Of a stretch of 64,000 nucleotides of DNA, positions 1 through 64,000 are shown one piece after another. Location: positions 62,001 to 126,000 of the forward strand of contig DRFI01000023.1 of the NCBI GenBank assembly GCA_011050675.1, in the 5' to 3' direction. The notes under the pieces were generated by a model. It had not been told where the DNA came from, did not search any database, and saw only the letters and a program-made list of their open reading frames with translations. Within the stretch, counting starts at the first letter, position 1. Each line of letters opens with the position of its first letter. Origin of the DNA: Maribacter sp. Lineage in GTDB: Bacteria; Bacteroidota; Bacteroidia; Flavobacteriales; Flavobacteriaceae. The position numbers and the translations under genes are program-made.

Positions 1-934
1 TAGGTAAATTATTCAAGCCCAAATAAGCTCTTGCCAAACCAAACTTTAAGTCGGCCTTACTTTTAACATCATTAAAAGATTCATGTATAATAAGCGATTT
101 TTCATAGTTTATTAATGCCTCTTTATAATTATTCTTTGTTTGATAATACACACCTTGGGTATAATAAGTCCATGCTAGCCATGTGTTATTTGTGTGATTT
201 TCAAAAAGTATAAAACATTGATCTAAACTTTCCTTCGCTACATCTAAGTTTCCCAGCTTGATGTTTAAAAAAGCAATGTTACTTAAGAGCATAACATCTT
301 TAGTTGGGTCATTTAAATTTTTGGATGATTCTAAAGCTGCAGCATAATATTCAACGGCTTCTTCATGATCTTCTAATAAACTAAAAATTGTACCTAAGTT
401 CATGTTCATACGGAACAAAAAGAATTGATCGTTATTCTTTTCAGCTATTGATAATGCATGTAAAAATTGAGAATAAGTAGTAGGATAGTCTTGCTTATAA
501 AAATATGATTGCCCAAGAACATTGTAAATTTTCATTTCTGTTTTTGGGTACTTCTTTAATTCTGGATCGTTAATAGCCTTTAAGGCAAAATCAATTGATT
601 TATCTGTTTCGCCTTTATATAGATATAAGGTCGAATAATTAGATAAAGCCTCAAATTCACCTTGTTTGTAATTATTTATCTTACTTAGGGAAAGTGCTCT
701 TTCTGAATGTATTAACATAGAATCTTGACCAACTAATCTTAAATAATAAGATAGTTGATTTAGATTATCGATGTATTCGAAGTCATTTTCTGAAAAATCG
801 GGACAAATGGTTAATTGAGAAATTTTCTCTTTATAAAATTGAACACTATCCAACTGTGCAAAAGCAGTAAAATTGCTAAAACAAATAAATGCTAGGATTA
901 AAAAATTACGTTTATAATTTGATATAGAATGCAT
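1..934 (-). CDS. TPR-repeat protein, 3' end outside window
   Basis: Reading leftwards from an ATG at 932-934, the frame stays open to the window edge, so the C-terminus is missing. It opens with a signal peptide (MHSISNYKRN, then a hydrophobic run ending FTAFAQ), followed by about 290 residues of helical repeats of the tetratricopeptide type, with phrases such as LGQSYFYKQDYPTTYSQF and YYQTKNNYKEALINYEKSL. In Bacteroidota such exported TPR regions often precede a membrane helix and a histidine kinase or LuxR-type output domain; that part is not visible here, so the output is inference. No neighbour on its own strand is seen upstream; tRNA-His lies divergently. Confidence 0.8.
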   Translation of the reverse strand, partial: MHSISNYKRNFLILAFICFSNFTAFAQLDSVQFYKEKISQLTICPDFSENDFEYIDNLNQLSYYLRLVGQDSMLIHSERALSLSKINNYKQGEFEALSNYSTLYLYKGETDKSIDFALKAINDPELKKYPKTEMKIYNVLGQSYFYKQDYPTTYSQFLHALSIAEKNNDQFFLFRMNMNLGTIFSLLEDHEEAVEYYAAALESSKNLNDPTKDVMLLSNIAFLNIKLGNLDVAKESLDQCFILFENHTNNTWLAWTYYTQGVYYQTKNNYKEALINYEKSLIIHESFNDVKSKADLKFGLARAYLGLNNLP

Positions 935-1044
935 TACAAATGTTGGGAGTTCTAAGTAGGTTATTTAATAATAAGGTATCAAGTTAAAAATAAATTAATT
1001 AAACAATTCTTAAAATTAATTATTTCTTCAAATATCAATTATTA

Positions 1045-1076
1045 TTTGTTTGGATTGTATAAAAAAATTATCTTTG
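1045..1076 (+). promoter_or_regulatory. Bacteroidota-type promoter of tRNA-His
   Basis: TTTG at 1045-1048 is followed 20 bases later by TATCTTTG at 1069-1076, matching the phylum's -33 TTTG and -7 TAnnTTTG elements. It sits 16 bases before the mature tRNA. Confidence 0.7.
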
Positions 1077-1092
1077 CACTCGCTTACAAATG

Positions 1093-1166
1093 GTGGTTGT
1101 AGCTCAGCTGGTTAGAGCATCGGTTTGTGGTACCGAGGGTCGCCGGTTCGAACCCGGTCTTCCACC
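1093..1166 (+). tRNA. tRNA-His (anticodon GTG)
   Basis: All arms can be folded by eye: D stem 1102-1105/1115-1118, anticodon stem 1120-1124/1132-1136 with GTG at 1127-1129, T stem 1142-1146/1154-1158 with loop TTCGAAC. The acceptor stem is 1093-1099/1159-1165, and a G at 1092 can serve as the histidine-specific G-1 opposite C at 1166. CCA is not encoded. Two neighbouring acceptor positions (5-68 and 6-67) are U opposite U, which is unusual. It has its own promoter and terminator. Confidence 0.95.
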
Positions 1167-1180
1167 CTAAAAGCAAACTA

Positions 1181-1213
1181 AAAGTCTTAGATCTATTTCT
1201 AAGGCTTTTTTTT
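1181..1213 (+). terminator. Rho-independent terminator of tRNA-His
   Basis: A 10-bp stem (1181-1190 with 1199-1208, one G-U pair) with an 8-base loop runs into a T tract, directly behind the tRNA. Confidence 0.75.
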
Positions 1214-1247
1214 ATTTAAAGTCAATTGTAAACCTATTTTTTGAACA

Positions 1248-1287
1248 AAAAAAAGCCTAATAGCTATAGTTACTATTAGGCTTTTTC
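1248..1287 (-). terminator. Terminator after the M28 peptidase gene
   Basis: Arms 1252-1263 and 1273-1284 form a 12-bp stem (AAAGCCTAATAG with CTATTAGGCTTT). On the minus strand it is followed by a T-rich run; it can work in both directions. Confidence 0.7.
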
Positions 1288-1308
1288 TGTAAAATTATCT
1301 AAAGACTT

Positions 1309-2859
1309 TTAGTCTACTTTTAATTTTTGATCTCTATTTGCAATTTCCCAGGCAGTGTAAAAAATTAATCTTGTTCTATTTTCTAACAAATCGTAGTTGA
1401 TTTTGTCTGGAGTATCACTAGGCTTATGATAATCATCATGAGTGCCATTAAAATAGAATATGATAGGAATATTATTCTTTGCAAAGTTGTAATGATCACT
1501 TCTGTAATAAAAACGATTTGGATCATTCTCATCATTATAAGTATAATCCAATTCTATATTTGTGAATTTTTTATTTACACCTTCAGAAAGATCATGAAGC
1601 TCTAAACTTAGTTTGTCCGATCCTATTAAATAAATATAATTGCGATCTCCTTCACGTGCTGGGTCAATTCTTCCTATCATATCAATATTTAGATTGGCTA
1701 CTGTATTAGCAAGAGGAACAATAGGATCTACATCGGTATAATATTGAGAGCCTAGTAACCCTTTTTCTTCTCCTGTTACATGTAAGAATACAATGGAACG
1801 TTTAGGACCATTACCAGTCTTAGCTGCCTTCTTAAAAGCTTCCGCAATTTCTAAAAGAGCAACTGTACCAGAACCATCATCATCTGCACCATTATTAATT
1901 TCTCCATTAGAAGAAATACCAATATGATCTAGGTGAGATGAAATTACCAAATACTCATCTGGTTTCTCAGAACCTTTAATGATTGCAGCAACATTTTCAG
2001 AAGCAATTTTATCATTAGAACTTTCAAAATTTAATTGTAAGCTTTTACTCAAAACTTTGGACTTATTATCCGTCGCTATGTTAGATAATAAGTTTGTTGC
2101 AAGAACTTGGTCTATAAATAAACTATAGAACTCAGGAGAATTATCATCAACAACTTCCATTCGCCCACTATTATTAGTCTTCATAGATTCAAACCTACGT
2201 TTAAACCTATTAAAATTATCAACGTCATAATATAAAACACCAGTAGCACCTTTATCTACTGCTATCTGTATTCTTTTTGTTAAAGATTCTGACATATTAC
2301 TCCAGATGGAAGTTTCGGTAGTGCCAGATAATGTAAAATTACCATCATCATTTTTTGGCTCACCAGATTTCATTAGAACAATCTTACCATTAACATCTAT
2401 ATCATTATAATCAGAGTATGATGAATCTTCTATACCATATGCTGCATATACAATTTCATCAGTTGATGTATTAGCTGCTGTAAATGTAAGAACATGCTCA
2501 CCTATGGGGAAATCTGTGCCATTTACACTTAGTTTTCCAACAGGAAGTTTACTGATTTCTAAAGGTACTTCTTGAAAATAGTTTCCATCTTTTTTTGCCG
2601 CAGGTATTCCTAATTTTTCATACTCTGCTTTGATGTATGCTATTGCTTTTTTCTGACCTGGCTGACCTGTTTCTCTACCTTCAAAGTCATCTGATGCATA
2701 GATGTATAAATGCTCTTTTAATTCTGCTTCTGTAATTGATTCTGCGAACGTAATTTCAGATGCAACAGTAGATGTTTTCGTAGAGACATCTTTAACAGTT
2801 TTTTGAGAAGAATTACATGAAATGGCCGTAGCGACCAATAGGAATAGTGTTTTTTTCAT
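1309..2859 (-). CDS. M28 family zinc aminopeptidase, lipoprotein
   Basis: Exported metallopeptidase expected to remove N-terminal residues from peptides in the periplasm or at the cell surface. I start it at the ATG at 2857-2859 rather than the upstream in-frame ATG at 2883, because MKKTLFLLVATAISC then forms a clean lipoprotein signal with its lipobox Cys. The central part, with a GATGVLYYD segment, resembles a protease-associated domain. The two-zinc site is visible: HLDH near residue 310, the D of NNGADDDGSG, the EE of TGEEKGLLG, the D of NIDMIGR and a C-terminal THDDYHKPSD histidine. Alone on its strand, with a terminator behind it. Substrate unknown. Confidence 0.9.
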   Translation of the reverse strand: MKKTLFLLVATAISCNSSQKTVKDVSTKTSTVASEITFAESITEAELKEHLYIYASDDFEGRETGQPGQKKAIAYIKAEYEKLGIPAAKKDGNYFQEVPLEISKLPVGKLSVNGTDFPIGEHVLTFTAANTSTDEIVYAAYGIEDSSYSDYNDIDVNGKIVLMKSGEPKNDDGNFTLSGTTETSIWSNMSESLTKRIQIAVDKGATGVLYYDVDNFNRFKRRFESMKTNNSGRMEVVDDNSPEFYSLFIDQVLATNLLSNIATDNKSKVLSKSLQLNFESSNDKIASENVAAIIKGSEKPDEYLVISSHLDHIGISSNGEINNGADDDGSGTVALLEIAEAFKKAAKTGNGPKRSIVFLHVTGEEKGLLGSQYYTDVDPIVPLANTVANLNIDMIGRIDPAREGDRNYIYLIGSDKLSLELHDLSEGVNKKFTNIELDYTYNDENDPNRFYYRSDHYNFAKNNIPIIFYFNGTHDDYHKPSDTPDKINYDLLENRTRLIFYTAWEIANRDQKLKVD

Positions 2860-3005
2860 TTTATATAAGTCAAATTTTTTCAAAAATAATCAAATGTTAG
2901 CTTATTAATGCCAACAAATTTGAATTGATTTCTTAGTTGAAATTGCAATAGGTGTAGGGTTCTGTATATTGAGAGCTATTGATTTAAAACTATGTAAATC
3001 AAATA

Positions 3006-3695
3006 TTAATCATATAAAGCTTTAGCAATTGCAGCTTCTACTAAAGGCTCCATTACTTTGTAGCCTTCAACAGTTGGGTGCACTTCATCTCTAGCGTATT
3101 TTTTTGGTAGACCATTGCGCTCATCAACCATATGCGAAAAATAGTCTAAGTAGATATGACCTTGTTTATCTGCATATTCTTTAATCATCTTGTTTAAAGT
3201 GATTATTTTACCTGAAGGTTCTAAACCTGGTTTCCAGGGATAGTCATAAGCCGGTAGGGTAGATGATAAAATCACCTTTATATTATTGGCATGTGCCATT
3301 TCGCTCATACCTTTAATATTGTCCATTACCATTTCTAACGTAGAAGGGCCTGTGTTTCCTGCTATGTCATTGGTTCCAGCCAAAAGAACCATCACTTTAG
3401 GGTTAAGGTTTATAACATCTTGTCTAAAACGTATTAACATTTGCGGTGTAGTTTGCCCACTAATTCCTCTATTAATATAAGGTTTGTCTTTAAAAAATTC
3501 TGGACGATTTTTTAACCATCCGATTGTGATTGAATTTCCCATAAAAACGATACGGTCTTCATTACCCTGGGCTTCTGATAATGCTGCATTTGCTTCTTCA
3601 AAATGTTTTAAATCTGCCCAATCTTGTGAATGCAAAGAAGTCAAACCTAATAAAGTTAGCATAAAGGCTATTGTTAATTTATTTACTGTTTTCAT
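3006..3695 (-). CDS. SGNH/GDSL-type esterase or lipase
   Basis: Secreted hydrolase of the SGNH fold, 229 residues with an N-terminal signal peptide ending near LTSLHSQ. The family blocks are present in order: GNSITIGW (nucleophile Ser, block I, near residue 53), GISGQT (block II Gly), LAGTNDI (block III Asn) and DEVHPT (block V, Asp and His). Such proteins in Bacteroidota remove acyl or acetyl groups from lipids or glycans; the substrate is not determinable here. It follows the 152-residue membrane protein gene by only 13 bases, so the two are probably co-transcribed. Confidence 0.88.
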   Translation of the reverse strand: MKTVNKLTIAFMLTLLGLTSLHSQDWADLKHFEEANAALSEAQGNEDRIVFMGNSITIGWLKNRPEFFKDKPYINRGISGQTTPQMLIRFRQDVINLNPKVMVLLAGTNDIAGNTGPSTLEMVMDNIKGMSEMAHANNIKVILSSTLPAYDYPWKPGLEPSGKIITLNKMIKEYADKQGHIYLDYFSHMVDERNGLPKKYARDEVHPTVEGYKVMEPLVEAAIAKALYD

Positions 3696-3708
3696 TATAT
3701 ATAACTAG

Positions 3709-4167
3709 TTAGGTATTTTGAATTTGGTTTTGTTCGTCTGTGGTTAATGGAATGCTCTTTATAATATTGTCCTTATTTGGTCTTTGTACTGCTAAATAAA
3801 CGAGTAGACATATAGAAATGACAAGCGGTAATGCGTTACCTGTATTGTAATACGCAAAGAGCCCTATAAATGCTGGCATTTCTATAAGGGCATACTTAAT
3901 GTGTAATGCAGATTGATATTTTTTTAATTTTTCCTCAAACTTAATATCCAATTTTATTTTAGATGTCATTTTCTTAAAAATCCATTGACTACCGAAATAG
4001 CCCAACATAGCAAAAACAGGTACTGCATATAAAAAAGGACCTTGACCATTGGTACTCGTATTGAATGTGTTTATTTGGAGAATAACCCAAATAGTAAAAA
4101 TGATTAACCCTCCAAGTAAGAACAAATGCATAATTGATAGGCTCTTGATAAAATTTTTTAGTTCCAT
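3709..4167 (-). CDS. Small four-helix membrane protein, unknown function
   Basis: I do not recognise a named family. The 152 residues contain about four hydrophobic segments: LFLLGGLIIFTIWVIL, FLYAVPVFAMLGYF, a pair around MPAFIGLFAYY and LPLVISICLLVYL, with a Lys-rich loop (KKMTSKIKLDIKFEEKLKK) between helices two and three. It is the first gene of a likely two-gene unit with the SGNH esterase. Its start is divergent from a DUF2279-like gene. Confidence 0.7.
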   Translation of the reverse strand: MELKNFIKSLSIMHLFLLGGLIIFTIWVILQINTFNTSTNGQGPFLYAVPVFAMLGYFGSQWIFKKMTSKIKLDIKFEEKLKKYQSALHIKYALIEMPAFIGLFAYYNTGNALPLVISICLLVYLAVQRPNKDNIIKSIPLTTDEQNQIQNT

Positions 4168-4244
4168 ATATTTTTTAAAATTCTAAGATAATATAAAATA
4201 AATCGAATGGGTATTTAACGTACAAATAGTAGCGTAATTTAAAA

Positions 4245-4274
4245 TTGTGGCATAGGCTAGAATATTTATCTTTG
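4245..4274 (+). promoter_or_regulatory. Bacteroidota-type promoter abutting the DUF2279-like start
   Basis: TTG at 4245-4247, 19 bases, then TATCTTTG at 4267-4274. The ATG at 4281 follows only six bases later, so the transcript would have almost no leader. Confidence 0.65.
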
Positions 4275-4280
4275 CGCGGT

Positions 4281-4736
4281 ATGCAAAAGATTATTACAAT
4301 TTTATTTCTTCTTTTTACTCTTCATAGCACCTATTCTCAAATAGAACAAGATAAAGTACTTCACTTTTTAGGAGGTAACTTATATGGTTTGGTGGGTGCA
4401 GGAGTTGCCAATGAAATTTCTGATGGTGACAGAACCTGGACTTTTATCGGTGCAGTAGGTGGTAGTTTACTTATTGGATTAGCAAAAGAAAGTATTGATC
4501 AAAATCAATATGGAGGTTGGAGTAATGAAGATTTACTGGCTACTGTGTTAGGTGGGGCTACAGTAGGAGTGACCATCGATATTTTCAAAAAACGGAAACA
4601 ACGCAAAAGAGAGCAGTTATTTAAGGACGCGATTAAAACTGCTGAGTTTAGCTCTAAAAAGATATTCCCAATAGAAACAACAGAAATTAATTCATTGTTA
4701 GTATTGGGAATATCTACTAGTGTTCTACAAAAATAA
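4281..4736 (+). CDS. DUF2279/YfiM-like exported protein
   Basis: A 151-residue protein with signal peptide MQKIITILFLLFTLHSTYSQ followed by QDKVLHFLGGNLYG, two Gly-rich hydrophobic segments (FIGAVGGSLLIGLAKESID and LLATVLGGATVGVTIDIF) and a basic KKRKQRKRE stretch. The D-K-x-x-H-F opening and the KE(x)D(x)5GGWSxxD phrase recall YfiM/DUF2279 proteins of unknown function. An upstream in-frame ATG at 4245 is rejected because it would lie within the promoter and spoil the signal peptide. Convergent with the S10 peptidase gene, sharing a hairpin terminator. Confidence 0.75.
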   Translation: MQKIITILFLLFTLHSTYSQIEQDKVLHFLGGNLYGLVGAGVANEISDGDRTWTFIGAVGGSLLIGLAKESIDQNQYGGWSNEDLLATVLGGATVGVTIDIFKKRKQRKREQLFKDAIKTAEFSSKKIFPIETTEINSLLVLGISTSVLQK

Positions 4737-4738
4737 AT

Positions 4739-4769
4739 TTAAGTGCCGTTTAATATTTGGCACTTTTAT
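4739..4769. terminator. Shared bidirectional terminator
   Basis: AAGTGCC at 4741-4747 pairs with GGCACTT at 4759-4765, with T-rich flanks on both strands. The stop codon of the minus-strand S10 peptidase lies in the loop. Confidence 0.55.
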
Positions 4770-6234
4770 CTATAGCTATTGTTCGTTTTATAAAATCACG
4801 AATATCATCATTTGCTGTTTTTAAATCTTCTCGTCTCAAGTACATCATATGTCCTGATCTATAGCCTTTAAAGCTAAACCTATCTTTCATACGTCCACTC
4901 GGATCAACTTGCCACATCGTATATTTAGCGTTGAAATAAGTAGTAGCACCATCATAATAACCAGATTGTACCATAACATTCAAATAAGGGTTTTGTGCCA
5001 TTGCTTGTCTTAAATCTTCTCTAGTATTATCATCATCATTATTCCATGGGTGAACAGGTCCGAACATATTATATTTTACATCGGTTTTGAAATTTAATTC
5101 TTCCTGTAAATAATAATTAATAGCAGGGGTAAAGCTATGTAACCAAGAAGTTAATTCAGAATTATAATCTGGGCGCATGCCTGCTATTTGCTTGTCTATA
5201 CCTAAGTATCTAGAGTCTAAACGCCCTACAGTGTAACCACTTTTATCTTTTAAAAGATTTTTCCAATAGAAAGATGTAGGAACCACTAAATTTTGATCAA
5301 GTATATCTTTTTTACTTAGTCCAGAATAGTACGCCATTTTATCTGCTACGGCATCTTTTTCTGTAGCACTTAAAAATCCGCCTTTTGCAAGAGCAGGTAT
5401 TAATTTATCAATTGTATATGCTTCTGATTCTGGTAGAATTTCTAGCAAATCCTTACTCTGTAACGCAGGCGGTAAAGCTTTGTGATGCCATGCTGCAGCA
5501 GTAAAATATGGCAGATTTATGGCTTCGGCAACCGGTCCACTATTTCTTATTACTTTATAATCTGCAGGGGATACCATTATTACACCATTCAAGTACATCC
5601 ATTGCTGGTTTTGTAGCGCTAAAGAAAGCCCCATAACACGTGTGCCACCGTAACTTTCTCCAATAATATACTTAGGAGAACGCCATCTATTGTTTCTAGT
5701 AACAAAGGTGTTTAACCATTCGGCTAAATATTTTATATCTGCATTAATTCCGAAGAATTTATCTCTATCAATATCTTTACCACTTGCAGGTATGGTACGG
5801 CTGTATCCTGTATTTACAGGGTTTACATAAACTATATCTGCGATGTCTAAGACAGAATGCGGATTTTCACTTACACCGTAAGGTTGAACAGGGTATCCTT
5901 CATCATCAATTTTTAATATTCTAGGTCCGGTATACGCTAAGTGCATCCAAACAGAACCAGAACCTGGTCCGCCATTAAATGAAATTAATAAAGGTCTTGC
6001 TGCGCGGTCCTTAATATTGTTCCTGGTGTAATAGGTATAATGTAATGATGCAATTGGCTTTGCATTCTCATCCCATACAGGTTGTGTACCCGTTTGGGCG
6101 GTATAAGAAAACGTTGTGCCATTAATTGTAGCATTGTGCTGGGAGGTAATGACAGTGTCTATAGGTAGTTCTCTAGACTGGGCTAGGGCAAAGGTAGTTA
6201 CCAGACAAATAGATAATTGTAAAAGTTTTTTCAT
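4750..6234 (-). CDS. S10 serine carboxypeptidase-like peptidase
   Basis: Secreted protein of 494 residues with a signal peptide ending FALAQ. The alpha/beta-hydrolase landmarks of peptidase family S10 are visible: the oxyanion segment SFNGGPGSGSVWMHL near residue 90, the nucleophile in GESYGGTR near residue 194, an Asp in QSGYYDGATTY and the His in RSGHMMYLRRED near the C-terminus. The family cleaves C-terminal residues; bacterial members of this length are common in Bacteroidota but poorly characterised. It is a single-gene unit; its stop codon lies inside the shared hairpin. Confidence 0.88.
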   Translation of the reverse strand: MKKLLQLSICLVTTFALAQSRELPIDTVITSQHNATINGTTFSYTAQTGTQPVWDENAKPIASLHYTYYTRNNIKDRAARPLLISFNGGPGSGSVWMHLAYTGPRILKIDDEGYPVQPYGVSENPHSVLDIADIVYVNPVNTGYSRTIPASGKDIDRDKFFGINADIKYLAEWLNTFVTRNNRWRSPKYIIGESYGGTRVMGLSLALQNQQWMYLNGVIMVSPADYKVIRNSGPVAEAINLPYFTAAAWHHKALPPALQSKDLLEILPESEAYTIDKLIPALAKGGFLSATEKDAVADKMAYYSGLSKKDILDQNLVVPTSFYWKNLLKDKSGYTVGRLDSRYLGIDKQIAGMRPDYNSELTSWLHSFTPAINYYLQEELNFKTDVKYNMFGPVHPWNNDDDNTREDLRQAMAQNPYLNVMVQSGYYDGATTYFNAKYTMWQVDPSGRMKDRFSFKGYRSGHMMYLRREDLKTANDDIRDFIKRTIAIDKSAKY

Positions 6235-6469
6235 GGTTTGTTAAGGTTCTGTTGAATAACGAAAATAAGAATAAAAGCTTTAATCTATCTTCTGAAAAGG
6301 TTGATTTCTAAGTTAATATCATATCAATAATTTAGGCTTCTATAAAAAAGGATAAGTCAATTTATTTTGAATTTTAATGATATTTTTAAATGTAAATTTC
6401 AACGCTGTTATTTATGAGTTCAGTGATTTTTATTTAATTTTCAATATTTTTTATTATAAATATAAATAC

Positions 6470-7606
6470 ATGAAACATTTTACAAGACGCTCTTTTAATA
6501 GTCTAGCTACAAAAGGAATTTTAGGATCTGCATTATTAGGAAACATGCCTATGGCAAATGCGCTTACCTTGGGTGAAAAGAATAAAAAGTTAGGTATAGC
6601 TCTTGTGGGTTTAGGTAGTTATAGTACTTATCAATTGGCACCTTCGTTACTAGACACAGACCATTGTTATTTGGCTGGAATTGTGACAGGCACAAAAGAG
6701 AAAGAGTCAATTTGGCAAGAGAAATATAACATACCAAAGAAGAACATTTATAACTATGATAATTTTGATGCTATTGCAATGAACGATACAATTGATATTG
6801 TTTATGTAGCACTGCCTAATAGCATGCATGTCGATTTTTGTATTCGTGCTGCTAAAGCGGGCAAGCATGTTATATGTGAAAAACCTATGGCTGTTAGTGT
6901 TCCCGAATGTGATGCTATCATTAATGCCTGTAATGAAAATAATGTAAAACTCTCCGTAGGATATAGAATGCAAAGTGACCCTTACACCAATGAGGTTAAG
7001 AAATTTGTAAAAGAGAAAACATTTGGTGACGTTCTTTTTGTTTCTTCAGATGCGGGTTACATATCTAAAGGTAACCCAGAGCAATGGCGATTAGATAAAA
7101 AAATGGCTGGTGGTGGTGCCTTAATGAATATGGGTGTATATGCAATACAAACTAGTATTTATGGTGCCGGACAAAACCCAATATCTGTTTCTGCTCAAGA
7201 ATTTAGTACTAGACCCGATTATTTTAAGGATACCGATGAAACCATTACTGCCCAATTTAAATTTGATAATGGAGCTGTGGCACATATGATGACTTCACAT
7301 AACGCAAACGGTAATAGGTTAAAAGTACATTGTAGTGACGGTTGGTTCGAAATTGACCCTGCACATAGTTATGGACCTATAAGTGGTAGAACTTCTAACG
7401 GAAATACTTTAGAATTTCCGCACAAAAGACAACAAGCACTGCAAATGGATGATTTCTCTAAGCATATTTTAACAGGTTCTAAAAATATAGCACCAGGTGA
7501 GATGGGAAAACGTGATATGATTATTGTTGAAGCTATTTACAAATCAATTTCTGAAGGAGGAAAGGAGCAAATGCTTGATTTAGGTTATCTAGGTATTGTG
7601 TCGTAA
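6470..7606 (+). CDS. Tat-exported Gfo/Idh/MocA oxidoreductase
   Basis: NAD(P)-dependent sugar-type dehydrogenase of 378 residues. The start at 6470 gives a twin-arginine signal (TRRSFNSLATKG, hydrophobic run, MANA); the longer frame from 6377 has an unconvincing Phe/Tyr-rich N-terminus. The Rossmann segment ALVGLGSYSTYQLAP follows, then the family's GKHVICEKPMA motif with the catalytic Lys and the GGGALMNMGVYAIQ segment. The sugar substrate is not predictable. AT-rich upstream region; convergent with the TIGR02757 gene. Confidence 0.85.
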   Translation: MKHFTRRSFNSLATKGILGSALLGNMPMANALTLGEKNKKLGIALVGLGSYSTYQLAPSLLDTDHCYLAGIVTGTKEKESIWQEKYNIPKKNIYNYDNFDAIAMNDTIDIVYVALPNSMHVDFCIRAAKAGKHVICEKPMAVSVPECDAIINACNENNVKLSVGYRMQSDPYTNEVKKFVKEKTFGDVLFVSSDAGYISKGNPEQWRLDKKMAGGGALMNMGVYAIQTSIYGAGQNPISVSAQEFSTRPDYFKDTDETITAQFKFDNGAVAHMMTSHNANGNRLKVHCSDGWFEIDPAHSYGPISGRTSNGNTLEFPHKRQQALQMDDFSKHILTGSKNIAPGEMGKRDMIIVEAIYKSISEGGKEQMLDLGYLGIVS

Positions 7607-7689
7607 AATTTTGTTTTTCAGTTAATTTAAGCTGTAATTATTATTACAATTATAAAAATACTGACTAAGACATAAAACGAAATTATAAT

Positions 7690-8454
7690 TTAGAATTTTT
7701 CAAAAACACCTAATCCAAATAGTGCAAAATCGTATTTAACAGGGTCTAGTGGGGCCATTTCCCTTAAGTTTTTGTCTAATTCGGCAAGAGCTTTAGCGTC
7801 GTTCTGTTTACGTTTTAACAAACCTAGTTTTCTAGCTACGTTTCCAGAATGTACATCTAAAGGACAAGATAGTTTAGATGGGTTGATGTTTTTCCAAATT
7901 CCGAAATCTACGTTTGTAGTTGCACCCCTAACCATCCATCGCAAAAACATATTTATTCTTTTAGCAGCAGAACCTTTTAATGGATCAGAAACATGTTTGG
8001 TTGTCCTTTGCTCATAAGGTATTTCAAAAAATATTTCCTTAAATTTTGAAATAGTGGGCTGTAAGGAATCAACGCCTTGGTGAAGAGTAAAAACACCTTC
8101 TAAGCCATTGTGCTTAGTATAAATGTTTTTAAGACTTTGAATAAAAAAGACTAAATCAATATCGTTGAAGGTTCTGTGTACAAAACCGGCTAGATTTTCT
8201 AAATCATCTTCTGAGTAATTCATCACAAAATCATAAGGACTTTGACCCATTTTTTCCATTAGCTTGTGAGAATTGTTGATGATGCTTTTTCTATTGCCCC
8301 AAGCAATGGTTGCTGTTAAAAAAGCACTAATCTCAATATCTTCTTTTTTATTAAAAAGATGGGGTATTTGAATAGGATCTGTTTCTAAGAATTCAGGATT
8401 ATTGTACTGAATAACTTTCTCATCAAGAAATATTTTTAATTCATTTTTAGTCAT
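7690..8454 (-). CDS. TIGR02757/DUF2400 family protein
   Basis: Cytoplasmic protein of 254 residues. Phrases such as TATIAWGNRKSIINN, HRTFNDIDLVFF, KGSAAKRINMFLRWMVR and CPLDVHSGNVARKLGLL are typical of this family, which has a helix-hairpin-helix DNA-glycosylase-like flavour but no assigned reaction. Its start codon overlaps the stop of the CPBP protease gene by four bases (ATGA), which points to translational coupling in a three-gene operon with the ABC ATPase. Confidence 0.85.
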   Translation of the reverse strand: MTKNELKIFLDEKVIQYNNPEFLETDPIQIPHLFNKKEDIEISAFLTATIAWGNRKSIINNSHKLMEKMGQSPYDFVMNYSEDDLENLAGFVHRTFNDIDLVFFIQSLKNIYTKHNGLEGVFTLHQGVDSLQPTISKFKEIFFEIPYEQRTTKHVSDPLKGSAAKRINMFLRWMVRGATTNVDFGIWKNINPSKLSCPLDVHSGNVARKLGLLKRKQNDAKALAELDKNLREMAPLDPVKYDFALFGLGVFEKF

Positions 8455-9008
8455 TCAATGGGGATATCTAATAATTGCATGATTAATACAGGGACAATTA
8501 ATACCATGTTATAGCAGGCATGTAATGCCATTGACCATATAAGACCAAAGCGTATTCTAATATATCCCAGAAGAAAACCCACACTAATTTGTGGAGCAAC
8601 TAATAGCGGAGAAAATAGTAAAACTTGCTTGGTCATTTCAAAGTTACTTATGTGCATAAAACCGAAAAGAACTGTAAATAAGTAAAAAGCAATTTTAAAA
8701 AATTTAGATTTTTTAAAAAAGACTAGTGGTCCCCTAAAAAAGAGTTCTTCGAAAAAAGGAGCTATTATTACCGCTAAGAAAAAGATTAATGTAACCGAAT
8801 AATTTTCGAACAAATCATCTATGGCATGTTTACCGACATTAAGATGAAGTATATTTTCTGCAAAACTGGCGACCATTAAAAGTATAATACTTAAACATAA
8901 TGCCAAAATCAACAATTTAAATAACGTTCTTAATTTGTGCGATGTAGACGTATTTGCATCCTGCTCGTAAACGGGATGCTTTGCAAATAGTAAAATTTCG
9001 TTTAGCAT
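8451..9008 (-). CDS. CPBP-family intramembrane metalloprotease
   Basis: Integral membrane protein of 185 residues with about five hydrophobic helices. It carries the CAAX-protease/bacteriocin-processing signature: EELFFRG (EExxxR) in the middle, a His in GFMHISNF, and a His in LHACYNMV near the C-terminus. Members cleave or process membrane substrates; none can be named here. It lies between the ABC ATPase gene (10-base gap) and the TIGR02757 gene (4-base overlap). Confidence 0.85.
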   Translation of the reverse strand: MLNEILLFAKHPVYEQDANTSTSHKLRTLFKLLILALCLSIILLMVASFAENILHLNVGKHAIDDLFENYSVTLIFFLAVIIAPFFEELFFRGPLVFFKKSKFFKIAFYLFTVLFGFMHISNFEMTKQVLLFSPLLVAPQISVGFLLGYIRIRFGLIWSMALHACYNMVLIVPVLIMQLLDIPIE

Positions 9009-9018
9009 TTGTTCTGGT

Positions 9019-9699
9019 TTATGCTAAAATGATTTCTTTATCTACAATTTTACCGTCTACCATAGTTAATTTACGGTCTGCCATTTCTGCTAGCTCACTG
9101 TTATGAGTAACAATAACAAAGGTCTGACCAAATTTTTCTCTTAATTCAAAAAATAGTTTATGGAGATTATCGGCACTTTCAGAATCTAAGTTACCACTTG
9201 GTTCATCTGCAAATATGATAGAAGGATTGTTAATTAATGCACGTGCTACTGCAACACGCTGTTGTTCCCCACCTGACAGTTCTGATGGTTTATGGTTATA
9301 TCGATGAGATAGACCTAAGAAATCTAAAAGCTCTTTTGCTCTTTTTTCAGCATCAGATTTAGGTGTTTTCTTTATAAATGCAGGTAAACAAACATTTTCT
9401 ATTGCTGTAAATTCTGGCAATAATTGGTGAAATTGAAAGATAAACCCAATATGCTCGTTTCTAAATTTAGCAAGGTCCTTATCATTGAGGTTAGTTGTCT
9501 CTATATTGTTGATAAGTAGCGTACTATCTTTTCTGTTGGACTGAATATCTAATGTCCCCAAAATTTGTAGTAAGGTTGTTTTACCTGCCCCAGACGCGCC
9601 AACGATGGAAACAATTTCTCCTTTTTTAATATGAAGGTCAACTCCCTTTAAAACCTCTAATTCTCCGTAGTATTTATGAATGTTAGAAGCTTTTATCAT
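9019..9699 (-). CDS. LolD/MacB-type ABC transporter ATPase
   Basis: ATP-binding subunit of 226 residues. Walker A is GASGAGKTT (about residue 34), the Q-loop is [12 protein letters not shown], the signature [15 protein letters not shown], Walker [13 protein letters not shown] and the switch THNSE. This is the LolD/MacB subfamily that drives lipoprotein release or mechanotransmission. No permease gene is adjacent, so its membrane partner must be encoded elsewhere. First gene of the operon with the CPBP protease and TIGR02757 genes. Confidence 0.92.
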
Positions 9700-9882
9700 G
9701 CGTAAGAGTGTGTTTTAAATTTTAATAAGTTGAAATTCAAAATTAATCAAAAAGAAGCACGTTAAAAATAGAATTTCATTTTTACTTATATAGTAAGGTT
9801 CTAATAGTTGTTTATAGATTTATGTTATGATATAATCTTAACTATTTATGATATTTTTATGTTTCATAATGAAAGAATATAT

Positions 9883-9890
9883 TAAATTTG
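9883..9890 (+). promoter_or_regulatory. Likely -7 element of folE
   Basis: TAAATTTG matches TAnnTTTG, 41 bases before the folE start. No convincing -33 TTTG at the usual distance. The rest of the 9700-9931 gap is AT-rich without other visible structure. Confidence 0.45.
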
Positions 9891-9931
9891 TTCAACCTAA
9901 ATTTAATTAGGTTAAACATTAAATTCATTTT

Positions 9932-10531
9932 ATGTCTCCTTATAAAAACTTAGAAGAATACAATCTTGAAATTACCGATGAAGTTAAAAGTAGATATTCA
10001 TCTATAATTGATGAAATTGGTGAAGATGTAAAAAGAGAAGGACTTGTTAAAACACCCGAGCGCGCAGCAAAGGCTATGTTATTTCTAACACAGGGCTACC
10101 AGCAAGATGCAGTTGAAATATTAAAAGGGGCAATGTTTAAAGAATCATATGACGATATGGTTATAATAAAGGATATTGAACTTTATTCTTTATGTGAGCA
10201 TCATATGTTACCATTCTTTGGTAAAGCTCATATAGCATATATACCTAATGGTCATATAGTTGGACTCAGTAAAATACCACGTGTAGTAGATGTTTTTGCA
10301 AGAAGATTACAAGTTCAAGAACGCCTTACTCATGATATTTTAGAATGTATTAATAATACACTAAAACCTAAAGGAGTTGCGGTTGTAATTGAAGCTTCGC
10401 ACATGTGTATGATGATGCGTGGTGTTCAAAAACAAAATTCTGTTACTACTACTTCAGGGTTTAGAGGTCAGTTTGAAAAAATAGAGACCAGAAACGAATT
10501 CTTAAAGTTAATAAGCGCAAAACTTTCTTAA
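9932..10531 (+). CDS. folE: GTP cyclohydrolase I
   Basis: Converts GTP to dihydroneopterin triphosphate, the first step of tetrahydrofolate and pterin synthesis in the cytoplasm. The 199 residues show the family's conserved track: [36 protein letters not shown] (zinc Cys near residue 88 and the catalytic His), [22 protein letters not shown] and [14 protein letters not shown] (second zinc Cys). Length is normal. It stands alone with a promoter-like TAAATTTG upstream. Confidence 0.97.
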
Positions 10532-10614
10532 TTAAGCGACTAACTACGGTATGTTTATTTTGAAATTTTGGCATCTTTGTTGCATTCTTTATATAGAATA
10601 ACTAATTTTTAAAT

Positions 10615-10914
10615 ATGTCAATTTTAAAAAATAAAAAATATAAGCAATTACTAATGGGCTTGCTTTTTGACGTTGTAGGTATGCTGTCTTTTGTAATACC
10701 ATTTGTAGGTGAATTTTCTGATATTGTATGGGCACCATTATCCGCTTGGTTAATGACCCGTATGTATAAGGGTAAAGTAGGGCAGGCTGCCGGTATATTT
10801 ACTTTCGTTGAAGAAATTATTCCAGGTTTTGATATTATACCTTCTTTTACATTAATGTGGTTGTATACTTATGTTTTTAAGGGAGCCAAAAAAGGACAGA
10901 CAATAGAAGTGTAA
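10615..10914 (+). CDS. Small membrane protein, unknown function
   Basis: A 99-residue protein with an amphipathic basic start (MSILKNKKYKQ), then hydrophobic segments LLMGLLFDVVGMLSFVIPFVG and a C-terminal stretch IIPSFTLMWLYTYVF. Between them is SDIVWAPLSAWLMTRMYKG. I do not recognise a named family, though similar short proteins are common in flavobacteria. It lies between folE and the sulfite dehydrogenase pair, all on the plus strand. Confidence 0.7.
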   Translation: MSILKNKKYKQLLMGLLFDVVGMLSFVIPFVGEFSDIVWAPLSAWLMTRMYKGKVGQAAGIFTFVEEIIPGFDIIPSFTLMWLYTYVFKGAKKGQTIEV

Positions 10915-10968
10915 AGCATACTTATATTTTTAACAAAAACCTTAACTTTAACTCAAATAAAATTCGTT

Positions 10969-12189
10969 TTGAAGAGAAGAAGTTTTGTTGCAAAATCTAG
11001 TTTAGGTGGTCTAGCTGCCTTATTAGGTGTAGATATAGTTTATAAAAATGTAATGCCAGCCGGTTACACTCCTGTAGCCCTACAAGATTCAGATCCATTC
11101 AAATTATTTAATAAGGACAAGGGTATGGTTGTCCTTAACGATAAGCCTTGGAACATAGAAGCTCAGGCGCATCTTCTAGATGATAGAATTACTCCAAACA
11201 AGTCTATATTCATTAGGAATAATGGACTAATTCCTGAACAAATAGATGTTGATAACTGGACGTTGACAATAGACGGGGAGTCGGTAGAACAAGAAAAAAC
11301 ATACTCACTTTCAGAATTAAAATCTAAATTTAAGCAGTATACCTATCAACTAACACTTGAATGTGGTGGTAATGGTAGAAGCGAATTTGATCCTCCAGCA
11401 AAAGGAAATCAATGGACAATTGGTGCTGTTTATTGTGCAAACTGGACAGGAATTAGACTACGTGATGTATTAGAAGATGTTGGTATTAAAGATGATGCAG
11501 TTTATTTTGGCTACCATGCTGCAGATGTTCATTTAAGTAGAGATCCAACCAAAGAACCTATTTCTAGAGGCGCACCAATGTCAAAGGCATTGCAGGATGA
11601 AACTATACTGGCATTTAAAATGAATGGTGAAGATATTCCTTTAGCCCATGGTTATCCGTTACGTATAATTGCTGGCGGATGGCCAGCATCGGTTTCAGGA
11701 AAATGGTTGCAACGTTTAAGTATTAGGAATATAGTGCATGATGGTACTAAAATGACAGGGACTGCTTACAGAGTACCTTGTAAACCAGTTGCACCTGGAG
11801 AAAAGGTGGCAGATGAAGATATGTGTATTATTGAATCTATGCCTGTAAAATCCCTTATTACGTACCCTAAATCTGGTGCAACAATTTCTCTAGGAAAAAA
11901 GTTGAATATTAGAGGTCATGCATGGGCTGGTGAACTGGAAGTTTCTAAAATGGAATATTCTATAGATTTTGGCGCTACCTGGAAGGTATGTACAATTGAG
12001 AAGCCAGTCAATCGTTTGGCATGGCAACATTTTTCTGCACAGATTTCTTTTCCGCAAGAAGGTTATTATGAAGTTTGGGCTAAAGCAACAGACTCCAAAG
12101 GTATAAGTCAGCCTATGTTATTGCCAGGCTGGAACCCTAAAGGTTATTTAAATAATGCTAGTCATAGAATAGCTGTAAAAATAGCATAG
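10969..12189 (+). CDS. SorA-like sulfite dehydrogenase, molybdopterin subunit
   Basis: Likely oxidises sulfite to sulfate in the periplasm with a molybdenum cofactor. Starts at TTG; no in-frame ATG precedes it and the next is too late, and this start exposes a Tat signal (MKRRSFVAKSSLGGLAALLG). The oxidoreductase molybdopterin domain contains the Mo-ligand Cys in LTLECGGNGRSEF (about residue 132), RGAPMSKAL and HGYPLRIIAGGWPA. A C-terminal dimerisation-type Ig domain follows (MEYSIDFGATWKVC). The stop codon abuts a cytochrome c gene, as in SorAB. A YedY/MsrP-like role is less likely given the C-terminal domain and cytochrome partner. Confidence 0.85.
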   Translation: MKRRSFVAKSSLGGLAALLGVDIVYKNVMPAGYTPVALQDSDPFKLFNKDKGMVVLNDKPWNIEAQAHLLDDRITPNKSIFIRNNGLIPEQIDVDNWTLTIDGESVEQEKTYSLSELKSKFKQYTYQLTLECGGNGRSEFDPPAKGNQWTIGAVYCANWTGIRLRDVLEDVGIKDDAVYFGYHAADVHLSRDPTKEPISRGAPMSKALQDETILAFKMNGEDIPLAHGYPLRIIAGGWPASVSGKWLQRLSIRNIVHDGTKMTGTAYRVPCKPVAPGEKVADEDMCIIESMPVKSLITYPKSGATISLGKKLNIRGHAWAGELEVSKMEYSIDFGATWKVCTIEKPVNRLAWQHFSAQISFPQEGYYEVWAKATDSKGISQPMLLPGWNPKGYLNNASHRIAVKIA

Positions 12190-12678
12190 ATGAAAAAGCA
12201 TACTAATGAAAAACTAAAATTAGCGTTTCAAGAATTGTATCGAAAAATTATCTTGGTTTCTGCAATTATAGCTATTGGTGCTATTGCATTAGTTTATTTT
12301 ATGGTAGACCCAAGTTTGTCGGCATTTAAAAAAGATAAACCCGAAACAGAAATAGTTACTATACCAACTAGGGAAGATGATTTTGATAAGATTGAAAATG
12401 GGATTCATTTACGTACAGGTTTCGTTGAGGCACCTGGTATGATGGAGACCGTTCAAAATTGTACTAATTGCCATTCTTCTAAATTAGTTATACAAAATAG
12501 AATGGATGAAGAGCGTTGGAAATCTACAATAAAATGGATGCAAGAGACTCAGAATCTGTGGGATTTAGGAGAGAATGAAGAAGTGATTATCAATTATCTA
12601 GTAACCAATTATCCACCTAGTAAAAAGGGTAGAAGAGAAGTGTTGACTGATATTGAGTGGTATCAACTAGAAGAATAG
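12190..12678 (+). CDS. Membrane-anchored monohaem cytochrome c, SorB-like
   Basis: Probable electron acceptor of the preceding sulfite dehydrogenase. The 162 residues comprise a basic N-terminus, one membrane helix (IILVSAIIAIGAIALVYFMV, about 20-39) and a periplasmic domain with a single haem site CTNCH at 91-95. The ATG starts on the base after the SorA stop codon, so the two are translated together. The sequence around the haem (NCTNCHSSKLVIQNRM) resembles small sulfite-dehydrogenase cytochromes. A strong hairpin terminator follows. Confidence 0.83.
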   Translation: MKKHTNEKLKLAFQELYRKIILVSAIIAIGAIALVYFMVDPSLSAFKKDKPETEIVTIPTREDDFDKIENGIHLRTGFVEAPGMMETVQNCTNCHSSKLVIQNRMDEERWKSTIKWMQETQNLWDLGENEEVIINYLVTNYPPSKKGRREVLTDIEWYQLEE

Positions 12679-12683
12679 ATATA

Positions 12684-12727
12684 GAAAGACCCTGAGTAAA
12701 CTATACGGAACTCAGGGTCTTTTTATT
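12684..12727. terminator. Bidirectional terminator
   Basis: AGACCCTGAGT at 12687-12697 pairs perfectly with ACTCAGGGTCT at 12710-12720, with T-rich flanks. It ends the sulfite dehydrogenase unit and the opposing TonB receptor gene. Confidence 0.85.
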
Positions 12728-12743
12728 TAATTAGAAATTGTTG

Positions 12744-15023
12744 TTACAAAGGCATACTAATACCCAAGTTAATGTTTCTACCAATATTAGATATTCCATC
12801 GGCTTTTAACCTTGATAGGTGAGAAATATATTCTTTATCCAAAATATTGTTTGCGCTTATTTTAAAATCAATAGGTTGATTTGAAATTTTCACCGTTGCA
12901 CCAATTCCTAAGTTTAATAGGGAATATCCATCTGTAGGTATTTCAAAATCACTTATCTTATTTTGTTCAAAGTATGATTTTAAAGTAATAAAGCCATAAC
13001 CACTATTGAAATTTTTATTGATTTTATTGAATTCGAAACGTAGTGTATTTGCCCAATTGTTTGCAGGAATTAAAGGTAGATTTCCACCTTCTTTAAGTTC
13101 TCCTGTTACGGTAGAAAAATTACTTTCTAGATGTAACCAGTCTAATGGGTGTGGGTGATAATGTAAACCTACTTCGCCACCATATAGGTTTGCATTTTGC
13201 TGTAGATATAGAAATACAGCATCTCCATCAATAGTAGTACCGTTAGGTTCTAAGTAAATGTAATCTGAAATAGAATTGTAAAATCCGTTTACATAAAATT
13301 CAAAATGCTCATTATTAAGTTCAAAGGATAGGTCCGTTTGTATGTTACTTTCATTATCTAATTCTGGATTACCAACCTCAAATCTATTAGCACCTTCATG
13401 AGAACCATTAGAAGTTAGTTCTGCCAAATTGGGAGCTCTAAAGCCTGATGCAATGTTAAGCCTTGCTATAAAGTTCTTGGTAACGTCTAATTTATAACCA
13501 GCAGCCAGATTAAAGCTATTAAAACTCTTATCCAATTTAGCTATATAACCTTCTTGGTCTACAATTCCATTTTCATCACTATCAATAGTTCGTGTATCAA
13601 ATCGAATACCTAGTTGTATATCACTCTTATTAAAATGTACGTGTGATGTTGCCAAAATACCAATATCATTAGTAGTTGCATCTGGTATTAAAACTTCTTC
13701 ACCATAATTTGAATTGGTTTGATTCATTCCCTGTAAACCAATGATGGTCTCAACAGCACCAATTTTAGCTAAGTTATATTGAATATTATAACTAAATGTT
13801 TCTAGTTTCATGTCTAAAGCAGGTCCTTCGTCGCCTTGCATTTCTTCCTCTTCATGTTCTTCTTCGCCTTCCTCGTGCTCTTCTTCTTCATGATGATGGT
13901 CTTCAAATTCTTGTCTACTGTTTATCGTATAACCAAGTATAGCTTGTAAACTTGAGTTGTTAAAATAAATATTAGATTTTGAGCTAATAATATGACTTGT
14001 AATATCTTGAAAAGGCTCTATTGGAGTTCGATCAGTAGATTGCTCTCCAATTTCTTCAGGAATTCCTAATTCAGAATTATTGTAGTTATAACGTAATTCG
14101 GTTTTAAAATTAGAAAGTTGATAGGCTAATCCGGTTTTCAAATCCTTTTCGTTAAATCGAGAATTGGTAACGCGATTGTTTCCACCGGTTTTATAATCTA
14201 CATGAGAACTTCCGCCTAGTCTAACTAGAAATTTAAGCTTGTCTGACGAAGCCTTAAATCCACCATTACCATTATAACCTTCTGTATTGGTAAAATAATT
14301 TAGATTGACATCACCTTCAATTTCGTTACTATTCGCAAACTTTTCAGGATTTAGATATAATACTCCACCTAACGCATCTGAACCATATAATAATGATGCA
14401 GGTCCTTTTATGACCTCTATACTTTCAATACCGGCATCGCTAATTCCAAGCCCGTGCTCATCGCCAAATTGTTGATTCTCTAGACGTATGCCTTGTGTAT
14501 AGGTTAATACCCTGTTAGAGCTTAACCCACGTATTACAGGTTTTCCTATGCCAACTCCAGTAGAAACGCTTTCTACACCTGGTATACTGGTAATGCCTTC
14601 AGATAAATTGATTGAACCTGCATTCTTTAAATCTTTGATGCTGGTTCTTTCTACCTTCATAACATTCTCGCGTTGTAGTTTATGAAATGGGGTAGAAACA
14701 ATAACTTCTTCCATTTCTATAGCACTTGGCGATAGATCAAGAGAAAGCTCATTAGATTCTCCAGTTAAATTCACTGTCTGTGAATATGTCTGAAAGCCTA
14801 TATAAGATATTACGATTTTAAACTTACCTGTAGGTAAATTATTGATTTTGTAGAACCCTTTGGAATCAGTGACCGTACCTGTTTCTAGTTGGGGAAAATA
14901 GATAGATACTTGTTCTAAAGGTTCTTGCGTGTCATTTGTGATTATGGTTCCCGAAAGGGTGTTTTGAGCAATTACAAATTGCCCTAACAATGCGAATAGC
15001 ATTGTTATATAAATATTTTTCAT
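12744..15023 (-). CDS. TonB-dependent receptor with His/Glu-rich loop, probable metal uptake
   Basis: Outer-membrane receptor of 759 residues. Signal peptide to about residue 20, a carboxypeptidase-like Ig domain (SGTIITNDTQEPLEQVSIYF, about 23-95), a plug with VIRGLSSNRVL and SIEVIKGPASLLYGSDALGG, then a beta barrel ending in NLGISMPL. About residues 373-396 form an acidic, His-rich run beginning EDHHHEEEEHEE, in what should be an extracellular loop. Such runs occur in zinc or copper receptors such as ZnuD, so a divalent-metal substrate is plausible but inferred. It follows a small Cys/His-rich gene. Confidence 0.88.
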   Translation of the reverse strand: MKNIYITMLFALLGQFVIAQNTLSGTIITNDTQEPLEQVSIYFPQLETGTVTDSKGFYKINNLPTGKFKIVISYIGFQTYSQTVNLTGESNELSLDLSPSAIEMEEVIVSTPFHKLQRENVMKVERTSIKDLKNAGSINLSEGITSIPGVESVSTGVGIGKPVIRGLSSNRVLTYTQGIRLENQQFGDEHGLGISDAGIESIEVIKGPASLLYGSDALGGVLYLNPEKFANSNEIEGDVNLNYFTNTEGYNGNGGFKASSDKLKFLVRLGGSSHVDYKTGGNNRVTNSRFNEKDLKTGLAYQLSNFKTELRYNYNNSELGIPEEIGEQSTDRTPIEPFQDITSHIISSKSNIYFNNSSLQAILGYTINSRQEFEDHHHEEEEHEEGEEEHEEEEMQGDEGPALDMKLETFSYNIQYNLAKIGAVETIIGLQGMNQTNSNYGEEVLIPDATTNDIGILATSHVHFNKSDIQLGIRFDTRTIDSDENGIVDQEGYIAKLDKSFNSFNLAAGYKLDVTKNFIARLNIASGFRAPNLAELTSNGSHEGANRFEVGNPELDNESNIQTDLSFELNNEHFEFYVNGFYNSISDYIYLEPNGTTIDGDAVFLYLQQNANLYGGEVGLHYHPHPLDWLHLESNFSTVTGELKEGGNLPLIPANNWANTLRFEFNKINKNFNSGYGFITLKSYFEQNKISDFEIPTDGYSLLNLGIGATVKISNQPIDFKISANNILDKEYISHLSRLKADGISNIGRNINLGISMPL

Positions 15024-15052
15024 ATAAAATTGAATTAAGATTTTTGGATATA

Positions 15053-15081
15053 AACTTGTTGAACTATATACTTAACAAGTT
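15053..15081 (-). other. Intercistronic inverted repeat before the TonB receptor gene
   Basis: AACTTGTT at 15053-15060 pairs with AACAAGTT at 15074-15081 (13-base spacer, extendable by two pairs including a G-U). It covers the stop codon of the small upstream gene and lies 30 bases before the receptor start. It lacks a T tract, so it may be an RNA-processing hairpin or an operator, not a terminator. Confidence 0.4.
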
Positions 15082-15398
15082 GGTGGTCCTCTTAATTCAA
15101 AATGAAGCTGTTGGTATTTACTTAGAAAAATGTAATTATTGATTATGGACTCTGTAATAGGAGTATGGTCAATAAAGGAAGGATAAATAAACTCTGGACA
15201 ATAAAAAGAAGAAAGTTGATAGTGATTAAAATCACAGTCAAATTCTACCGCATGTATGTGTAAATCTCTGGAAACACAATGTAATTCTTCATGCTCGTTT
15301 AATGCATGTGATATTTTTACAAAATAAGGTCCTATTAAACCTGCCAATAAAATTAGGGCAACTAATGGTTTTAATATTCTGTCATTCACAAAATGCAT
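15072..15398 (-). CDS. Small Cys/His-rich exported protein next to TonB receptor
   Basis: About 108 residues from the ATG at 15398 (an upstream in-frame ATG at 15425 is less likely since TAGATTTG, a -7-like element, lies between the two). One hydrophobic N-terminal segment (PLVALILLAGLIGPYFVKI) is followed by HALNEHEELHC, RDLHIHAVEFDCDFNHYQ and FYCPEF, and it ends RGPPTC. I do not know a named family. The clustered His and Cys residues and the position directly before the His-rich receptor suggest a metal-binding helper; this is inference. Confidence 0.65.
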   Translation of the reverse strand: MHFVNDRILKPLVALILLAGLIGPYFVKISHALNEHEELHCVSRDLHIHAVEFDCDFNHYQLSSFYCPEFIYPSFIDHTPITESIINNYIFLSKYQQLHFELRGPPTC

Positions 15399-15451
15399 AT
15401 TTACAAATCTAACTAATGAAGGCACTACAGAACTGTTAATGAAATATTAAA

Positions 15452-15769
15452 TTAATTGAAAAGAAATCCAAGCCCAATTCTCTTTAACATCTTCTTTTCA
15501 AATGCCCAAAAGAAATTAAACTGACCTAATAACCATCCGTAAATCACAAGTAAAATTTGGTAAAAAGGGAAAATTAATAGAATTCTTAGAATCCAGTAAA
15601 AAGTAGTTCCCCACCAAGCTTCTGGAAAATTAGCTTGGTGCAAGCCAATTAAATTTAAAAATGGTTTAGCCACAAATACAGCTGAAGAACCAGTTATTGA
15701 GAATACTATAAAGATGATGGTTAATTGAAAATTACTGGTAACACCCCAGCGTTCTTTTAATTTTTGCAT
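15452..15769 (-). CDS. DUF6787-like small membrane protein
   Basis: A 105-residue membrane protein started at the ATG at 15769 (MQKLKERWGVTSNFQ); the longer frame begins only with TTG at 15790. Three hydrophobic segments are visible: LTIIFIVFSITGSSAVFV, TFYWILRILLIFPFYQILLVI and the end of LLGQFNFFWAFEKK. The N-terminal KLKERWGV and C-terminal FFWxFEKK phrases are typical of a short Bacteroidota family of unknown role. It follows the lipoprotein gene with a 30-base gap and may share its transcript. Confidence 0.7.
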   Translation of the reverse strand: MQKLKERWGVTSNFQLTIIFIVFSITGSSAVFVAKPFLNLIGLHQANFPEAWWGTTFYWILRILLIFPFYQILLVIYGWLLGQFNFFWAFEKKMLKRIGLGFLFN

Positions 15770-15799
15770 GACAAGTATTGAAAGCGACAAATATACTTT

Positions 15800-16258
15800 T
15801 TATATACGGGGTACAAAAGGTCCTAAGCGTTGATTGTATTTTCTTTGAAAATAGATGAAGTAATTGTAAAGTTTATAATTAACCTCGTAGCCATAATCTA
15901 TTTGCTGTGAATAATCTATGCGAAGTTCATATAAATTAGGGTTGAACCGTGTAGGTTGTAATACCCTGTTATTCCATTCTAAAACCATGATATTATTTCT
16001 GTTTTCAAGAAAGTTTTGAGAATAATATCCCTCAGGTTTTGCAATTGAACTTAGCCAAGTAGTAAACCCAGGTTCAATAATTATAATCTTATATTCTGTT
16101 TTATCGCTAGAAATTGTAATTGTATCTCCTAGTGTTTGTTTAAAGGTCTGCTCTTCATTTTCGGTAATTGACAAAGAGTCTTTTGTTGCACTACAATTTA
16201 TGAAGAGTAGGGTCGTGATGCCTGAAATTATTAAACTATAGAATGTATTCTTTTTCAT
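15800..16258 (-). CDS. Lipoprotein of a flavobacterial family (DUF6146-like)
   Basis: A 152-residue lipoprotein: MKKNTFYSLIISGITTLLFINC carries a lipobox-like Cys near residue 22. The mature part includes KIIIIEPGFTTWLSS, YYSQNFLENRNNIMVLEWN and YNYFIYFQRKYNQRLGPFVPRI. These phrases, especially the final RLGPFVPRI, match my memory of a conserved Bacteroidota lipoprotein family without a known function. It is followed by the DUF6787-like gene on the same strand. Confidence 0.75.
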   Translation of the reverse strand: MKKNTFYSLIISGITTLLFINCSATKDSLSITENEEQTFKQTLGDTITISSDKTEYKIIIIEPGFTTWLSSIAKPEGYYSQNFLENRNNIMVLEWNNRVLQPTRFNPNLYELRIDYSQQIDYGYEVNYKLYNYFIYFQRKYNQRLGPFVPRI

Positions 16259-16271
16259 AGAATATAAGATA

Positions 16272-16304
16272 CAAAAAAAGCCGCTTGCATTAGCAAGCGG
16301 CTTA
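16272..16304 (-). terminator. Terminator after the DUF937 gene
   Basis: AAGCCGCTTGC at 16278-16288 and its perfect complement at 16293-16303 flank a 4-base loop; on the minus strand a T tract begins at 16279. A textbook intrinsic terminator. Confidence 0.9.
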
Positions 16305-16323
16305 TATTAAAAGGTTTAGAATC

Positions 16324-16956
16324 TTACTTACCGAAAAGACCTCCTAAAAGACCTCCAAGTCCACCTTGTTTTTTATTACTTCCCATTACCATACCGGCAA
16401 CGTCATCTAAAATACTACCGTCACCATCAGCATCTAATAATGTAGTGATTAAGCTTTGGTTTTCTTGTGGTTGTCCACCTAACATGCTACCTAATAAAGC
16501 GTTCATACCAGTACTATCGCTAACATTACTTTGCGCTGTTTGTTTTGCTAAAAAGCCCATTACGATAGGAGCTGCTATTTTTAATATTTGAGCAACCGAA
16601 CCAGCGTCCAAACCAGATTTTGCACTTAAAGCACTTTCAACCTGTGGTTGTTTGTTACCAAAAACATGACCAAGAATACCAGCACCATCAGACATAACGC
16701 TATCATCAACTCCACCGCCGAATAGACCACCTAAGTTATCTAAAATACCACCGTTATGGTTGCTAGATAAAGCACTCATTAAACCTTGAGCACCTTCTGG
16801 GGTAGAAGCGTTTTTTTTCATAGCACCTAAAATTAAAGGCATTGCCATGCTAAGTACGTTTGCGGTTTTGTCTTCAGGTTGATTTGTCTGTCCTGCTACA
16901 CCACTTATCAATTGTTGCCCCATTGGGCTATTTAATAAATCTAATAATCCTGCCAT
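16324..16956 (-). CDS. DUF937 domain protein
   Basis: A 210-residue Gly/Leu-rich protein. It opens MAGLLDLLNSPMGQQLISGVAG, contains two DUF937-type repeats (LSMAMPLILGAMKKNASTPEGAQGLMSALS and LKIAAPIVMGFLAKQTAQ) and an acidic DADGDGSILDDVAGM segment typical of the family, then ends GGLGGLLGGLFGK. The function of this YidB-like family is unknown. It lies downstream of serC-serA with a 69-base gap and ends at a strong terminator, so read-through transcription is likely. Confidence 0.88.
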   Translation of the reverse strand: MAGLLDLLNSPMGQQLISGVAGQTNQPEDKTANVLSMAMPLILGAMKKNASTPEGAQGLMSALSSNHNGGILDNLGGLFGGGVDDSVMSDGAGILGHVFGNKQPQVESALSAKSGLDAGSVAQILKIAAPIVMGFLAKQTAQSNVSDSTGMNALLGSMLGGQPQENQSLITTLLDADGDGSILDDVAGMVMGSNKKQGGLGGLLGGLFGK

Positions 16957-17025
16957 TGTAATAGTTAGTTTAATGTTTATGCTGTAAAATACGAAAAAGA
17001 GTCAACATTATTTGGTATTGAGCAC

Positions 17026-17976
17026 CTATTTTAATAATGTAATAATTTGCTCAGCCAATTCTAATCCTATTCTTTCTTGTGCTTCTAGTGTTGCGGCACC
17101 GATATGAGGTGAAAGTGATATGCTTGAATGCATCAAAATTTTGATTTCTGGGCTTGGTTCAGATTCATAAACATCTAACCCAGCAAATGATACCGATCCA
17201 TTTTCTAATGCTTCTATAAGAGCTACCTCGTCTAAAACCCCGCCTCGTGCTGCATTTACAATACCAACACCTTTTTTCATTTGGGCAAACTCAGTTTTAC
17301 CTAATACATAATTGTCTTGTCCTGGTATATGTAACGATATATAATCTGCTTTTTCAAGTAATTCAGTCTTCTTGCTACTTTTTAAATTGAAAATCATTTT
17401 TTGACCATCAAAGAAAGAAAGTTCAATGTCAGTTTCTTTAACTTCTGGGTCAAAATATATAACATTCATGCCAACCCCAATAGCAAGCTTTGCAGTAGCT
17501 TGACCAATATTGCCAAAGCCAAAAATACCTAAAGTCTTTCCCCTTAATTCAGTACCTTTTGAATATGATTTTTTTAATCCTTTGAAATTGCTATCACCTT
17601 CTAAAGGCATGTTTCTGTTGGCATCATATAAAAAACGAGCTCCACCAAAAAGATGAGCAAATACAAGTTCGGCGACAGATTCTGAAGATGCTGCAGGAGT
17701 ATTTATAACATGTATATCTTTTGCTTTTGCGTAATCAACATCAATATTGTCCATACCAACACCACCTCTTCCTATTAATTTAAGGGTAGGGCAGGCGTCA
17801 ATAAGTTCTTTTCGAACCTTAGTTGCGCTTCGTACTAATAAAGCGTCCACTTTATTCTCGTTAATATAATTTACCAACTGTTCTTGAGCAACAGTGGTTG
17901 TTAAAACGTCAAAGCCAGCTTTCTCTAAAGCGGTAATACCGTTTTTAGAAATACCATCATTCGCTAATATCTTCAT
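17026..17976 (-). CDS. serA: D-3-phosphoglycerate dehydrogenase
   Basis: First step of serine synthesis, oxidising 3-phosphoglycerate with NAD. The 316 residues match the short SerA form without a C-terminal ACT domain: substrate-binding N-terminus (LLVRSATKVRK, RGGVGMDNIDVDYA), the NAD-binding GIFGFGNIGQATA, the catalytic Arg in NAARGGVLDE, Glu in the following stretch and His in LSPHIGAATLEA. It follows serC by 61 bases, so both early serine genes form one unit. Lack of the ACT domain suggests no serine feedback of the E. coli kind. Confidence 0.9.
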   Translation of the reverse strand: MKILANDGISKNGITALEKAGFDVLTTTVAQEQLVNYINENKVDALLVRSATKVRKELIDACPTLKLIGRGGVGMDNIDVDYAKAKDIHVINTPAASSESVAELVFAHLFGGARFLYDANRNMPLEGDSNFKGLKKSYSKGTELRGKTLGIFGFGNIGQATAKLAIGVGMNVIYFDPEVKETDIELSFFDGQKMIFNLKSSKKTELLEKADYISLHIPGQDNYVLGKTEFAQMKKGVGIVNAARGGVLDEVALIEALENGSVSFAGLDVYESEPSPEIKILMHSSISLSPHIGAATLEAQERIGLELAEQIITLLK

Positions 17977-18037
17977 ATGCTTTACTAAAATTTAATTGTT
18001 GAGTGAAATATAAATTACAGAACTAGGTAAATATATT

Positions 18038-19102
18038 TTAACCTTTTCGCTCCATTTCACTCATTACGTCTACCAATACACCAACACTTTCTAAAGAAAG
18101 GGCATTGTACATGCTAGCTCTATAGCCGCCAACCGAACGGTGACCATTTAATCCATTTATACCAGCCTCTTTTAACATCTCGTCAAAAGTTGATTTTAAA
18201 ACTTCATCAGTTATATTGAAAGTAGCATTCATTAAAGAACGATCTTCAATATTGGCATAGCCTTCAAAAACAGGATTTAAGTCTATCTCAGAATATAATA
18301 ATCTTGCTTTCTTTTCATTTTCTTCTTCAATAGCTGCAATACCACCAAGATTTTTAAGCCATTCTAAAGTTAGCATAGATGTATAAACTGCGAATACAGA
18401 AGGAGTATTGAACATACTATCTTTCGATATATGTGATTTATAATCTAGCATAGAGGGTATTTTTCTAGAAACTTTTCCCAGAATTTCATCCTTAACAACA
18501 ACTAAGGTTGTACCTGCAGGTCCCATATTCTTTTGAGCACCAGCATAGATTAAATCGAATTGAGAGAAATCTAAACTTCTAGAGAAGATATCAGAACTCA
18601 TATCGCAAATTAATGGTGCGTCAGTTTTTGGAAATTTTTTGAATTGTGTACCGTATATGGTATTATTAGAAGTAAGATGTAAATAATCTAACCCTGTTGG
18701 AACGGTATAACCCTTAGGGATATATTTAAAATTTTCATCTTTAGATGAACCTACTTCAACAACTTTACCAAATAATTTAGCCTCCTTAATTGCTTTATCG
18801 CTCCAAGTACCCGTATTTAGATAACCAGCTTTGTTCTCCAATAAATTATAAGCAACCATCAAAAATTGTAAACTTGCACCACCTTGTAGAAAAAGTGCTG
18901 TATAGCCTTTATCCTTTAGGTCTAGCAGTTCTAATGCCAATGATCTTGCATTTTCCATTACTGCAACAAAATCTTTGCTTCTATGTGAAATTTCTATAAG
19001 TGAAAGTCCAGAACCATTGAAGTCCATAACAGCTTCAGAAGCTTTCAACAATACTTCTTTTGGCAATATACAAGGACCAGCGCTAAAATTATGTTTTTTC
19101 AT
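18038..19102 (-). CDS. serC: Phosphoserine aminotransferase
   Basis: PLP enzyme that converts 3-phosphohydroxypyruvate to phosphoserine and may also act in pyridoxine synthesis. The 354 residues show the family start KHNFSAGPCILPKEVL, LFLQGGASLQFLMVAYNLL, TGTWSDKAIKEA, and the PLP lysine in YAGAQKNMGPAGTTLVVV; the C-terminus has GLNGHRSVGGYRASMYNA. Length is normal. Together with serA it supplies serine; the next enzyme, SerB, is not in the window. Confidence 0.96.
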   Translation of the reverse strand: MKKHNFSAGPCILPKEVLLKASEAVMDFNGSGLSLIEISHRSKDFVAVMENARSLALELLDLKDKGYTALFLQGGASLQFLMVAYNLLENKAGYLNTGTWSDKAIKEAKLFGKVVEVGSSKDENFKYIPKGYTVPTGLDYLHLTSNNTIYGTQFKKFPKTDAPLICDMSSDIFSRSLDFSQFDLIYAGAQKNMGPAGTTLVVVKDEILGKVSRKIPSMLDYKSHISKDSMFNTPSVFAVYTSMLTLEWLKNLGGIAAIEEENEKKARLLYSEIDLNPVFEGYANIEDRSLMNATFNITDEVLKSTFDEMLKEAGINGLNGHRSVGGYRASMYNALSLESVGVLVDVMSEMERKG

Positions 19103-19173
19103 TTTGTGTGTAATTTAAGGATGCAAATGTCAGGATTTTTTAAATATTTTTAGGTAAAGTTGTATATTATATT

Positions 19174-20238
19174 CTAGGATGTTCTCAATAGAAATTCAAT
19201 AGTATCTATCCCATCCGCATAATCATTTAAAGATGGTTTTTGTGTTTCACCAAATAATACCTCATTCTCTATAAAACCTGAAGAAACAATACATTGAATT
19301 TTATCTTCCTCGTTTTTAAGCTTAGTTTTTAAGGCAGCAATATCTTCGTAATATTCGTAAAACAAAGAGGCGATGGGAGATCCATAGCTTTCTTCTTCCT
19401 TTAAAATTAAAAAACCATTATCTAAAATTTTGAACTCGCTCATAAGATAAACCGCCTTGTTGTAGTCGTAATTGTTTGCGTATTTATTATGATTTACTAT
19501 GTCGTTGTATGGGAATATCGCTTTGAAAAAAGAGTCAATATTATAATTTTTAGGGATGTAGATTTTAGAAACACTTCTACAACCAAGACCAAAGTATCTA
19601 AATATATCCTCACCTAAAGCAGTTAGCTCTTCAGTAGTTTCATCTCCTTTTAAAACAGCAACTGAATTTCTGTTTTTACGAATAATATTAGGTTTTTTTC
19701 CAAAATAATATTCAAAATATCTAGCGGTGTTGTTACTTCCGGTTGCAATTACGGCATCGTAATGACCTAACTTTTCTTTTGTAAAAATGACACGGTCATT
19801 AAAAAATGGTTCAATTTCTTTTAGGTAATCAATTATAAGAGGAATAAGTTTTTGATCATTACTAGATAATTTTACCAAAGCCTTATTTCCTGTAATTAAA
19901 ACACACAACAAATCATGAAAGCCAACTAACGGAATATTTCCAGCCATTATAAGAGCCACCACTTTTTCGGTATTTGCATTTAAATCATACTGTCCTAACC
20001 ACGCCTCAAGGTTCTCTTTGGTTAATGCAGTACTCCATTCCTTAAATGCATGAATGCAATTTTCTTCTGTGAACCATCCATTATAATGTTTGGCTCTTTC
20101 AATTTCTGTTTTAAACGAAACATTCCATTTGTCATTTAAATGATCAGAATTGGTGTTTGTTTCAATTAAATCACAAAATGTACTTAGAAATTTTCCAAGT
20201 TTAACAAAAGCTTCTATACTAAGGTTGCTATGGGTCAT
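19174..20238 (-). CDS. LuxC-like acyl-CoA reductase
   Basis: Expected to reduce acyl-CoA (or acyl-thioester) to aldehyde with NAD(P)H. The 354 residues contain the aldehyde-dehydrogenase-like pieces ALIMAGNIPLVGFHDLLCVLITGNKALVKLSSND, ATGSNNTARYFEYYFGKKPNIIRKNRNSVAVLKG and the catalytic Cys in YFGLGCRSVSKIYIP. There is no luciferase, LuxD or LuxE nearby, so a bioluminescence role is unsupported. It is divergent from a ferredoxin gene across 89 bases and sits ahead of serC-serA. Confidence 0.85.
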   Translation of the reverse strand: MTHSNLSIEAFVKLGKFLSTFCDLIETNTNSDHLNDKWNVSFKTEIERAKHYNGWFTEENCIHAFKEWSTALTKENLEAWLGQYDLNANTEKVVALIMAGNIPLVGFHDLLCVLITGNKALVKLSSNDQKLIPLIIDYLKEIEPFFNDRVIFTKEKLGHYDAVIATGSNNTARYFEYYFGKKPNIIRKNRNSVAVLKGDETTEELTALGEDIFRYFGLGCRSVSKIYIPKNYNIDSFFKAIFPYNDIVNHNKYANNYDYNKAVYLMSEFKILDNGFLILKEEESYGSPIASLFYEYYEDIAALKTKLKNEEDKIQCIVSSGFIENEVLFGETQKPSLNDYADGIDTIEFLLRTS

Positions 20239-20242
20239 TATA

Positions 20243-20274
20243 TTTGTATACTAATTCACTAGGAATTACCTTTG
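20243..20274 (+). promoter_or_regulatory. Bacteroidota-type promoter of the ferredoxin gene
   Basis: TTTG at 20243-20246, 20 bases, then TACCTTTG at 20267-20274: the same spacing as the tRNA-His promoter. Confidence 0.7.
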
Positions 20275-20285
20275 TGCAAAAATAA

Positions 20286-20678
<393 letters not shown>

Positions 20679-20804
20679 GGTAAACTATGCTTTTATGAGA
20701 ATATCGAATTTTTTAAGACTATAGCGTAAGTGAAAATTGATAGTTAATTATTTTTATTGATATAGGAAGAACTTAATAAATCACTTAACATACTTGTACT
20801 AAAT

Positions 20805-20842
20805 GAAAAAAGCTACCTAAATTAATAGGTAGCTTTTTTTTT
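20805..20842. terminator. Bidirectional terminator
   Basis: AAAGCTACCT (ending 20818) pairs with AGGTAGCTTT (beginning 20827) and is flanked by A and T runs. It serves the ferredoxin gene and the opposing TonB receptor gene. Confidence 0.8.
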
Positions 20843-20859
20843 AAATAAACTAAATCAAA

Positions 20860-23800
20860 CTAAAACTTATAATTCAATGATAAGTTGAACATTGTACCTA
20901 ATTGGCTAAAGTGATAACCATCATACGTCATTTGAGAATAACGTTGGTTGAAAGTTATTAAGTTAGATTGGTTTTGAGTCTGAGCAGCATCAGCTAAAAT
21001 AGCATTACCTGCAGCATTTTTAGACTTAAAGCTCCATTCTGGTAAAACATTCAATATGTTATTGATGTTTAACGCTAAGGTCAATTTATCAGTTGCACTA
21101 AAATTAATACCTAAATCAGTTACAATTTTTGGTGTAAACTCAGTAAATAGATTATCATCTAAACCTTGTTGTTGAAAAGTAGTTTTACCGAAATATGTAT
21201 TGTTTAAAGAGAAACCAAATTTATTAATATCATAGTTTGCTCCTAAAATCCATTTAGTTTCTGGTCTAGAAGTAAAGAATAATGCTTCCTGAGTTCCGTT
21301 TACAACAGACTGTCCAGAATTAGCAACTAACGGTACATCTTTTACCGCACCATCTCTTTCGTTTTGAATAGTATAGTTACCAGATAAATTTAAATCTAAG
21401 TTTCCTTCGCCAATCTCAATTCCTTTATAAGCAAGAACTACATCAATACCAGAAGTTTTAGTATCTATAGCGTTTGAAAAGAAACTTACATCAGTTAAGT
21501 TGTTGTTAGCTAAAAGAATATCAAGTGGGTTTGTCGCGTCTCCGCTTGGACCAATCTCTGAACCTAATACTATTCTATCCTTTACTGCAATGTTGTAGTA
21601 ATCGAAAGTATAGCTGAATTTGTTATCAATTTTACCACCAAAACCAACTGTAAAGTTTGTAGATGTTTCAGCATCTAATTGTGGAATACCTAATAATTTA
21701 GCTTGTGTAGATACATTGTTTATTAAACCACCAACTTGAATACCTTGTCCAGGTACAAAACTATACTGAGCTTTTTGAGTATAAATCTGGTGCAGGGTAG
21801 GAGCTCTGAAACCTGAAGAGATAGAACCTCTTAAAGTGAAAGCATCATTAACTTTATAACGAGAACTAAATTTGTAAACAAAAGCGTTACCAAAATCAGA
21901 ATAGTTTTCAGTTCTAATAGTACCGCTTAACAAAAATGCATCAGTTACATCATAATCTAAACTTAAATACCCACCAATGTTATAACGGTTGAATTTACCA
22001 GCATTTTGAGGAGAAGCACCTGCAAATGAATCTGCACCACCACCATCGTAAGAAGCTAACTCACCTTCAATTACTTCAAAGGTTTCAGTTCTAAACTCAG
22101 CACCAACACCGATACTAACTTTATCAGAAAGCAATCTTGAAATATCAATGTTACCTACATTGTGAGAGAATTTTGTTCCTCCTGGGTCAAATGATTGCTG
22201 ACTGTTTTCTCTATATAATTGAGAGCCTTCAGAAAGTTCACCATCATCTACAGTACCGTTGCTATTAGCATCAACCCAAGTTGATGGAGAATAAACAACA
22301 TTTCTGTTATGGGTATTGTTCACTTTATACGTTTGAGTGTTTCCACCAGTTGTAAAACTTGCATCAAGATTCCATTCGTTTATAACAGACTTGAAACCTA
22401 TTGTTGCGTTATAATCACTCAACTCTCCTTCAAATGTTGGAACATAACCATCATAACCACCAGCTGTGTTCGGGTTGTCTCCTGGGAAGAAGTCAGCTAA
22501 ATATGGAAAATCATCTACAGTTCTCCAATATGGTGTTCTATAATTCGCAAAACTATTTACAGCCTTATATACATAAGCAGCATTACCATACATTGAGGTA
22601 TTTTCACTTAAGTCATAGCCAAGATTCACAGAAAATTTAGCTGCTGCCGTTTCTGGAGATCCATTTATATTTCCAGCATCAGGTCTTCTAGATAAGAATT
22701 CTTGTACATCTGCTATAGAAGCACCAAAATCAGCGGCTTCACCTGCGGCATTAACAGTACCTGGTCTATTTGCTTGATTTACTTTTGAAAGGTCAATGGT
22801 GTAATTTATAAAACCTTTATCCTCACCTATTGAAGAGCCATTGTTTAAAGCTACACCGAACATTTCACCATCACCTTCAGAAGTTATTCCTGTTCTTACT
22901 GTTGCAGAACCTTCGTTTGGAGAATCTTTTAAGATAATGTTCATTACACCTGCAATTGCATCAGAACCATATTGAGCAGAAGCACCATCACGTAAAATCT
23001 CTACTCTTTTAATCGCGTCTGTTGGTATTGCAGAAATATCAGCACCTGTTTCACCACGTCCTGGAGACGTTTGTGTATACAATAAGGCACTTAAGTTTTT
23101 ACGTTTTCCGTTAATTAATATCAACGTTCTTGAAGGACCCATGTTTCTAATTTCATATGGATCTAATAAAGAGGTTGCATCGTTTACCGGAGTTTGTACT
23201 GTATTAAAAGATGGTATTCTGTACTGTAAAGCTTTATCAAAAGTAGCTTGACCAGTTGAACTCAAATCTTTAGCGCCAATAACATCAACAGGTAAAGGAG
23301 TGTCAGCATTGCTTCTTGGAGCGGTACGAGATCCTACAACGATAAATTCGTCTAATTGCATTCCTTCAGATAATTGAACATTGATAACGTTCTTGCCTAA
23401 CGTAGTGACTTCTTGTGTAGCAAAACCAATATAACTGAATACTAATTTTGTGTCATCTGTTATATTAATTGTGTAGTTACCGTCAAAATCAGAAGTTGTA
23501 CCATTTGTAGTACCTTTTTCTATAATGTTAACTCCTGCTAAAGGCATTCCAGAATCATCTGTTACCTTACCAGAAATACTATTTTGCACTACCTCGTTTA
23601 ATGTTAAAGCAGAAATTCCATTAATAGTAGAATTGATTTTTAAAACCTTTGCTCTTTCAGGTTTTTTATGGTAAACAACATAATATTTGTTACCTAGGTA
23701 CTCAAAATCAAAACTTGTTTTGCGTTCTAATTTGTTGATTATTTTGTCTAATACTGGAAACTTATATTCCTCAGGATTTAAACTTGTCGTTGATACCAAC

Positions 23801-23961
23801 GTTGGGTTGTAAGTAAAAAACACTTCATGTTTTGCACTGATTTCATTCAAAAACTCACTGAGGGTTACATTTTCCTTGAGTTCATTAGAAGCGTTCATGC
23901 TCATACTACTTGTAAAAAGTAGTACTGCAACCAGCATTCTCATTAGTTTGTTAGTTCTCAT
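20860..23961 (-). CDS. TonB-dependent transducer-type receptor with STN domain
   Basis: Outer-membrane receptor of 1033 residues. After the signal peptide (to about residue 25) there is an STN/secretin-type signalling domain (LSEFLNEISAKHEVFFTYNP through KYYVVYHKKPE, about 30-105), a carboxypeptidase-like Ig domain (ISGKVTDDSGMPLAGVNIIEKG, about 128-205), the plug (RNMGPSRTLILINGKRK, ILRDGASAQYGSDAIAGVMNIIL) and a barrel ending LNLSLNYKF. The STN domain and the upstream FecR and sigma genes indicate substrate-induced signalling. No SusD partner or enzyme gene adjoins, so the substrate is unknown. Confidence 0.92.
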   Translation of the reverse strand: MRTNKLMRMLVAVLLFTSSMSMNASNELKENVTLSEFLNEISAKHEVFFTYNPTLVSTTSLNPEEYKFPVLDKIINKLERKTSFDFEYLGNKYYVVYHKKPERAKVLKINSTINGISALTLNEVVQNSISGKVTDDSGMPLAGVNIIEKGTTNGTTSDFDGNYTINITDDTKLVFSYIGFATQEVTTLGKNVINVQLSEGMQLDEFIVVGSRTAPRSNADTPLPVDVIGAKDLSSTGQATFDKALQYRIPSFNTVQTPVNDATSLLDPYEIRNMGPSRTLILINGKRKNLSALLYTQTSPGRGETGADISAIPTDAIKRVEILRDGASAQYGSDAIAGVMNIILKDSPNEGSATVRTGITSEGDGEMFGVALNNGSSIGEDKGFINYTIDLSKVNQANRPGTVNAAGEAADFGASIADVQEFLSRRPDAGNINGSPETAAAKFSVNLGYDLSENTSMYGNAAYVYKAVNSFANYRTPYWRTVDDFPYLADFFPGDNPNTAGGYDGYVPTFEGELSDYNATIGFKSVINEWNLDASFTTGGNTQTYKVNNTHNRNVVYSPSTWVDANSNGTVDDGELSEGSQLYRENSQQSFDPGGTKFSHNVGNIDISRLLSDKVSIGVGAEFRTETFEVIEGELASYDGGGADSFAGASPQNAGKFNRYNIGGYLSLDYDVTDAFLLSGTIRTENYSDFGNAFVYKFSSRYKVNDAFTLRGSISSGFRAPTLHQIYTQKAQYSFVPGQGIQVGGLINNVSTQAKLLGIPQLDAETSTNFTVGFGGKIDNKFSYTFDYYNIAVKDRIVLGSEIGPSGDATNPLDILLANNNLTDVSFFSNAIDTKTSGIDVVLAYKGIEIGEGNLDLNLSGNYTIQNERDGAVKDVPLVANSGQSVVNGTQEALFFTSRPETKWILGANYDINKFGFSLNNTYFGKTTFQQQGLDDNLFTEFTPKIVTDLGINFSATDKLTLALNINNILNVLPEWSFKSKNAAGNAILADAAQTQNQSNLITFNQRYSQMTYDGYHFSQLGTMFNLSLNYKF

Positions 23962-23976
23962 AAATAAATAGTTTAG

Positions 23977-24990
23977 TTAATAAATAGGGTTTTCTTGTAC
24001 TCGTAATATATTTCCTTTGTTAATAATTCTTGTTCCTGTAGCCTTCTCTATAGCGGCAATACATATTTTTAAGTTCTGATTTGGTATACCGCCCGATATA
24101 GGTATTTGTTTTAGTGAGTCCGAAGAGTATTGAACTTCAAGTCCGTATGTTGATTCTAAATTGAGCATGACATCTTCAAGAGGAATCTCGTTAAATGCAT
24201 ATGTGCCACCACGCCATAATGCATAAGGAGTTTTAATGTCTACCTTCTTATGTACTAGTTTTTCGCTTTCATTTGAGAATGAAACCATTTCGCCAGGTAT
24301 CATTTTAGTCACTTCCCCATTTTTGAACTCTAAATGAATAGAACCTTCATCAAGCACTACATTTGTTTTTTGCTTTCTGGTGTTTACATGAAATTGAGTT
24401 CCTAGTACTTCTACTTTTAAATCATTTGTTATTACCCAAAATTTTGCATTTGTACTTGGTATAGATTTTACCTTAAAATATGCTTCACCTTTAAGGTGTA
24501 ACAATCTTGGATTGTCATTTTTATAAGATATTTCAGAATTACCATTAAGAACTACAGATGTGCCATCTGGTAATTTTAAATCTATAATTTCTCCAAAATT
24601 GGTTTTATGAATTGTTGTGGATTGATTTGTGAAATATGCAAAGCTTGTATAACTGATAAGAACAAGTAATACCGCAGCGGCACTGGTGAAAATTACTCTA
24701 TATAATGATGGTGGTTTTTTCGTTTTTTTATGAGAAGAGGAATCAATATCTAGTTTTGGTAAAATTTCTGAAAGTGCCCTATTTATTTTATCGCTACCAG
24801 GATAATTTTGCTTAAAATTAATTCCAGTAATTATCGATTTGGCACTCTCAACAGTTTCTAAATATTCAGGGTTGCTTTGTATCCAATTTTTCCAATATGT
24901 AATATCATTTTTGTTGAGACCTTTTGCCCAATTTTTAAATGACGCATCTGTTAAGAAATACTGTAAATCGAATTTATTTTTATTATCCAT
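23977..24990 (-). CDS. FecR-type anti-sigma factor
   Basis: Membrane-spanning anti-sigma factor of 337 residues. The cytoplasmic N-terminus (about 1-85, with FKNWAKGLNKNDITYWKNWIQ) binds the sigma factor, followed by one helix (IFTSAAAVLLVLISYTSFAYF), a periplasmic FecR domain (LPDGTSVVLNGNSEISY, LKGEAYFKV, VEVLGTQFHVNTR) and a C-terminal DUF4974-like part (LEDVMLNLESTYGLEV). It lies between the sigma gene (57 bases) and the receptor gene (15 bases), the usual order for this signalling triad. Confidence 0.92.
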   Translation of the reverse strand: MDNKNKFDLQYFLTDASFKNWAKGLNKNDITYWKNWIQSNPEYLETVESAKSIITGINFKQNYPGSDKINRALSEILPKLDIDSSSHKKTKKPPSLYRVIFTSAAAVLLVLISYTSFAYFTNQSTTIHKTNFGEIIDLKLPDGTSVVLNGNSEISYKNDNPRLLHLKGEAYFKVKSIPSTNAKFWVITNDLKVEVLGTQFHVNTRKQKTNVVLDEGSIHLEFKNGEVTKMIPGEMVSFSNESEKLVHKKVDIKTPYALWRGGTYAFNEIPLEDVMLNLESTYGLEVQYSSDSLKQIPISGGIPNQNLKICIAAIEKATGTRIINKGNILRVQENPIY

Positions 24991-25047
24991 TTAGTAAGGT
25001 GTTCCATTTATAAGAGATTTATTTCTTAAAAATATACCCTACTATTT

Positions 25048-25626
25048 TTAACTTTTTTTCAAAATATTTTTAATTTGTTGATTTTCAGATGCTTTACGAA
25101 GTTTTGATAACGCTTTTTGTAGCACATTTAAAACACTTTGGTAATTCATGTCCATTACTTCAGCAATGTCAGAGCTATTCATTCCGCTATAATATTTTAA
25201 ATAGAGAACTTCTTTTTGTCTTGGAGAAAGGTTGTTAATTAAGTGGGCTAGGGTAGAGGTGCAAAGAAACTGAATCTCTTGATGTATGGAAATCTCTTCT
25301 GCGGAAAAGGTGAAATTTGTTTTAAAAAGTTGAGCTTCTGAAATTGGAAGGTTTTTTTGATTTTTTTGAAGTTGTTTAATTAGTCTTCTCTTAAAGGATA
25401 CAAATAGATATGCTTTAAGGTTTTTAATTGAGTTCTCTTTTTCTCGATCTTCAAATAATTGAATAAAAAAGTTTTGAAGGCAATCTTCTGTGATTTCTTG
25501 GTTGTTGCTCAGTTTTAAACCATAGACATGTAATTGCGGGTAGTATTTTTTAAAAAGAAGACTGAAGCCGTTAGCCTCGCCTTTTTTAAAGAAATACCAT
25601 ATAGTTTCATCCGAATGAAGTTCCAT
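25048..25626 (-). CDS. ECF-type RNA polymerase sigma factor
   Basis: Sigma-70 family extracytoplasmic-function factor, about 192 residues from the ATG at 25626 (MELHSDETIWYFFKKGE); an in-frame ATG at 25650 would add eight residues. Region 2 includes FSLLFKKYYPQLHVYGLKLSNNQEITEDCLQNFFIQLFE, region 4 NNLSPRQKEVLYLKYYSGMNSSDIAEVMDMNYQSVLNVLQKALSKLRK with its helix-turn-helix. It heads a sigma/anti-sigma/receptor unit and probably drives its own transcript when the receptor is occupied. Confidence 0.93.
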   Translation of the reverse strand: MELHSDETIWYFFKKGEANGFSLLFKKYYPQLHVYGLKLSNNQEITEDCLQNFFIQLFEDREKENSIKNLKAYLFVSFKRRLIKQLQKNQKNLPISEAQLFKTNFTFSAEEISIHQEIQFLCTSTLAHLINNLSPRQKEVLYLKYYSGMNSSDIAEVMDMNYQSVLNVLQKALSKLRKASENQQIKNILKKS

Positions 25627-25795
25627 AAATTTCACATGTTCTACCGCCAAAGTAAGAAATATTTCTTAAAATATGTTAAAATTTAATATTTTAACTATCC
25701 TCCGTCTAAAAAATTTGAATATTATTTAAATAAAGTGTATAAAAATTCACAAAAGTTATACTGCGATTTTGAACGTAAAATATTTAAGTAAAAAC

Positions 25796-25803
25796 TATAT
25801 TTG
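25796..25803 (+). promoter_or_regulatory. Likely -7 element of ychF
   Basis: TATATTTG, 22 bases before the ychF ATG at 25826. It lies inside the longer open frame that begins at 25769, which argues for the later start. Confidence 0.5.
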
Positions 25804-25825
25804 CACCCTCGAAATATTCTTAATT

Positions 25826-26920
25826 ATGAAAGCAGGTATTGTAGGATTGCCAAACGTAGGTAAATCAACACTTTTTAATTGTTTGTCTAATGCGAAAGCA
25901 CAAAGTGCAAATTTTCCATTTTGTACTATTGAACCTAATATAGGTGTGGTGAATGTGCCGGACTCAAGATTAGAAAAATTAGAAGAATTGGTGAATCCAG
26001 AAAGGGTTTTACCAGCCACAGTGGAGATTGTTGATATTGCAGGACTTGTAAAAGGTGCTAGTAAGGGTGAAGGATTAGGAAATCAGTTTTTAGGAAACAT
26101 TAGAGAAACAGATGCTATATTACATGTACTTCGTTGTTTCGATAATGATAACATTGTTCATGTTGATGGAAACGTAAATCCAATAAGAGATAAAGAGACT
26201 ATAGACATGGAGCTTCAGTTGAAAGATTTGGAGACCGTAGATAAGAAATTAGAAAAAGTTAAAAGAGCTGCTAGAACTGGTAATAAAGAAGCTCAAAAAG
26301 AGGAAGCGGTTTTACTTGCAATTAAAAATGGTCTTGAAGCAGGTATATCAGTTAGGGCAATTGAAATTGATGAGGAATCGAGAATTGAATTTGTAAAGCC
26401 TCTTCAGTTTATTACAGACAAACCAGTTATGTACGTTTGTAATGTAGATGAAGATGCGGCAGTTTCAGGTAATGCATATGTTGAAAAAGTAAAAGAAATG
26501 GTTGCTGCTGAAAATGCGGAAGTTATTTTCTTGGCTGTGGGTACAGAAGCTGACATTACTGAATTAGAAACTTTTGAAGAGCGCAAAATGTTCTTAGAAG
26601 ACTTAGGTTTAGAAGAGCCTGGTTCTGCAAAGTTAATTCGTGGAGCATACAAGTTATTAGAATTGGAAACTTATTTTACCGCTGGTGTAAAAGAAGTTCG
26701 TGCTTGGACTATACCTGTTGGTGCAACTGCGCCGCAAGCAGCCGGAGTTATTCATACAGATTTTGAAAAAGGTTTTATTAGAGCTGAAGTTATTGCTTAT
26801 AAAGACTTTGTTAGTTTTGGTAGCGAAGCAAAGGTAAAAGAAGCCGGTAAAATGAGAGTAGAAGGTAAGGAGTACATTGTTAAGGATGGAGATGTTATGC
26901 ATTTCCGTTTTAATGTGTAG
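25826..26920 (+). CDS. ychF: Redox-regulated ATPase/GTPase YchF
   Basis: OBG-family P-loop NTPase of 364 residues, a ribosome-associated ATPase. The start at 25826 puts the family N-terminus [15 protein letters not shown] first. Also visible are [31 protein letters not shown] (G3), the CNVDED nucleotide-specificity segment, and the C-terminal TGS-like domain ([40 protein letters not shown]). The last codons are echoed by a diverged copy at about 28629-28676, beyond the next gene. Confidence 0.95.
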
Positions 26921-27028
26921 GTATTTACTGATGCTAATTGGCGATTAATTTGATGCTTAAATCTGTTTTTTAGGCTGATGTTAAGTTATTTTGTTTTCTT
27001 TGAATGAATTATCTAAACATCTTCCTAA

Positions 27029-28609
27029 ATGATGAAATTTAAAAATTTATTACCGCTTTTCTTTATTCTTTTATTTACAATTAGTTGTTCGGAATCTGAA
27101 GATTTGCCCACTGATGAAATTGAAGCATTGAGCCTGCCAGTTTTGACAACTAATGTTATTTCAGATATTTCAGATACTTCAGCTGTTTCAGGTGGTAATA
27201 TTTCTGATGCCGGTGGTGCAGAAATAATATCTAAAGGAGTCTGTTGGAGTACTTCTGCTACGCCAACAATTGATGACCTGATAACTTCTGATGGTTCTGG
27301 TGTTGTCGATTTTATTAGTGAAATTGAGGAGTTGGAGCCAAGTACTGCATATTTTATAAGAGCTTATGCATCCAACAGTCAAGGTACGGCATACGGGAAT
27401 GAAATAAGTTTCACTACAATTGAACAGGAGTCAGTCGTCAAAATTTTTAATGGTGATATAGTACTTTCTTCACAACAAGAAGTTGATGATTTTGGGGCTG
27501 CAAGTTATACGCAGGTAATAGGAAATCTGACTGTACAAGATACAAATACACCTTCTTCTATAATAAATTTAAATCCGTTAGCGACTATTGTTTTAATTGA
27601 AGGGTCTTTGATAATTAAAGAAAACCTTCTTTTAAAGGATATAACGGGGTTTAACGCCTTAGAGAATATACAAGGTAGTCTAACTATTATTGCAAATGAC
27701 AATCTAGAATCTATAGATACTTTTGAAAATATCATGTCGATTAGTGAAAACTTAGAAATTTATGGTGTAAACAAAGGTGCTGGTTTAATTAATGGATTTG
27801 GAAATTTAAGTTCAATTGGTTCTAACATGACCATGCAATCAGTGTCGGGTATCGAAAATTTAATGTTTTTTGAATCTTTAGAAATGGTTAACGGTCCAAT
27901 TTTTATTGCATTAATGGAGAATTTGGAAAATTTAGACGGATTAGAAAAATTAAATACCTTATTCAGTTTGCGGTTGAATGCTAATAATTCACTTTTGTCT
28001 CTGTCTGGTCTAAATAATATCACCAATATTAACGGTGATTTGGTGATTTCTGGCAATAGATCTCTTGAGAATTTAGAAGGGCTAGAGGTTTTGACCTCCG
28101 TATTAAATGGAGATTTAAATGTTACTAATAACATTCAATTAAAAAATTTAAACGGGTTAAATAGTTTAGAAACCATTGGGGGAAAACTTAAATTAATTGG
28201 AAATGACTTACTTGAGAACCTTGAAGGTTTAAATAACTTGGAAATTACCGGAGCTGGAAATGATTGTGTTCTTTGTGTTGGTTCAATTGAATTGCAATCG
28301 AACAATTCTCTTGTGAATATAGATGCTTTAGAAAACTTAAGCACTGCTTGGAACGCATATATAATCGTGGAGTATAATGAAAATTTAGAAAATTTAGATG
28401 GTTTTCAAAATTTGATTAATATTTACAAGGCATCAGGTAGCTCAGGTATATTTGGTGCAACATTGAGTCAAAATTCTAAATTAAATAATGTATGTGGTCT
28501 AAAGAACTTATACGATGCCAATCAAGGGAACTATTATCTTGAAGGTTTTGGTAATGGTACAATATTGCCGGAAGGAGAGGCTAATACTTTGCTTGATATG
28601 TGTGAATGA
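27029..28609 (+). CDS. Surface lipoprotein with FN3-like and receptor-L-like repeats
   Basis: A 526-residue lipoprotein (MMKFKNLLPLFFILLFTISC, lipobox Cys). A fibronectin-III-like domain covers about 35-130 (SLPVLTTNVISDISDTSAV to YGNEISFTT). The rest is a tandem solenoid of about 40-50 residue units resembling receptor-L domains, each with a GNLTV/GSLTI strand, then NDNLESI or NNSLLSLSGL and LENLDGLEKL. It probably displays a binding surface outside the cell; the ligand is unknown. It starts 108 bases after ychF and a diverged ychF tail follows it, so it looks inserted. Confidence 0.85.
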   Translation: MMKFKNLLPLFFILLFTISCSESEDLPTDEIEALSLPVLTTNVISDISDTSAVSGGNISDAGGAEIISKGVCWSTSATPTIDDLITSDGSGVVDFISEIEELEPSTAYFIRAYASNSQGTAYGNEISFTTIEQESVVKIFNGDIVLSSQQEVDDFGAASYTQVIGNLTVQDTNTPSSIINLNPLATIVLIEGSLIIKENLLLKDITGFNALENIQGSLTIIANDNLESIDTFENIMSISENLEIYGVNKGAGLINGFGNLSSIGSNMTMQSVSGIENLMFFESLEMVNGPIFIALMENLENLDGLEKLNTLFSLRLNANNSLLSLSGLNNITNINGDLVISGNRSLENLEGLEVLTSVLNGDLNVTNNIQLKNLNGLNSLETIGGKLKLIGNDLLENLEGLNNLEITGAGNDCVLCVGSIELQSNNSLVNIDALENLSTAWNAYIIVEYNENLENLDGFQNLINIYKASGSSGIFGATLSQNSKLNNVCGLKNLYDANQGNYYLEGFGNGTILPEGEANTLLDMCE

Positions 28610-28628
28610 TTTTTTGCTGAAGAAATAA

Positions 28629-28676
28629 TGCATAGTTGAAAACGATGATGTAATGCATTTTCGTTTTAATGTTTAG
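28629..28676 (+). pseudogene. Relic of a second ychF 3' end
   Basis: Reading 28629-28676 in one frame gives [15 protein letters not shown] and a stop, against [15 protein letters not shown] at the end of ychF (26873-26920). Over the last 30 bases 27 are identical and the three differences are synonymous. An in-frame TAA lies just upstream (26-28 of that line), so it is not a gene. Its stop overlaps the 3' end of the convergent cbpM-like gene. Confidence 0.8.
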
Positions 28677-28966
28677 TGCTCATAAATAGTCAACCGATTT
28701 CGCAATAATTTTAATTCTTGCTCTAATCGGTTGACTTTTTCTAACATATGGTTTATGGTGTCTATGCCTTCCATATTTATTCCTAGTTCATTGCGTAATC
28801 TATAAATACGTTCTATTTCAATGATGTGGTGCTGTTGAACATATTTTTTATTTTCAATCTGTTGAACTTCAATCATATCAAACTCTAAAAGGTCATCTAT
28901 AAATTCAATAGGGGTTTGTGTTCGTTCGCAATACAGCTCTATTTGTATATAATTTTCTGAATCCAT
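28673..28966 (-). CDS. CbpM-like chaperone modulator (MerR-type)
   Basis: A 97-residue protein with the CbpM/MerR-type helix-turn-helix (YCERTQTPIEFIDDLLEFDMIEVQQIENKKYVQQHHIIEIERIYRLRNELGINMEGI) and a C-terminal coiled coil (HMLEKVNRLEQELKLLRNRL). Family members bind the J-protein CbpA and restrain it. It is the second gene of a pair with the cbpA-like gene, one base apart, supporting that role. Its stop codon overlaps the ychF relic. Confidence 0.85.
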   Translation of the reverse strand: MDSENYIQIELYCERTQTPIEFIDDLLEFDMIEVQQIENKKYVQQHHIIEIERIYRLRNELGINMEGIDTINHMLEKVNRLEQELKLLRNRLTIYEH

Positions 28967-28967
28967 A

Positions 28968-29870
28968 TTATCGTAATTCTGAAAGTTGTTTGAATAATTG
29001 TTTTTCTTTATCAGAAAGGTTGGTTGGCATTGTTACTTTGTAAGTGATGTAAAGATTTCCATGAACACCTTTTTTCTTGTAAACGGGCATTCCCTTTCCT
29101 TTCAATTTTACTTTAGTATCGTTTTGGGTTTCGGGCTTTACTTTTAGTTTTACTTTTCCTATTAAAGTTCCCACTTCAATAGAGCTTCCTAGTAAAGCTT
29201 TATATAAGGATATGGATTCATTTTTATATAAATCATTTCCTACCCGTTGAAAGTTGGTGTTATTGTTTATTTCAAAGGTTAGGTATAAATCACCTTTGGG
29301 TCCGCCATTTACTCCTTCGCCTCCATATCCGCTGATTTTAATGGTTTGTCCATTTTCAACTCCGGCAGGTATTGTTATTCTTATTTTTTTAGAGCCAATA
29401 TCAAGGGTTTGTTTTTGGTCCTCTAAAATATCAAGCATGTTTAATTTTAAGGTAGCGTTTAAGTCTTGACCTTTAAATTGGGAAGTTCTTTGACCTCCGC
29501 CACGGAAACCGCCTCCGCCTCCGCCGAACATAGATTCGAAGAAATCTGAAAAATCTTCATTTGCTCCGCTAGACCTTGAGTAACTGCCTCTATTTCCAGA
29601 AGAAGAGCTGCGTTGATTTCGTTTGGCTTGCTCATAAGCGTCAGCATGTTCCCAATCTTTACCGTACTGGTCATACTTTTTCCTTTTTTCTGGGTCGCTC
29701 AATACTTCATTTGCCTCATTTATCCGTTGAAATTTTTCTTGAGCAGTTTTATCATTCGGATTTAAATCTGGATGAAGTTTACGTGCCAATTTACGGTATG
29801 CCTTTTTAATATCGGCTTGTGTGGCTTTCTTGTCTATTTCTAGAATTTTGTAATAATCAATAAATTCCAT
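28968..29870 (-). CDS. cbpA: J-domain co-chaperone CbpA/DnaJ-like
   Basis: DnaK co-chaperone of 300 residues. J domain 1-70 with the HPD triad at 33-35 ([15 protein letters not shown]), a Gly/Ser/Phe-rich linker ([34 protein letters not shown]), then two C-terminal beta domains ([35 protein letters not shown]). The DnaJ zinc-finger CxxCxGxG repeats are missing, which fits CbpA, not DnaJ. Paired with the cbpM-like gene. Confidence 0.9.
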
Positions 29871-30095
29871 AGGTATTCAAAATCTAGTTTAAAGATATAA
29901 AAAGGACAAAATAATTCCTATGATACATATCATCAATTAAAAGTTCTTTTTGAATATCTCTTATTTGAATTTAGAAGTGGCTATAAGAGCTATCAACAAT
30001 AAAACGAAACTTATTGTTAATTACTTTAACAGATAGGGGTTTTATCTTTTGCCGAGTGGTGCTATCTTTAACGCAACTTTCATAAACTTTTTTAA

Positions 30096-31961
30096 ATGTC
30101 CCAAGACACTACTAAATATACCGAAGATAACATACGCTCGCTCGATTGGAAAGAACACATCCGATTAAGGCCTGGTATGTATATCGGTAAATTAGGTGAT
30201 GGTTCGTCTGCAGATGATGGTATCTATATTCTTTTAAAAGAAGTAATAGATAACTGTATAGATGAGTTTGTAATGGGTGCCGGTAAAACCATAGAAATAT
30301 CTATTAAAGATAAAGTGGTTAAAGTACGAGATTATGGTCGTGGTATTCCACTTGGTAAAGTAGTAGATGTAGTTTCTAAAATGAACACAGGTGGTAAGTA
30401 TGATAGCCGTGCTTTTAAGAAATCTGTTGGATTAAATGGTGTAGGTACAAAGGCGGTAAATGCATTGTCCAGTTTTTTTGAGGTCCAATCATCGCGAGAT
30501 AACCAAGTTAAAACGGCTCAATTTAGTTCAGGAAATTTAGAGAATGAAGTTGGTCCAGAAGAATCTTCTAAGAGAAAAGGTACCAAAGTTACTTTCATAC
30601 CTGATGAAGCTATTTTCAAAAATTACAAGTATAGAAATGAGTATGTAGAGCGCATGCTTAAAAACTATGTGTACTTAAACCCAGGACTAACCATTGTATT
30701 TAACGGTGAAAAATTCTTTTCTGAAAACGGACTACGTGATCTTCTTGAGGATAATAATAATATGGATGATATGCTTTATCCTATTATCCATTTAAAAGGA
30801 GAGGATATCGAAATTGCCATAACACATAGTAGAACACAGTATAGCGAGGAATATCATTCGTTTGTTAACGGACAACATACAACTCATGGTGGTACACACC
30901 AGGCTGCATTTAGGGAGGCAATCGTAAAAACAATTCGTGATTTTTACGGAAAGAATTATGAAGCTTCGGATATTCGAAAATCTATCATTTCAGCAATTGC
31001 ATTAAAAGTAATGGAGCCTGTATTTGAAAGTCAAACTAAGACGAAGTTGGGCTCTACTGATATGGGTGGTAAATTACCGACTGTTCGTACTTATATCAAT
31101 GATTTTGTCGGTAAGTATTTAGATAATTATCTGCATAAGAACACAGTTACAGCCGATAAGCTTCAGCGAAAAATAATGATGGCCGAGAAAGAACGAAAAG
31201 AGCTTTCTGGTATTCGTAAATTAGCGAGAGATAGAGCTAAAAAATCAAACCTTCATAATAAAAAACTTAGAGACTGTAGAGTTCATCTAAGTGATATAAA
31301 GCATGACCGTAGATTAGAAAGTTCTCTTTTTATTACCGAGGGAGATTCTGCATCTGGTTCAATTACCAAATCTAGAGATGTAAATACACAGGCAGTTTTT
31401 AGTTTAAAGGGTAAACCTTTAAATTCTTATGGTATGTCTAAAAAGATAGTTTATGAGAACGAAGAGTTTAACTTGCTGCAAGCTGCATTAAATATAGAGG
31501 AGTCAATAGAAGATTTAAGATATAATAATATTATAATAGCTACCGATGCCGATGTGGATGGTATGCACATTAGGTTATTGTTGATTACCTTCTTTTTACA
31601 ATTTTTTCCAGAGTTGATTAAGGAGAATCATTTGTATATTTTACAAACACCTTTATTTAGGGTACGAAATAAGAAGGAGACTATTTATTGCTATAGCGAT
31701 GAAGAGCGACAACGTGCTTTGAATAAATTAACCGGTAAGCCAGAGATTACTCGATTTAAAGGTTTGGGTGAAATTTCTCCAGATGAGTTTAGGCACTTCA
31801 TTGGTGAAGACATTCGTCTTGAGCCAATAATGCTAGACAAAGCAATGTCTATTGAAGAATTGCTGAGTTTTTATATGGGAAAAAACACACCGGACAGACA
31901 AAAATTTATAATTAACAATCTTAAAGTAGAGGTTGATTTAATTGAAGATAAAGTAATATAA
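30096..31961 (+). CDS. parE: DNA topoisomerase IV subunit B
   Basis: ATPase subunit of topoisomerase IV, which decatenates daughter chromosomes. The 621 residues show the GHKL ATP site ([44 protein letters not shown]), and the TOPRIM part ([43 protein letters not shown]). The ParC-type partner 25 bases downstream supports ParE over GyrB. A TATCTTTA element near 30061 may be its promoter. Confidence 0.94.
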
Positions 31962-31986
31962 ACTAGGTAAATACGATTGCTTCTGA

Positions 31987-34647
31987 ATGGAAGAAAATGA
32001 CGATTTAAACGAGGAAAATAACGATAATCTTTCAGAGGGTAATAATGTTGATGCAGAACCAGCCGATGCTCTAACGAGAGTATCTGGGATGTATAAAGAT
32101 TGGTTTCTTGACTATGCTTCTTATGTAATTTTAGAGCGTGCTGTACCAGCAATTGAGGATGGTTTTAAACCTGTGCAACGTAGAATCATGCATTCCCTTA
32201 AGGAATTGGATGATGGTAGGTACAACAAGGTTGCCAATGTTGTTGGTCATACAATGCAGTACCACCCACATGGCGATGCTAGTATTGCTGATGCTATGGT
32301 GCAGATTGGGCAAAAGGATTTGCTGATAGATACTCAAGGAAACTGGGGTAATATTTTAACAGGTGACCGTGCTGCTGCATCTAGGTATATAGAGGCTAGA
32401 CTTTCTAAGTTTGCTTTGGAGGTTATTTTTAGTCCTAAAATTACAGAATGGCAATCATCTTATGATGGTAGAAAGAAAGAGCCTGTAAATCTTCCAGTTA
32501 AGTTTCCTTTGTTATTGGCACAAGGAGCAGAGGGTATTGCTGTAGGTTTATCTACTAAAGTACTTTCGCATAACTTTATTGAACTTATCGATGCTTCGAT
32601 TAAGCATCTAAAAGGTCAACGATTTAAGATTTACCCAGATTTTCCGACGGCAGGTATTATAGATGTTACAAACTATAATGACGGACTAAGAGGAGGTAAA
32701 ATACGAGTTCGTGCAAAGATTGCTCAGTTAGATAAGAATACACTAGTAATCAATGAAATACCTTATGGTACCAATACTAGTAGTTTAATAGATTCAATTT
32801 TAAAAGCCAACGATAAGGGCAAGATAAAAATTAAAAAAATTGAGGATAATACTGCAGCGGATGTTGAAATTTTAATACATCTTCCGTCTGGAATATCACC
32901 AGATAGAACAATAGATGCCCTTTATGCTTTCACTGCTTGCGAATCTTCAATTTCCCCGTTAGGTTGTATTATTGAAGACAATAAGCCATTGTTTATTGGT
33001 GTTACGGAAATGCTTAAAAGATCTACTGATTCTACGGTAGAATTATTAAAGCGAGAGCTAGAGATCCAATTAAAGGAATTGGAGGAACAATGGCACTTTG
33101 CTTCTTTAGAGCGTATTTTCATTGAAAATCGTATCTACCGAGATATTGAAGAAGAGGAAACATGGGAAGGCGTTATTAAGGCTATTGATAAAGGTTTAGC
33201 ACCTTTTACTAAGCATTTAAAACGAGCTGTAACCGAAGAGGATATTACTAGGCTTACAGAAATACGAATTAAAAGAATATCTAAATTCGATTTAGATAAA
33301 GCGCAGCAATATTTAGAGAGTCTTCAAGAGCGAATTGCAGAGGTTAAGCATCATTTGGCAAATCTAATTGAGTTTGCAATAAACTATTTCAAGAATCTTA
33401 AGGAGACTTACGGTAAGGATAGAGGTCGTTTAACTGAAATTAGAATTTTTGATGATATTGAAGCTACCAAGGTGGCAATAAGGAACACGAAGCTATATGT
33501 GAATAGGGATGAAGGCTTTGTTGGTACATCTTTAAAGAAAGACGAATATGTAACCGACTGCAGTGATATCGATGATATTATTGTTATTACCAACGAGGGT
33601 AAAATGATGGTATCAAAAGTTGATTCTAAAATTTTCGTTGGCAAAGGAATTATTCATGTTGCTGTATTTAAGAAGAAAGATAAACGTACTACTTATAATT
33701 TAGTTTATAAAGATGGTAAGGGTGGTCCAACGTATATTAAACGGTTTAACGTGACAAGTATTACTAGAGATAGGCTTTACGATTTAACAACCGGAAAAGC
33801 TGGTTCCGAAGCGTTATATTTCTCTGCTAACCCTAATGGAGAAGCAGAAGTTATTACTGTTTTACTGCGTCAAGTTGGTAGTATTAAAAAGTTGAAATGG
33901 GATATAGATTTTTCAGATGTTCTTATTAAAGGTAGAGCTTCTAAAGGAAATATAGTTACCAAGTACTCTGTAAAAAGAATTGAGTTAAAGGAAAAAGGTG
34001 TTTCTACCTTGAAGCCAAGAAAGATTTGGTTTGATGATGTTGTGCGTAGATTAAATGTTGATGGTAGAGGTGAGTTGTTAGGTGAATTTAAAGGGGATGA
34101 TCTTTTATTGGTTATTAATCAGAAAGGGGTTGTGAAAACATTTTTACCTGTATTGACTTCGCACTTCGATGATGATATGATTGTATTGGAGAAATGGATA
34201 CCTGAAAAACCAATTTCAGCTATTTATTGGGAAGGCGAAAAAGAGCGTTTTTATGTAAAAAGATTCTTAGTGGAAAGTGAAAATAAAGAGGAATCATTTA
34301 TTTCAGAACATCCTAAATCATATTTAGAGCTAGTTTCAACAGATTGGAGACCAATGGTTGAAGTTGAATTTCCAAAACCTAGAGGCAAGGAAGCTAAAGA
34401 TAATGAATCTGTTGATATTGAGGATTTTATATCAGTTAAGGGTATTAAAGCTTTAGGTAATCAATTTATTACTGAAAAGGTAAAAAACATCAATTTGTTA
34501 GATCCATTACCATTTGAACAGACAGTACCTGAGCAACCTGAAGATATAGAAGTGGTAGATGAAGAGTCTCTTACATCTAACGATGAGAATGAAAAATTGA
34601 AGGATGGAAAAGAGCCTTCAGCAGATGATCCTACTTTATTTGATTAG
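31987..34647 (+). CDS. parC: DNA topoisomerase IV subunit A
   Basis: DNA-cleaving subunit of topoisomerase IV, 886 residues. The N-terminal acidic tail is followed by YASYVILERAVPAIEDGFKPVQRRIMHSL, HPHGDASIADAMVQIGQ, and the active-site Tyr in GDRAAASRYIEARLSKFA; a coiled coil with LEEQWHFASLERIFIENRIY and a C-terminal DNA-wrapping domain (residues about 490-790) follow. The GyrA-box of gyrase was not seen. It ends in an acidic tail and precedes mscL by 8 bases. Confidence 0.94.
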   Translation: MEENDDLNEENNDNLSEGNNVDAEPADALTRVSGMYKDWFLDYASYVILERAVPAIEDGFKPVQRRIMHSLKELDDGRYNKVANVVGHTMQYHPHGDASIADAMVQIGQKDLLIDTQGNWGNILTGDRAAASRYIEARLSKFALEVIFSPKITEWQSSYDGRKKEPVNLPVKFPLLLAQGAEGIAVGLSTKVLSHNFIELIDASIKHLKGQRFKIYPDFPTAGIIDVTNYNDGLRGGKIRVRAKIAQLDKNTLVINEIPYGTNTSSLIDSILKANDKGKIKIKKIEDNTAADVEILIHLPSGISPDRTIDALYAFTACESSISPLGCIIEDNKPLFIGVTEMLKRSTDSTVELLKRELEIQLKELEEQWHFASLERIFIENRIYRDIEEEETWEGVIKAIDKGLAPFTKHLKRAVTEEDITRLTEIRIKRISKFDLDKAQQYLESLQERIAEVKHHLANLIEFAINYFKNLKETYGKDRGRLTEIRIFDDIEATKVAIRNTKLYVNRDEGFVGTSLKKDEYVTDCSDIDDIIVITNEGKMMVSKVDSKIFVGKGIIHVAVFKKKDKRTTYNLVYKDGKGGPTYIKRFNVTSITRDRLYDLTTGKAGSEALYFSANPNGEAEVITVLLRQVGSIKKLKWDIDFSDVLIKGRASKGNIVTKYSVKRIELKEKGVSTLKPRKIWFDDVVRRLNVDGRGELLGEFKGDDLLLVINQKGVVKTFLPVLTSHFDDDMIVLEKWIPEKPISAIYWEGEKERFYVKRFLVESENKEESFISEHPKSYLELVSTDWRPMVEVEFPKPRGKEAKDNESVDIEDFISVKGIKALGNQFITEKVKNINLLDPLPFEQTVPEQPEDIEVVDEESLTSNDENEKLKDGKEPSADDPTLFD

Positions 34648-34655
34648 TCGTTTTT

Positions 34656-35084
34656 ATGAAGAATTTTTTTAAAGAGTTTAGAAACTTTGCCGTCAAAGGC
34701 AATATGATTGATTTAGCAGTTGGTATAATTATAGGAACTGCATTTAACAAGGTGGTTAGTACTATAGTTTCCGCTATTATTATGCCTCCACTTTCCTTAT
34801 TAACTGATGATGTTAACCTTTCAAATAAGAAATGGATACTTAGAGAAGCAAGTGAAAAGGTAGAAGAGGTGGCAATAGGCTATGGAGAATTAATAGAGTC
34901 CTTGATTGATTTTGGTATTATTGCTTTTACCATTTTTGTAATGGTAAAATTTATAAATAGGTTTAAGGAAAAGTCAGAAGATCCAACGAATAAGGAGGTT
35001 GAGACACCTAAGAATATAATATTATTGTCAAGTATGGAGAAATTGTTACAAGAGCAGAATGCTATATTAAAAGGAAAGAAATAA
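34656..35084 (+). CDS. mscL: Large-conductance mechanosensitive channel
   Basis: Osmotic safety valve in the inner membrane, 142 residues. First helix with FAVKGNMIDLAVGIIIGTAFNKVVSTIVSAIIMPP, periplasmic loop of about 40 residues, second helix LIDFGIIAFTIFVMVKFINRF, and a cytoplasmic C-terminal helix (NIILLSSMEKLLQEQNAIL). Length and order fit the family. It sits 8 bases after parC and is probably co-transcribed. Confidence 0.95.
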   Translation: MKNFFKEFRNFAVKGNMIDLAVGIIIGTAFNKVVSTIVSAIIMPPLSLLTDDVNLSNKKWILREASEKVEEVAIGYGELIESLIDFGIIAFTIFVMVKFINRFKEKSEDPTNKEVETPKNIILLSSMEKLLQEQNAILKGKK

Positions 35085-35194
35085 AAATAACTGTTTAATT
35101 ATTGAGAAGCCTTATTTCAATATAGAGAGTTAAGATTAGACAATTTTAAAGAATAATTGGTTTTATAACTACCTTTACAAAAAAAATTTAATTA

Positions 35195-36151
35195 ATGGAT
35201 TTTACTAACCCGCTGGTATACGGTGCTCCCGCTTTTATTGCCTTTATCTTATTAGAATTAACCTATAGTAAAACTCATGGACATGATGATCTCTATGATT
35301 GGAAAGATTTTGCTGCCAGTAGTGTAATGGGTATTGGTTCGGCAATTATTGGACCGCTATTAAAGGTTATCCTATTAGTTGTTCTTTTTGAATATGCTTA
35401 TGAGTTTTTCAATCCCATGGTAGATGGTGTTAGAACTAATATTATGGGCTATAAATCATTTGGCTATGCTTGGTACGTTTGGTTGCTTTGTCAGTTAGCA
35501 GATGATTTCACATATTATTGGTTCCATAGAGCTAATCATGAAATTCGTATTCTTTGGGCGGCGCATATAGTTCACCATTCCTCAGATAACTTTAATCTTG
35601 GTACTGCAATTCGTAACGGTTGGTTTACGTTGTTGTACAAGCCTTTTTTCTATGTTTGGATGCCTATTATAGGATTTCCGGTAGAAATGGTAGTAGTTTG
35701 TTTGGCGATAGAATCTTTTTGGCAGTTTCAGTTACATTCTCAATATGTACCTAAAATGGGATTCATTGAAAAAATATTCAATACACATACAATGCACCAG
35801 GTGCATCACGCTCAAAACGTCGAGTATTTAGATAAAAATCATGGTGGCTTCTTAAATTTTTTCGATAAAATTTTTGGTACTTGGAAAGAGTACGATGAAG
35901 AGATTGATGTGAAATTTGGTGTTATTCATGCACCTAATTCAAATAACCCAATTGTTATACTTACGCACGAGTTTAAAGATATTTGGGCTGATATTAAAAA
36001 ATCTAAAAAAGTAAGTCATAAATTAATGTACATTTTCGGCCCTCCGGGATGGAGTCATGATGGTAGTACTATGACTGTAAAGCAACAGCAACGATTGTAT
36101 AAGGAGCAGAAAGAAGCAAACCCAAAAGTTGCTTTTAATAGACCGAATTAA
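35195..36151 (+). CDS. Sterol desaturase/fatty acid hydroxylase family protein
   Basis: Integral membrane di-iron hydroxylase of 318 residues. The His-box ligands are visible: FHRANHE (HxxxxH-like), HIVHHSSDNFN, and HTMHQVHHAQN near residue 205, together with HGGFLNFFDKIFGTW further on. Four or so hydrophobic helices precede and separate these. Family members hydroxylate or desaturate lipids or sterol-like molecules; the substrate cannot be told. It has a strong terminator and a likely promoter element TACCTTTA at 35170-35177. Confidence 0.88.
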   Translation: MDFTNPLVYGAPAFIAFILLELTYSKTHGHDDLYDWKDFAASSVMGIGSAIIGPLLKVILLVVLFEYAYEFFNPMVDGVRTNIMGYKSFGYAWYVWLLCQLADDFTYYWFHRANHEIRILWAAHIVHHSSDNFNLGTAIRNGWFTLLYKPFFYVWMPIIGFPVEMVVVCLAIESFWQFQLHSQYVPKMGFIEKIFNTHTMHQVHHAQNVEYLDKNHGGFLNFFDKIFGTWKEYDEEIDVKFGVIHAPNSNNPIVILTHEFKDIWADIKKSKKVSHKLMYIFGPPGWSHDGSTMTVKQQQRLYKEQKEANPKVAFNRPN

Positions 36152-36166
36152 GATTGATGATTTTAT

Positions 36167-36199
36167 AAAAAAAGGGAAGCTTTTAGCCTCCCTTTTTTT
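36167..36199. terminator. Bidirectional terminator
   Basis: AAAGGGAAGCT (36171-36181) pairs with AGCCTCCCTTT (36185-36195), one mismatch, with A and T runs on the flanks. It serves the hydroxylase gene and the opposing oxidoreductase gene. Confidence 0.7.
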
Positions 36200-36218
36200 G
36201 TGCTTATTAATCAAGGTT

Positions 36219-37688
36219 TTAAACTTCCCAGCCTTTTCTATATTCTCTGCCAACAAATTGATTGGCTTCTTCCATATTCGTTATTCTCATATTTTCTCCG
36301 TCCCATAGTAGTTTTTTACGAGCAAAGAATTCCATGGCACCTTCAGAGTTCTCTCGTTGAAGCATATAACTTCTAATGGCTAAATTGCCCATAAGAACTG
36401 TTTCTGTCATTGGTCCGGCGTAATCGAAAGATGATGTTAAATTTAAGTGCTCTTCACTACCGAAACCAGCTTTACAAGCATCTACCCATTTACGTTGATG
36501 ACCATATTCTGGTTCTAAATTCTCTTCAACTTCAGGTCCGAACTCAGTGGTTCCGTCGTTTAGATATAACTTTGGCATTAATGGAGAGCTATCATTAATA
36601 TTGGTGGAAATAATTCCTTTTTCACCAATAATTAAAACTCCGTTAGCACTTCCTTTTCCGCCTATATCATCATTTGCAGGAATAATGTCGGGATGTGATG
36701 GGCGAATGCCTCCGTCGCTCCATGTCATCTCAATCGGTGATTTTGATTTGTCTGTAGCATCAAAGTGTAAGGTTATAAAAGAAGATGGAGGACAGCCTTC
36801 TGGGTAGTAGTCTGGAGTCCACATTTTTGAAAATACTGATGCAACACTACATTCCGCATCCGTAGGGTATTTTAAATTTAGTGTTCTAAAAGGTATATCT
36901 ATTAAGTGGCAACCTACATCGCCAAGCGCTCCTGTTCCAAAATCCCACCAACCTCTCCAGTTGAAAGGGTGTAGATTGGGTATAAATTCTCTCTCGGTTG
37001 CTGGACCTAGCCATAAGTCCCAATTTAAAGCATCGGGTTTAAGGTTAGCGTCTGGTTTTGGCATTTGAATACCTTGTGGCCAAACGGGTCTATTGGTCCA
37101 AACCTGTACTTTTGAAACCGCACCTATCTTATCTTCATCAATCCATCGTTGCACCATACCAAGAAGAGGATTAGAGCCACCTTGATTTCCCATTTGAGTA
37201 ACAATCTTATTCGTTCTTGCCATTTGGGTTAGAGCTCTGGCTTCTCTAATGTTATGCGTCATGGGTTTTTGCACGTAAACATGTATACCACGCTCCATTG
37301 CCCATTTTGCTGCAGGACCGTGTACATGATCTGGTGTGGAAATAGTTACGGCATCTATATTTTTCTTTTTATCTAGCATTACCCTGAAATCATCATATAA
37401 TTTTGCTTTAGGGAAGTTTTCAATACTTTTTGCCGCGCTACCAGAAAAATCAACATCGCATAAAGCCGCTACGCGCTCTCTGCCATTAACAGATGCGTTT
37501 TTTATATCGCTAATACCTTTGCCGCCGGATCCAATTGCCGCAATGTTTAAACGGTCGCTAGGCGATAAAAACCCGGTTCCACCCAATACATGCCTTGGTA
37601 CTATAAAAATAGAACTGGCCAAAGCAGATTTTTTGACAAAATCGCGTCGGTTAATGTTTATTGGTTTTTTCTCTTTGTTGTCTTTCAT
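36219..37688 (-). CDS. Tat-exported Gfo/Idh/MocA oxidoreductase
   Basis: NAD(P)-dependent dehydrogenase of 489 residues with a Tat signal (NRRDFVKKSALASSIFIVPRHVLGG). Rossmann motif AAIGSGGKGISDI, catalytic segment HVYVQKPMTHNIREAR, RNKIVTQMGNQGGSN, and a long C-terminal domain with DVGCHLIDIPFRTL and YGHQRKWVDACKAG, as in secreted members of this family in Bacteroidota. Only about 30% of its features resemble the family member at 6470, mostly the fold. Substrate unknown; single-gene unit. Confidence 0.87.
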   Translation of the reverse strand: MKDNKEKKPININRRDFVKKSALASSIFIVPRHVLGGTGFLSPSDRLNIAAIGSGGKGISDIKNASVNGRERVAALCDVDFSGSAAKSIENFPKAKLYDDFRVMLDKKKNIDAVTISTPDHVHGPAAKWAMERGIHVYVQKPMTHNIREARALTQMARTNKIVTQMGNQGGSNPLLGMVQRWIDEDKIGAVSKVQVWTNRPVWPQGIQMPKPDANLKPDALNWDLWLGPATEREFIPNLHPFNWRGWWDFGTGALGDVGCHLIDIPFRTLNLKYPTDAECSVASVFSKMWTPDYYPEGCPPSSFITLHFDATDKSKSPIEMTWSDGGIRPSHPDIIPANDDIGGKGSANGVLIIGEKGIISTNINDSSPLMPKLYLNDGTTEFGPEVEENLEPEYGHQRKWVDACKAGFGSEEHLNLTSSFDYAGPMTETVLMGNLAIRSYMLQRENSEGAMEFFARKKLLWDGENMRITNMEEANQFVGREYRKGWEV

Positions 37689-37731
37689 GATTGTTCTTGG
37701 TTAAAAGTTGAATGGTGTAACCAAGATACAT

Positions 37732-37780
37732 AAAAGCCCCTTGCAAAACAATCGTGAAACAATTGATAGCAAGGGGCTTA
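37732..37780 (-). terminator. Terminator-like long hairpin after terC
   Basis: AAGCCCCTTGC at 37734-37744 pairs with GCAAGGGGCTT at 37769-37779; the loop is 24 bases. On the minus strand a TTTTA tract follows, so it probably ends the terC transcript. Confidence 0.6.
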
Positions 37781-37801
37781 AGTAGCAAAGGATATAAACT
37801 A

Positions 37802-38612
37802 TTATTCTTCTATTTCCTCAACTGATTTTTTATTCTTTTTCATTCGTAAGTCAAAAAATTCTACCATTAATGAAAAAGCAATCGAGAAGTATAAGTAGCC
37901 TTTTGGTATAGTGCCAGCTTCATTTCCAAATACAACCAAATGGCTTAAATGTGCAGATTCTGCTATCAACATGAAACCGATAAGTATTAAAAATGACAAT
38001 CCTAAAATTTGAATTGAAGGATGTCTGTTTACGAACTCTCCAACAGGGTTTGCGAATAACATCATAATAATTACAGATATTACTACAGCTACAATCATTA
38101 AAACAAGGGCATCGTTAGGGTTGGGCGATATTCCATTAGTCATGCCAATGGCAGTTAGTATAGAATCAAAAGAGAATACGATATTTATAACGGTTATTTG
38201 AAGTATGGCGTTAGTTAAAGAGGTTGATCTAGCTTTTTTTACTTCACGTTCATCATGTCCTTTATCTTCTACCTTTTCATGAATTTCCTTGGTGCTCTTG
38301 TAGAGTAGAAATAAACCGCCGAGAAATAAGATTATTCCTTGTCCGCTAATACCTCCTGTAATCCAATCGCTTTCAAATACCCAAAAAGGTTTTTTCATTG
38401 ATGTAAGTAGTGATATACCAAAGAGCAATACAATACGCATTACCATTGCTAGCACCAAACCTAAGCTCGTTGCCTTTTTTTCTTTGGCTGGGCTCAAGCT
38501 TTCCTGCGGCAATTGATATGAAAATAATATTATCAATCCCTAAAATAATTTCTAGAAAGGTTAATGATAGTAAAGCAATCCAGGCATCTGGATTTGTGAA
38601 AACTTCGAACAT
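37802..38612 (-). pseudogene. TerC-family membrane protein, broken by one extra base
   Basis: Two frames together make one TerC-like protein: the first gives MFEVFTNPDAWIALLSLTF, LGIDNIIFISIAAGKLEPSQRKK; the other gives ATSLGLVLAMVMRIVLLFGISLL and the rest, including SFDSILTAIGM and VVFGNEAGTIPKGY. The break is at a run of seven T (38475-38481); six would restore one 270-residue frame. TerC proteins are membrane proteins linked to manganese or tellurite handling. The cause may be an assembly error, a true mutation or a phase-variable tract. Confidence 0.85.
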
Positions 38613-38614
38613 GG

Positions 38615-38992
38615 CTAATTGGTTTTTATTGCGGTTCCAGTTTTAACTACTAACTTTTTATTAGGGTCTTTTACTGCGCTTTTATATTGAAAGGTGTAGG
38701 AAGAGTCCGTTGTGCTTATTATTTTATAATGAATGGCTGTTTTGCTGTGAATGTCTTGTAAAACAAATTCACAATCGTTAAACCAGCGAACGGTAGCACT
38801 GTCAATCTTATTCTCGTAATAATCTACACTATAGTCTTCGGTTCTAGTGAATTTGCCCACTTTTTCTGTACCGTCAATTTCATAATTGAATTGAAAAGTG
38901 CCTGTTTTGTACTTCTCGCATTCGCGTTCAGGTTGATAACAAGAAGCTAGGATTAAGCATAAAGCTACAGTAGATAATATATTTTTCATCAT
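38615..38992 (-). CDS. Short flavobacterial lipoprotein
   Basis: A 125-residue lipoprotein (MMKNILSTVALCLILASC, lipobox LASC; a second in-frame ATG lies one codon in). The mature part begins YQPERECEKYKTGTFQFNYEIDG and ends GTAIKTN. I recall close relatives across flavobacteria being database-named after topoisomerase IV; nothing in the sequence supports that. It precedes terC by two bases after its stop, so they may be co-transcribed. Function unknown. Confidence 0.75.
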   Translation of the reverse strand: MMKNILSTVALCLILASCYQPERECEKYKTGTFQFNYEIDGTEKVGKFTRTEDYSVDYYENKIDSATVRWFNDCEFVLQDIHSKTAIHYKIISTTDSSYTFQYKSAVKDPNKKLVVKTGTAIKTN

Positions 38993-39063
38993 GCTGCAAA
39001 ATAATGAAAATAGGAGTGAAGTAATGATGAAAAAGGTAGAATAGTTTCTGTTCTAAGATAATT

Positions 39064-39420
39064 TTATTGCTCCGAGTAAGTTTTAAATGTTCCGTCAGTG
39101 TAAAACATTACAATGCGTTCAATTATCTTTTGACCAGAATTATTTTTTACTACATTATTGTTACCCGATGAAAGAACTTGATTTTTATTTTGAGACTTAG
39201 GGAAGTCACCTTCGCCATATAGCAACCATTGTAAATCAACTTCAGGAAATGCTTCATCTATTTTCATGATGAACTCTAAACTGGGTTTGTTTCTGCCATT
39301 TAATAAATGGGAAATACTAGACCGTTGTACATCTATTAAATCTGCAAATGCAGCAGAAGAAAGTTCCTTGTGAGCTAAAATCGTCTTTAACCTTAGAATA
39401 AAAGAAGTAGTATCCAGCAT
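39064..39420 (-). CDS. XRE-family transcriptional regulator
   Basis: A 118-residue DNA-binding protein. The helix-turn-helix covers about residues 5-60 (RLKTILAHKELSSAAFADLIDVQRSSISHLLNGRNKPSLEFIMKIDEAFPEVDLQWLLYG), followed by a linker and a short tail (GQKIIERIVMFYTDGTFKTYSEQ) that is typical of this flavobacterial subtype. A TTTGTAAAC overlapping its -7 element is half of a palindrome found at 39622, suggesting self-control. Divergent from an M14 peptidase gene. Confidence 0.87.
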   Translation of the reverse strand: MLDTTSFILRLKTILAHKELSSAAFADLIDVQRSSISHLLNGRNKPSLEFIMKIDEAFPEVDLQWLLYGEGDFPKSQNKNQVLSSGNNNVVKNNSGQKIIERIVMFYTDGTFKTYSEQ

Positions 39421-39436
39421 GTTTACAAAGTTAATG
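39421..39436 (-). promoter_or_regulatory. -7 element and operator half-site before the XRE gene
   Basis: On the minus strand TAACTTTG ends in TTTG and runs into TTTGTAAAC, directly before the ATG at 39420. The half-site GTTTACAA (39421-39428, plus-strand reading) equals one arm of the palindrome at 39622-39637. Confidence 0.5.
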
Positions 39437-39621
39437 TATTCTTTAAACTAGTTTTACGACATGGATAATAAGTAGGTATTAAATCTGTAATTTTAATTAA
39501 GTTAAAGTTTATATGAAATATTATAAATAACTGATTTATAATAATTTGAATTATATTTTTGTTGAAAAGTTAAATTTGTAAATTAATAATAAAAATATTT
39601 AGAATTGTGTCATTTGTCATT

Positions 39622-39637
39622 GTTTACAATTGTAAAC
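39622..39637. promoter_or_regulatory. 16-bp perfect palindrome, candidate operator
   Basis: GTTTACAATTGTAAAC, perfectly symmetric, 42 bases before the M14 peptidase start and overlapping where its -33 element should be (the -7-like TATTTTTG is at 39649-39656). The otherwise AT-rich 258-base gap 39421-39678 shows nothing else. Confidence 0.6.
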
Positions 39638-39678
39638 TAAGGCTGTAGTATTTTTGCTATTATAAAAGTTGATTGATA

Positions 39679-40782
39679 ATGAAGGAATTAAATTATAGTG
39701 AGATTTATGTGCCTAATGTTAAAGGGAGATATATTACGTATGACCATATAAATGATTTTATAAATGGATTGCCTAACACTTTTAAATTAGATGAAGTTGG
39801 ACAATCTGTACGTGGGGAATCAATCAAGAGCATTACGTTTGGAAATGGACCAAAACGAATTTTAATGTGGTCTCAAATGCACGGTAATGAATCTACGACA
39901 ACTAAAGCTGTAATTGATTTATTAAATTATTTAAAACAAAATGTTACTGAAGTATCTGATATTTCAAATGCATGTACACTAAAAATTATTCCAATTTTAA
40001 ATCCTGATGGAGCTCGAGATTATACGCGAGTCAATGCCAATAAAATAGATCTTAATAGAGATGCACAAGATTTATCTCAACCAGAGAGTCGTGTTCTAAA
40101 GAATGTCTTCGAAGATTTTAAGCCAGATTTTTGCTTTAATCTACATGATCAGCGAACTATTTTTAATGTTGGGGATACTAATAAACCTGCTACTGTTTCT
40201 TTTTTGGCGCCAGCTTTTGATATGGAACGTAATAATTCACCTTCACGAAAATTAAGTATGCAATTAATTGCAGCTATGAATAGTAGGTTGCAAGAAGTGA
40301 TTCCTGGTCATGTGGGTAGATATGACGATGGTTTTAATGCTAATTGTGTAGGAGATGCTTTTCAAATGAGTAAAACACCTACTATTTTATTTGAAGCTGG
40401 TCATTACTTTGAAGATTATGATAGAGATAAAACAAGAGCTTACATATTTAAAGCACTTTTAAAAGGTATTTCAATTCTTCTAAATAATACTATTTCTAAC
40501 TATAAAGTTGAGCAATATTTATCTATTCCCGAAAACGGAAAACAGTTTGTAGATGTTGTAATTAAGAATGACAACTATATTTCTAATCATTTAACGAAAA
40601 ATGGTGTGGTTGCAATACAGTACAAAGAGGTTTTAAATAATGATAAAGTTGAGTTTAAGCCAGAAGTGCATGTGTTTGAAAAGGAACCTAAAGAATTGTT
40701 TGCACATAAGACATTGAATTGCAATGATGATAATGATCTTAAGTGGTTAAAAGAAAATGATTTATTGAATCTTCTATCGTGA
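39679..40782 (+). CDS. M14-family zinc carboxypeptidase-like protein
   Basis: A 367-residue peptidase (MKELNYSE; an upstream TTG is rejected). Zinc and catalytic residues are recognisable: MWSQMHGNESTTTKAV (HxxE), the distal zinc His in CFNLHDQRTIF, and the Glu in TILFEAGHYFED; substrate Arg-like residues lie in PDGARDYTRVNANKIDLNRDAQDL. No signal peptide, so it appears cytoplasmic; intracellular M14 members often act on peptidoglycan peptides or modified proteins. A perfect palindrome precedes it, suggesting repression. An Lrp-type regulator gene follows. Confidence 0.87.
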   Translation: MKELNYSEIYVPNVKGRYITYDHINDFINGLPNTFKLDEVGQSVRGESIKSITFGNGPKRILMWSQMHGNESTTTKAVIDLLNYLKQNVTEVSDISNACTLKIIPILNPDGARDYTRVNANKIDLNRDAQDLSQPESRVLKNVFEDFKPDFCFNLHDQRTIFNVGDTNKPATVSFLAPAFDMERNNSPSRKLSMQLIAAMNSRLQEVIPGHVGRYDDGFNANCVGDAFQMSKTPTILFEAGHYFEDYDRDKTRAYIFKALLKGISILLNNTISNYKVEQYLSIPENGKQFVDVVIKNDNYISNHLTKNGVVAIQYKEVLNNDKVEFKPEVHVFEKEPKELFAHKTLNCNDDNDLKWLKENDLLNLLS

Positions 40783-40898
40783 TATTTTTTGCCTTTTTTC
40801 TTTGAAAATGTAAAATTGTTTACGTTTTCTATAAAAAAAACGAAGTTTCAATGAATTTAATGTGATTATTTTTTATTTTTGGCAAAAATTTTACAACT

Positions 40899-41378
40899 AT
40901 GGGCAAAGTCAAATTAGACGAAATAGACCACCAAATTCTGGATATGTTGATTGACAACACCAGAACTCCTTTTACCGATATTGCAAAAAAACTACTTATA
41001 TCTGCTGGTACGGTGCATGTAAGAGTTAAGAAGATGGAGGAAGCAGGTATCATAAAAGGATCATCTCTTACTTTAGATTATGTAAAACTCGGATATGCTT
41101 TTATAGCTTATGTTGGTATTTTTCTTGAAAAAACACATCAGACAAAATTTGTTCTTGAGCGTTTAAATCAAATACCTAACGTAACTATTGCACACATAAC
41201 AACAGGGAAATTCAATATTTTCTGTAAAATTAGAGCAAAGGATACTACGCATGCTAAGAACATTATCTTTAAAATAGATGATATCGATGGTATTAGTAGA
41301 ACAGAAACTATGATTTCATTAGAAGAGAGCTTCAACGATAAGAAACGTTTGATGCACACCATCTTTAATGAGTTATAA
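40899..41378 (+). CDS. Lrp/AsnC-family transcriptional regulator
   Basis: A 159-residue amino-acid-responsive regulator. N-terminal helix-turn-helix (LDEIDHQILDMLIDNTRTPFTDIAKKLLISAGTVHVRVKKMEEAGIIKG) followed by the RAM/ligand-binding domain (YVGIFLEKTHQTKFVLERL, IAHITTGKFNIFCKI, IDDIDGISRTETMISLEE). Length is normal. A GTTTAC half-site (40818-40823) lies upstream, similar to the operator before the M14 gene. A clear terminator follows. Confidence 0.93.
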   Translation: MGKVKLDEIDHQILDMLIDNTRTPFTDIAKKLLISAGTVHVRVKKMEEAGIIKGSSLTLDYVKLGYAFIAYVGIFLEKTHQTKFVLERLNQIPNVTIAHITTGKFNIFCKIRAKDTTHAKNIIFKIDDIDGISRTETMISLEESFNDKKRLMHTIFNEL

Positions 41379-41399
41379 ATAACGGTTGTTCAACTAACT

Positions 41400-41438
41400 T
41401 AAAAAAAGCCCTGTTATCTTATATAATTGGGCTTTTTG
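41400..41438 (+). terminator. Terminator of the Lrp-type gene
   Basis: AAAAAGCCC (ending 41411) pairs with GGGCTTTTT (41428-41436) across a 16-base AT-rich loop. Confidence 0.65.
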
Positions 41439-41465
41439 TATTTTTAATAATATAAATTTTATTCA

Positions 41466-41987
41466 ATGAGAGTTAAGGATTTACAAGAAAACGAATTTCA
41501 ATATTTTTATGGAACCTATTTAAAAACTCTCGAAAAGCAAGATGATTTAAAATCAGCTTTGCAAAATGGTAAAGAAAGCTTTAAAGATTTAGTTTTTAGT
41601 TTAACCGATGAGCAATTGAAGTATAGTTATGGAGAAGGTAAGTGGACCGTAGCAGAAGTTCTGGTACACCTAATAGACTCTGAGCGTGTTTTCCAATACC
41701 GCGCCTTTAGAATAAATAGAAACGATAAGACACCTTTGCCGGGCTTTGAGCAAGATGACTACGTTTTAGAAAGTAATGCCAATCAACGTACCAAAGAAGA
41801 TATTTTAAATGAATATCTATCTGTACGTAATGCGTCTATTAATCTATTTGAAAATATGTCTTCTGTAAATTTAAAAAGAATAGGTACGGCAAGTGGAATG
41901 CCATGGTCTGTTGGCGCAATTGGATTGGTAATTAGTGGTCACCAAAAGCATCATGAAAATATATTGAACGAGCGCTATTTTAGTTAA
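41466..41987 (+). CDS. DinB-family protein
   Basis: A 173-residue four-helix-bundle protein of the DinB/YfiT type. The metal-site histidines are seen in EVLVHLIDSERVFQYRAF and SGHQKHHENIL, spaced as in the family; the middle has TWPGFEQDDYVL-like text (LPGFEQDDYVLESNA). Such proteins often act as thiol- or metal-dependent transferases or detoxifying enzymes; the substrate is unknown. Its stop overlaps the convergent 109-residue gene by four bases. Confidence 0.85.
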   Translation: MRVKDLQENEFQYFYGTYLKTLEKQDDLKSALQNGKESFKDLVFSLTDEQLKYSYGEGKWTVAEVLVHLIDSERVFQYRAFRINRNDKTPLPGFEQDDYVLESNANQRTKEDILNEYLSVRNASINLFENMSSVNLKRIGTASGMPWSVGAIGLVISGHQKHHENILNERYFS

Positions 41988-42313
41988 TCTAGCTCTTCTT
42001 CATTTTCCATCTCAAAATTCAAGTAAAGTGCTTTCGTCATATCTTCCGATTGCATTACTTCTTCTGGCGTTTTGGTTTCTAACTCCTTTTCTATGTTTTC
42101 TTCAAAATTTGCAATGAAGTTAGAAAGGCTTTTACTTATCTTAACTAGATACAGTGTCTCGGCTGTTCTTAGTTCTACAGCTTCAACATGATCTCCTTTA
42201 ATATTTTTGAAACTGATAATGTCTTCATCACCATATCCATATGGGTAAGTTTCTATTAAAAGAGCTGCTAATTGGTGGTCTAATTTACGGTAATCAATAA
42301 GTCGTCTGGTCAT
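41984..42313 (-). CDS. Conserved acidic protein, unknown function
   Basis: A 109-residue cytoplasmic protein, strongly acidic at the C-terminus (YLNFEMENEEELD). It starts MTRRLIDYRKLDHQLAALLIETYPYGYGDEDIISFKN, a phrase I associate with a flavobacterial family lacking a known role. It has no membrane segment and no visible motif for catalysis. It lies downstream of nothing on its strand except aroB (108 bases away), and converges with the DinB-family gene, overlapping by four bases. Confidence 0.7.
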   Translation of the reverse strand: MTRRLIDYRKLDHQLAALLIETYPYGYGDEDIISFKNIKGDHVEAVELRTAETLYLVKISKSLSNFIANFEENIEKELETKTPEEVMQSEDMTKALYLNFEMENEEELD

Positions 42314-42421
42314 AACTAATTTATTTATAGATGGTTGTGGTTATCTATACCTAAGCTAGTAATTAAAATCACATATCTCTTTATAGAGTTGTGAAAGTGC
42401 TCATTTGAGTATGTGAAGTTT

Positions 42422-43483
42422 TTAAACTTTGTAGTAAGCGAATGCGTCCGAAAATAATTCTACAGGTATTTCTACATCAACCTTAGGTTCGCCTATTGAT
42501 TTTAAAAGAACAAAATTTACTTTACCGTGAGAATTTTTCTTGTCATATTTCATGAGTTTAAGAATGTTTTCAATATCATCATTCAAAAATTCTATTTTAT
42601 CATATCTACTCAAGAACGTAGTTTTTATATCTTCTAAAGTTTCATTGGTTAATCCTAGAAGTTTATTTGACAAATAGGCTTCTAAAATCATTCCTATTGC
42701 AATAGCTTCACCATGCAACAGTATTTCTTTAGACTCATTTTCCAAGAAGTAAGATTCAATAGCATGACCAAGTGTATGCCCGTAATTTAAAATTTTACGA
42801 ATATGTTGCTCAGTTGGATCCTGTAATACAACTTTGTTTTTTATTTGAATAGATGTTAGAATGTGATTTTTCATATCATCTAAACTTTCTGCGTCTTTCA
42901 ATGACCCCCAATACGCTGTGTCCTGTATTAGACCATGTTTTAGCATTTCTGCAAAACCGCTTCGTACTTGTCTATTCTCTAGTGTATCAAGAAAATCGGG
43001 TACAACTAATACCATTACTGGTTGGTTGATAACACCGATCTGATTTTTTAAAGAGCCCAAGTCTACACCTGTTTTGCCACCTACAGAAGCATCGACCATA
43101 GATAATAGGGTAGTAGGTACGTTTATGAAATCTATACCCCTTTTAAATGTAGAGGCTACAAATCCGCCCATGTCGGTTAATACACCGCCACCAAGGTTTA
43201 TCATAACGCTTTTACGGTCAGCACCTAATTCAGATAAAGCCTCCCATACACCTACACAAGTTTCAATGTTTTTATTTACTTCACCAGATTCAATTTCGAT
43301 AATTTCAAATTGATACTCACCACTAATTTCTGCCATAAAATTTGGTAGACAAAGCTCATGTGTATTTTCATCCACCAAAATAAAAACAATAGAATATTTC
43401 TTTTGAGCTAGATGAGTATTTAAAGCTTGAAAAGCATTTTCGTTAAAATGTACTGCGTAAGAATCTGAGATTATAGAATCCAT
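42422..43483 (-). CDS. aroB: 3-dehydroquinate synthase
   Basis: Second step of the shikimate pathway, converting DAHP to 3-dehydroquinate with NAD and zinc. The 353 residues include IEIESGEVNKNIETCVGVWEAL, the NAD-binding NLGGGVLTDMGGFVASTFKRGIDFINVPTTLLSMVDASVGGKTGVD and the zinc ligands in GFAEMLKHGL, LNYGHTLGHAIESYF and HGEAIAIGM. Length is normal. It is divergent from the proline dehydrogenase gene. Confidence 0.95.
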   Translation of the reverse strand: MDSIISDSYAVHFNENAFQALNTHLAQKKYSIVFILVDENTHELCLPNFMAEISGEYQFEIIEIESGEVNKNIETCVGVWEALSELGADRKSVMINLGGGVLTDMGGFVASTFKRGIDFINVPTTLLSMVDASVGGKTGVDLGSLKNQIGVINQPVMVLVVPDFLDTLENRQVRSGFAEMLKHGLIQDTAYWGSLKDAESLDDMKNHILTSIQIKNKVVLQDPTEQHIRKILNYGHTLGHAIESYFLENESKEILLHGEAIAIGMILEAYLSNKLLGLTNETLEDIKTTFLSRYDKIEFLNDDIENILKLMKYDKKNSHGKVNFVLLKSIGEPKVDVEIPVELFSDAFAYYKV

Positions 43484-43564
43484 TAAGAATATGGCTTAGT
43501 ATTGATTACTATTTAACCGCAAAATAAAGGTTATTTTTAGTCTTAGGATTATAAATTCTGTGAT

Positions 43565-43572
43565 TATATTTG
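43565..43572 (+). promoter_or_regulatory. Likely -7 element of the proline dehydrogenase gene
   Basis: TATATTTG matches TAnnTTTG, 22 bases before the ATG at 43595. Confidence 0.5.
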
Positions 43573-43594
43573 ATCGTTATAGAAATTTTAAAAA

Positions 43595-44761
43595 ATGGAC
43601 CAAATATTTGAAAATACCGCAACGGCATTTGCTTTAAAATCAGATTCAGAATTAGAAAGAGCTTATTTTCTTTTTAAAATGATATCAAATGAACCATTAG
43701 TAAAAATGGGTTCGGTAATTACCAATTTTGCATTTAAAGCACATTTACCTGTAGAGGGTCTTATTAGGGCTACTGTATTTGATCATTTTTGTGGTGGCGT
43801 AAATGAGCGCGATTGCTTACCTGTGGTTGATCGTATGTGGGAAAAGGGGGTTTGCTCGGTTCTAGATTATTCTGTTGAAGGTAAAGAGGAAGAAGACCCA
43901 TTTGATACTGCTACCGAAATGATTTTGACAATTTTAGACTTCGTCAAAGAAAAAGAAGCTATTCCTTATGCGGTTTTTAAGCCAACCGGTTTTGGAAGAT
44001 TTTCATTGTATCAAAAAGTTAGCGAGAAAAAAGAACTTACAAAAGATGAACAAGCCGAATGGCAACGTGTTGTTAATAGGTTTGATAAGGTTTGTAAAAA
44101 AGCTCACGATCTAGAGGTGTCTTTACTTATAGATGGAGAAGAAAGTTGGATGCAAGAAGCCGCAGATAATTTGGCTGAAGATATGATGCGAAAGTACAAT
44201 AAGAAAAAAAGAATTGTATTTAACACTTTACAGACTTACAGATGGGATCGATTACCTTATTTGAAAGCTCTACAAGAACGTGCGGTGAAAGAAGGTTTTT
44301 TGGTAGGTATAAAAGTTGTACGTGGTGCCTACATGGAAAAGGAAAATGACAGGGCCAAAGAAAAAGGGTATCCGTCTCCTATATGTAAAACAAAGGCAGA
44401 GACCGATGATAATTTTAATGCTACTATTGAGTATATGATAGATAATCTTGATTCTCTATCTATTTTTTCAGGCACACATAATGAAGATAGTTGTTACCGC
44501 CTAATGGAGTTAATGGAACAAAAAGGCATAGCTAAAAATAACGAACATGTTTGGTTTGGTCAACTGTACGGAATGAGTGACCATATCTCTTATAATTTAG
44601 CGGCTAATGGATATAATGTAGCCAAATATTTGCCTTTTGGACCTGTGCGTGATGTTATGCCTTATTTAATTAGAAGGGCAGACGAAAATACATCTGTAGC
44701 CGGGCAAACCAGTAGAGAGTTATCTTTATTGAAAAAAGAAAGAAAGCGTAGAAAAATATAA
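43595..44761 (+). CDS. Proline dehydrogenase
   Basis: Flavoenzyme that oxidises proline to pyrroline-5-carboxylate, feeding proline catabolism. The 388 residues include FKPTGFGRFSLYQKV, SLLIDGEESWMQ, FNTLQTYRWDRLPYLKALQERA, the core FLVGIKVVRGAYMEKENDRA and the C-terminal YLPFGPVRDVMPYLIRRADENTSVAGQTSREL that binds substrate. It is a stand-alone PRODH, not a PutA fusion; no P5C dehydrogenase gene lies in the window. Its end converges with a small membrane-anchored gene. Confidence 0.93.
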   Translation: MDQIFENTATAFALKSDSELERAYFLFKMISNEPLVKMGSVITNFAFKAHLPVEGLIRATVFDHFCGGVNERDCLPVVDRMWEKGVCSVLDYSVEGKEEEDPFDTATEMILTILDFVKEKEAIPYAVFKPTGFGRFSLYQKVSEKKELTKDEQAEWQRVVNRFDKVCKKAHDLEVSLLIDGEESWMQEAADNLAEDMMRKYNKKKRIVFNTLQTYRWDRLPYLKALQERAVKEGFLVGIKVVRGAYMEKENDRAKEKGYPSPICKTKAETDDNFNATIEYMIDNLDSLSIFSGTHNEDSCYRLMELMEQKGIAKNNEHVWFGQLYGMSDHISYNLAANGYNVAKYLPFGPVRDVMPYLIRRADENTSVAGQTSRELSLLKKERKRRKI

Positions 44762-44768
44762 TTAATGC

Positions 44769-45152
44769 TTATTGTAGCTCCACTTTCTGAATGGTGGCTT
44801 TTTCTCTACAATTTTTTACAGTAAACCTATAATCACGTTCCTTGTATTCAGATTCTACAATGTAAGTTTTACAGGGAACAGATTTAGTATCGCTTTTACC
44901 AAAATCGACATCTCCTTCTGTTAAAATATAAGTAACCCCAATAGAGTCCAACTGAAACTCTTGAAGCTTTTGATTTGCTTCATCGCTATAGTACATTGAC
45001 TTTGAACGAATATCTTTTAGAGTTCTACAATCAGGAAGATAGCAGAAATACACTCCTGTTTCTTGAGATTTCTTTTTTAGAAAAAAAGTAAGAAATACTA
45101 TACCTATGGATAAACCTACCAAGAAAAAACCTAACCTTTTTAGAAAATCCAT
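44769..45152 (-). CDS. Membrane-anchored DUF4258-like protein
   Basis: A 127-residue protein with one N-terminal helix (RLGFFLVGLSIGIVFLTFFLKKK) and an extracytoplasmic part starting ETGVYFCYLPDCRTLKDIRSKSMYYSDEANQKL. The body (SIGVTYILTEGDVDFGKSDTKSVPCKTYIVES to YRFTVKNCREKATIQKVEL) resembles DUF4258 proteins; four cysteines are spaced as two pairs (CYLPDC and C..C). Function unknown. Eight bases separate its stop from the convergent proline dehydrogenase gene. Confidence 0.72.
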   Translation of the reverse strand: MDFLKRLGFFLVGLSIGIVFLTFFLKKKSQETGVYFCYLPDCRTLKDIRSKSMYYSDEANQKLQEFQLDSIGVTYILTEGDVDFGKSDTKSVPCKTYIVESEYKERDYRFTVKNCREKATIQKVELQ

Positions 45153-45228
45153 TTATACGTTGTATGTAAAATTAAAAATGCAAAATTATGCCTTTTTATA
45201 GGATAGAAAAAAGATTGCTTTCAGTATT

Positions 45229-46428
45229 CTAAAAAATAAGAAAATTAATATCGCTGTATTGTAGGTCAAACCACTCGCCGACAGATTTGTTGGTAAGAAT
45301 ACCATGATACATATAAAGCCCGTTACGTAGGCCTTTATCAAAACGTAATGAATTTTCTAAACCGCCATCTTCACCGATTTTCAACAAATAAGGGGTGAAT
45401 ATATTGCTGATACTTACAGAGGCCGTTTTCGGGTATCTTGAAGGTATGTTTGGTACGCCATAATGAATTACATCAAACTTTCTTCTAGTAGGTTTGTTAT
45501 GGTTTGTAATTTCGCTGGTTTCAAAACAACCACCGGTATCTATACTTACATCTATTATAACAGCACCTTTTTTCATATGTTCTACCATAGTGCTTGTAAC
45601 AACTACTGGTGATCGGTCTTTGCCTCTTGTAGCTCCAATAGCTACATCGCAACGTTTTAAAGCTTTGAGTAGATTTTTTGGCTGAATAGTAGAAGTGTAA
45701 ACTGTCTGCTTTAAATTGGTCTGTATATTTCTAAGTTTAGTGATAGAGTTGTCAAAAACTTTGACATTTGCACCAATACCTATGGCCGAACGTGCAGCAA
45801 ATTCACCAACAGTACCTGCACCAATAATAACAACTTCTACAGGTGGAACACCACTAATGTTACCGAACATTAAACCATTACCGTTATTATTTGCTGCCAT
45901 TAATTCTGCTGCAATTAAGACAGAAGATATACCTGCTATTTCACTCAGTGATCTTACTGCTGGGTATTTTCCTTCTTCATCACGAATATATTCAAAAGCA
46001 ATCGCGGTAATTCTTTTTCTGGCGAGTTCTTCAAAATACTCTTTGTATTGGGTTTTGATTTGAAGAGCAGAAATGATTGTTGTCTGCGGATTTATAAATT
46101 CTATTTCGGTTAGGGTAGGAGGTTCTACTTTTAGAATAAGTGGACAGGCAAATACTTTTTTTGTGTCTCTTGTTATTTCACCACCTGCAGTAATATAATC
46201 TGCATCGGAATAATGCGCACCTTCACCTGCACCAGATTCTATTAATACACGATGTCCATTAGCTGTAATTGCATTGACAGCATCTGGAGTTAAACAAATT
46301 CTTTTTTCTTGGTATTGGTTTTCTTTAGGGATACCTATAAATAATTCTCCTTTTTGACGCAAAACCTCTAGGGTTTCCTCTTGTGGAATTAATTGATGTT
46401 TGCTAAAGGGTGAAGTGGGTTGGTTCAT
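45229..46428 (-). CDS. ald: Alanine dehydrogenase
   Basis: NAD-dependent interconversion of L-alanine and pyruvate. The 399 residues contain GELFIGIPKENQYQEKRICLTPDAV (substrate Arg and Lys), AFEYIRDEEGKYPAVRSLSEIAG, the NAD site VVIIGAGTVGEFAARSAIGIGANVKVFDN, and VIIDVSIDTGGCFET, VPNIPSRYPKTAS. The N-terminal 25 residues before GELFIG are an extension seen in Bacteroidota members. A nicotinamide-nucleotide transhydrogenase alpha subunit is the main alternative; the intact alanine-type C-terminus favours Ald. Confidence 0.88.
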   Translation of the reverse strand: MNQPTSPFSKHQLIPQEETLEVLRQKGELFIGIPKENQYQEKRICLTPDAVNAITANGHRVLIESGAGEGAHYSDADYITAGGEITRDTKKVFACPLILKVEPPTLTEIEFINPQTTIISALQIKTQYKEYFEELARKRITAIAFEYIRDEEGKYPAVRSLSEIAGISSVLIAAELMAANNNGNGLMFGNISGVPPVEVVIIGAGTVGEFAARSAIGIGANVKVFDNSITKLRNIQTNLKQTVYTSTIQPKNLLKALKRCDVAIGATRGKDRSPVVVTSTMVEHMKKGAVIIDVSIDTGGCFETSEITNHNKPTRRKFDVIHYGVPNIPSRYPKTASVSISNIFTPYLLKIGEDGGLENSLRFDKGLRNGLYMYHGILTNKSVGEWFDLQYSDINFLIF

Positions 46429-46526
46429 ATCTAAAGTGTGCGTTGTTCAAATCATTGACTTGAAACTCAAATGTACAATTTTTAAAGAAATGAATGTTTT
46501 GTACTTTCTGTTAAGATAGTTAAATG

Positions 46527-47177
46527 CTAAAATTTTAGATGAAGCCAATTTTGTACGCGATCTTGTAAACCTTTTAAAATATTCTCAATATTACCTGTAG
46601 ATAATTTGGTATTTAACTCGTCTGAAATAGAAGGAGCTTCAAGGTCCTCATCACTGGTTGATTTAACCTTGTTATTGAAGCCTTTCGCTTTTAACTCTTC
46701 CAGTTCAGCTTCCATTGCCTCTAAGTCTATGCCATGTACATGTTTATCGTAAAGTTTAATACGAATAAAATACACAAAAGGTATTGTTATCATGCAAATA
46801 GGAATTATCCACCATATATTATCAGTGTCAATATAATGATCTGAATCATAGAACACTTCAAATAATTGAAAGGCATACATCGCAATTGGAATGATAATAA
46901 TATGGTACCACCAATCTCTAGATGTTAAAAACCAAAATATTAATAGATATAATGGAACAATTTTAGAGGTCAAAAACCATAAGTAGGTTGATGCATCAGG
47001 AAATCCGTTTCCACCTAAAGTAAAACCAAAAAAAGATACATCACCATTTGAGTCGTATGGCAAATAATCATAGGTTTTATATAGAAAAGGAGAAATAGCT
47101 ATAAAGAGAACTATAAGAGACTCTAGGAAAATCTTTTTTTTAGCTTTTTTTCTTTTTAATTTATTATTCATCGGCAC
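46527..47177 (-). CDS. Four-helix membrane protein, unknown function
   Basis: A 216-residue protein (MPMNNKLKRKKAKKK; a second ATG two codons in is equally possible). Hydrophobic segments: FLESLIVLFIAISPFLY, WFLTSKIVPLYLLIFWFLT, WWYHIIIIPIAMYAFQLFEV and IWWIIPICMITIPFVYFI. The C-terminal 65 residues are charged and cytoplasmic (LEAMEAELEELKAKGFN) and end DRVQNWLHLKF. I do not recognise the family. It is transcribed in the same direction as the 43-residue gene upstream, with a terminator between them. Confidence 0.7.
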   Translation of the reverse strand: MPMNNKLKRKKAKKKIFLESLIVLFIAISPFLYKTYDYLPYDSNGDVSFFGFTLGGNGFPDASTYLWFLTSKIVPLYLLIFWFLTSRDWWYHIIIIPIAMYAFQLFEVFYDSDHYIDTDNIWWIIPICMITIPFVYFIRIKLYDKHVHGIDLEAMEAELEELKAKGFNNKVKSTSDEDLEAPSISDELNTKLSTGNIENILKGLQDRVQNWLHLKF

Positions 47178-47227
47178 ATATAGTATTACTATATGCTAAC
47201 GACATAAATCGTTAATTATTATATATA

Positions 47228-47256
47228 AAAAAAGAGCAATTAAATTGCTCTTTTTA
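47228..47256 (-). terminator. Terminator after the 43-residue gene
   Basis: AAAAGAGCAATT (ending 47241) pairs with AATTGCTCTTTT, with A and T runs on both sides. Confidence 0.75.
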
Positions 47257-47274
47257 TTTCAAAAAATATAAAAG

Positions 47275-47406
47275 TTATATTTTCTTAGTCAACTTCCTTT
47301 TATCAACATTTAATTGCTGATTATCGATATCAATAATCGGTGCAGTCATTGCTAATAAAAATACGCCTAAAGCAAGGGAAGCTAAGAATGTCCTTTTGTT
47401 TTTCAT
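47275..47406 (-). CDS. Very small membrane or exported peptide
   Basis: A 43-residue product starting at the ATG at 47406 (MKNKRTFLASLALGVFLLAM). The longer open frame from 47469 adds an implausible Arg/Cys-rich stretch. One hydrophobic segment (TFLASLALGVFLLAMTAPII) is followed by a polar tail DIDNQQLNVDKRKLTKKI. Whether the segment is cleaved or stays in the membrane cannot be decided. A terminator directly behind it and the fitting size support expression; no function known. Confidence 0.55.
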   Translation of the reverse strand: MKNKRTFLASLALGVFLLAMTAPIIDIDNQQLNVDKRKLTKKI

Positions 47407-47633
47407 TTTCAAGGGGTTTTTGGTTAAACATTTGTTTGTTCTCCTACAAACGTAAGAAATAATGTACAATAAAAAATGTTTTAAACGTTAAAAATGAGCA
47501 TTTTATCTGATTTTATGAACATTACATCGATATTTTGGTTTTTCATCGAATAAATGCAATAAAAAATTGGTCTCAACGATGTTCTTTTTTCAATTGTAGA
47601 GACATATATTAAGTAGTGCTCTAAAATAACTAG

Positions 47634-48044
47634 TTATGAGATTGTTAGCTTTCGAGTTAATTCATCTAAAATTTCTATAGTTATATTCTGAACATCATTT
47701 GGAATTAGGCTAGTTATTTTTTCTGGCCATTCCATGAATATCCAACTGTCAGTAGCTAAGTAATCGTCTATGCCCATATCCATAGCTTCTACTTCGTTTT
47801 CTAGTCTATAAAAATCAAAATGATAAGCAAGTAATTCTCCATTTTCTAAAGCATATTCATTTACAAGACCAAAGGTTGGACTACTTACATTATCAATACT
47901 ACCTAATTCTTTTACAAATGCTTTAATCAATGTAGTTTTTCCTGCACCCATTGGGGCGTAGAAAGCTAAAGTTTTACTATTTGTATGCGCAATTAGTTGC
48001 TTAACAATATTATTTAACTCTCCTTCTTTATAAGTGAACTCCAT
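47634..48044 (-). CDS. tsaE: tRNA threonylcarbamoyladenosine synthesis ATPase TsaE
   Basis: P-loop ATPase that supports the TsaBD complex making the t6A modification on ANN-decoding tRNAs. The 136 residues contain Walker A GAGKTTLIKAFVKELG (about residue 33), SSPTFGLVNEYA, the Walker B-like HFDFYRLENEVE, and WIFMEWPEKI. Length is normal. It lies 11 bases after the porX gene, in the same direction, as is common in flavobacteria. Confidence 0.94.
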   Translation of the reverse strand: MEFTYKEGELNNIVKQLIAHTNSKTLAFYAPMGAGKTTLIKAFVKELGSIDNVSSPTFGLVNEYALENGELLAYHFDFYRLENEVEAMDMGIDDYLATDSWIFMEWPEKITSLIPNDVQNITIEILDELTRKLTIS

Positions 48045-48055
48045 ATTCCAAAAAA

Positions 48056-49600
48056 CTATTTAGGCTCCAAAACTACAAAAGGTATAATCATTTCCTCTAA
48101 TGATACTCCACCATGTTGGTATGTATTTCTATAATAGCTGACATAGTGATTGTAATTATTTGGATAAGCAAAAAACAAATCATTCTTAGCGAAAATATAA
48201 GAGCTACTCATATTAATACTAGGTAAATGAATCGATTTTGGATCTTTCGCAGCTAAAACATCATTCTTTTCATAAGTTAAGCTCCTACCTGTTTTGTAAC
48301 GTAAATTCAGGCTAGTATCTCTGTCGCCAACTACTTTTGAAGGTGATTTTACATTTATAGTTCCATGATCTGTGGTAATAATTAACTTCATTCCCAAAGT
48401 TTGTGCTTGTTGAATGATTTCTAGCATTGGTGAATTTTTAAACCAGCTTGTGGTTAACGATCTGTACGATTTATCGTTAGATGCTAATTCCTTAATTACC
48501 TCCATTTCAGTTTTAGAGTGAGATAGCATGTCCACAAAATTATATACAATAACAGTTAGGTCATTATCTTTTTGCCCTTTGAAATTTTGGCTTAAATGCT
48601 TTCCTTGTTTAAGGCTGCTAATTTTATGGTACTCCCATTTTAAATCTAGCCCAAGTCTTTTTAATTGTGCGTCAAGAAACTTGTCTTCAAACAAATTTTT
48701 CCCTCCTTCATCTGTATCGTTCTTCCACCAATCCGGATACTTTTTCTCCATATCCAAAGGTGTTAGTCCAGAGAATATAGCATTACGCGCGTATTGTGTA
48801 GCCGTAGGTAGTATACTGTAATACGAATCTTCTTTTTTCTTTTTGTAAAAGGAGTTTACAGTATCTTCAAAAGCGTACCACTGATCATAGCGCAAATTAT
48901 CAACTACAATCAATAAAGTTTTTTGATCTTTAATTTCTGGTGCAATCCATTCTTTAAATAACGTGTGAGACATTACTGGTGCATCAATATCAGTAAACCA
49001 ATCTTCGTAATTACGTTCTACGAATTTTCCGAATTGCTGATTTGCTTCCGTCTTTTGAGATTCAAGAATTTCGAACATACCACTATCTTCAATTTCCTCT
49101 AACTGTAGTTCCCAGTAAATCAGCTTTTTATATAAATCTGCCCATTCTTGATACGAGCTTACCATCGAAAGATCCATCGCAATTTTTCTAAATTCTTGCT
49201 GATAGTTACTTGTGGTCTTTTCTGAAACTAATCGAGAATGATCTAAATTCTTTTTTAAAGAAAGTAGAATCTGATTTGGGTTTACAGGCTTAATAAGGTA
49301 ATCTGCAATTTTAGAACCAATTGCTTCTTCCATGATAAACTCTTCTTCACTCTTGGTGATCATAACCACGGGTAAAGAGCTGTCAATAACCTTAATTTCA
49401 GATAAGGTTTCTAAACCAGAAATACCAGGCATATTTTCGTCTAAAAAAACGATGTCTACCCTAATTTTTGCTAATTCTTCTAAAGCTTCTTGCCCACTTA
49501 AGCAGGTAATTACTTCATAATTTTTTGATTCTAAAAAGATGATATGAGGCTTGAGAAGATCAATTTCATCATCTACCCACAATATTTTTATTTTGTTCAT
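48056..49600 (-). CDS. porX: PorX-type response regulator with PglZ/phosphatase domain
   Basis: Regulator of the type IX secretion system and gliding. The N-terminal receiver domain (ILWVDDEIDLLKPH) has its phosphoacceptor Asp at about residue 54 (VFLDENMPG) and the switch Thr/Lys (MITKSEEEF, YLIKPVN). A helical linker leads to an alkaline-phosphatase-like PglZ domain with LLIVVDNLRYDQWYAF, ATQYARNAIFSGLTP, LIITTDHGTI and a C-terminal NTYQHGGVSLEEMIIPFVVLEP. The 514 residues match PorX length. The sensor PorY is not in the window. Confidence 0.93.
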   Translation of the reverse strand: MNKIKILWVDDEIDLLKPHIIFLESKNYEVITCLSGQEALEELAKIRVDIVFLDENMPGISGLETLSEIKVIDSSLPVVMITKSEEEFIMEEAIGSKIADYLIKPVNPNQILLSLKKNLDHSRLVSEKTTSNYQQEFRKIAMDLSMVSSYQEWADLYKKLIYWELQLEEIEDSGMFEILESQKTEANQQFGKFVERNYEDWFTDIDAPVMSHTLFKEWIAPEIKDQKTLLIVVDNLRYDQWYAFEDTVNSFYKKKKEDSYYSILPTATQYARNAIFSGLTPLDMEKKYPDWWKNDTDEGGKNLFEDKFLDAQLKRLGLDLKWEYHKISSLKQGKHLSQNFKGQKDNDLTVIVYNFVDMLSHSKTEMEVIKELASNDKSYRSLTTSWFKNSPMLEIIQQAQTLGMKLIITTDHGTINVKSPSKVVGDRDTSLNLRYKTGRSLTYEKNDVLAAKDPKSIHLPSINMSSSYIFAKNDLFFAYPNNYNHYVSYYRNTYQHGGVSLEEMIIPFVVLEPK

Positions 49601-49647
49601 TGAATTATTATTTGACGATAATCAAATTCTATGCTAATGCTTTTGTA

Positions 49648-49655
49648 TAACTTTG
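49648..49655 (+). promoter_or_regulatory. Likely -7 element of the HD phosphohydrolase gene
   Basis: TAACTTTG matches TAnnTTTG, 32 bases before the TTG start at 49687. Confidence 0.45.
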
Positions 49656-49686
49656 AAATGTTAATTTCAGAAAAGACGACGTTATC

Positions 49687-50916
49687 TTGAAGACATCAAA
49701 CAAATTGAAAATCTTTAATGATCCAATTTACGGATTTATTAGAATTCCCAATGCGCTCATTTTTGATCTCATTGCAGATCCTTATTTTCAAAGGCTCCGC
49801 AGAATTTCTCAAATGGGGCTATCTTATTTAGTATATCCAGGTGCGCACCATACTAGATTTCATCATGCACTAGGGTGCATGTATTTAATGCAAAAATCAA
49901 TACAAGTACTTCGTTTTAAAGGCGTTGAAATAACTCAAGATGAAGAAGACGGACTTTTAAGTGCCATTCTTTTACACGATATAGGGCATGGTCCTTTTTC
50001 ACATGCCATGGAGCATAGTATTGTTGAAGGCGTTAGTCATGAGTTTATTTCACTTCAATTTATGAAGAAACTTAATGAGCGATTTAACGGAAGTTTAACG
50101 GAAGCTATTTCCATCTTTACTGGCAACCACTCAAAAAAGTTCTTAAATCAATTAGTATCTAGCCAGTTAGATATGGATAGGCTTGACTATTTAAAACGAG
50201 ATAGCTTTTATACTGGTGTAGCTGAAGGGAATACCAATGCAGAACGTTTAATTACGATGTTAAATGTTGTAGATGGTAATTTAGTAATTGAAGAAAAGGG
50301 TATTTATTCGGTAGAAAAATTCCTAATGGCTCGTCGCTTTATGTACTGGCAAGTGTACTTACATAAGACAGCAGTGGTTGCAGAACGTTTACTTATTAGT
50401 ATTCTAAAAAGAGCCCGATCTCTTATCGAAAAAGGAGAAACTTTGGTTTGTAGCCAAGCGCTAAATTATTTCTTGACGCACCATATTGATATCAATAATT
50501 TTGATAGTGATACGTTAGAAAAATTCGCCAAGCTTGATGATGTAGATATATTGGCAGCTTTAAAAGAATGGCAATATTCAAGTGATTTTGTGTTATCTGC
50601 TCTTTGTGAGATGATAATAAATAGAAAGCTTCTACATATAAAGGTTAAAAAAGATTCTATTTCTGATAGTAAATTTTTAATTCAACAAAACAAGGTCAAA
50701 AAACGATATAAGCTAACAGATGAAGAAGCTTCATACTTTGTCTTTAAGGGAGAGCTTAAGAATAAGGCCTACGACAGGGAGCATCAGACTATCAACATTT
50801 TAAGAAAAAACGGAAAGATAACGGATGTTGCTAAATTATCTGACCATCTAAATTTGAATGCACTTTCAAAAACAGTGATCAAATATTATATGTGTTATCC
50901 TAAAGAAGGTGTTTAA
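49687..50916 (+). CDS. HD-domain phosphohydrolase (dGTPase-like)
   Basis: A 409-residue metal-dependent phosphohydrolase. It begins at TTG (MKTSNKLKIFNDPIYGFIRIPN); no early ATG exists, and this N-terminus is typical of the family. The HD site is HHTRFHHALGCMYLM, LLHDIGHGPFSHAMEHS and the later D in QLDMDRLDYLKRDSF. It belongs to the SpoT/YdhJ-like dNTPase-type HD group; a nucleotide substrate is likely but unproved. Located between porX (divergent) and the lpx genes (downstream, 23 bases). Confidence 0.87.
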   Translation: MKTSNKLKIFNDPIYGFIRIPNALIFDLIADPYFQRLRRISQMGLSYLVYPGAHHTRFHHALGCMYLMQKSIQVLRFKGVEITQDEEDGLLSAILLHDIGHGPFSHAMEHSIVEGVSHEFISLQFMKKLNERFNGSLTEAISIFTGNHSKKFLNQLVSSQLDMDRLDYLKRDSFYTGVAEGNTNAERLITMLNVVDGNLVIEEKGIYSVEKFLMARRFMYWQVYLHKTAVVAERLLISILKRARSLIEKGETLVCSQALNYFLTHHIDINNFDSDTLEKFAKLDDVDILAALKEWQYSSDFVLSALCEMIINRKLLHIKVKKDSISDSKFLIQQNKVKKRYKLTDEEASYFVFKGELKNKAYDREHQTINILRKNGKITDVAKLSDHLNLNALSKTVIKYYMCYPKEGV

Positions 50917-50939
50917 CAATTTTTCTTACTTTTACGCTC

Positions 50940-51956
50940 ATGAAATTTACAGCAGGTCAGATTGCAGGTATCTTAGAAGGAGAAGTGCATGGAAATCCAG
51001 AAATAGCCGTACATAAACTTGCTAAAATCGAGGAAGGTGAAGAAGGTTCCCTTACTTTTTTAGCTAATCCTAAGTATACTTCGTTCATTTACAAGACAAA
51101 GGCATCTATAACAATAGTAAATAAAAGTTTTGTTCCTGAACAAGATCTTGAAACTACTTTGATTAAAGTTGAGGATGCATATAAGTCATTTTCTAAATTA
51201 TTAGAATACTACAATCAAGTCAAAAACAATAAGGTAGGGATAGAGGAGCCTATTTTTAAATCGGACACCGCCACTTATGGTTCAGAGGTTTACATAGGAG
51301 CTTTTGCCTATTTAGGTAATAATGTAACCTTAGGGGATAATGTTAAAGTATATCCTAATGTATATATTGGTGACAACGTAAAAATCGGAAATAATGTTAT
51401 TCTTTTTGCAGGAGCAAAAATATATTCAGAAACTATAATTGGTAACAATTGTGTAGTGAATAGTGGAGTAGTTTTGGGTGCTGATGGATTTGGTTTTGCG
51501 CCAAATGAAGATGGAGAGTTTGCGAAAGTACCACAGACCGGTAATGTTATTTTAGAAGATAATGTAGATATTGGTGCTGGGACTACAATAGATAGAGCAA
51601 CCTTAGGTTCTACTATTTTACGAAAAGGAGTGAAGTTGGATAACCAAATACAGATTGCACATAATGTTGAGATTGGAGAGCATACCGTTATCGCTGCACA
51701 AACAGGAATAGCTGGATCTACCAAAATAGGAAAACATTGTATGATTGGTGGGCAAGTAGGTATTGTAGGACATATCGTTATTGGAGATTTTGTTAAAATA
51801 CAAGCCCAATCAGGTATAGGCAGAAATGTTAAAGACCGCGAAGTTTTACAAGGATCCCCAGCCTTAAATTATGGTGATTACAACAAGTCATATGTTCATT
51901 TCAAGAACTTACCAAAAATAATTAGTAGAATCGACACTTTAGAAAAGAAGGACTGA
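50940..51956 (+). CDS. lpxD: UDP-3-O-acylglucosamine N-acyltransferase
   Basis: Third step of lipid A synthesis, adding the second acyl chain to UDP-acyl-glucosamine. The 338 residues start with the uridine-binding N-terminal domain (TAGQIAGILEGEVHG, EGSLTFLANPKYTSF), then left-handed beta-helix hexapeptide repeats (GDNVKVYPNVYIGDNVKIGNNV), GVVLGADGFGFAP and the catalytic His in IQIAHNVEIGEH. It heads the lpxD-lpxC/fabZ-lpxA block with 2-base and 1-base gaps. A more divergent second LpxD lies downstream. Confidence 0.95.
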   Translation: MKFTAGQIAGILEGEVHGNPEIAVHKLAKIEEGEEGSLTFLANPKYTSFIYKTKASITIVNKSFVPEQDLETTLIKVEDAYKSFSKLLEYYNQVKNNKVGIEEPIFKSDTATYGSEVYIGAFAYLGNNVTLGDNVKVYPNVYIGDNVKIGNNVILFAGAKIYSETIIGNNCVVNSGVVLGADGFGFAPNEDGEFAKVPQTGNVILEDNVDIGAGTTIDRATLGSTILRKGVKLDNQIQIAHNVEIGEHTVIAAQTGIAGSTKIGKHCMIGGQVGIVGHIVIGDFVKIQAQSGIGRNVKDREVLQGSPALNYGDYNKSYVHFKNLPKIISRIDTLEKKD

Positions 51957-51958
51957 GG

Positions 51959-53359
51959 ATGAGTACAACAAACAATAAACAGAGAACAATTAGTAAAGAA
52001 GTAAGCCTAACGGGAGTTGGTTTACATACTGGAAGCAATGTTACCATTAAATTTCTACCTGCAAATGAAAACCACGGTTATGCATTTAAAAGGGTAGACT
52101 TAGAAGGAGAACCTATTATTCCGGCAGATGCTAATCTTGTTATAAATACACAAAGAGGCACCAATTTAGAAAAAAATGGTGTAAAAATTCAAACTTCAGA
52201 ACATGTTTTAGCCGCCTTAGTTGGTCTTGAAATAGATAATGTTTTAATAGAGCTGAACGCTGCAGAACCACCTATTATGGATGGTTCTTCTAAGTTTTTT
52301 GTGGAAGTATTGGAAAGTGCCGGTATTGTAGAACAGGAAGCAGTTCGTGAAGAATACATTGTAAAAGATGTTATTACTTTTAAGGATGAAGAAACTGGTA
52401 GCGAAATAACAATCATTCCATCAGACGAGTATCAAGTGATGACGATGGTAGATTTTGGGACTAAAGTTTTAGGTACTCAAAACGCTACTTTAGATAAAAT
52501 TTCTGATTTTAAATCTGAAATTTCTAATGCCCGTACATTTAGCTTTTTGCATGAGTTGGAAATGCTTTTGGAAAACGGACTTATTAAGGGTGGAGATTTA
52601 AATAATGCCATTGTTTATGTGGATAAAGAAATATCTCAGGCCACAATGTCCAAATTAGAGAAGGCTTTTGATAAAAAGAAGCTCTCTGTTAAGGCTAATG
52701 GTATTTTAGATAATCTAACATTACATCAACCTAACGAAGCTGCTAGACATAAACTATTAGATGTTATTGGAGATTTAGCGCTAATTGGTACTCGTATTCG
52801 TGGTAAGGTAATAGCAAATAAACCCGGTCATTATGTAAATAACCAATTTGCTAAGAAACTGTCTCAAATCATCAAATTAGAGAAACGTAATAAAGTTCCA
52901 AAGTACGATTTAAGCTTACCTCCATTAATGGATATTCATAAGATTATGGATATGCTACCCCATAGACCTCCTTTTTTATTAATAGACCGTATTATCGAGC
53001 TTTCTGAAGAGCATGTAGTAGGTATGAAAAATGTAACGATGAACGAACCTTTCTTCGTTGGTCATTTTCCAGGAGCTCCAGTAATGCCAGGTGTACTTCA
53101 AGTAGAAGCTATGGCGCAAACAGGTGGTATTTTGGTTTTAAGTACCGTTCCTGATCCAGAAAATTATTTGACTTTGTTTATGAAAATAGATAAAGTGAAA
53201 TTTAAAAGACAAGTATTGCCAGGCGATACTTTAATATTTCACTGTAGTTTAATTACGCCAATTCGAAGAGGTATTTGTCATATGCAAGCATATGCATACG
53301 CAAATGATAAATTGGTAAGTGAAGCAGAATTAATGGCGCAAATAGTTAAAAGAACTTAG
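51959..53359 (+). CDS. lpxC/fabZ: LpxC-FabZ fusion: deacetylase and hydroxyacyl-ACP dehydratase
   Basis: Bifunctional protein of 466 residues, the form normal for Bacteroidota. The N-terminal part (1-300) is UDP-3-O-acyl-GlcNAc deacetylase, the committed lipid A step, with VGLHTGSNV, the zinc His of TSEHVLAALVGLEIDN and HKLLDVIGDLALIG. The C-terminal part (about 320-466) is FabZ, with MLPHRPPFLLIDRII and the active-site His and Glu of FFVGHFPGAPVMPGVLQVEAMAQTGG. Lies 2 bases after lpxD and 1 base before lpxA. Confidence 0.96.
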   Translation: MSTTNNKQRTISKEVSLTGVGLHTGSNVTIKFLPANENHGYAFKRVDLEGEPIIPADANLVINTQRGTNLEKNGVKIQTSEHVLAALVGLEIDNVLIELNAAEPPIMDGSSKFFVEVLESAGIVEQEAVREEYIVKDVITFKDEETGSEITIIPSDEYQVMTMVDFGTKVLGTQNATLDKISDFKSEISNARTFSFLHELEMLLENGLIKGGDLNNAIVYVDKEISQATMSKLEKAFDKKKLSVKANGILDNLTLHQPNEAARHKLLDVIGDLALIGTRIRGKVIANKPGHYVNNQFAKKLSQIIKLEKRNKVPKYDLSLPPLMDIHKIMDMLPHRPPFLLIDRIIELSEEHVVGMKNVTMNEPFFVGHFPGAPVMPGVLQVEAMAQTGGILVLSTVPDPENYLTLFMKIDKVKFKRQVLPGDTLIFHCSLITPIRRGICHMQAYAYANDKLVSEAELMAQIVKRT

Positions 53360-53360
53360 A

Positions 53361-54146
53361 ATGAATCAACCTTTAGCCTATATTCATCCAGGCGCTAAAA
53401 TATCTAAAAATGTTGTAGTTGAACCTTTTACTACTATCCACAACAATGTAACAATTGGTGATGGTACGTGGATAGGTTCTAACGTCACTATAATGGAAGG
53501 TGCTCGTATTGGAAAAAATTGCAATATTTTTCCGGGTGCCGTAATTTCTGCATCTCCACAAGATTTAAAGTACGATGGAGAAGAAACAACCGTAGTTATT
53601 GGTGACAATACTACTATTAGAGAGTGTGCTACAATTCATAAAGGAACATCAGACCGAATGAAAACGGTTATCGGTAAAAACTGTTTAATAATGGCATATT
53701 GCCATATTGCTCATGATTGCCTAGTTGGTGACAATTGTATTTTTTCAAATAATTCAACCTTAGCAGGTCATGTTACCATTGGTGATAATGTAATTTTAGC
53801 TGGTTTAGTTGCTGTACATCAATTTGTATCGGTAGGTCAGCATGCTTTTGTTACTGGTGGATCTTTAGTGAGAAAGGATGTGCCACCTTACGTAAAGGCT
53901 GCAAGAGAGCCATTATCTTACGTAGGTATTAATTCAGTAGGATTAAGAAGAAGAGGGTTTATATCTGATAAGATTAGAGAGATACAAAACATCTATCGTA
54001 TTCTATATCAAAAGAATTATAACAATTCTCAAGCGGTACAGATAATTGAAGCTGAAATGGAGGCAACTCCTGAGCGTGATGAAATCCTGCAATTTATTCG
54101 CGATTCTCAACGTGGAATTATGAAAGGATATTTCAGTAACAATTAG
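53361..54146 (+). CDS. lpxA: UDP-N-acetylglucosamine acyltransferase
   Basis: First step of lipid A synthesis. The 261 residues form the left-handed beta helix (IHPGAKISKNVVVEPFTTIHNNVTIGDGT) and contain the catalytic His region MAYCHIAHDCLVGDNC and the acyl-chain-defining GGSLVRKDVPPYVKAAREPLSYVGINSVGLRRRGF. The C-terminal helical part (IREIQNIYRILYQKNYNNSQ) is complete. It ends the lpx block and precedes efp by 45 bases. Confidence 0.96.
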   Translation: MNQPLAYIHPGAKISKNVVVEPFTTIHNNVTIGDGTWIGSNVTIMEGARIGKNCNIFPGAVISASPQDLKYDGEETTVVIGDNTTIRECATIHKGTSDRMKTVIGKNCLIMAYCHIAHDCLVGDNCIFSNNSTLAGHVTIGDNVILAGLVAVHQFVSVGQHAFVTGGSLVRKDVPPYVKAAREPLSYVGINSVGLRRRGFISDKIREIQNIYRILYQKNYNNSQAVQIIEAEMEATPERDEILQFIRDSQRGIMKGYFSNN

Positions 54147-54191
54147 TAATTTATTTTAGATTTAAGTTAACAACAATAATACATATTACGA

Positions 54192-54758
54192 ATGGCTTCT
54201 ACATCAGATATACGAAAAGGACTATGCATAAGATATAATAACGATATCTACAAGATTATCGAATTTTTACACGTTAAACCAGGTAAAGGTCCTGCTTTTG
54301 TGCGTACTAAATTAAGAAGTGTTACTTCTGGTAAAGTATTGGATAATACTTTTTCAGCAGGTCATAAAATTGAAGATGTACGTGTTGAGACTCGTTCATA
54401 TCAATACCTGTATCCAGAAGGTGATACATATCACTTTATGAATACTGATGATTATAATCAAATTACTCTTCAAGAGAGTTCATTAGATGCTCCTGGCTTA
54501 TTAAAGGAAGGGGAAGTTGTAACTATTTTATTCAACACAGAAGATAGCATGCCATTGTCTGTTGATATGCCAGCAAGTGTAGTTTTAGAAATTACATATA
54601 CAGAGCCTGGTGTTAAAGGTAATACAGCTACGAATGCTACAAAACCAGCAACTGTTGAAACAGGAGCAGAGGTAAATGTACCGTTGTTTATTAACGAAGG
54701 CGACAAAATAAAAGTCGATACGGCTACTTGTTCTTATATGGAACGAGTTAAGGAGTAG
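54192..54758 (+). CDS. efp: Translation elongation factor P
   Basis: Rescues ribosomes stalled at proline stretches. The 188 residues show domain I with the tip loop HVKPGKGPAFVRTKLRSV (the conserved Lys near residue 34), then VRVETRSYQYLYPEGDTYHFMNTDDYNQ and the C-terminal NEGDKIKVDTATCSYMERVKE. No EpmAB or EarP genes are adjacent. It lies between lpxA and the second lpxD-like gene on the same strand. Confidence 0.96.
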   Translation: MASTSDIRKGLCIRYNNDIYKIIEFLHVKPGKGPAFVRTKLRSVTSGKVLDNTFSAGHKIEDVRVETRSYQYLYPEGDTYHFMNTDDYNQITLQESSLDAPGLLKEGEVVTILFNTEDSMPLSVDMPASVVLEITYTEPGVKGNTATNATKPATVETGAEVNVPLFINEGDKIKVDTATCSYMERVKE

Positions 54759-54792
54759 TGTTCATTAAATAATTAGAAACTAAACAAGGCAT

Positions 54793-55728
54793 TTGAAATT
54801 TCCGACTACTTTTTCATTAAAACAGATTGCTGATATAATATCAAGTGAATATGTTGGGCGAGATGATTTTCCTGTCTTCGGTATGAATGAAATTCATGTT
54901 GTAGAAAATGGAGATATCGTTTTTGTAGATCATCCTAAATATTATGATAAAGCCTTACAATCTAAGGCAACCGTAATTTTAATTAACAAAAATGTAGAAT
55001 GCCCAGAAGGTAAGGCATTGTTAATTTCAGATGACCCATTTAAGGATTTCAATAAATTAACAAGTTTTTTTCAACCATTTGTTCCAAATAGTCAGACTAT
55101 TTCTGTTACGGCTAAAATTGGAAAGAATACAGTTATACAGCCCAATACATTTATTGGTAATAATGTAGAAATAGGTGATAATTGCCTTATACATTCTAAT
55201 GTTTCCATTTATGATAATTGCGTAATTGGTAATAATGTTACTATACATGCAGGTTCCGTTTTAGGTGCTGACGCATTTTATTATAAAAAACGACCAGAAG
55301 GATTCGATAAATTGATTTCTGGAGGTAGAGTTGTTTTAAAGGATAATGTTGATATTGGAGCACTTTGCACAATAGATAGAGGCGTTACAGGTGATACAAC
55401 AATTGGATTTGGCTCAAAATTAGATAACCAGGTGCATGTAGGTCATGATACTGTTATTGGTGAAAAATGCTTAATAGCATCACAGACCGGTATAGCAGGT
55501 TGTGTTATTATTGAAGATGAAGTTACACTTTGGGGTCAAGTTGGTACTGCAAGTGGCATAACAATTGGCAAAAAAGCGGTTATAATGGGACAGACCGGTG
55601 TAACCAAATCAGTTTCTGGTGGTAAGAGTTATTTTGGTACACCCATCGAAGAATCACGTGAAAAGTTGAAACAATTAGCATATTTAAAGAAGATTCCAGA
55701 AATAATTAAAAAAATGGATAATAAATAA
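54793..55728 (+). CDS. Second LpxD-like acyltransferase paralogue
   Basis: A 311-residue relative of LpxD that begins at TTG (no ATG until residue 30): MKFPTTFSLKQIADIISSEY. Hexapeptide repeats (IQPNTFIGNNVEIGDNCLIHSN), VLGADAFYYKKRPEGFDKL, and HVGHDTVIGEK with the equivalent of the catalytic His. The Gly-rich phrase that follows differs from LpxD1 (ALCTIDRGVTGD). It could acylate lipid A with different specificity or another sugar nucleotide; a pure LpxD role is uncertain. Lies directly after efp. Confidence 0.85.
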   Translation: MKFPTTFSLKQIADIISSEYVGRDDFPVFGMNEIHVVENGDIVFVDHPKYYDKALQSKATVILINKNVECPEGKALLISDDPFKDFNKLTSFFQPFVPNSQTISVTAKIGKNTVIQPNTFIGNNVEIGDNCLIHSNVSIYDNCVIGNNVTIHAGSVLGADAFYYKKRPEGFDKLISGGRVVLKDNVDIGALCTIDRGVTGDTTIGFGSKLDNQVHVGHDTVIGEKCLIASQTGIAGCVIIEDEVTLWGQVGTASGITIGKKAVIMGQTGVTKSVSGGKSYFGTPIEESREKLKQLAYLKKIPEIIKKMDNK

Positions 55729-55799
55729 GGCTGTTAATGCTATAAAATTCATTAACAACTTATATTTTTGTTCTATTATAAAATAAAAACTACAGTAGT

Positions 55800-56672
55800 A
55801 TGAGCGTATTAGTAAATAAGGATTCCAAAATAATCGTACAAGGTTTCACTGGTAGTGAAGGTACTTTCCATGCCGAGCAGATGATTGAGTACGGTACTAA
55901 TATCGTAGGTGGTGTTACTCCAGGTAAAGGAGGACAAGAGCATTTAGGGAGACCTGTTTTTAACACGGTTGCCGAAGCTGTTGAAAAAGTAGGAGCAGAT
56001 ACAACAATTATTTTTGTTCCGCCTGCATTTGCTGCAGATGCAATTATGGAAGCTGCAGAAGCAGGTATAAAAGTTATTATTACAATAACAGAAGGTATAC
56101 CAGTTGCTGATATGGTAACGGTTGCCAACTATATTAAAAATAGAGATTGTCGTTTAATTGGACCTAACTGTCCTGGTGTTATTACTCCTGGTCAAGCAAA
56201 AGTTGGTATCATGCCAGGTTTTGTTTTTAAAGAAGGTAATGTAGGTATCGTTTCTAAGTCAGGTACATTAACTTACGAAGCTGCTGACCAAGTGGTAAGA
56301 CAAGGTTTAGGTATTACAACTGCAATCGGTATTGGTGGTGATCCAATTATTGGAACAACAACAAAAGAAGCTGTTGAACTTTTAATCAATGATCCAGATA
56401 CTAAGTGTGTAGTTATGATCGGTGAAATTGGTGGACAATTAGAAGCTGATGCTGCACAATGGTACAAAGCTAGTGGTAGCAAAAAACCAGTTGTTGGTTT
56501 TATCGCAGGTGAAACAGCTCCTGCTGGTCGTACTATGGGTCATGCTGGTGCAATTGTAGGTGGTAGCGATGATACAGCACAAGCTAAAAAACAAATCATG
56601 AGAGATTGTGGAATTCACGTTGTTGATTCTCCGGCAGAAATTGGCTTGAAAGTAAAAGAAGTAATGGGTTAA
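55800..56672 (+). CDS. sucD: Succinyl-CoA ligase alpha subunit
   Basis: TCA-cycle enzyme subunit, 290 residues, that binds CoA and carries the phosphohistidine. Visible are the CoA site [24 protein letters not shown] and [10 protein letters not shown], the [20 protein letters not shown] segment, [20 protein letters not shown] and the active-site His in [13 protein letters not shown]. The beta subunit gene sucC is not in the window. A terminator follows. Confidence 0.96.
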
Positions 56673-56691
56673 GAACTCATATTTTTCATAT

Positions 56692-56718
56692 AAAATCCCG
56701 TTTATAGCGGGATTTTTT
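56692..56718 (+). terminator. Terminator of sucD
   Basis: AAATCCCG (56693-56700) pairs with CGGGATTT (56708-56715), continuing into eight T. Confidence 0.8.
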
Positions 56719-56742
56719 TTAGCCTATAAATTAAACAAAAGG

Positions 56743-56750
56743 TATATTTG
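56743..56750 (+). promoter_or_regulatory. Likely -7 element of fabG
   Basis: TATATTTG, 28 bases before the fabG ATG at 56779. Confidence 0.5.
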
Positions 56751-56778
56751 GTAAACATCGGTTTAAAATAACGGACTC

Positions 56779-57528
56779 ATGAAATTATTAGAAGATAAAA
56801 ATGTAATTATTACAGGAGCAAGTAGAGGTATTGGTATGGGTATAGCCCAAGTTTTTGCTGATCACGGTGCAAATGTTGCATTTACATATAGTTCTAGCGA
56901 AGCTCCTGCTCTTGAATTAGAAAAAGAATTGAAAGCTAAAGGTGTAAACGCTAAAGCTTACAAAAGTAATGCTGCTAATTTTCAAGAAGCTGAAGAATTG
57001 GTCGCAAAAGTTTTAGAAGATTTTGGTGGTAGAATTGATGTTTTGATCAATAACGCTGGTATTACAAAAGATAATTTGTTAATGCGTATGTCTGAGGCTG
57101 ATTTTGACACTGTAATTGATATCAACTTGAAGTCTGTGTTTAATATGACAAAAGCTGTACAACGTACTTTGTTAAAGCAACGTAGCGGTTCAATAATTAA
57201 CATGAGTAGTGTTGTAGGTGTTAAGGGTAATGCCGGACAGACCAATTATGCTGCATCTAAGGCAGGTATGATTGGTTTTACAAAATCTGTAGCTCTAGAA
57301 TTAGGCTCTAGAAATATTAGATGTAATGCAATCGCACCAGGTTTTATTGAAACAGAAATGACAGATAAGCTTGACGAAAAAACAGTACAAGGTTGGAGGG
57401 ATGGTATTCCATTAAAACGTGGTGGTTCTACTGAAGATATTGCTAACGCCTGTCTTTATTTTGCGTCAGACCTTTCTAGTTATGTAACAGGTCAAGTATT
57501 GAATGTTGATGGAGGTATGTTAACTTAA
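56779..57528 (+). CDS. fabG: 3-oxoacyl-ACP reductase
   Basis: NADPH-dependent reductase of fatty acid synthesis, 249 residues. TGASRGIGMGIAQVF cofactor site, NNAGITKDNLLMRM, catalytic Ser in NMSSVVGVKGNAGQTNYAASKAG with Tyr and Lys, and the PGFIETEMTD segment. The NAGITKDNLLMRM phrase is diagnostic of FabG within short-chain dehydrogenases. Its own promoter element lies upstream. Confidence 0.95.
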   Translation: MKLLEDKNVIITGASRGIGMGIAQVFADHGANVAFTYSSSEAPALELEKELKAKGVNAKAYKSNAANFQEAEELVAKVLEDFGGRIDVLINNAGITKDNLLMRMSEADFDTVIDINLKSVFNMTKAVQRTLLKQRSGSIINMSSVVGVKGNAGQTNYAASKAGMIGFTKSVALELGSRNIRCNAIAPGFIETEMTDKLDEKTVQGWRDGIPLKRGGSTEDIANACLYFASDLSSYVTGQVLNVDGGMLT

Positions 57529-57595
57529 ATCTAGCGTTAAATACATTGGGCCATTTATTTTAGGTTCCATATTTAAGTTCAACTTTAATTATTAC

Positions 57596-59623
57596 ATGGA
57601 AAGCAAAACGGTATTATACATTATTCTTGCTTCTATTGTAGCCTTGGGTATCGTTGTCTTTCAGTACATATATAAGCAGAAGGCTAAAAGCAAAATTTAT
57701 TTGCTTTTAGCCTTCCTACGTTTTATTGGAATTTTCGGATTATTACTTCTTCTGATAAATCCACAGTTCGCACAAAAAACATACACATTAGAAAAACCTA
57801 ATCTGGTGATTTTGGCAGATAATTCTACATCTGTTGCCGAAAATGGTAAAGAATTAAATAATATCATTTCAAAAATAAAGGCAACTAAAGAGCTTTCTAA
57901 TCGGTTTAAAATAACAGATTATAAATTTGGATCAGACCTTAATATTCTTGACAGTCTTACTTTCAAGGGTAAAAACACTAATATTCATAATTCGCTTTCT
58001 GCTTTGAAAGATGTTTATGCAAGAGAACAAATGGTTACCCTTATACTTTCAGATGGTAATCAAACCATAGGTGAAGATTATAGTTATTTTAAAGCCGAAA
58101 GGAATAACACTATATATTCAATGGTTTTAGGAGACACTACTAAGTACAAAGATATTTCTGTAGGTCCAATTCAGACCAATAAGTATGCGTTTTTAAAAAA
58201 TAAATTCCCATTAGAAACCTATGTTTCATATCAGGGTAATACTCCTGTTTCAGTTTTCGTTTCAGTAAAAATGAATGGTAAGATTGTGCATAGGGAGAAT
58301 TTAAAATTAAATTCTGATGTTAATTTTAAAGCTATTTCTATTCAAGTAGATGCGAATAGCGTTGGTATTAAAAATTTGGAAGTAAAAGTTTCTCCATTAG
58401 CAGAAGAGCGAAATATTAAAAACAACCGCAGAAGCACTAGTATTGAGGTTATTGATGAGAAAACTAAAATTGCTTTAGTTTCTGATATTTTACATCCAGA
58501 TTTGGGAGCTCTTAAAAAGGCAATTGAAAGTAATGAGCAACGCGAAGTTTCTATTTTTAAATCTAGTGCTAGTAAAAATGTTTTAGAGGATGTTGATTTA
58601 TTTATATTTTATCAACCTACAGCTAAATTCAAGCAATCTTTTGATTTTGCAAAAAGTAAAAATGCAAATACATTTATAATTACAGGATCTCAAACAGATT
58701 ATACTTTTATAAATAACTCCAATATTGGCATTGAGATAGAAAATGGTTACCCGCAACAGGAAATATTTGGGTTGCTAAACAATGCCTTTACTAAGTATGA
58801 CACAGCAAGCTTTGACCTTACAGATTTTCCTCCGTTAATTAGCGATGCAGGACCTATTTTAATTACGTCACCTTTTGAAACATTATTGGGAACTCAAATT
58901 AAAGGATTAAATGTTCAACAACCGCTGCTGTCGGTAATTGATGAGAATAGTAGTAAAAGAGCTTTATTACTAGGAGAGAACCTTTGGAAATGGCGTGTAC
59001 AGACGTATAGGAATACCAATGAATTCATAAATTTCGATGAGTTTATAGGAAATTTAATTCGCTATCTAACTAGTTCAAAGAATAAATCGCGTCTTAATGT
59101 CGATTATGAAAAAGTGTATCAAGGTAGCAGTAATGCCGTAATTACTGCTACATACTTTGATGAGGCATTTCTATTCGATCAAAATGCCAAGATTAGAATT
59201 CAAGTAACAAATAAGGAGGCTCAAAAAAGTCAAACTAGTCCTATGGTGCTTAAAAATGGCTATTTTGAAGCTGATTTAACTAATCTTGTTGCTGGTGAAT
59301 ATGAATTTATAGTATCTGTAGAGAAAGAATCAAAAACAGCAAAAGGAACATTTGTTATATCAGAATTTGATATGGAAAATCAATTTGTTTCTAGCGATAA
59401 TTTAAAAATGGAAAAACTTGCAGTTAATTCTGGTGGAAAAGTATTTTATCCTTCTCAAATTGAAGATTTAATAAACGATTTAAGTACTAATAAAGCTTAC
59501 GTGCCAACAGAGAAAGGCACTGAAAATATCGTATCTTTGATAGATTTCAAAAAGCTATTGGCTATTATCATTATTGCTTTCACTGCAGAATGGTTTATCA
59601 GAAAATATAACGGATTAATTTAA
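57596..59623 (+). CDS. Membrane protein with VWA-like domain
   Basis: A 675-residue protein with two N-terminal helices (VLYIILASIVALGIVVFQYIY; YLLLAFLRFIGIFGLLLLLINPQF) and one C-terminal helix (LLAIIIIAFTAEWFI). Between them is a periplasmic VWA-like domain with a MIDAS-type DNSTS motif (LVILADNSTSVAENGKE) and LILSDGNQTIGEDY, plus two Ig-like parts. Such proteins occur next to BatA-type clusters; here it stands between fabG and an SPFH protein. Role unknown. Confidence 0.82.
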   Translation: MESKTVLYIILASIVALGIVVFQYIYKQKAKSKIYLLLAFLRFIGIFGLLLLLINPQFAQKTYTLEKPNLVILADNSTSVAENGKELNNIISKIKATKELSNRFKITDYKFGSDLNILDSLTFKGKNTNIHNSLSALKDVYAREQMVTLILSDGNQTIGEDYSYFKAERNNTIYSMVLGDTTKYKDISVGPIQTNKYAFLKNKFPLETYVSYQGNTPVSVFVSVKMNGKIVHRENLKLNSDVNFKAISIQVDANSVGIKNLEVKVSPLAEERNIKNNRRSTSIEVIDEKTKIALVSDILHPDLGALKKAIESNEQREVSIFKSSASKNVLEDVDLFIFYQPTAKFKQSFDFAKSKNANTFIITGSQTDYTFINNSNIGIEIENGYPQQEIFGLLNNAFTKYDTASFDLTDFPPLISDAGPILITSPFETLLGTQIKGLNVQQPLLSVIDENSSKRALLLGENLWKWRVQTYRNTNEFINFDEFIGNLIRYLTSSKNKSRLNVDYEKVYQGSSNAVITATYFDEAFLFDQNAKIRIQVTNKEAQKSQTSPMVLKNGYFEADLTNLVAGEYEFIVSVEKESKTAKGTFVISEFDMENQFVSSDNLKMEKLAVNSGGKVFYPSQIEDLINDLSTNKAYVPTEKGTENIVSLIDFKKLLAIIIIAFTAEWFIRKYNGLI

Positions 59624-59633
59624 ATAGAAACGA

Positions 59634-60446
59634 ATGGATAAGTTACCAAAGATTGCGTTACCCGCAATATTTATTTTTATAGTATTGATTATTGGAATAT
59701 CAAAATCTACTGTTACCATTGACTCAGGTCAAGCAGGTGTTTTGTATAAAACTTTTGGTGGAGGTGTAGTTACCGATGAGCCACCGATGGGTGAAGGATT
59801 TCATCTTGTAGCGCCATGGAATAGGGTTACTATTTATGAAGTACGACAACAAGAAGTTCTTGAACAGATGAATGTATTATCTAGCAATGGTCTAGATATT
59901 AAACTAGAAGCATCAGCTTGGTTTGAGCCAATTCGTAAAGATTTAGGGAAGTTACACCAAGAAAAAGGGCTGGATTATATACAAAGAGTATTGCTTCCTA
60001 CAATTAGATCGGCTGCTCGTTCAGTAGTTGGACGTTATACACCTGAGCAATTGTACTCTAGTAAAAGAGATGCTATTCAACAAGAGATTTTTGACGAGAC
60101 TCAGAAGATTGTATCTGGACAGTATATTCAATTAAATGAGATATTGGTAAGAGATGTAACTTTACCACCAACGATTAAAGATGCTATTGAGAGAAAGTTA
60201 AAGCAAGAACAAGAGTCTTTAGAATATGAGTTTAGATTGGTTACAGCTAAAAAAGAGGCAGAGAAAGTAACTATTGAAGCACAAGGTAAAGCAGATGCCA
60301 ACCGTATTTTAAGTGCTTCTTTAAATGACCAAATCTTAAAAGATAAGGGTATTGATGCTACATTAAAATTGTCTGAATCACCAAATACTAAGGTGGTGAT
60401 AGTTGGTGGTAGCGATGGACTTCCTTTAATTTTAGGCAATAACTAA
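59634..60446 (+). CDS. Prohibitin/SPFH-family membrane protein
   Basis: A 270-residue membrane scaffold protein. One N-terminal helix (IALPAIFIFIVLIIGIS), then the SPFH/band-7 domain (DSGQAGVLYKTFGGGVVTDEPPMGEGFHLVAPWNRV, RQQEVLEQMNVLSSNGLDIKLEASAWFEP) and a C-terminal coiled coil (QEQESLEYEFRLVTAKKEAEKVTIEAQGKADANRIL). Probably forms inner-membrane oligomers that act on proteases or organise membrane regions. It follows the VWA-like gene by 10 bases. Confidence 0.93.
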   Translation: MDKLPKIALPAIFIFIVLIIGISKSTVTIDSGQAGVLYKTFGGGVVTDEPPMGEGFHLVAPWNRVTIYEVRQQEVLEQMNVLSSNGLDIKLEASAWFEPIRKDLGKLHQEKGLDYIQRVLLPTIRSAARSVVGRYTPEQLYSSKRDAIQQEIFDETQKIVSGQYIQLNEILVRDVTLPPTIKDAIERKLKQEQESLEYEFRLVTAKKEAEKVTIEAQGKADANRILSASLNDQILKDKGIDATLKLSESPNTKVVIVGGSDGLPLILGNN

Positions 60447-60487
60447 AACACGGAGTCAATTATTTTTGTTTCATTTTAAACTTTTGT

Positions 60488-60518
60488 TTTGTGAAATGGA
60501 AAATACCTTTTACTTTTA
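60488..60518 (+). promoter_or_regulatory. Candidate promoter of the his operon
   Basis: TTTG at 60488-60491 and TACTTTTA at 60511-60518 with a 19-base spacer; transcription would begin close to the leader peptide ATG at 60526. Confidence 0.5.
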
Positions 60519-60525
60519 CAGCATA

Positions 60526-60579
60526 ATGAAAAATAGAACTACACATCATCATATTCATACACACGCTCAGGCGAGGTAG
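60526..60579 (+). CDS. hisL: Histidine operon leader peptide
   Basis: The 17 codons read MKNRTTHHHIHTHAQAR and stop at 60577-60579. Five of seven consecutive codons (60544-60564) are His, which is far above chance and typical of a His-sensing leader. It is followed by an antiterminator segment and a strong terminator before hisG. The function is control, not a product: slow decoding at the His codons changes the RNA fold. Confidence 0.9.
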   Translation: MKNRTTHHHIHTHAQAR

Positions 60580-60608
60580 GAATGTATTGTAGTAGAACAA
60601 CATATTTT

Positions 60609-60645
60609 AAAACCCGTTTGAGCAATCAAACGGGTTTTCTATTTA
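60609..60645 (+). terminator. Attenuation terminator before hisG
   Basis: A 13-bp perfect stem (60609-60621 and 60626-60638) with loop GCAA and the T-rich tail CTATTT. It sits between the leader peptide and hisG. Confidence 0.9.
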
Positions 60646-60680
60646 AATCTCTTTTGGTTGCCAAGCATTAAATTAAGAAA

Positions 60681-61538
60681 ATGACTAAAATTAGAATTGC
60701 TATTCAGAAATCGGGAAGACTTAATGAGGAATCCCTTCAAATTTTAAAAGATTGCGGAATTTCCATTGATAATGGTAAAGACCAACTTAAAGCTTCTTCA
60801 AGAAACTTTCCAATGGAAGTATTTTATCTTAGAAACGGGGATATTCCCCAATACCTTAGAGATGGTGTAGTAGACATCGCCATTATTGGAGAAAATGTAC
60901 TAATTGAAAAAGGTGAGGATATATCAATTACTGAAAGATTAGGATTCTCTAAGTGTAAAGTTTCTTTGGCCGTACCAAAGTCAGTTAAATATAATTCGGT
61001 TAAGGATTTTGAAGGCAAACGAATTGCTACTTCTTATCCTAATACAGTGCTTAATTACTTAAAAGATAAAGGTGTTAAGGCGGATTTACATATAATAAGT
61101 GGTTCTGTTGAAATTGCACCTAATATAGGGTTGGCAGATGCTATCTGTGATATTGTTTCTAGTGGTAGTACACTATTTAAGAACAACCTAAAAGAAGTTG
61201 AAGTAATGTTAACTAGTGAAGCGGTGTTGGCTGTTTCTCCAAAGATTACTGCAGAAAGAAAAAAGCTACTTGAAAAATTACAATTTAGAATTCAATCGGT
61301 TTTAAGAGCAAGAGGTTCTAAGTATGTTTTGCTTAATGCACCAAATGATAAATTGGATGGTGTTCTAAAATTATTACCAGGAATGCGTAGCCCTACAGTT
61401 CTTCCTTTAGCAGATGAAGGATGGAGCTCCGTGCACACTGTAATTAAAAAAGATTCTTTTTGGGAAGTGATAGATGAGTTGAAGAAAGCAGGAGCAGAGG
61501 GTATATTAGTTTGCCCAATTGAGAAAATGGTATTGTAG
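60681..61538 (+). CDS. hisG: ATP phosphoribosyltransferase
   Basis: First step of histidine synthesis, joining ATP and PRPP. The 285 residues match the long HisG form: RIAIQKSGRLNEESLQILKDCGI, RDGVVDIAIIGENVLIEKGED, the PRPP site GLADAICDIVSSGSTLFKNNL and the C-terminal regulatory domain (LNAPNDKLDGVLKLLPGMRSPTVLPLAD, WEVIDELKKAGAEGILVCPIEKMVL) that senses histidine. So the operon has both feedback inhibition and attenuation. First structural gene after the attenuator. Confidence 0.96.
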   Translation: MTKIRIAIQKSGRLNEESLQILKDCGISIDNGKDQLKASSRNFPMEVFYLRNGDIPQYLRDGVVDIAIIGENVLIEKGEDISITERLGFSKCKVSLAVPKSVKYNSVKDFEGKRIATSYPNTVLNYLKDKGVKADLHIISGSVEIAPNIGLADAICDIVSSGSTLFKNNLKEVEVMLTSEAVLAVSPKITAERKKLLEKLQFRIQSVLRARGSKYVLLNAPNDKLDGVLKLLPGMRSPTVLPLADEGWSSVHTVIKKDSFWEVIDELKKAGAEGILVCPIEKMVL

Positions 61539-61544
61539 AAAAGT

Positions 61545-61630
61545 TCTTAACTTTTAGCCTTTTGCTATTAGTTAAACTTAATTTTTATGTTTTGCCAAGA
61601 GCCAAAAGCTTAAGGTTTATAGCTAATAAA
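61545..61630. repeat. Word-repeat spacer between hisG and hisD
   Basis: The 96-base gap holds two imperfectly inverted AT-rich blocks built of similar words: TTAACTTTTAGCCTTTTGC and, in reverse, TTAGC, CTTAAGCTTTTGGCTCTTGGC. Such degenerate word repeats recur between flavobacterial genes; copy number here is not measurable. Confidence 0.45.
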
Positions 61631-61634
61631 AGAA

Positions 61635-62921
61635 ATGAACAAAATATATAATCCAGCAAAATCAGATTGGAAAGATGTTTTAGAACGTCCTACTCAAACT
61701 GTTGCTGACATTGAAGGTTTGGTGAATGTAATATTCACCGAGGTCGCCAAGGATGGAGATGTTATGCTTAAAAAGTATACAGAGCAATTCGATAAGGTTA
61801 CTTTAGAGAATATGTTGGTTTCAGATATAGAAATTGAAGAAGCTAAAGCTTTAGTTTCAGATGAGCTGAAATCTGCTATACAATTGGCAAAAACCAATAT
61901 TGAAGTATTTCATAAAGCACAGAAGACTGGTCGTATTGAAGTCGAAACAACTACGGGAGTTTCTTGTTGGCAAGAAAAAAGACCTATTCAAAAAGTAGGC
62001 CTATATATTCCTGGAGGTACGGCTCCTTTGTTTTCAACCATTTTAATGCTGGCAGTTCCAGCAAATATTGCTGGTTGTTCAGAAATTGTACTTTGCTCTC
62101 CACCTGATAAAAAAGGTAAATTGAATCCTGCTATTTTATATACAGCGAATTTATGCGGAGTTACTAAAATTGTAAAAGTTGGAGGCATTCAGGCAATTGC
62201 AGGAATGACATTTGGTACAGAAACAATACCACAGGTATATAAAATATTTGGCCCGGGAAATCAATATGTAACCGTTGCCAAACAAATTGCAACTAAACAT
62301 GGTGTTGCTATTGACATGCCTGCTGGTCCGTCCGAGTTATTGGTTGTTGCCGATGATACTGCAAATGCTGCTTTCGTTGCATCAGATTTATTGAGTCAAG
62401 CAGAGCACGGTGTTGATAGTCAGGTTATTTTGGTTTCTACTTCTAAGGAGATGATTGACGCCGTTGAAAAAGAAGTAGCTCTTCAATTAGAAGACTTGCC
62501 AAGAAAAGAGATTGCCAGACAAGCTATCGCTAATAGTAAATTAATTTATGTGGCTAGCGACAAAGAGGCTATCGACTTAATTAATGAGTATGGACCAGAG
62601 CATTATATTGTGTGTGTAGAAAATGAGGATTTCTATATTGATAACACTCAGAATGCAGGTTCTGTTTTCATAGGTAATTATACACCCGAAAGTGCTGGCG
62701 ATTATGCCTCGGGAACCAATCATACCTTACCAACAAATGGTTATGCAAAACAGTATAGTGGCGTAAATTTAGATAGTTTTTTAAAAAGTATGACTTTTCA
62801 GAAGATAAGTGAAAAAGGTATTCTTGCTATTGGTAATGCCATAGAGTTAATGGCAGAAGCAGAAGGTCTACAAGCTCATAAGAATGCGGTAACCCTTAGA
62901 TTAAATAGCCTAAAAAAATAG
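61635..62921 (+). CDS. hisD: Histidinol dehydrogenase
   Basis: Last two steps of histidine synthesis, oxidising histidinol to histidine with NAD and zinc. The 428 residues include EKRPIQKVGLYIPGGTAPLFSTILMLAVPA, KIFGPGNQYVTVAKQIA, the zinc ligands Gln and His in LLSQAEHGVDSQVIL, EYGPEHYIVCVENEDFYI and DYASGTNHTLPTNGYAKQYSGV. Length is normal. The 96-base spacer after hisG contains repeat words. Confidence 0.96.
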   Translation: MNKIYNPAKSDWKDVLERPTQTVADIEGLVNVIFTEVAKDGDVMLKKYTEQFDKVTLENMLVSDIEIEEAKALVSDELKSAIQLAKTNIEVFHKAQKTGRIEVETTTGVSCWQEKRPIQKVGLYIPGGTAPLFSTILMLAVPANIAGCSEIVLCSPPDKKGKLNPAILYTANLCGVTKIVKVGGIQAIAGMTFGTETIPQVYKIFGPGNQYVTVAKQIATKHGVAIDMPAGPSELLVVADDTANAAFVASDLLSQAEHGVDSQVILVSTSKEMIDAVEKEVALQLEDLPRKEIARQAIANSKLIYVASDKEAIDLINEYGPEHYIVCVENEDFYIDNTQNAGSVFIGNYTPESAGDYASGTNHTLPTNGYAKQYSGVNLDSFLKSMTFQKISEKGILAIGNAIELMAEAEGLQAHKNAVTLRLNSLKK

Positions 62922-62931
62922 AGTATTGTCC

Positions 62932-62951
62932 GGTCGAGCTCAGTCGAGACC
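62932..62951. repeat. Palindromic GTCGAG-type intergenic repeat before hisC
   Basis: GGTCGAGCTCAGTCGAGACC sits in the 43-base hisD-hisC spacer. It contains two TCGA tetramers and GGTC/GACC ends, and is markedly GC-rich relative to its surroundings. It resembles the GGTCTCGACTGCGCTCGACC-type element scattered in many Bacteroidota genomes. Confidence 0.6.
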
Positions 62952-62964
62952 TAATTGTGAAGTA

Positions 62965-64000
62965 ATGAATTTCAATTTAGATAACATAACAAGAGAGAAC
63001 GTTAAAGGTTTAAGCCCTTATTCTTCAGCACGCGATGAATATGTTTCAGACGGGTCTACAATGATCTTTTTAGACGCAAATGAGAATCCGTTCGAAAATG
63101 GTGTAAATCGTTATCCTGACCCACAACAACGTGGTTTAAAATCCATTTTAGCTGACCAGAAGGGAATTAAAGAAGAAAATATCCTTTTAGGTAATGGTAG
63201 TGATGAAGTTTTAGATCTATTGTTCAGAGCTTTTTGTGAGCCTAAACAGGACAATGTTATCACCTTACCACCAACGTATGGAATGTACAAGGTGCTTTCT
63301 GGTATTAATATGGTCGAAAATAGGGAGGTTTTACTAACCGATGATTTTCAGCCTAATGTCATTGATATTAAGAAAGCTATTGATAATAGTACCAAACTGT
63401 TATTTATTTGTTCACCTAATAATCCTACTGGTAATAGTTTTTCAACAAAGACGATTGAAAAACTTTTGAATTCATTTAATGGTCTAGTAGTTATAGATGA
63501 GGCATATATTGATTTTTCATCTAAAGAGAGTTGGGTCTCTAAGCTTGCAGACTATCCAAATCTAATTATCACGCAGACCCTGTCTAAGGCATATGGTATG
63601 GCGGGTATACGTTTGGGCATTTGTATAGCATCGGCTGAAATTATTGCTGTAGTAAATAAAATAAAGCCACCTTACAATGTAAATCAATTAACACAAGAGA
63701 GAGCAACTGACCGTGTGTTAGATAAAGAAGCGGTTAAAAAAGAGATAAATGAAATTTTATCTGAGCGCGCAAAACTGATAGATGCATTGGAAACAGTTTC
63801 GTTTGTTGAAACAATACACCATACAGATGCAAATTTTGTTTTGGCAAAAGTAGATGATGCTACACTTAGATATAATCAATTATTGGCAAAAGGAGTTGTC
63901 GTTAGAAATCGTACCACACAACCATTGTGTGAGAATACATTACGTTTTACAGTTGGTAGTTCTGAAGAGAATAAAATACTTGCTGAGGCGTTAAAAACGA
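62965..64000 (+). CDS. hisC: Histidinol-phosphate aminotransferase, 3' end outside window
   Basis: PLP enzyme for the seventh step of histidine synthesis. Begins MNFNLDNITRENVKGLSPYSSARDEY and runs open to the window edge, about 345 residues, so only a few residues are missing. Motifs: LDANENPFENGVNRYPDPQQ, LGNGSDEVLDLLFRAFC, SPNNPTGN, VIDEAYIDF, the PLP lysine in TQTLSKAYGMAGIRLG and NRTTQPLCENTLRFTVG. Third gene of the his operon; later genes are expected beyond the window. Confidence 0.95.
   Translation, partial: MNFNLDNITRENVKGLSPYSSARDEYVSDGSTMIFLDANENPFENGVNRYPDPQQRGLKSILADQKGIKEENILLGNGSDEVLDLLFRAFCEPKQDNVITLPPTYGMYKVLSGINMVENREVLLTDDFQPNVIDIKKAIDNSTKLLFICSPNNPTGNSFSTKTIEKLLNSFNGLVVIDEAYIDFSSKESWVSKLADYPNLIITQTLSKAYGMAGIRLGICIASAEIIAVVNKIKPPYNVNQLTQERATDRVLDKEAVKKEINEILSERAKLIDALETVSFVETIHHTDANFVLAKVDDATLRYNQLLAKGVVVRNRTTQPLCENTLRFTVGSSEENKILAEALKT

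Follow-up and report, generated by a model that had tools for sequence, protein, structure and literature searches.

The his operon of enterobacteria is preceded by a leader (RF00514) in which a leader peptide with His codons, alternative RNA helices and a terminator stand before the structural genes, and these elements are common to the Maribacter locus described here. The Maribacter leader differs in its shorter His run, its likely near-leaderless start and its promoter of the Bacteroidota type, and it does not match RF00514. His leaders have also been described in Firmicutes, namely in the Bacillus cereus group, in Eubacteriales such as Peptostreptococcaceae, and in Erysipelotrichales (PMC9413887, PMC2965389). 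In the available text of these two reports, they carry three to five consecutive His codons and terminator and antiterminator hairpins before his genes, as the Maribacter leader does, a likeness to leaders of another phylum that is drawn from their description. In Sinorhizobium meliloti, the trpL attenuator RNA starts at the leader ATG according to the available text of PMC7298713, while a 5' UTR of about 3 nt is predicted in Maribacter; that leader senses Trp in an alphaproteobacterium, whereas the present one is a His leader of a member of the Bacteroidota. As to evolutionary origin, attenuator motifs may have arisen in gammaproteobacteria, as the accessible part of PMC3766115 has it. The window sequence, a single query, gave no RF00514 match even at E = 10, and an origin of its leader independent of the enterobacterial His_leader is therefore favoured.

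Little dissection of such control in Bacteroidota, and no phylum-wide description of their his leaders, was met in the literature search, in which hisG of this phylum is treated in PMC9723704 alone, as far as the accessible texts go. Leader genes have been counted in Bacteroidetes among other phyla in the context of reinitiation (PMC4833913, in part), and leader-peptide-like small ORFs are described in Bacteroides thetaiotaomicron, histidine not being mentioned in the accessible part of that report (PMC7366714). The closest description concerns Flavobacterium psychrophilum, in which structured 5' regions before amino-acid operons are described as giving "strong clues" that leader peptides act there by attenuation; the element upstream of hisG is listed as one that other Flavobacteriaceae genera share and that has no Rfam hits (PMC9723704, main text). 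The main text gives no sequence, arms or peptide for this element (the supplements may hold more), and the Maribacter leader is likened to it by description only. The same source states that translation in this phylum starts on signals other than Shine-Dalgarno. This class of attenuator is already known and its presence in Flavobacteriaceae has already been indicated in print. The initial annotation of the locus, which stated that leader attenuation is best known in proteobacteria, was right as to a flavobacterial case, which is not the first outside proteobacteria given the Firmicutes leaders and the flavobacterial hisG element in the texts just cited. What is added here is the anatomy, the geometry, the likely near-leaderless start, the wide spread, and families with His leaders in which a scan finds no intrinsic terminator.

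The window, that is, the whole 64,000-nucleotide stretch of DNA from a marine Maribacter sp. that was analysed, holds upstream of hisG what is, with high confidence on comparative sequence grounds, an attenuator of the classical type, in which the ribosome would govern transcription of the his operon (Table 1). The reading as a his-leader attenuator thus stands through conservation, covariation of two of its helices, geometry and the his operon behind it, while it has been amended by a third helix that had gone unnoticed and by the finding that the five His codons are not all control codons.

Table 1. Features of the his leader region and of the genes behind it (window positions)
Feature	Position	Strand	Basis
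Predicted promoter, Bacteroidota sigma-A type: -33 TTTG 60488-60491, N19, -7 TACTTTTA 60511-60518	60488-60518	+	Consensus of 80 upstream regions
Second, overlapping promoter candidate, TTTG / TACCTTTT	60483-60486 / 60504-60511	+	Sequence
Predicted transcription start, 3 nt before leader ATG	60523	+	Consensus and F. psychrophilum box spacing
Leader peptide ORF, MKNRTTHHHIHTHAQAR*	60526-60579	+	Window sequence, kept in relatives
Core His codons 7-9, putative control codons	60544-60552	+	Conservation in relatives, stall folds
1:2 hairpin; 5' side 60538-60565 (holds core His codons), 3' side 60570-60596 (part of arm 2)	~60538-60596	+	Leader-only folds, pair counts
Arm 2, antiterminator 5' side	60565-60577	+	Folds, covariation, GCG codon
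Arm 3, antiterminator 3' side, mostly also terminator 5' side	60612-60623	+	Folds, covariation
Inner helix lengthening the antiterminator, 60579-60590 with 60597-60608	60579-60608	+	Folds
Predicted intrinsic terminator hairpin, 13 pairs, loop GCAA, then CTATTTAAATCTCTTTT	60609-60638	+	Sequence, fold, pair counts
hisG, ATP phosphoribosyltransferase, first gene of putatively regulated operon	60681-61538	+	TIGR00070 (187 bits), TIGR03455
hisD, histidinol dehydrogenase	61635-62921	+	TIGR00069 (513 bits)
hisC, histidinol-phosphate transaminase, runs off the window	62968-64000	+	TIGR01141 (351 bits)

The leader reading frame and its His codons

The leader is an ATG frame of 17 codons in the window's own sequence, ending in a stop codon at 60577-60579, and its translation is predicted. 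As the initial annotation had noted, five His codons fall within seven, at codon positions 7, 8, 9, 11 and 13, so that the frame carries a run of codons for the amino acid made by the operon behind it. Such a frame is rare by chance: when the upstream regions of 149 genomes are shuffled, no more than 0.3% of them hold a short ATG ORF with five His clustered in eight codons. Short ATG ORFs with at least four His in a stretch of eight appear in 0-0.4% of shuffles and in 0 of 149 reverse strands.

Conservation was assessed at 80 named hisG loci of Flavobacteriaceae, the best 80 of 551 relatives, among which close kin dominate. A cluster of at least three His is kept at 79 of these loci, and thus the leader codons are conserved in related genomes, as the attenuator proposed in the initial annotation demanded. 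The sole exception, L034, reads MKNQNTYHHFFSCSQAR, with YHH in place of HHH; it was left out of the set used for the counts over 80 sequences, which comprises the window and 79 loci (77 sequences being distinct). In this set, the core consists of three or four His, or of HQHH (L064) or HRHH (L081), and it is encoded by CAT in 252 cases and by CAC in 17. The window's His codons 11 and 13 are poorly kept (16/80 and 12/80). The distance from the last core His to the stop that follows QA(R/W/S/G/V) or its variants is eight codons in all 80 sequences; in L002, L003 and L010, the Gln codon is replaced by a stop, which places the first stop five codons past the core and still inside arm 2. Beyond the core His residues and the codons that make up arm 2, the peptide is variable among the loci. 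Ala in arm 2 is encoded by GCG in 79 of 80 sequences, as against 12.7% of the Ala codons in hisG at the same loci. This bias and the kept core His codons tell two separate constraints on the leader apart, namely codon identity at the core and RNA pairing at the 3' end.

Three helices in the leader RNA

The RNA of 60520-60650, the folding of which had been proposed as a check, is far more stable than expected by chance, with z = -6.42 and none of 200 dinucleotide shuffles folding as well. The antiterminator proposed initially is found as described, with 60565-60577 and 60612-60623 forming 12 pairs around a bulged A60574, and the fold of its fragment has z = -5.05, again with 0 of 200 dinucleotide shuffles as good. 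Likewise confirmed is the 13-bp stem of the predicted terminator between the leader ORF and hisG (60609-60621 with 60626-60638), the 5' arm of which also joins the antiterminator. A simple terminator scan (a stem and at least five T in eight) does not return this hairpin, whose T tail is interrupted. The attenuator had been called complete on the basis of the ORF, the antiterminator and the terminator, all of which are present, but a third helix, the 1:2 hairpin, had been overlooked. In leader-only RNA, at least 5 of the 13 arm-2 bases pair with upstream bases in all 77 distinct sequences, and these folds have a mean z of -3.2, with z < -2 in 62 of 77. The 1:2 hairpin overlaps the core His codons and makes the set of helices of a classical attenuator complete.

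Most of the covariation is carried by the 1:2 hairpin, the structure of which was taken from folds of the very sequences later used for its pair counts. In the alignment, 84.2% of its cells are paired, and both sides are changed in 87 cells, where shuffles give 30.4 +/- 4.4 and slid versions 12-53. Counted as pairs, the two-sided changes (11 vs 9.1 in shuffles; 59 of 500 as high) are not clearly above shuffles, nor are the pair types (34 vs 32.5; 159 of 500 as high), and thus the signal lies in cells and score. RNAalifold run on the alignment returned no 1:2 helix, while per-sequence folds and pair counts showed one. For the 2:3 antiterminator, 85.6% of cells are paired, and the cells with both sides changed number 34, against 19.1 +/- 3.4 in shuffles and 6-29 in slid versions; the number of both-sides-changed pairs and of pair types is weak, as 95 and 34 of 500 shuffles, respectively, reach as high. 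The 3:4 terminator is paired in 92.9% of stem cells (77 distinct sequences) with little variation, and its true covariation score of 0.059 is exceeded by versions slid by +1 (0.082) and, slightly, +2 (0.064), so that covariation lends this helix no support. Arm 3 is nearly invariant within Flavobacteriaceae, and the terminator-arm motif is present in all 80 sequences.

Ribosome geometry and the proposed switch

The effect of a stalled ribosome was modelled on RNA that does not yet include arm 4, which was folded with a footprint masked from -15 to +14 relative to the A-site codon. With the ribosome masked at each of the core His codons 1-3, the antiterminator forms in 80 of 80 sequences, and at the fourth His, where there is one, in 31 of 31; with the ribosome at the stop, it forms in only 2 of 80. 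Thus, in silico, a ribosome at the control codons frees arm 2 and a ribosome at the stop masks it, which agrees with the earlier proposal that the overlap of the stop at 60577 with the antiterminator fits control by ribosome position. A scan of codon positions, with the leading edge of the ribosome set between +10 and +16 nt, places the change from freeing to masking arm 2 at 0-2 codons beyond the last core His. Of the His codons that had been put forward together, codons 7-9 are conserved and well placed as control codons, while codon 11 is borderline and a ribosome at codon 13 would mask arm 2. The fixed distance from the core His codons to arm 2 makes the footprint model predictive, in that shifted His codons should abolish control.

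Once arm 4 is present, the terminator wins in the full RNA in 79-80 of 80 sequences with the ribosome at His 1-3, at the stop, or absent, and in 31 of 31 at the fourth His; antitermination must therefore be kinetic, that is, chosen during transcription. When neither ribosome nor arm 4 is present, equilibrium folds favour the antiterminator in 47 of 80 sequences, the window included, and default termination without translation would therefore need 1:2 to form first and hold.

The reading frame, the arms and their placement are features of the sequences themselves, and from them we infer how the switch would work. Transcription would start just upstream of the leader ATG, and a ribosome would load on the leader as it emerges. 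Short of His-tRNA, the ribosome would stall at core His codons 7-9 and cover the 5' side of 1:2, so that arm 2 could pair with arm 3 while arm 4 is still to be made. With the antiterminator formed, the terminator would come too late, and hisGDC and the genes behind would be transcribed. When His-tRNA is plentiful, the ribosome would reach the stop and cover arm 2, so that 3:4 would form and the polymerase would halt at about 60640-60655. If the leader is not translated, the 1:2 hairpin, made first, may hold arm 2 and lead to termination as well.

Predicted promoter and transcription start

Upstream of the leader ATG, the consensus of 80 sequences shows TAn(T)TTTR at -15..-8, preceded by a T-rich box at -38..-36, a layout that matches the window's, and the TTTG/TAnnTTTG-type promoter noted initially fits as a predicted promoter. 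Relative to the leader ATG, a purine is found at -3 in 74 of 80 sequences and a pyrimidine at -4 in 65 of 80. The available text of PMC9723704 places the -7 box of F. psychrophilum at -12..-5 relative to the transcription start. Taken together, the conserved box layout, the purine at -3 and this box spacing lead to a predicted start at about -3, and a near-leaderless leader mRNA is thus likely in the window's clade. Leaderless mRNAs account for only 5.5% of 890 genes examined in F. psychrophilum (same source and part).

Across the wider survey described below, the best match to a TAnnTTT box starts at -12..-18 in 5 of 23 leaders of the same family and in 18 of 55 others, and elsewhere the box lies farther off (-43 in six same-family genomes) or is absent. 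Some TAnnTTT box occurs in 44% of shuffled upstream regions, and therefore only the position of the box carries weight. A legible attenuator in a phylum with start signals other than Shine-Dalgarno makes ribosome loading and coupling on the nascent leader directly testable.

The his operon and alternative readings of the locus

The genes behind the leader were named from NCBIfam matches, and 42 nt separate the terminator hairpin from hisG. Past the window, the contig continues in one direction with ORFs of a DUF2167 protein, hisB, hisH, a GNAT protein, hisA, a DUF1572/DinB protein, hisF and hisIE. Three genes within this run have no match to the his pathway, namely those of the DUF2167 protein, the GNAT acetyltransferase and the DUF1572/DinB protein (L270:4024-4989, 6805-7227 and 7952-8470). 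By hisG, the closest named relative among the matches listed is Maribacter stanieri, with 97% identity.

The hairpin sits between two genes of the same strand, and similar CCCG..CGGG hairpins with T tails occur elsewhere in the genome, in four of seven weaker matches to the covariance model R1. It could thus be a mere terminator of the upstream Band_7 gene (59634-60446), with the His-rich ORF a chance frame and the hisG promoter further down. This would leave unexplained why the frame, the His codons, the stop distance, the GCG codon and the 1:2 hairpin are all kept, and why the stretch from the Band_7 gene to the leader has a conserved layout resembling a promoter; moreover, hairpin and hisG are 42 nt apart. 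A simple read-through terminator, disfavoured by the conserved leader features and this layout, is highly improbable and was set aside. The structured 5' region ahead of an amino-acid operon would also suit a ligand-binding riboswitch or a tRNA-sensing T-box, in which ribosome position would play no part. Yet what is conserved is a reading frame with cognate codons, and at this locus all Rfam families searched stay below their gathering scores. Moreover, the 12 matches of a relaxed search of 60440-60700 (E up to 10) include neither a T-box, nor a riboswitch, nor RF00514 His_leader, and neither T-box nor His_leader matches at gathering score, the best of the 12 being the L10 leader with 26 bits against a cut-off of 44. 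Both classes were set aside on these searches and have the least probability of the readings weighed, close to negligible.

Another view is that the leader mainly controls hisG translation, or acts in trans as a small peptide or RNA, with termination being secondary. There is precedent in peTrpL/rnTrpL of S. meliloti, a leader peptide and an attenuator RNA that act in trans (PMC7298713, available text), and a second leader copy in genome G427 lies near a contig end with no hisG in the roughly 400 bases behind. On the other hand, the terminator-arm motif in all 80 sequences, with its stem pairing in nearly all cells, speaks for termination, and a peptide that varies beyond the core His and arm-2 codons speaks against a function of the peptide itself, so that this view is very unlikely, if slightly less so than the other two.

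Spread in Flavobacteriaceae and across Bacteroidota

Model R1 was built from relatives and matches 132 of 149 Flavobacteriaceae genomes at E <= 0.001, the matches in the genera of those relatives being partly by construction. In 120 of the 132, the match is below 1e-6; in the other 12, the best E is above 1e-6 and the matches may be terminator-only. Genomic place was examined for the 30 best matches: arm 3 is followed by a hisG start in 26 of them and preceded by a His cluster in 28, and 25 show both. In the window's own genome, R1 finds one standout place, with 120.6 bits against 40.0 for the next; none of the seven weaker matches examined has a run of three His codons. Four of these (L274, L275, L277 and L279) hold the T-tailed CCCG..CGGG hairpins mentioned above, which probably represent a type of terminator that is common in this genome. 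In G427, one copy of the his leader (L273) precedes hisG; the copy near the end of contig C126 (L272), a second leader and terminator, may stem from duplication or from the assembly. The alignment A1 and model R1 could seed a new Rfam family, as no family in the Rfam release searched matches the leader.

For the wider survey, 296 genomes were sampled from the phylum, 252 of which carry hisG, and 149 upstream regions of these 252 were used (30 + 19 + 100), five hisG genomes of the same order being left out. An ORF with a His cluster (at least three in eight codons) precedes hisG in 23 of 23 regions of the family, in 27 of 30 from elsewhere in the class and in 35 of 96 from elsewhere in the phylum, some of these ORFs looking like chance, e.g. 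L190 and L085. The background is 3-5% for shuffled regions and 4 of 149 for reverse strands. A terminator by the criteria used accompanies 50 leaders of the survey. Outside Flavobacteriaceae, arm 3 differs in sequence, e.g. AGGCTTACC, AACCCCGGC and GGCATTCCGG, and among the 50 terminator-bearing leaders it is at least 60% paired upstream in 45 with the ribosome stalled at His and in 2 with the ribosome at the stop. When arms were swapped between families (250 combinations), arm 3 was paired upstream in 30% and 3%, respectively. As judged from these sequences, the leader is widespread in Flavobacteriaceae and occurs in altered forms in part of Bacteroidota.

The scan for His ORFs returned no leader in any of the regions examined from the families coded f17 (ten) and f28 (six). 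In f23 (13 His ORFs) and f3 (7), no terminator meets the criteria used; examples of a His-rich ORF before hisG in which the scan finds no intrinsic terminator are L084, L093, L142, L169 and L178. The stretch after the His ORF in f23 is G-poor and C/T-rich, with a Rho-like signature (C over G) that is weak, 13.1 vs 10.6 in f23 regions without a His ORF. A tentative extension, which we hold to be rather doubtful, is that His-leader attenuation is Bacteroidota-wide and rapidly rewired, often with a near-zero 5' UTR and with ribosomes that barely use Shine-Dalgarno, and that at least two families (f23 and f3) would carry a terminator-less His leader with another output, such as Rho or hisG translation.

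Other candidate amino-acid leaders in the same genome

Leader-like frames precede further amino-acid genes of the window's genome, while for pheA no leader with a matching codon run was found. Before trpE (L239:1327-1383) lies the ORF of a Trp leader, MKNLNVNTWWWNNLRKTS; TATATTTG ends 6 nt upstream of its ATG, and AAGGCTTGTC/GACAAGCCTT form a terminator. This leader is likely a trp attenuator, also near-leaderless; its stall fold gave no clean antiterminator. An Ile/Val-rich leader, MNLTNINIEVVIVIPEWR, lies before ilvD (L233:1124-1180) and is followed by a strong hairpin, AAAACCTGTATC..GATACAGGTTTTTTTT. Finally, a short Thr-rich ORF, MDCYKTDIKFDFTSTTINYGSTTAWFTPWG, is located before the ORF of an 821-aa aspartate kinase (L234:1333-1425) and is a possible thr leader.
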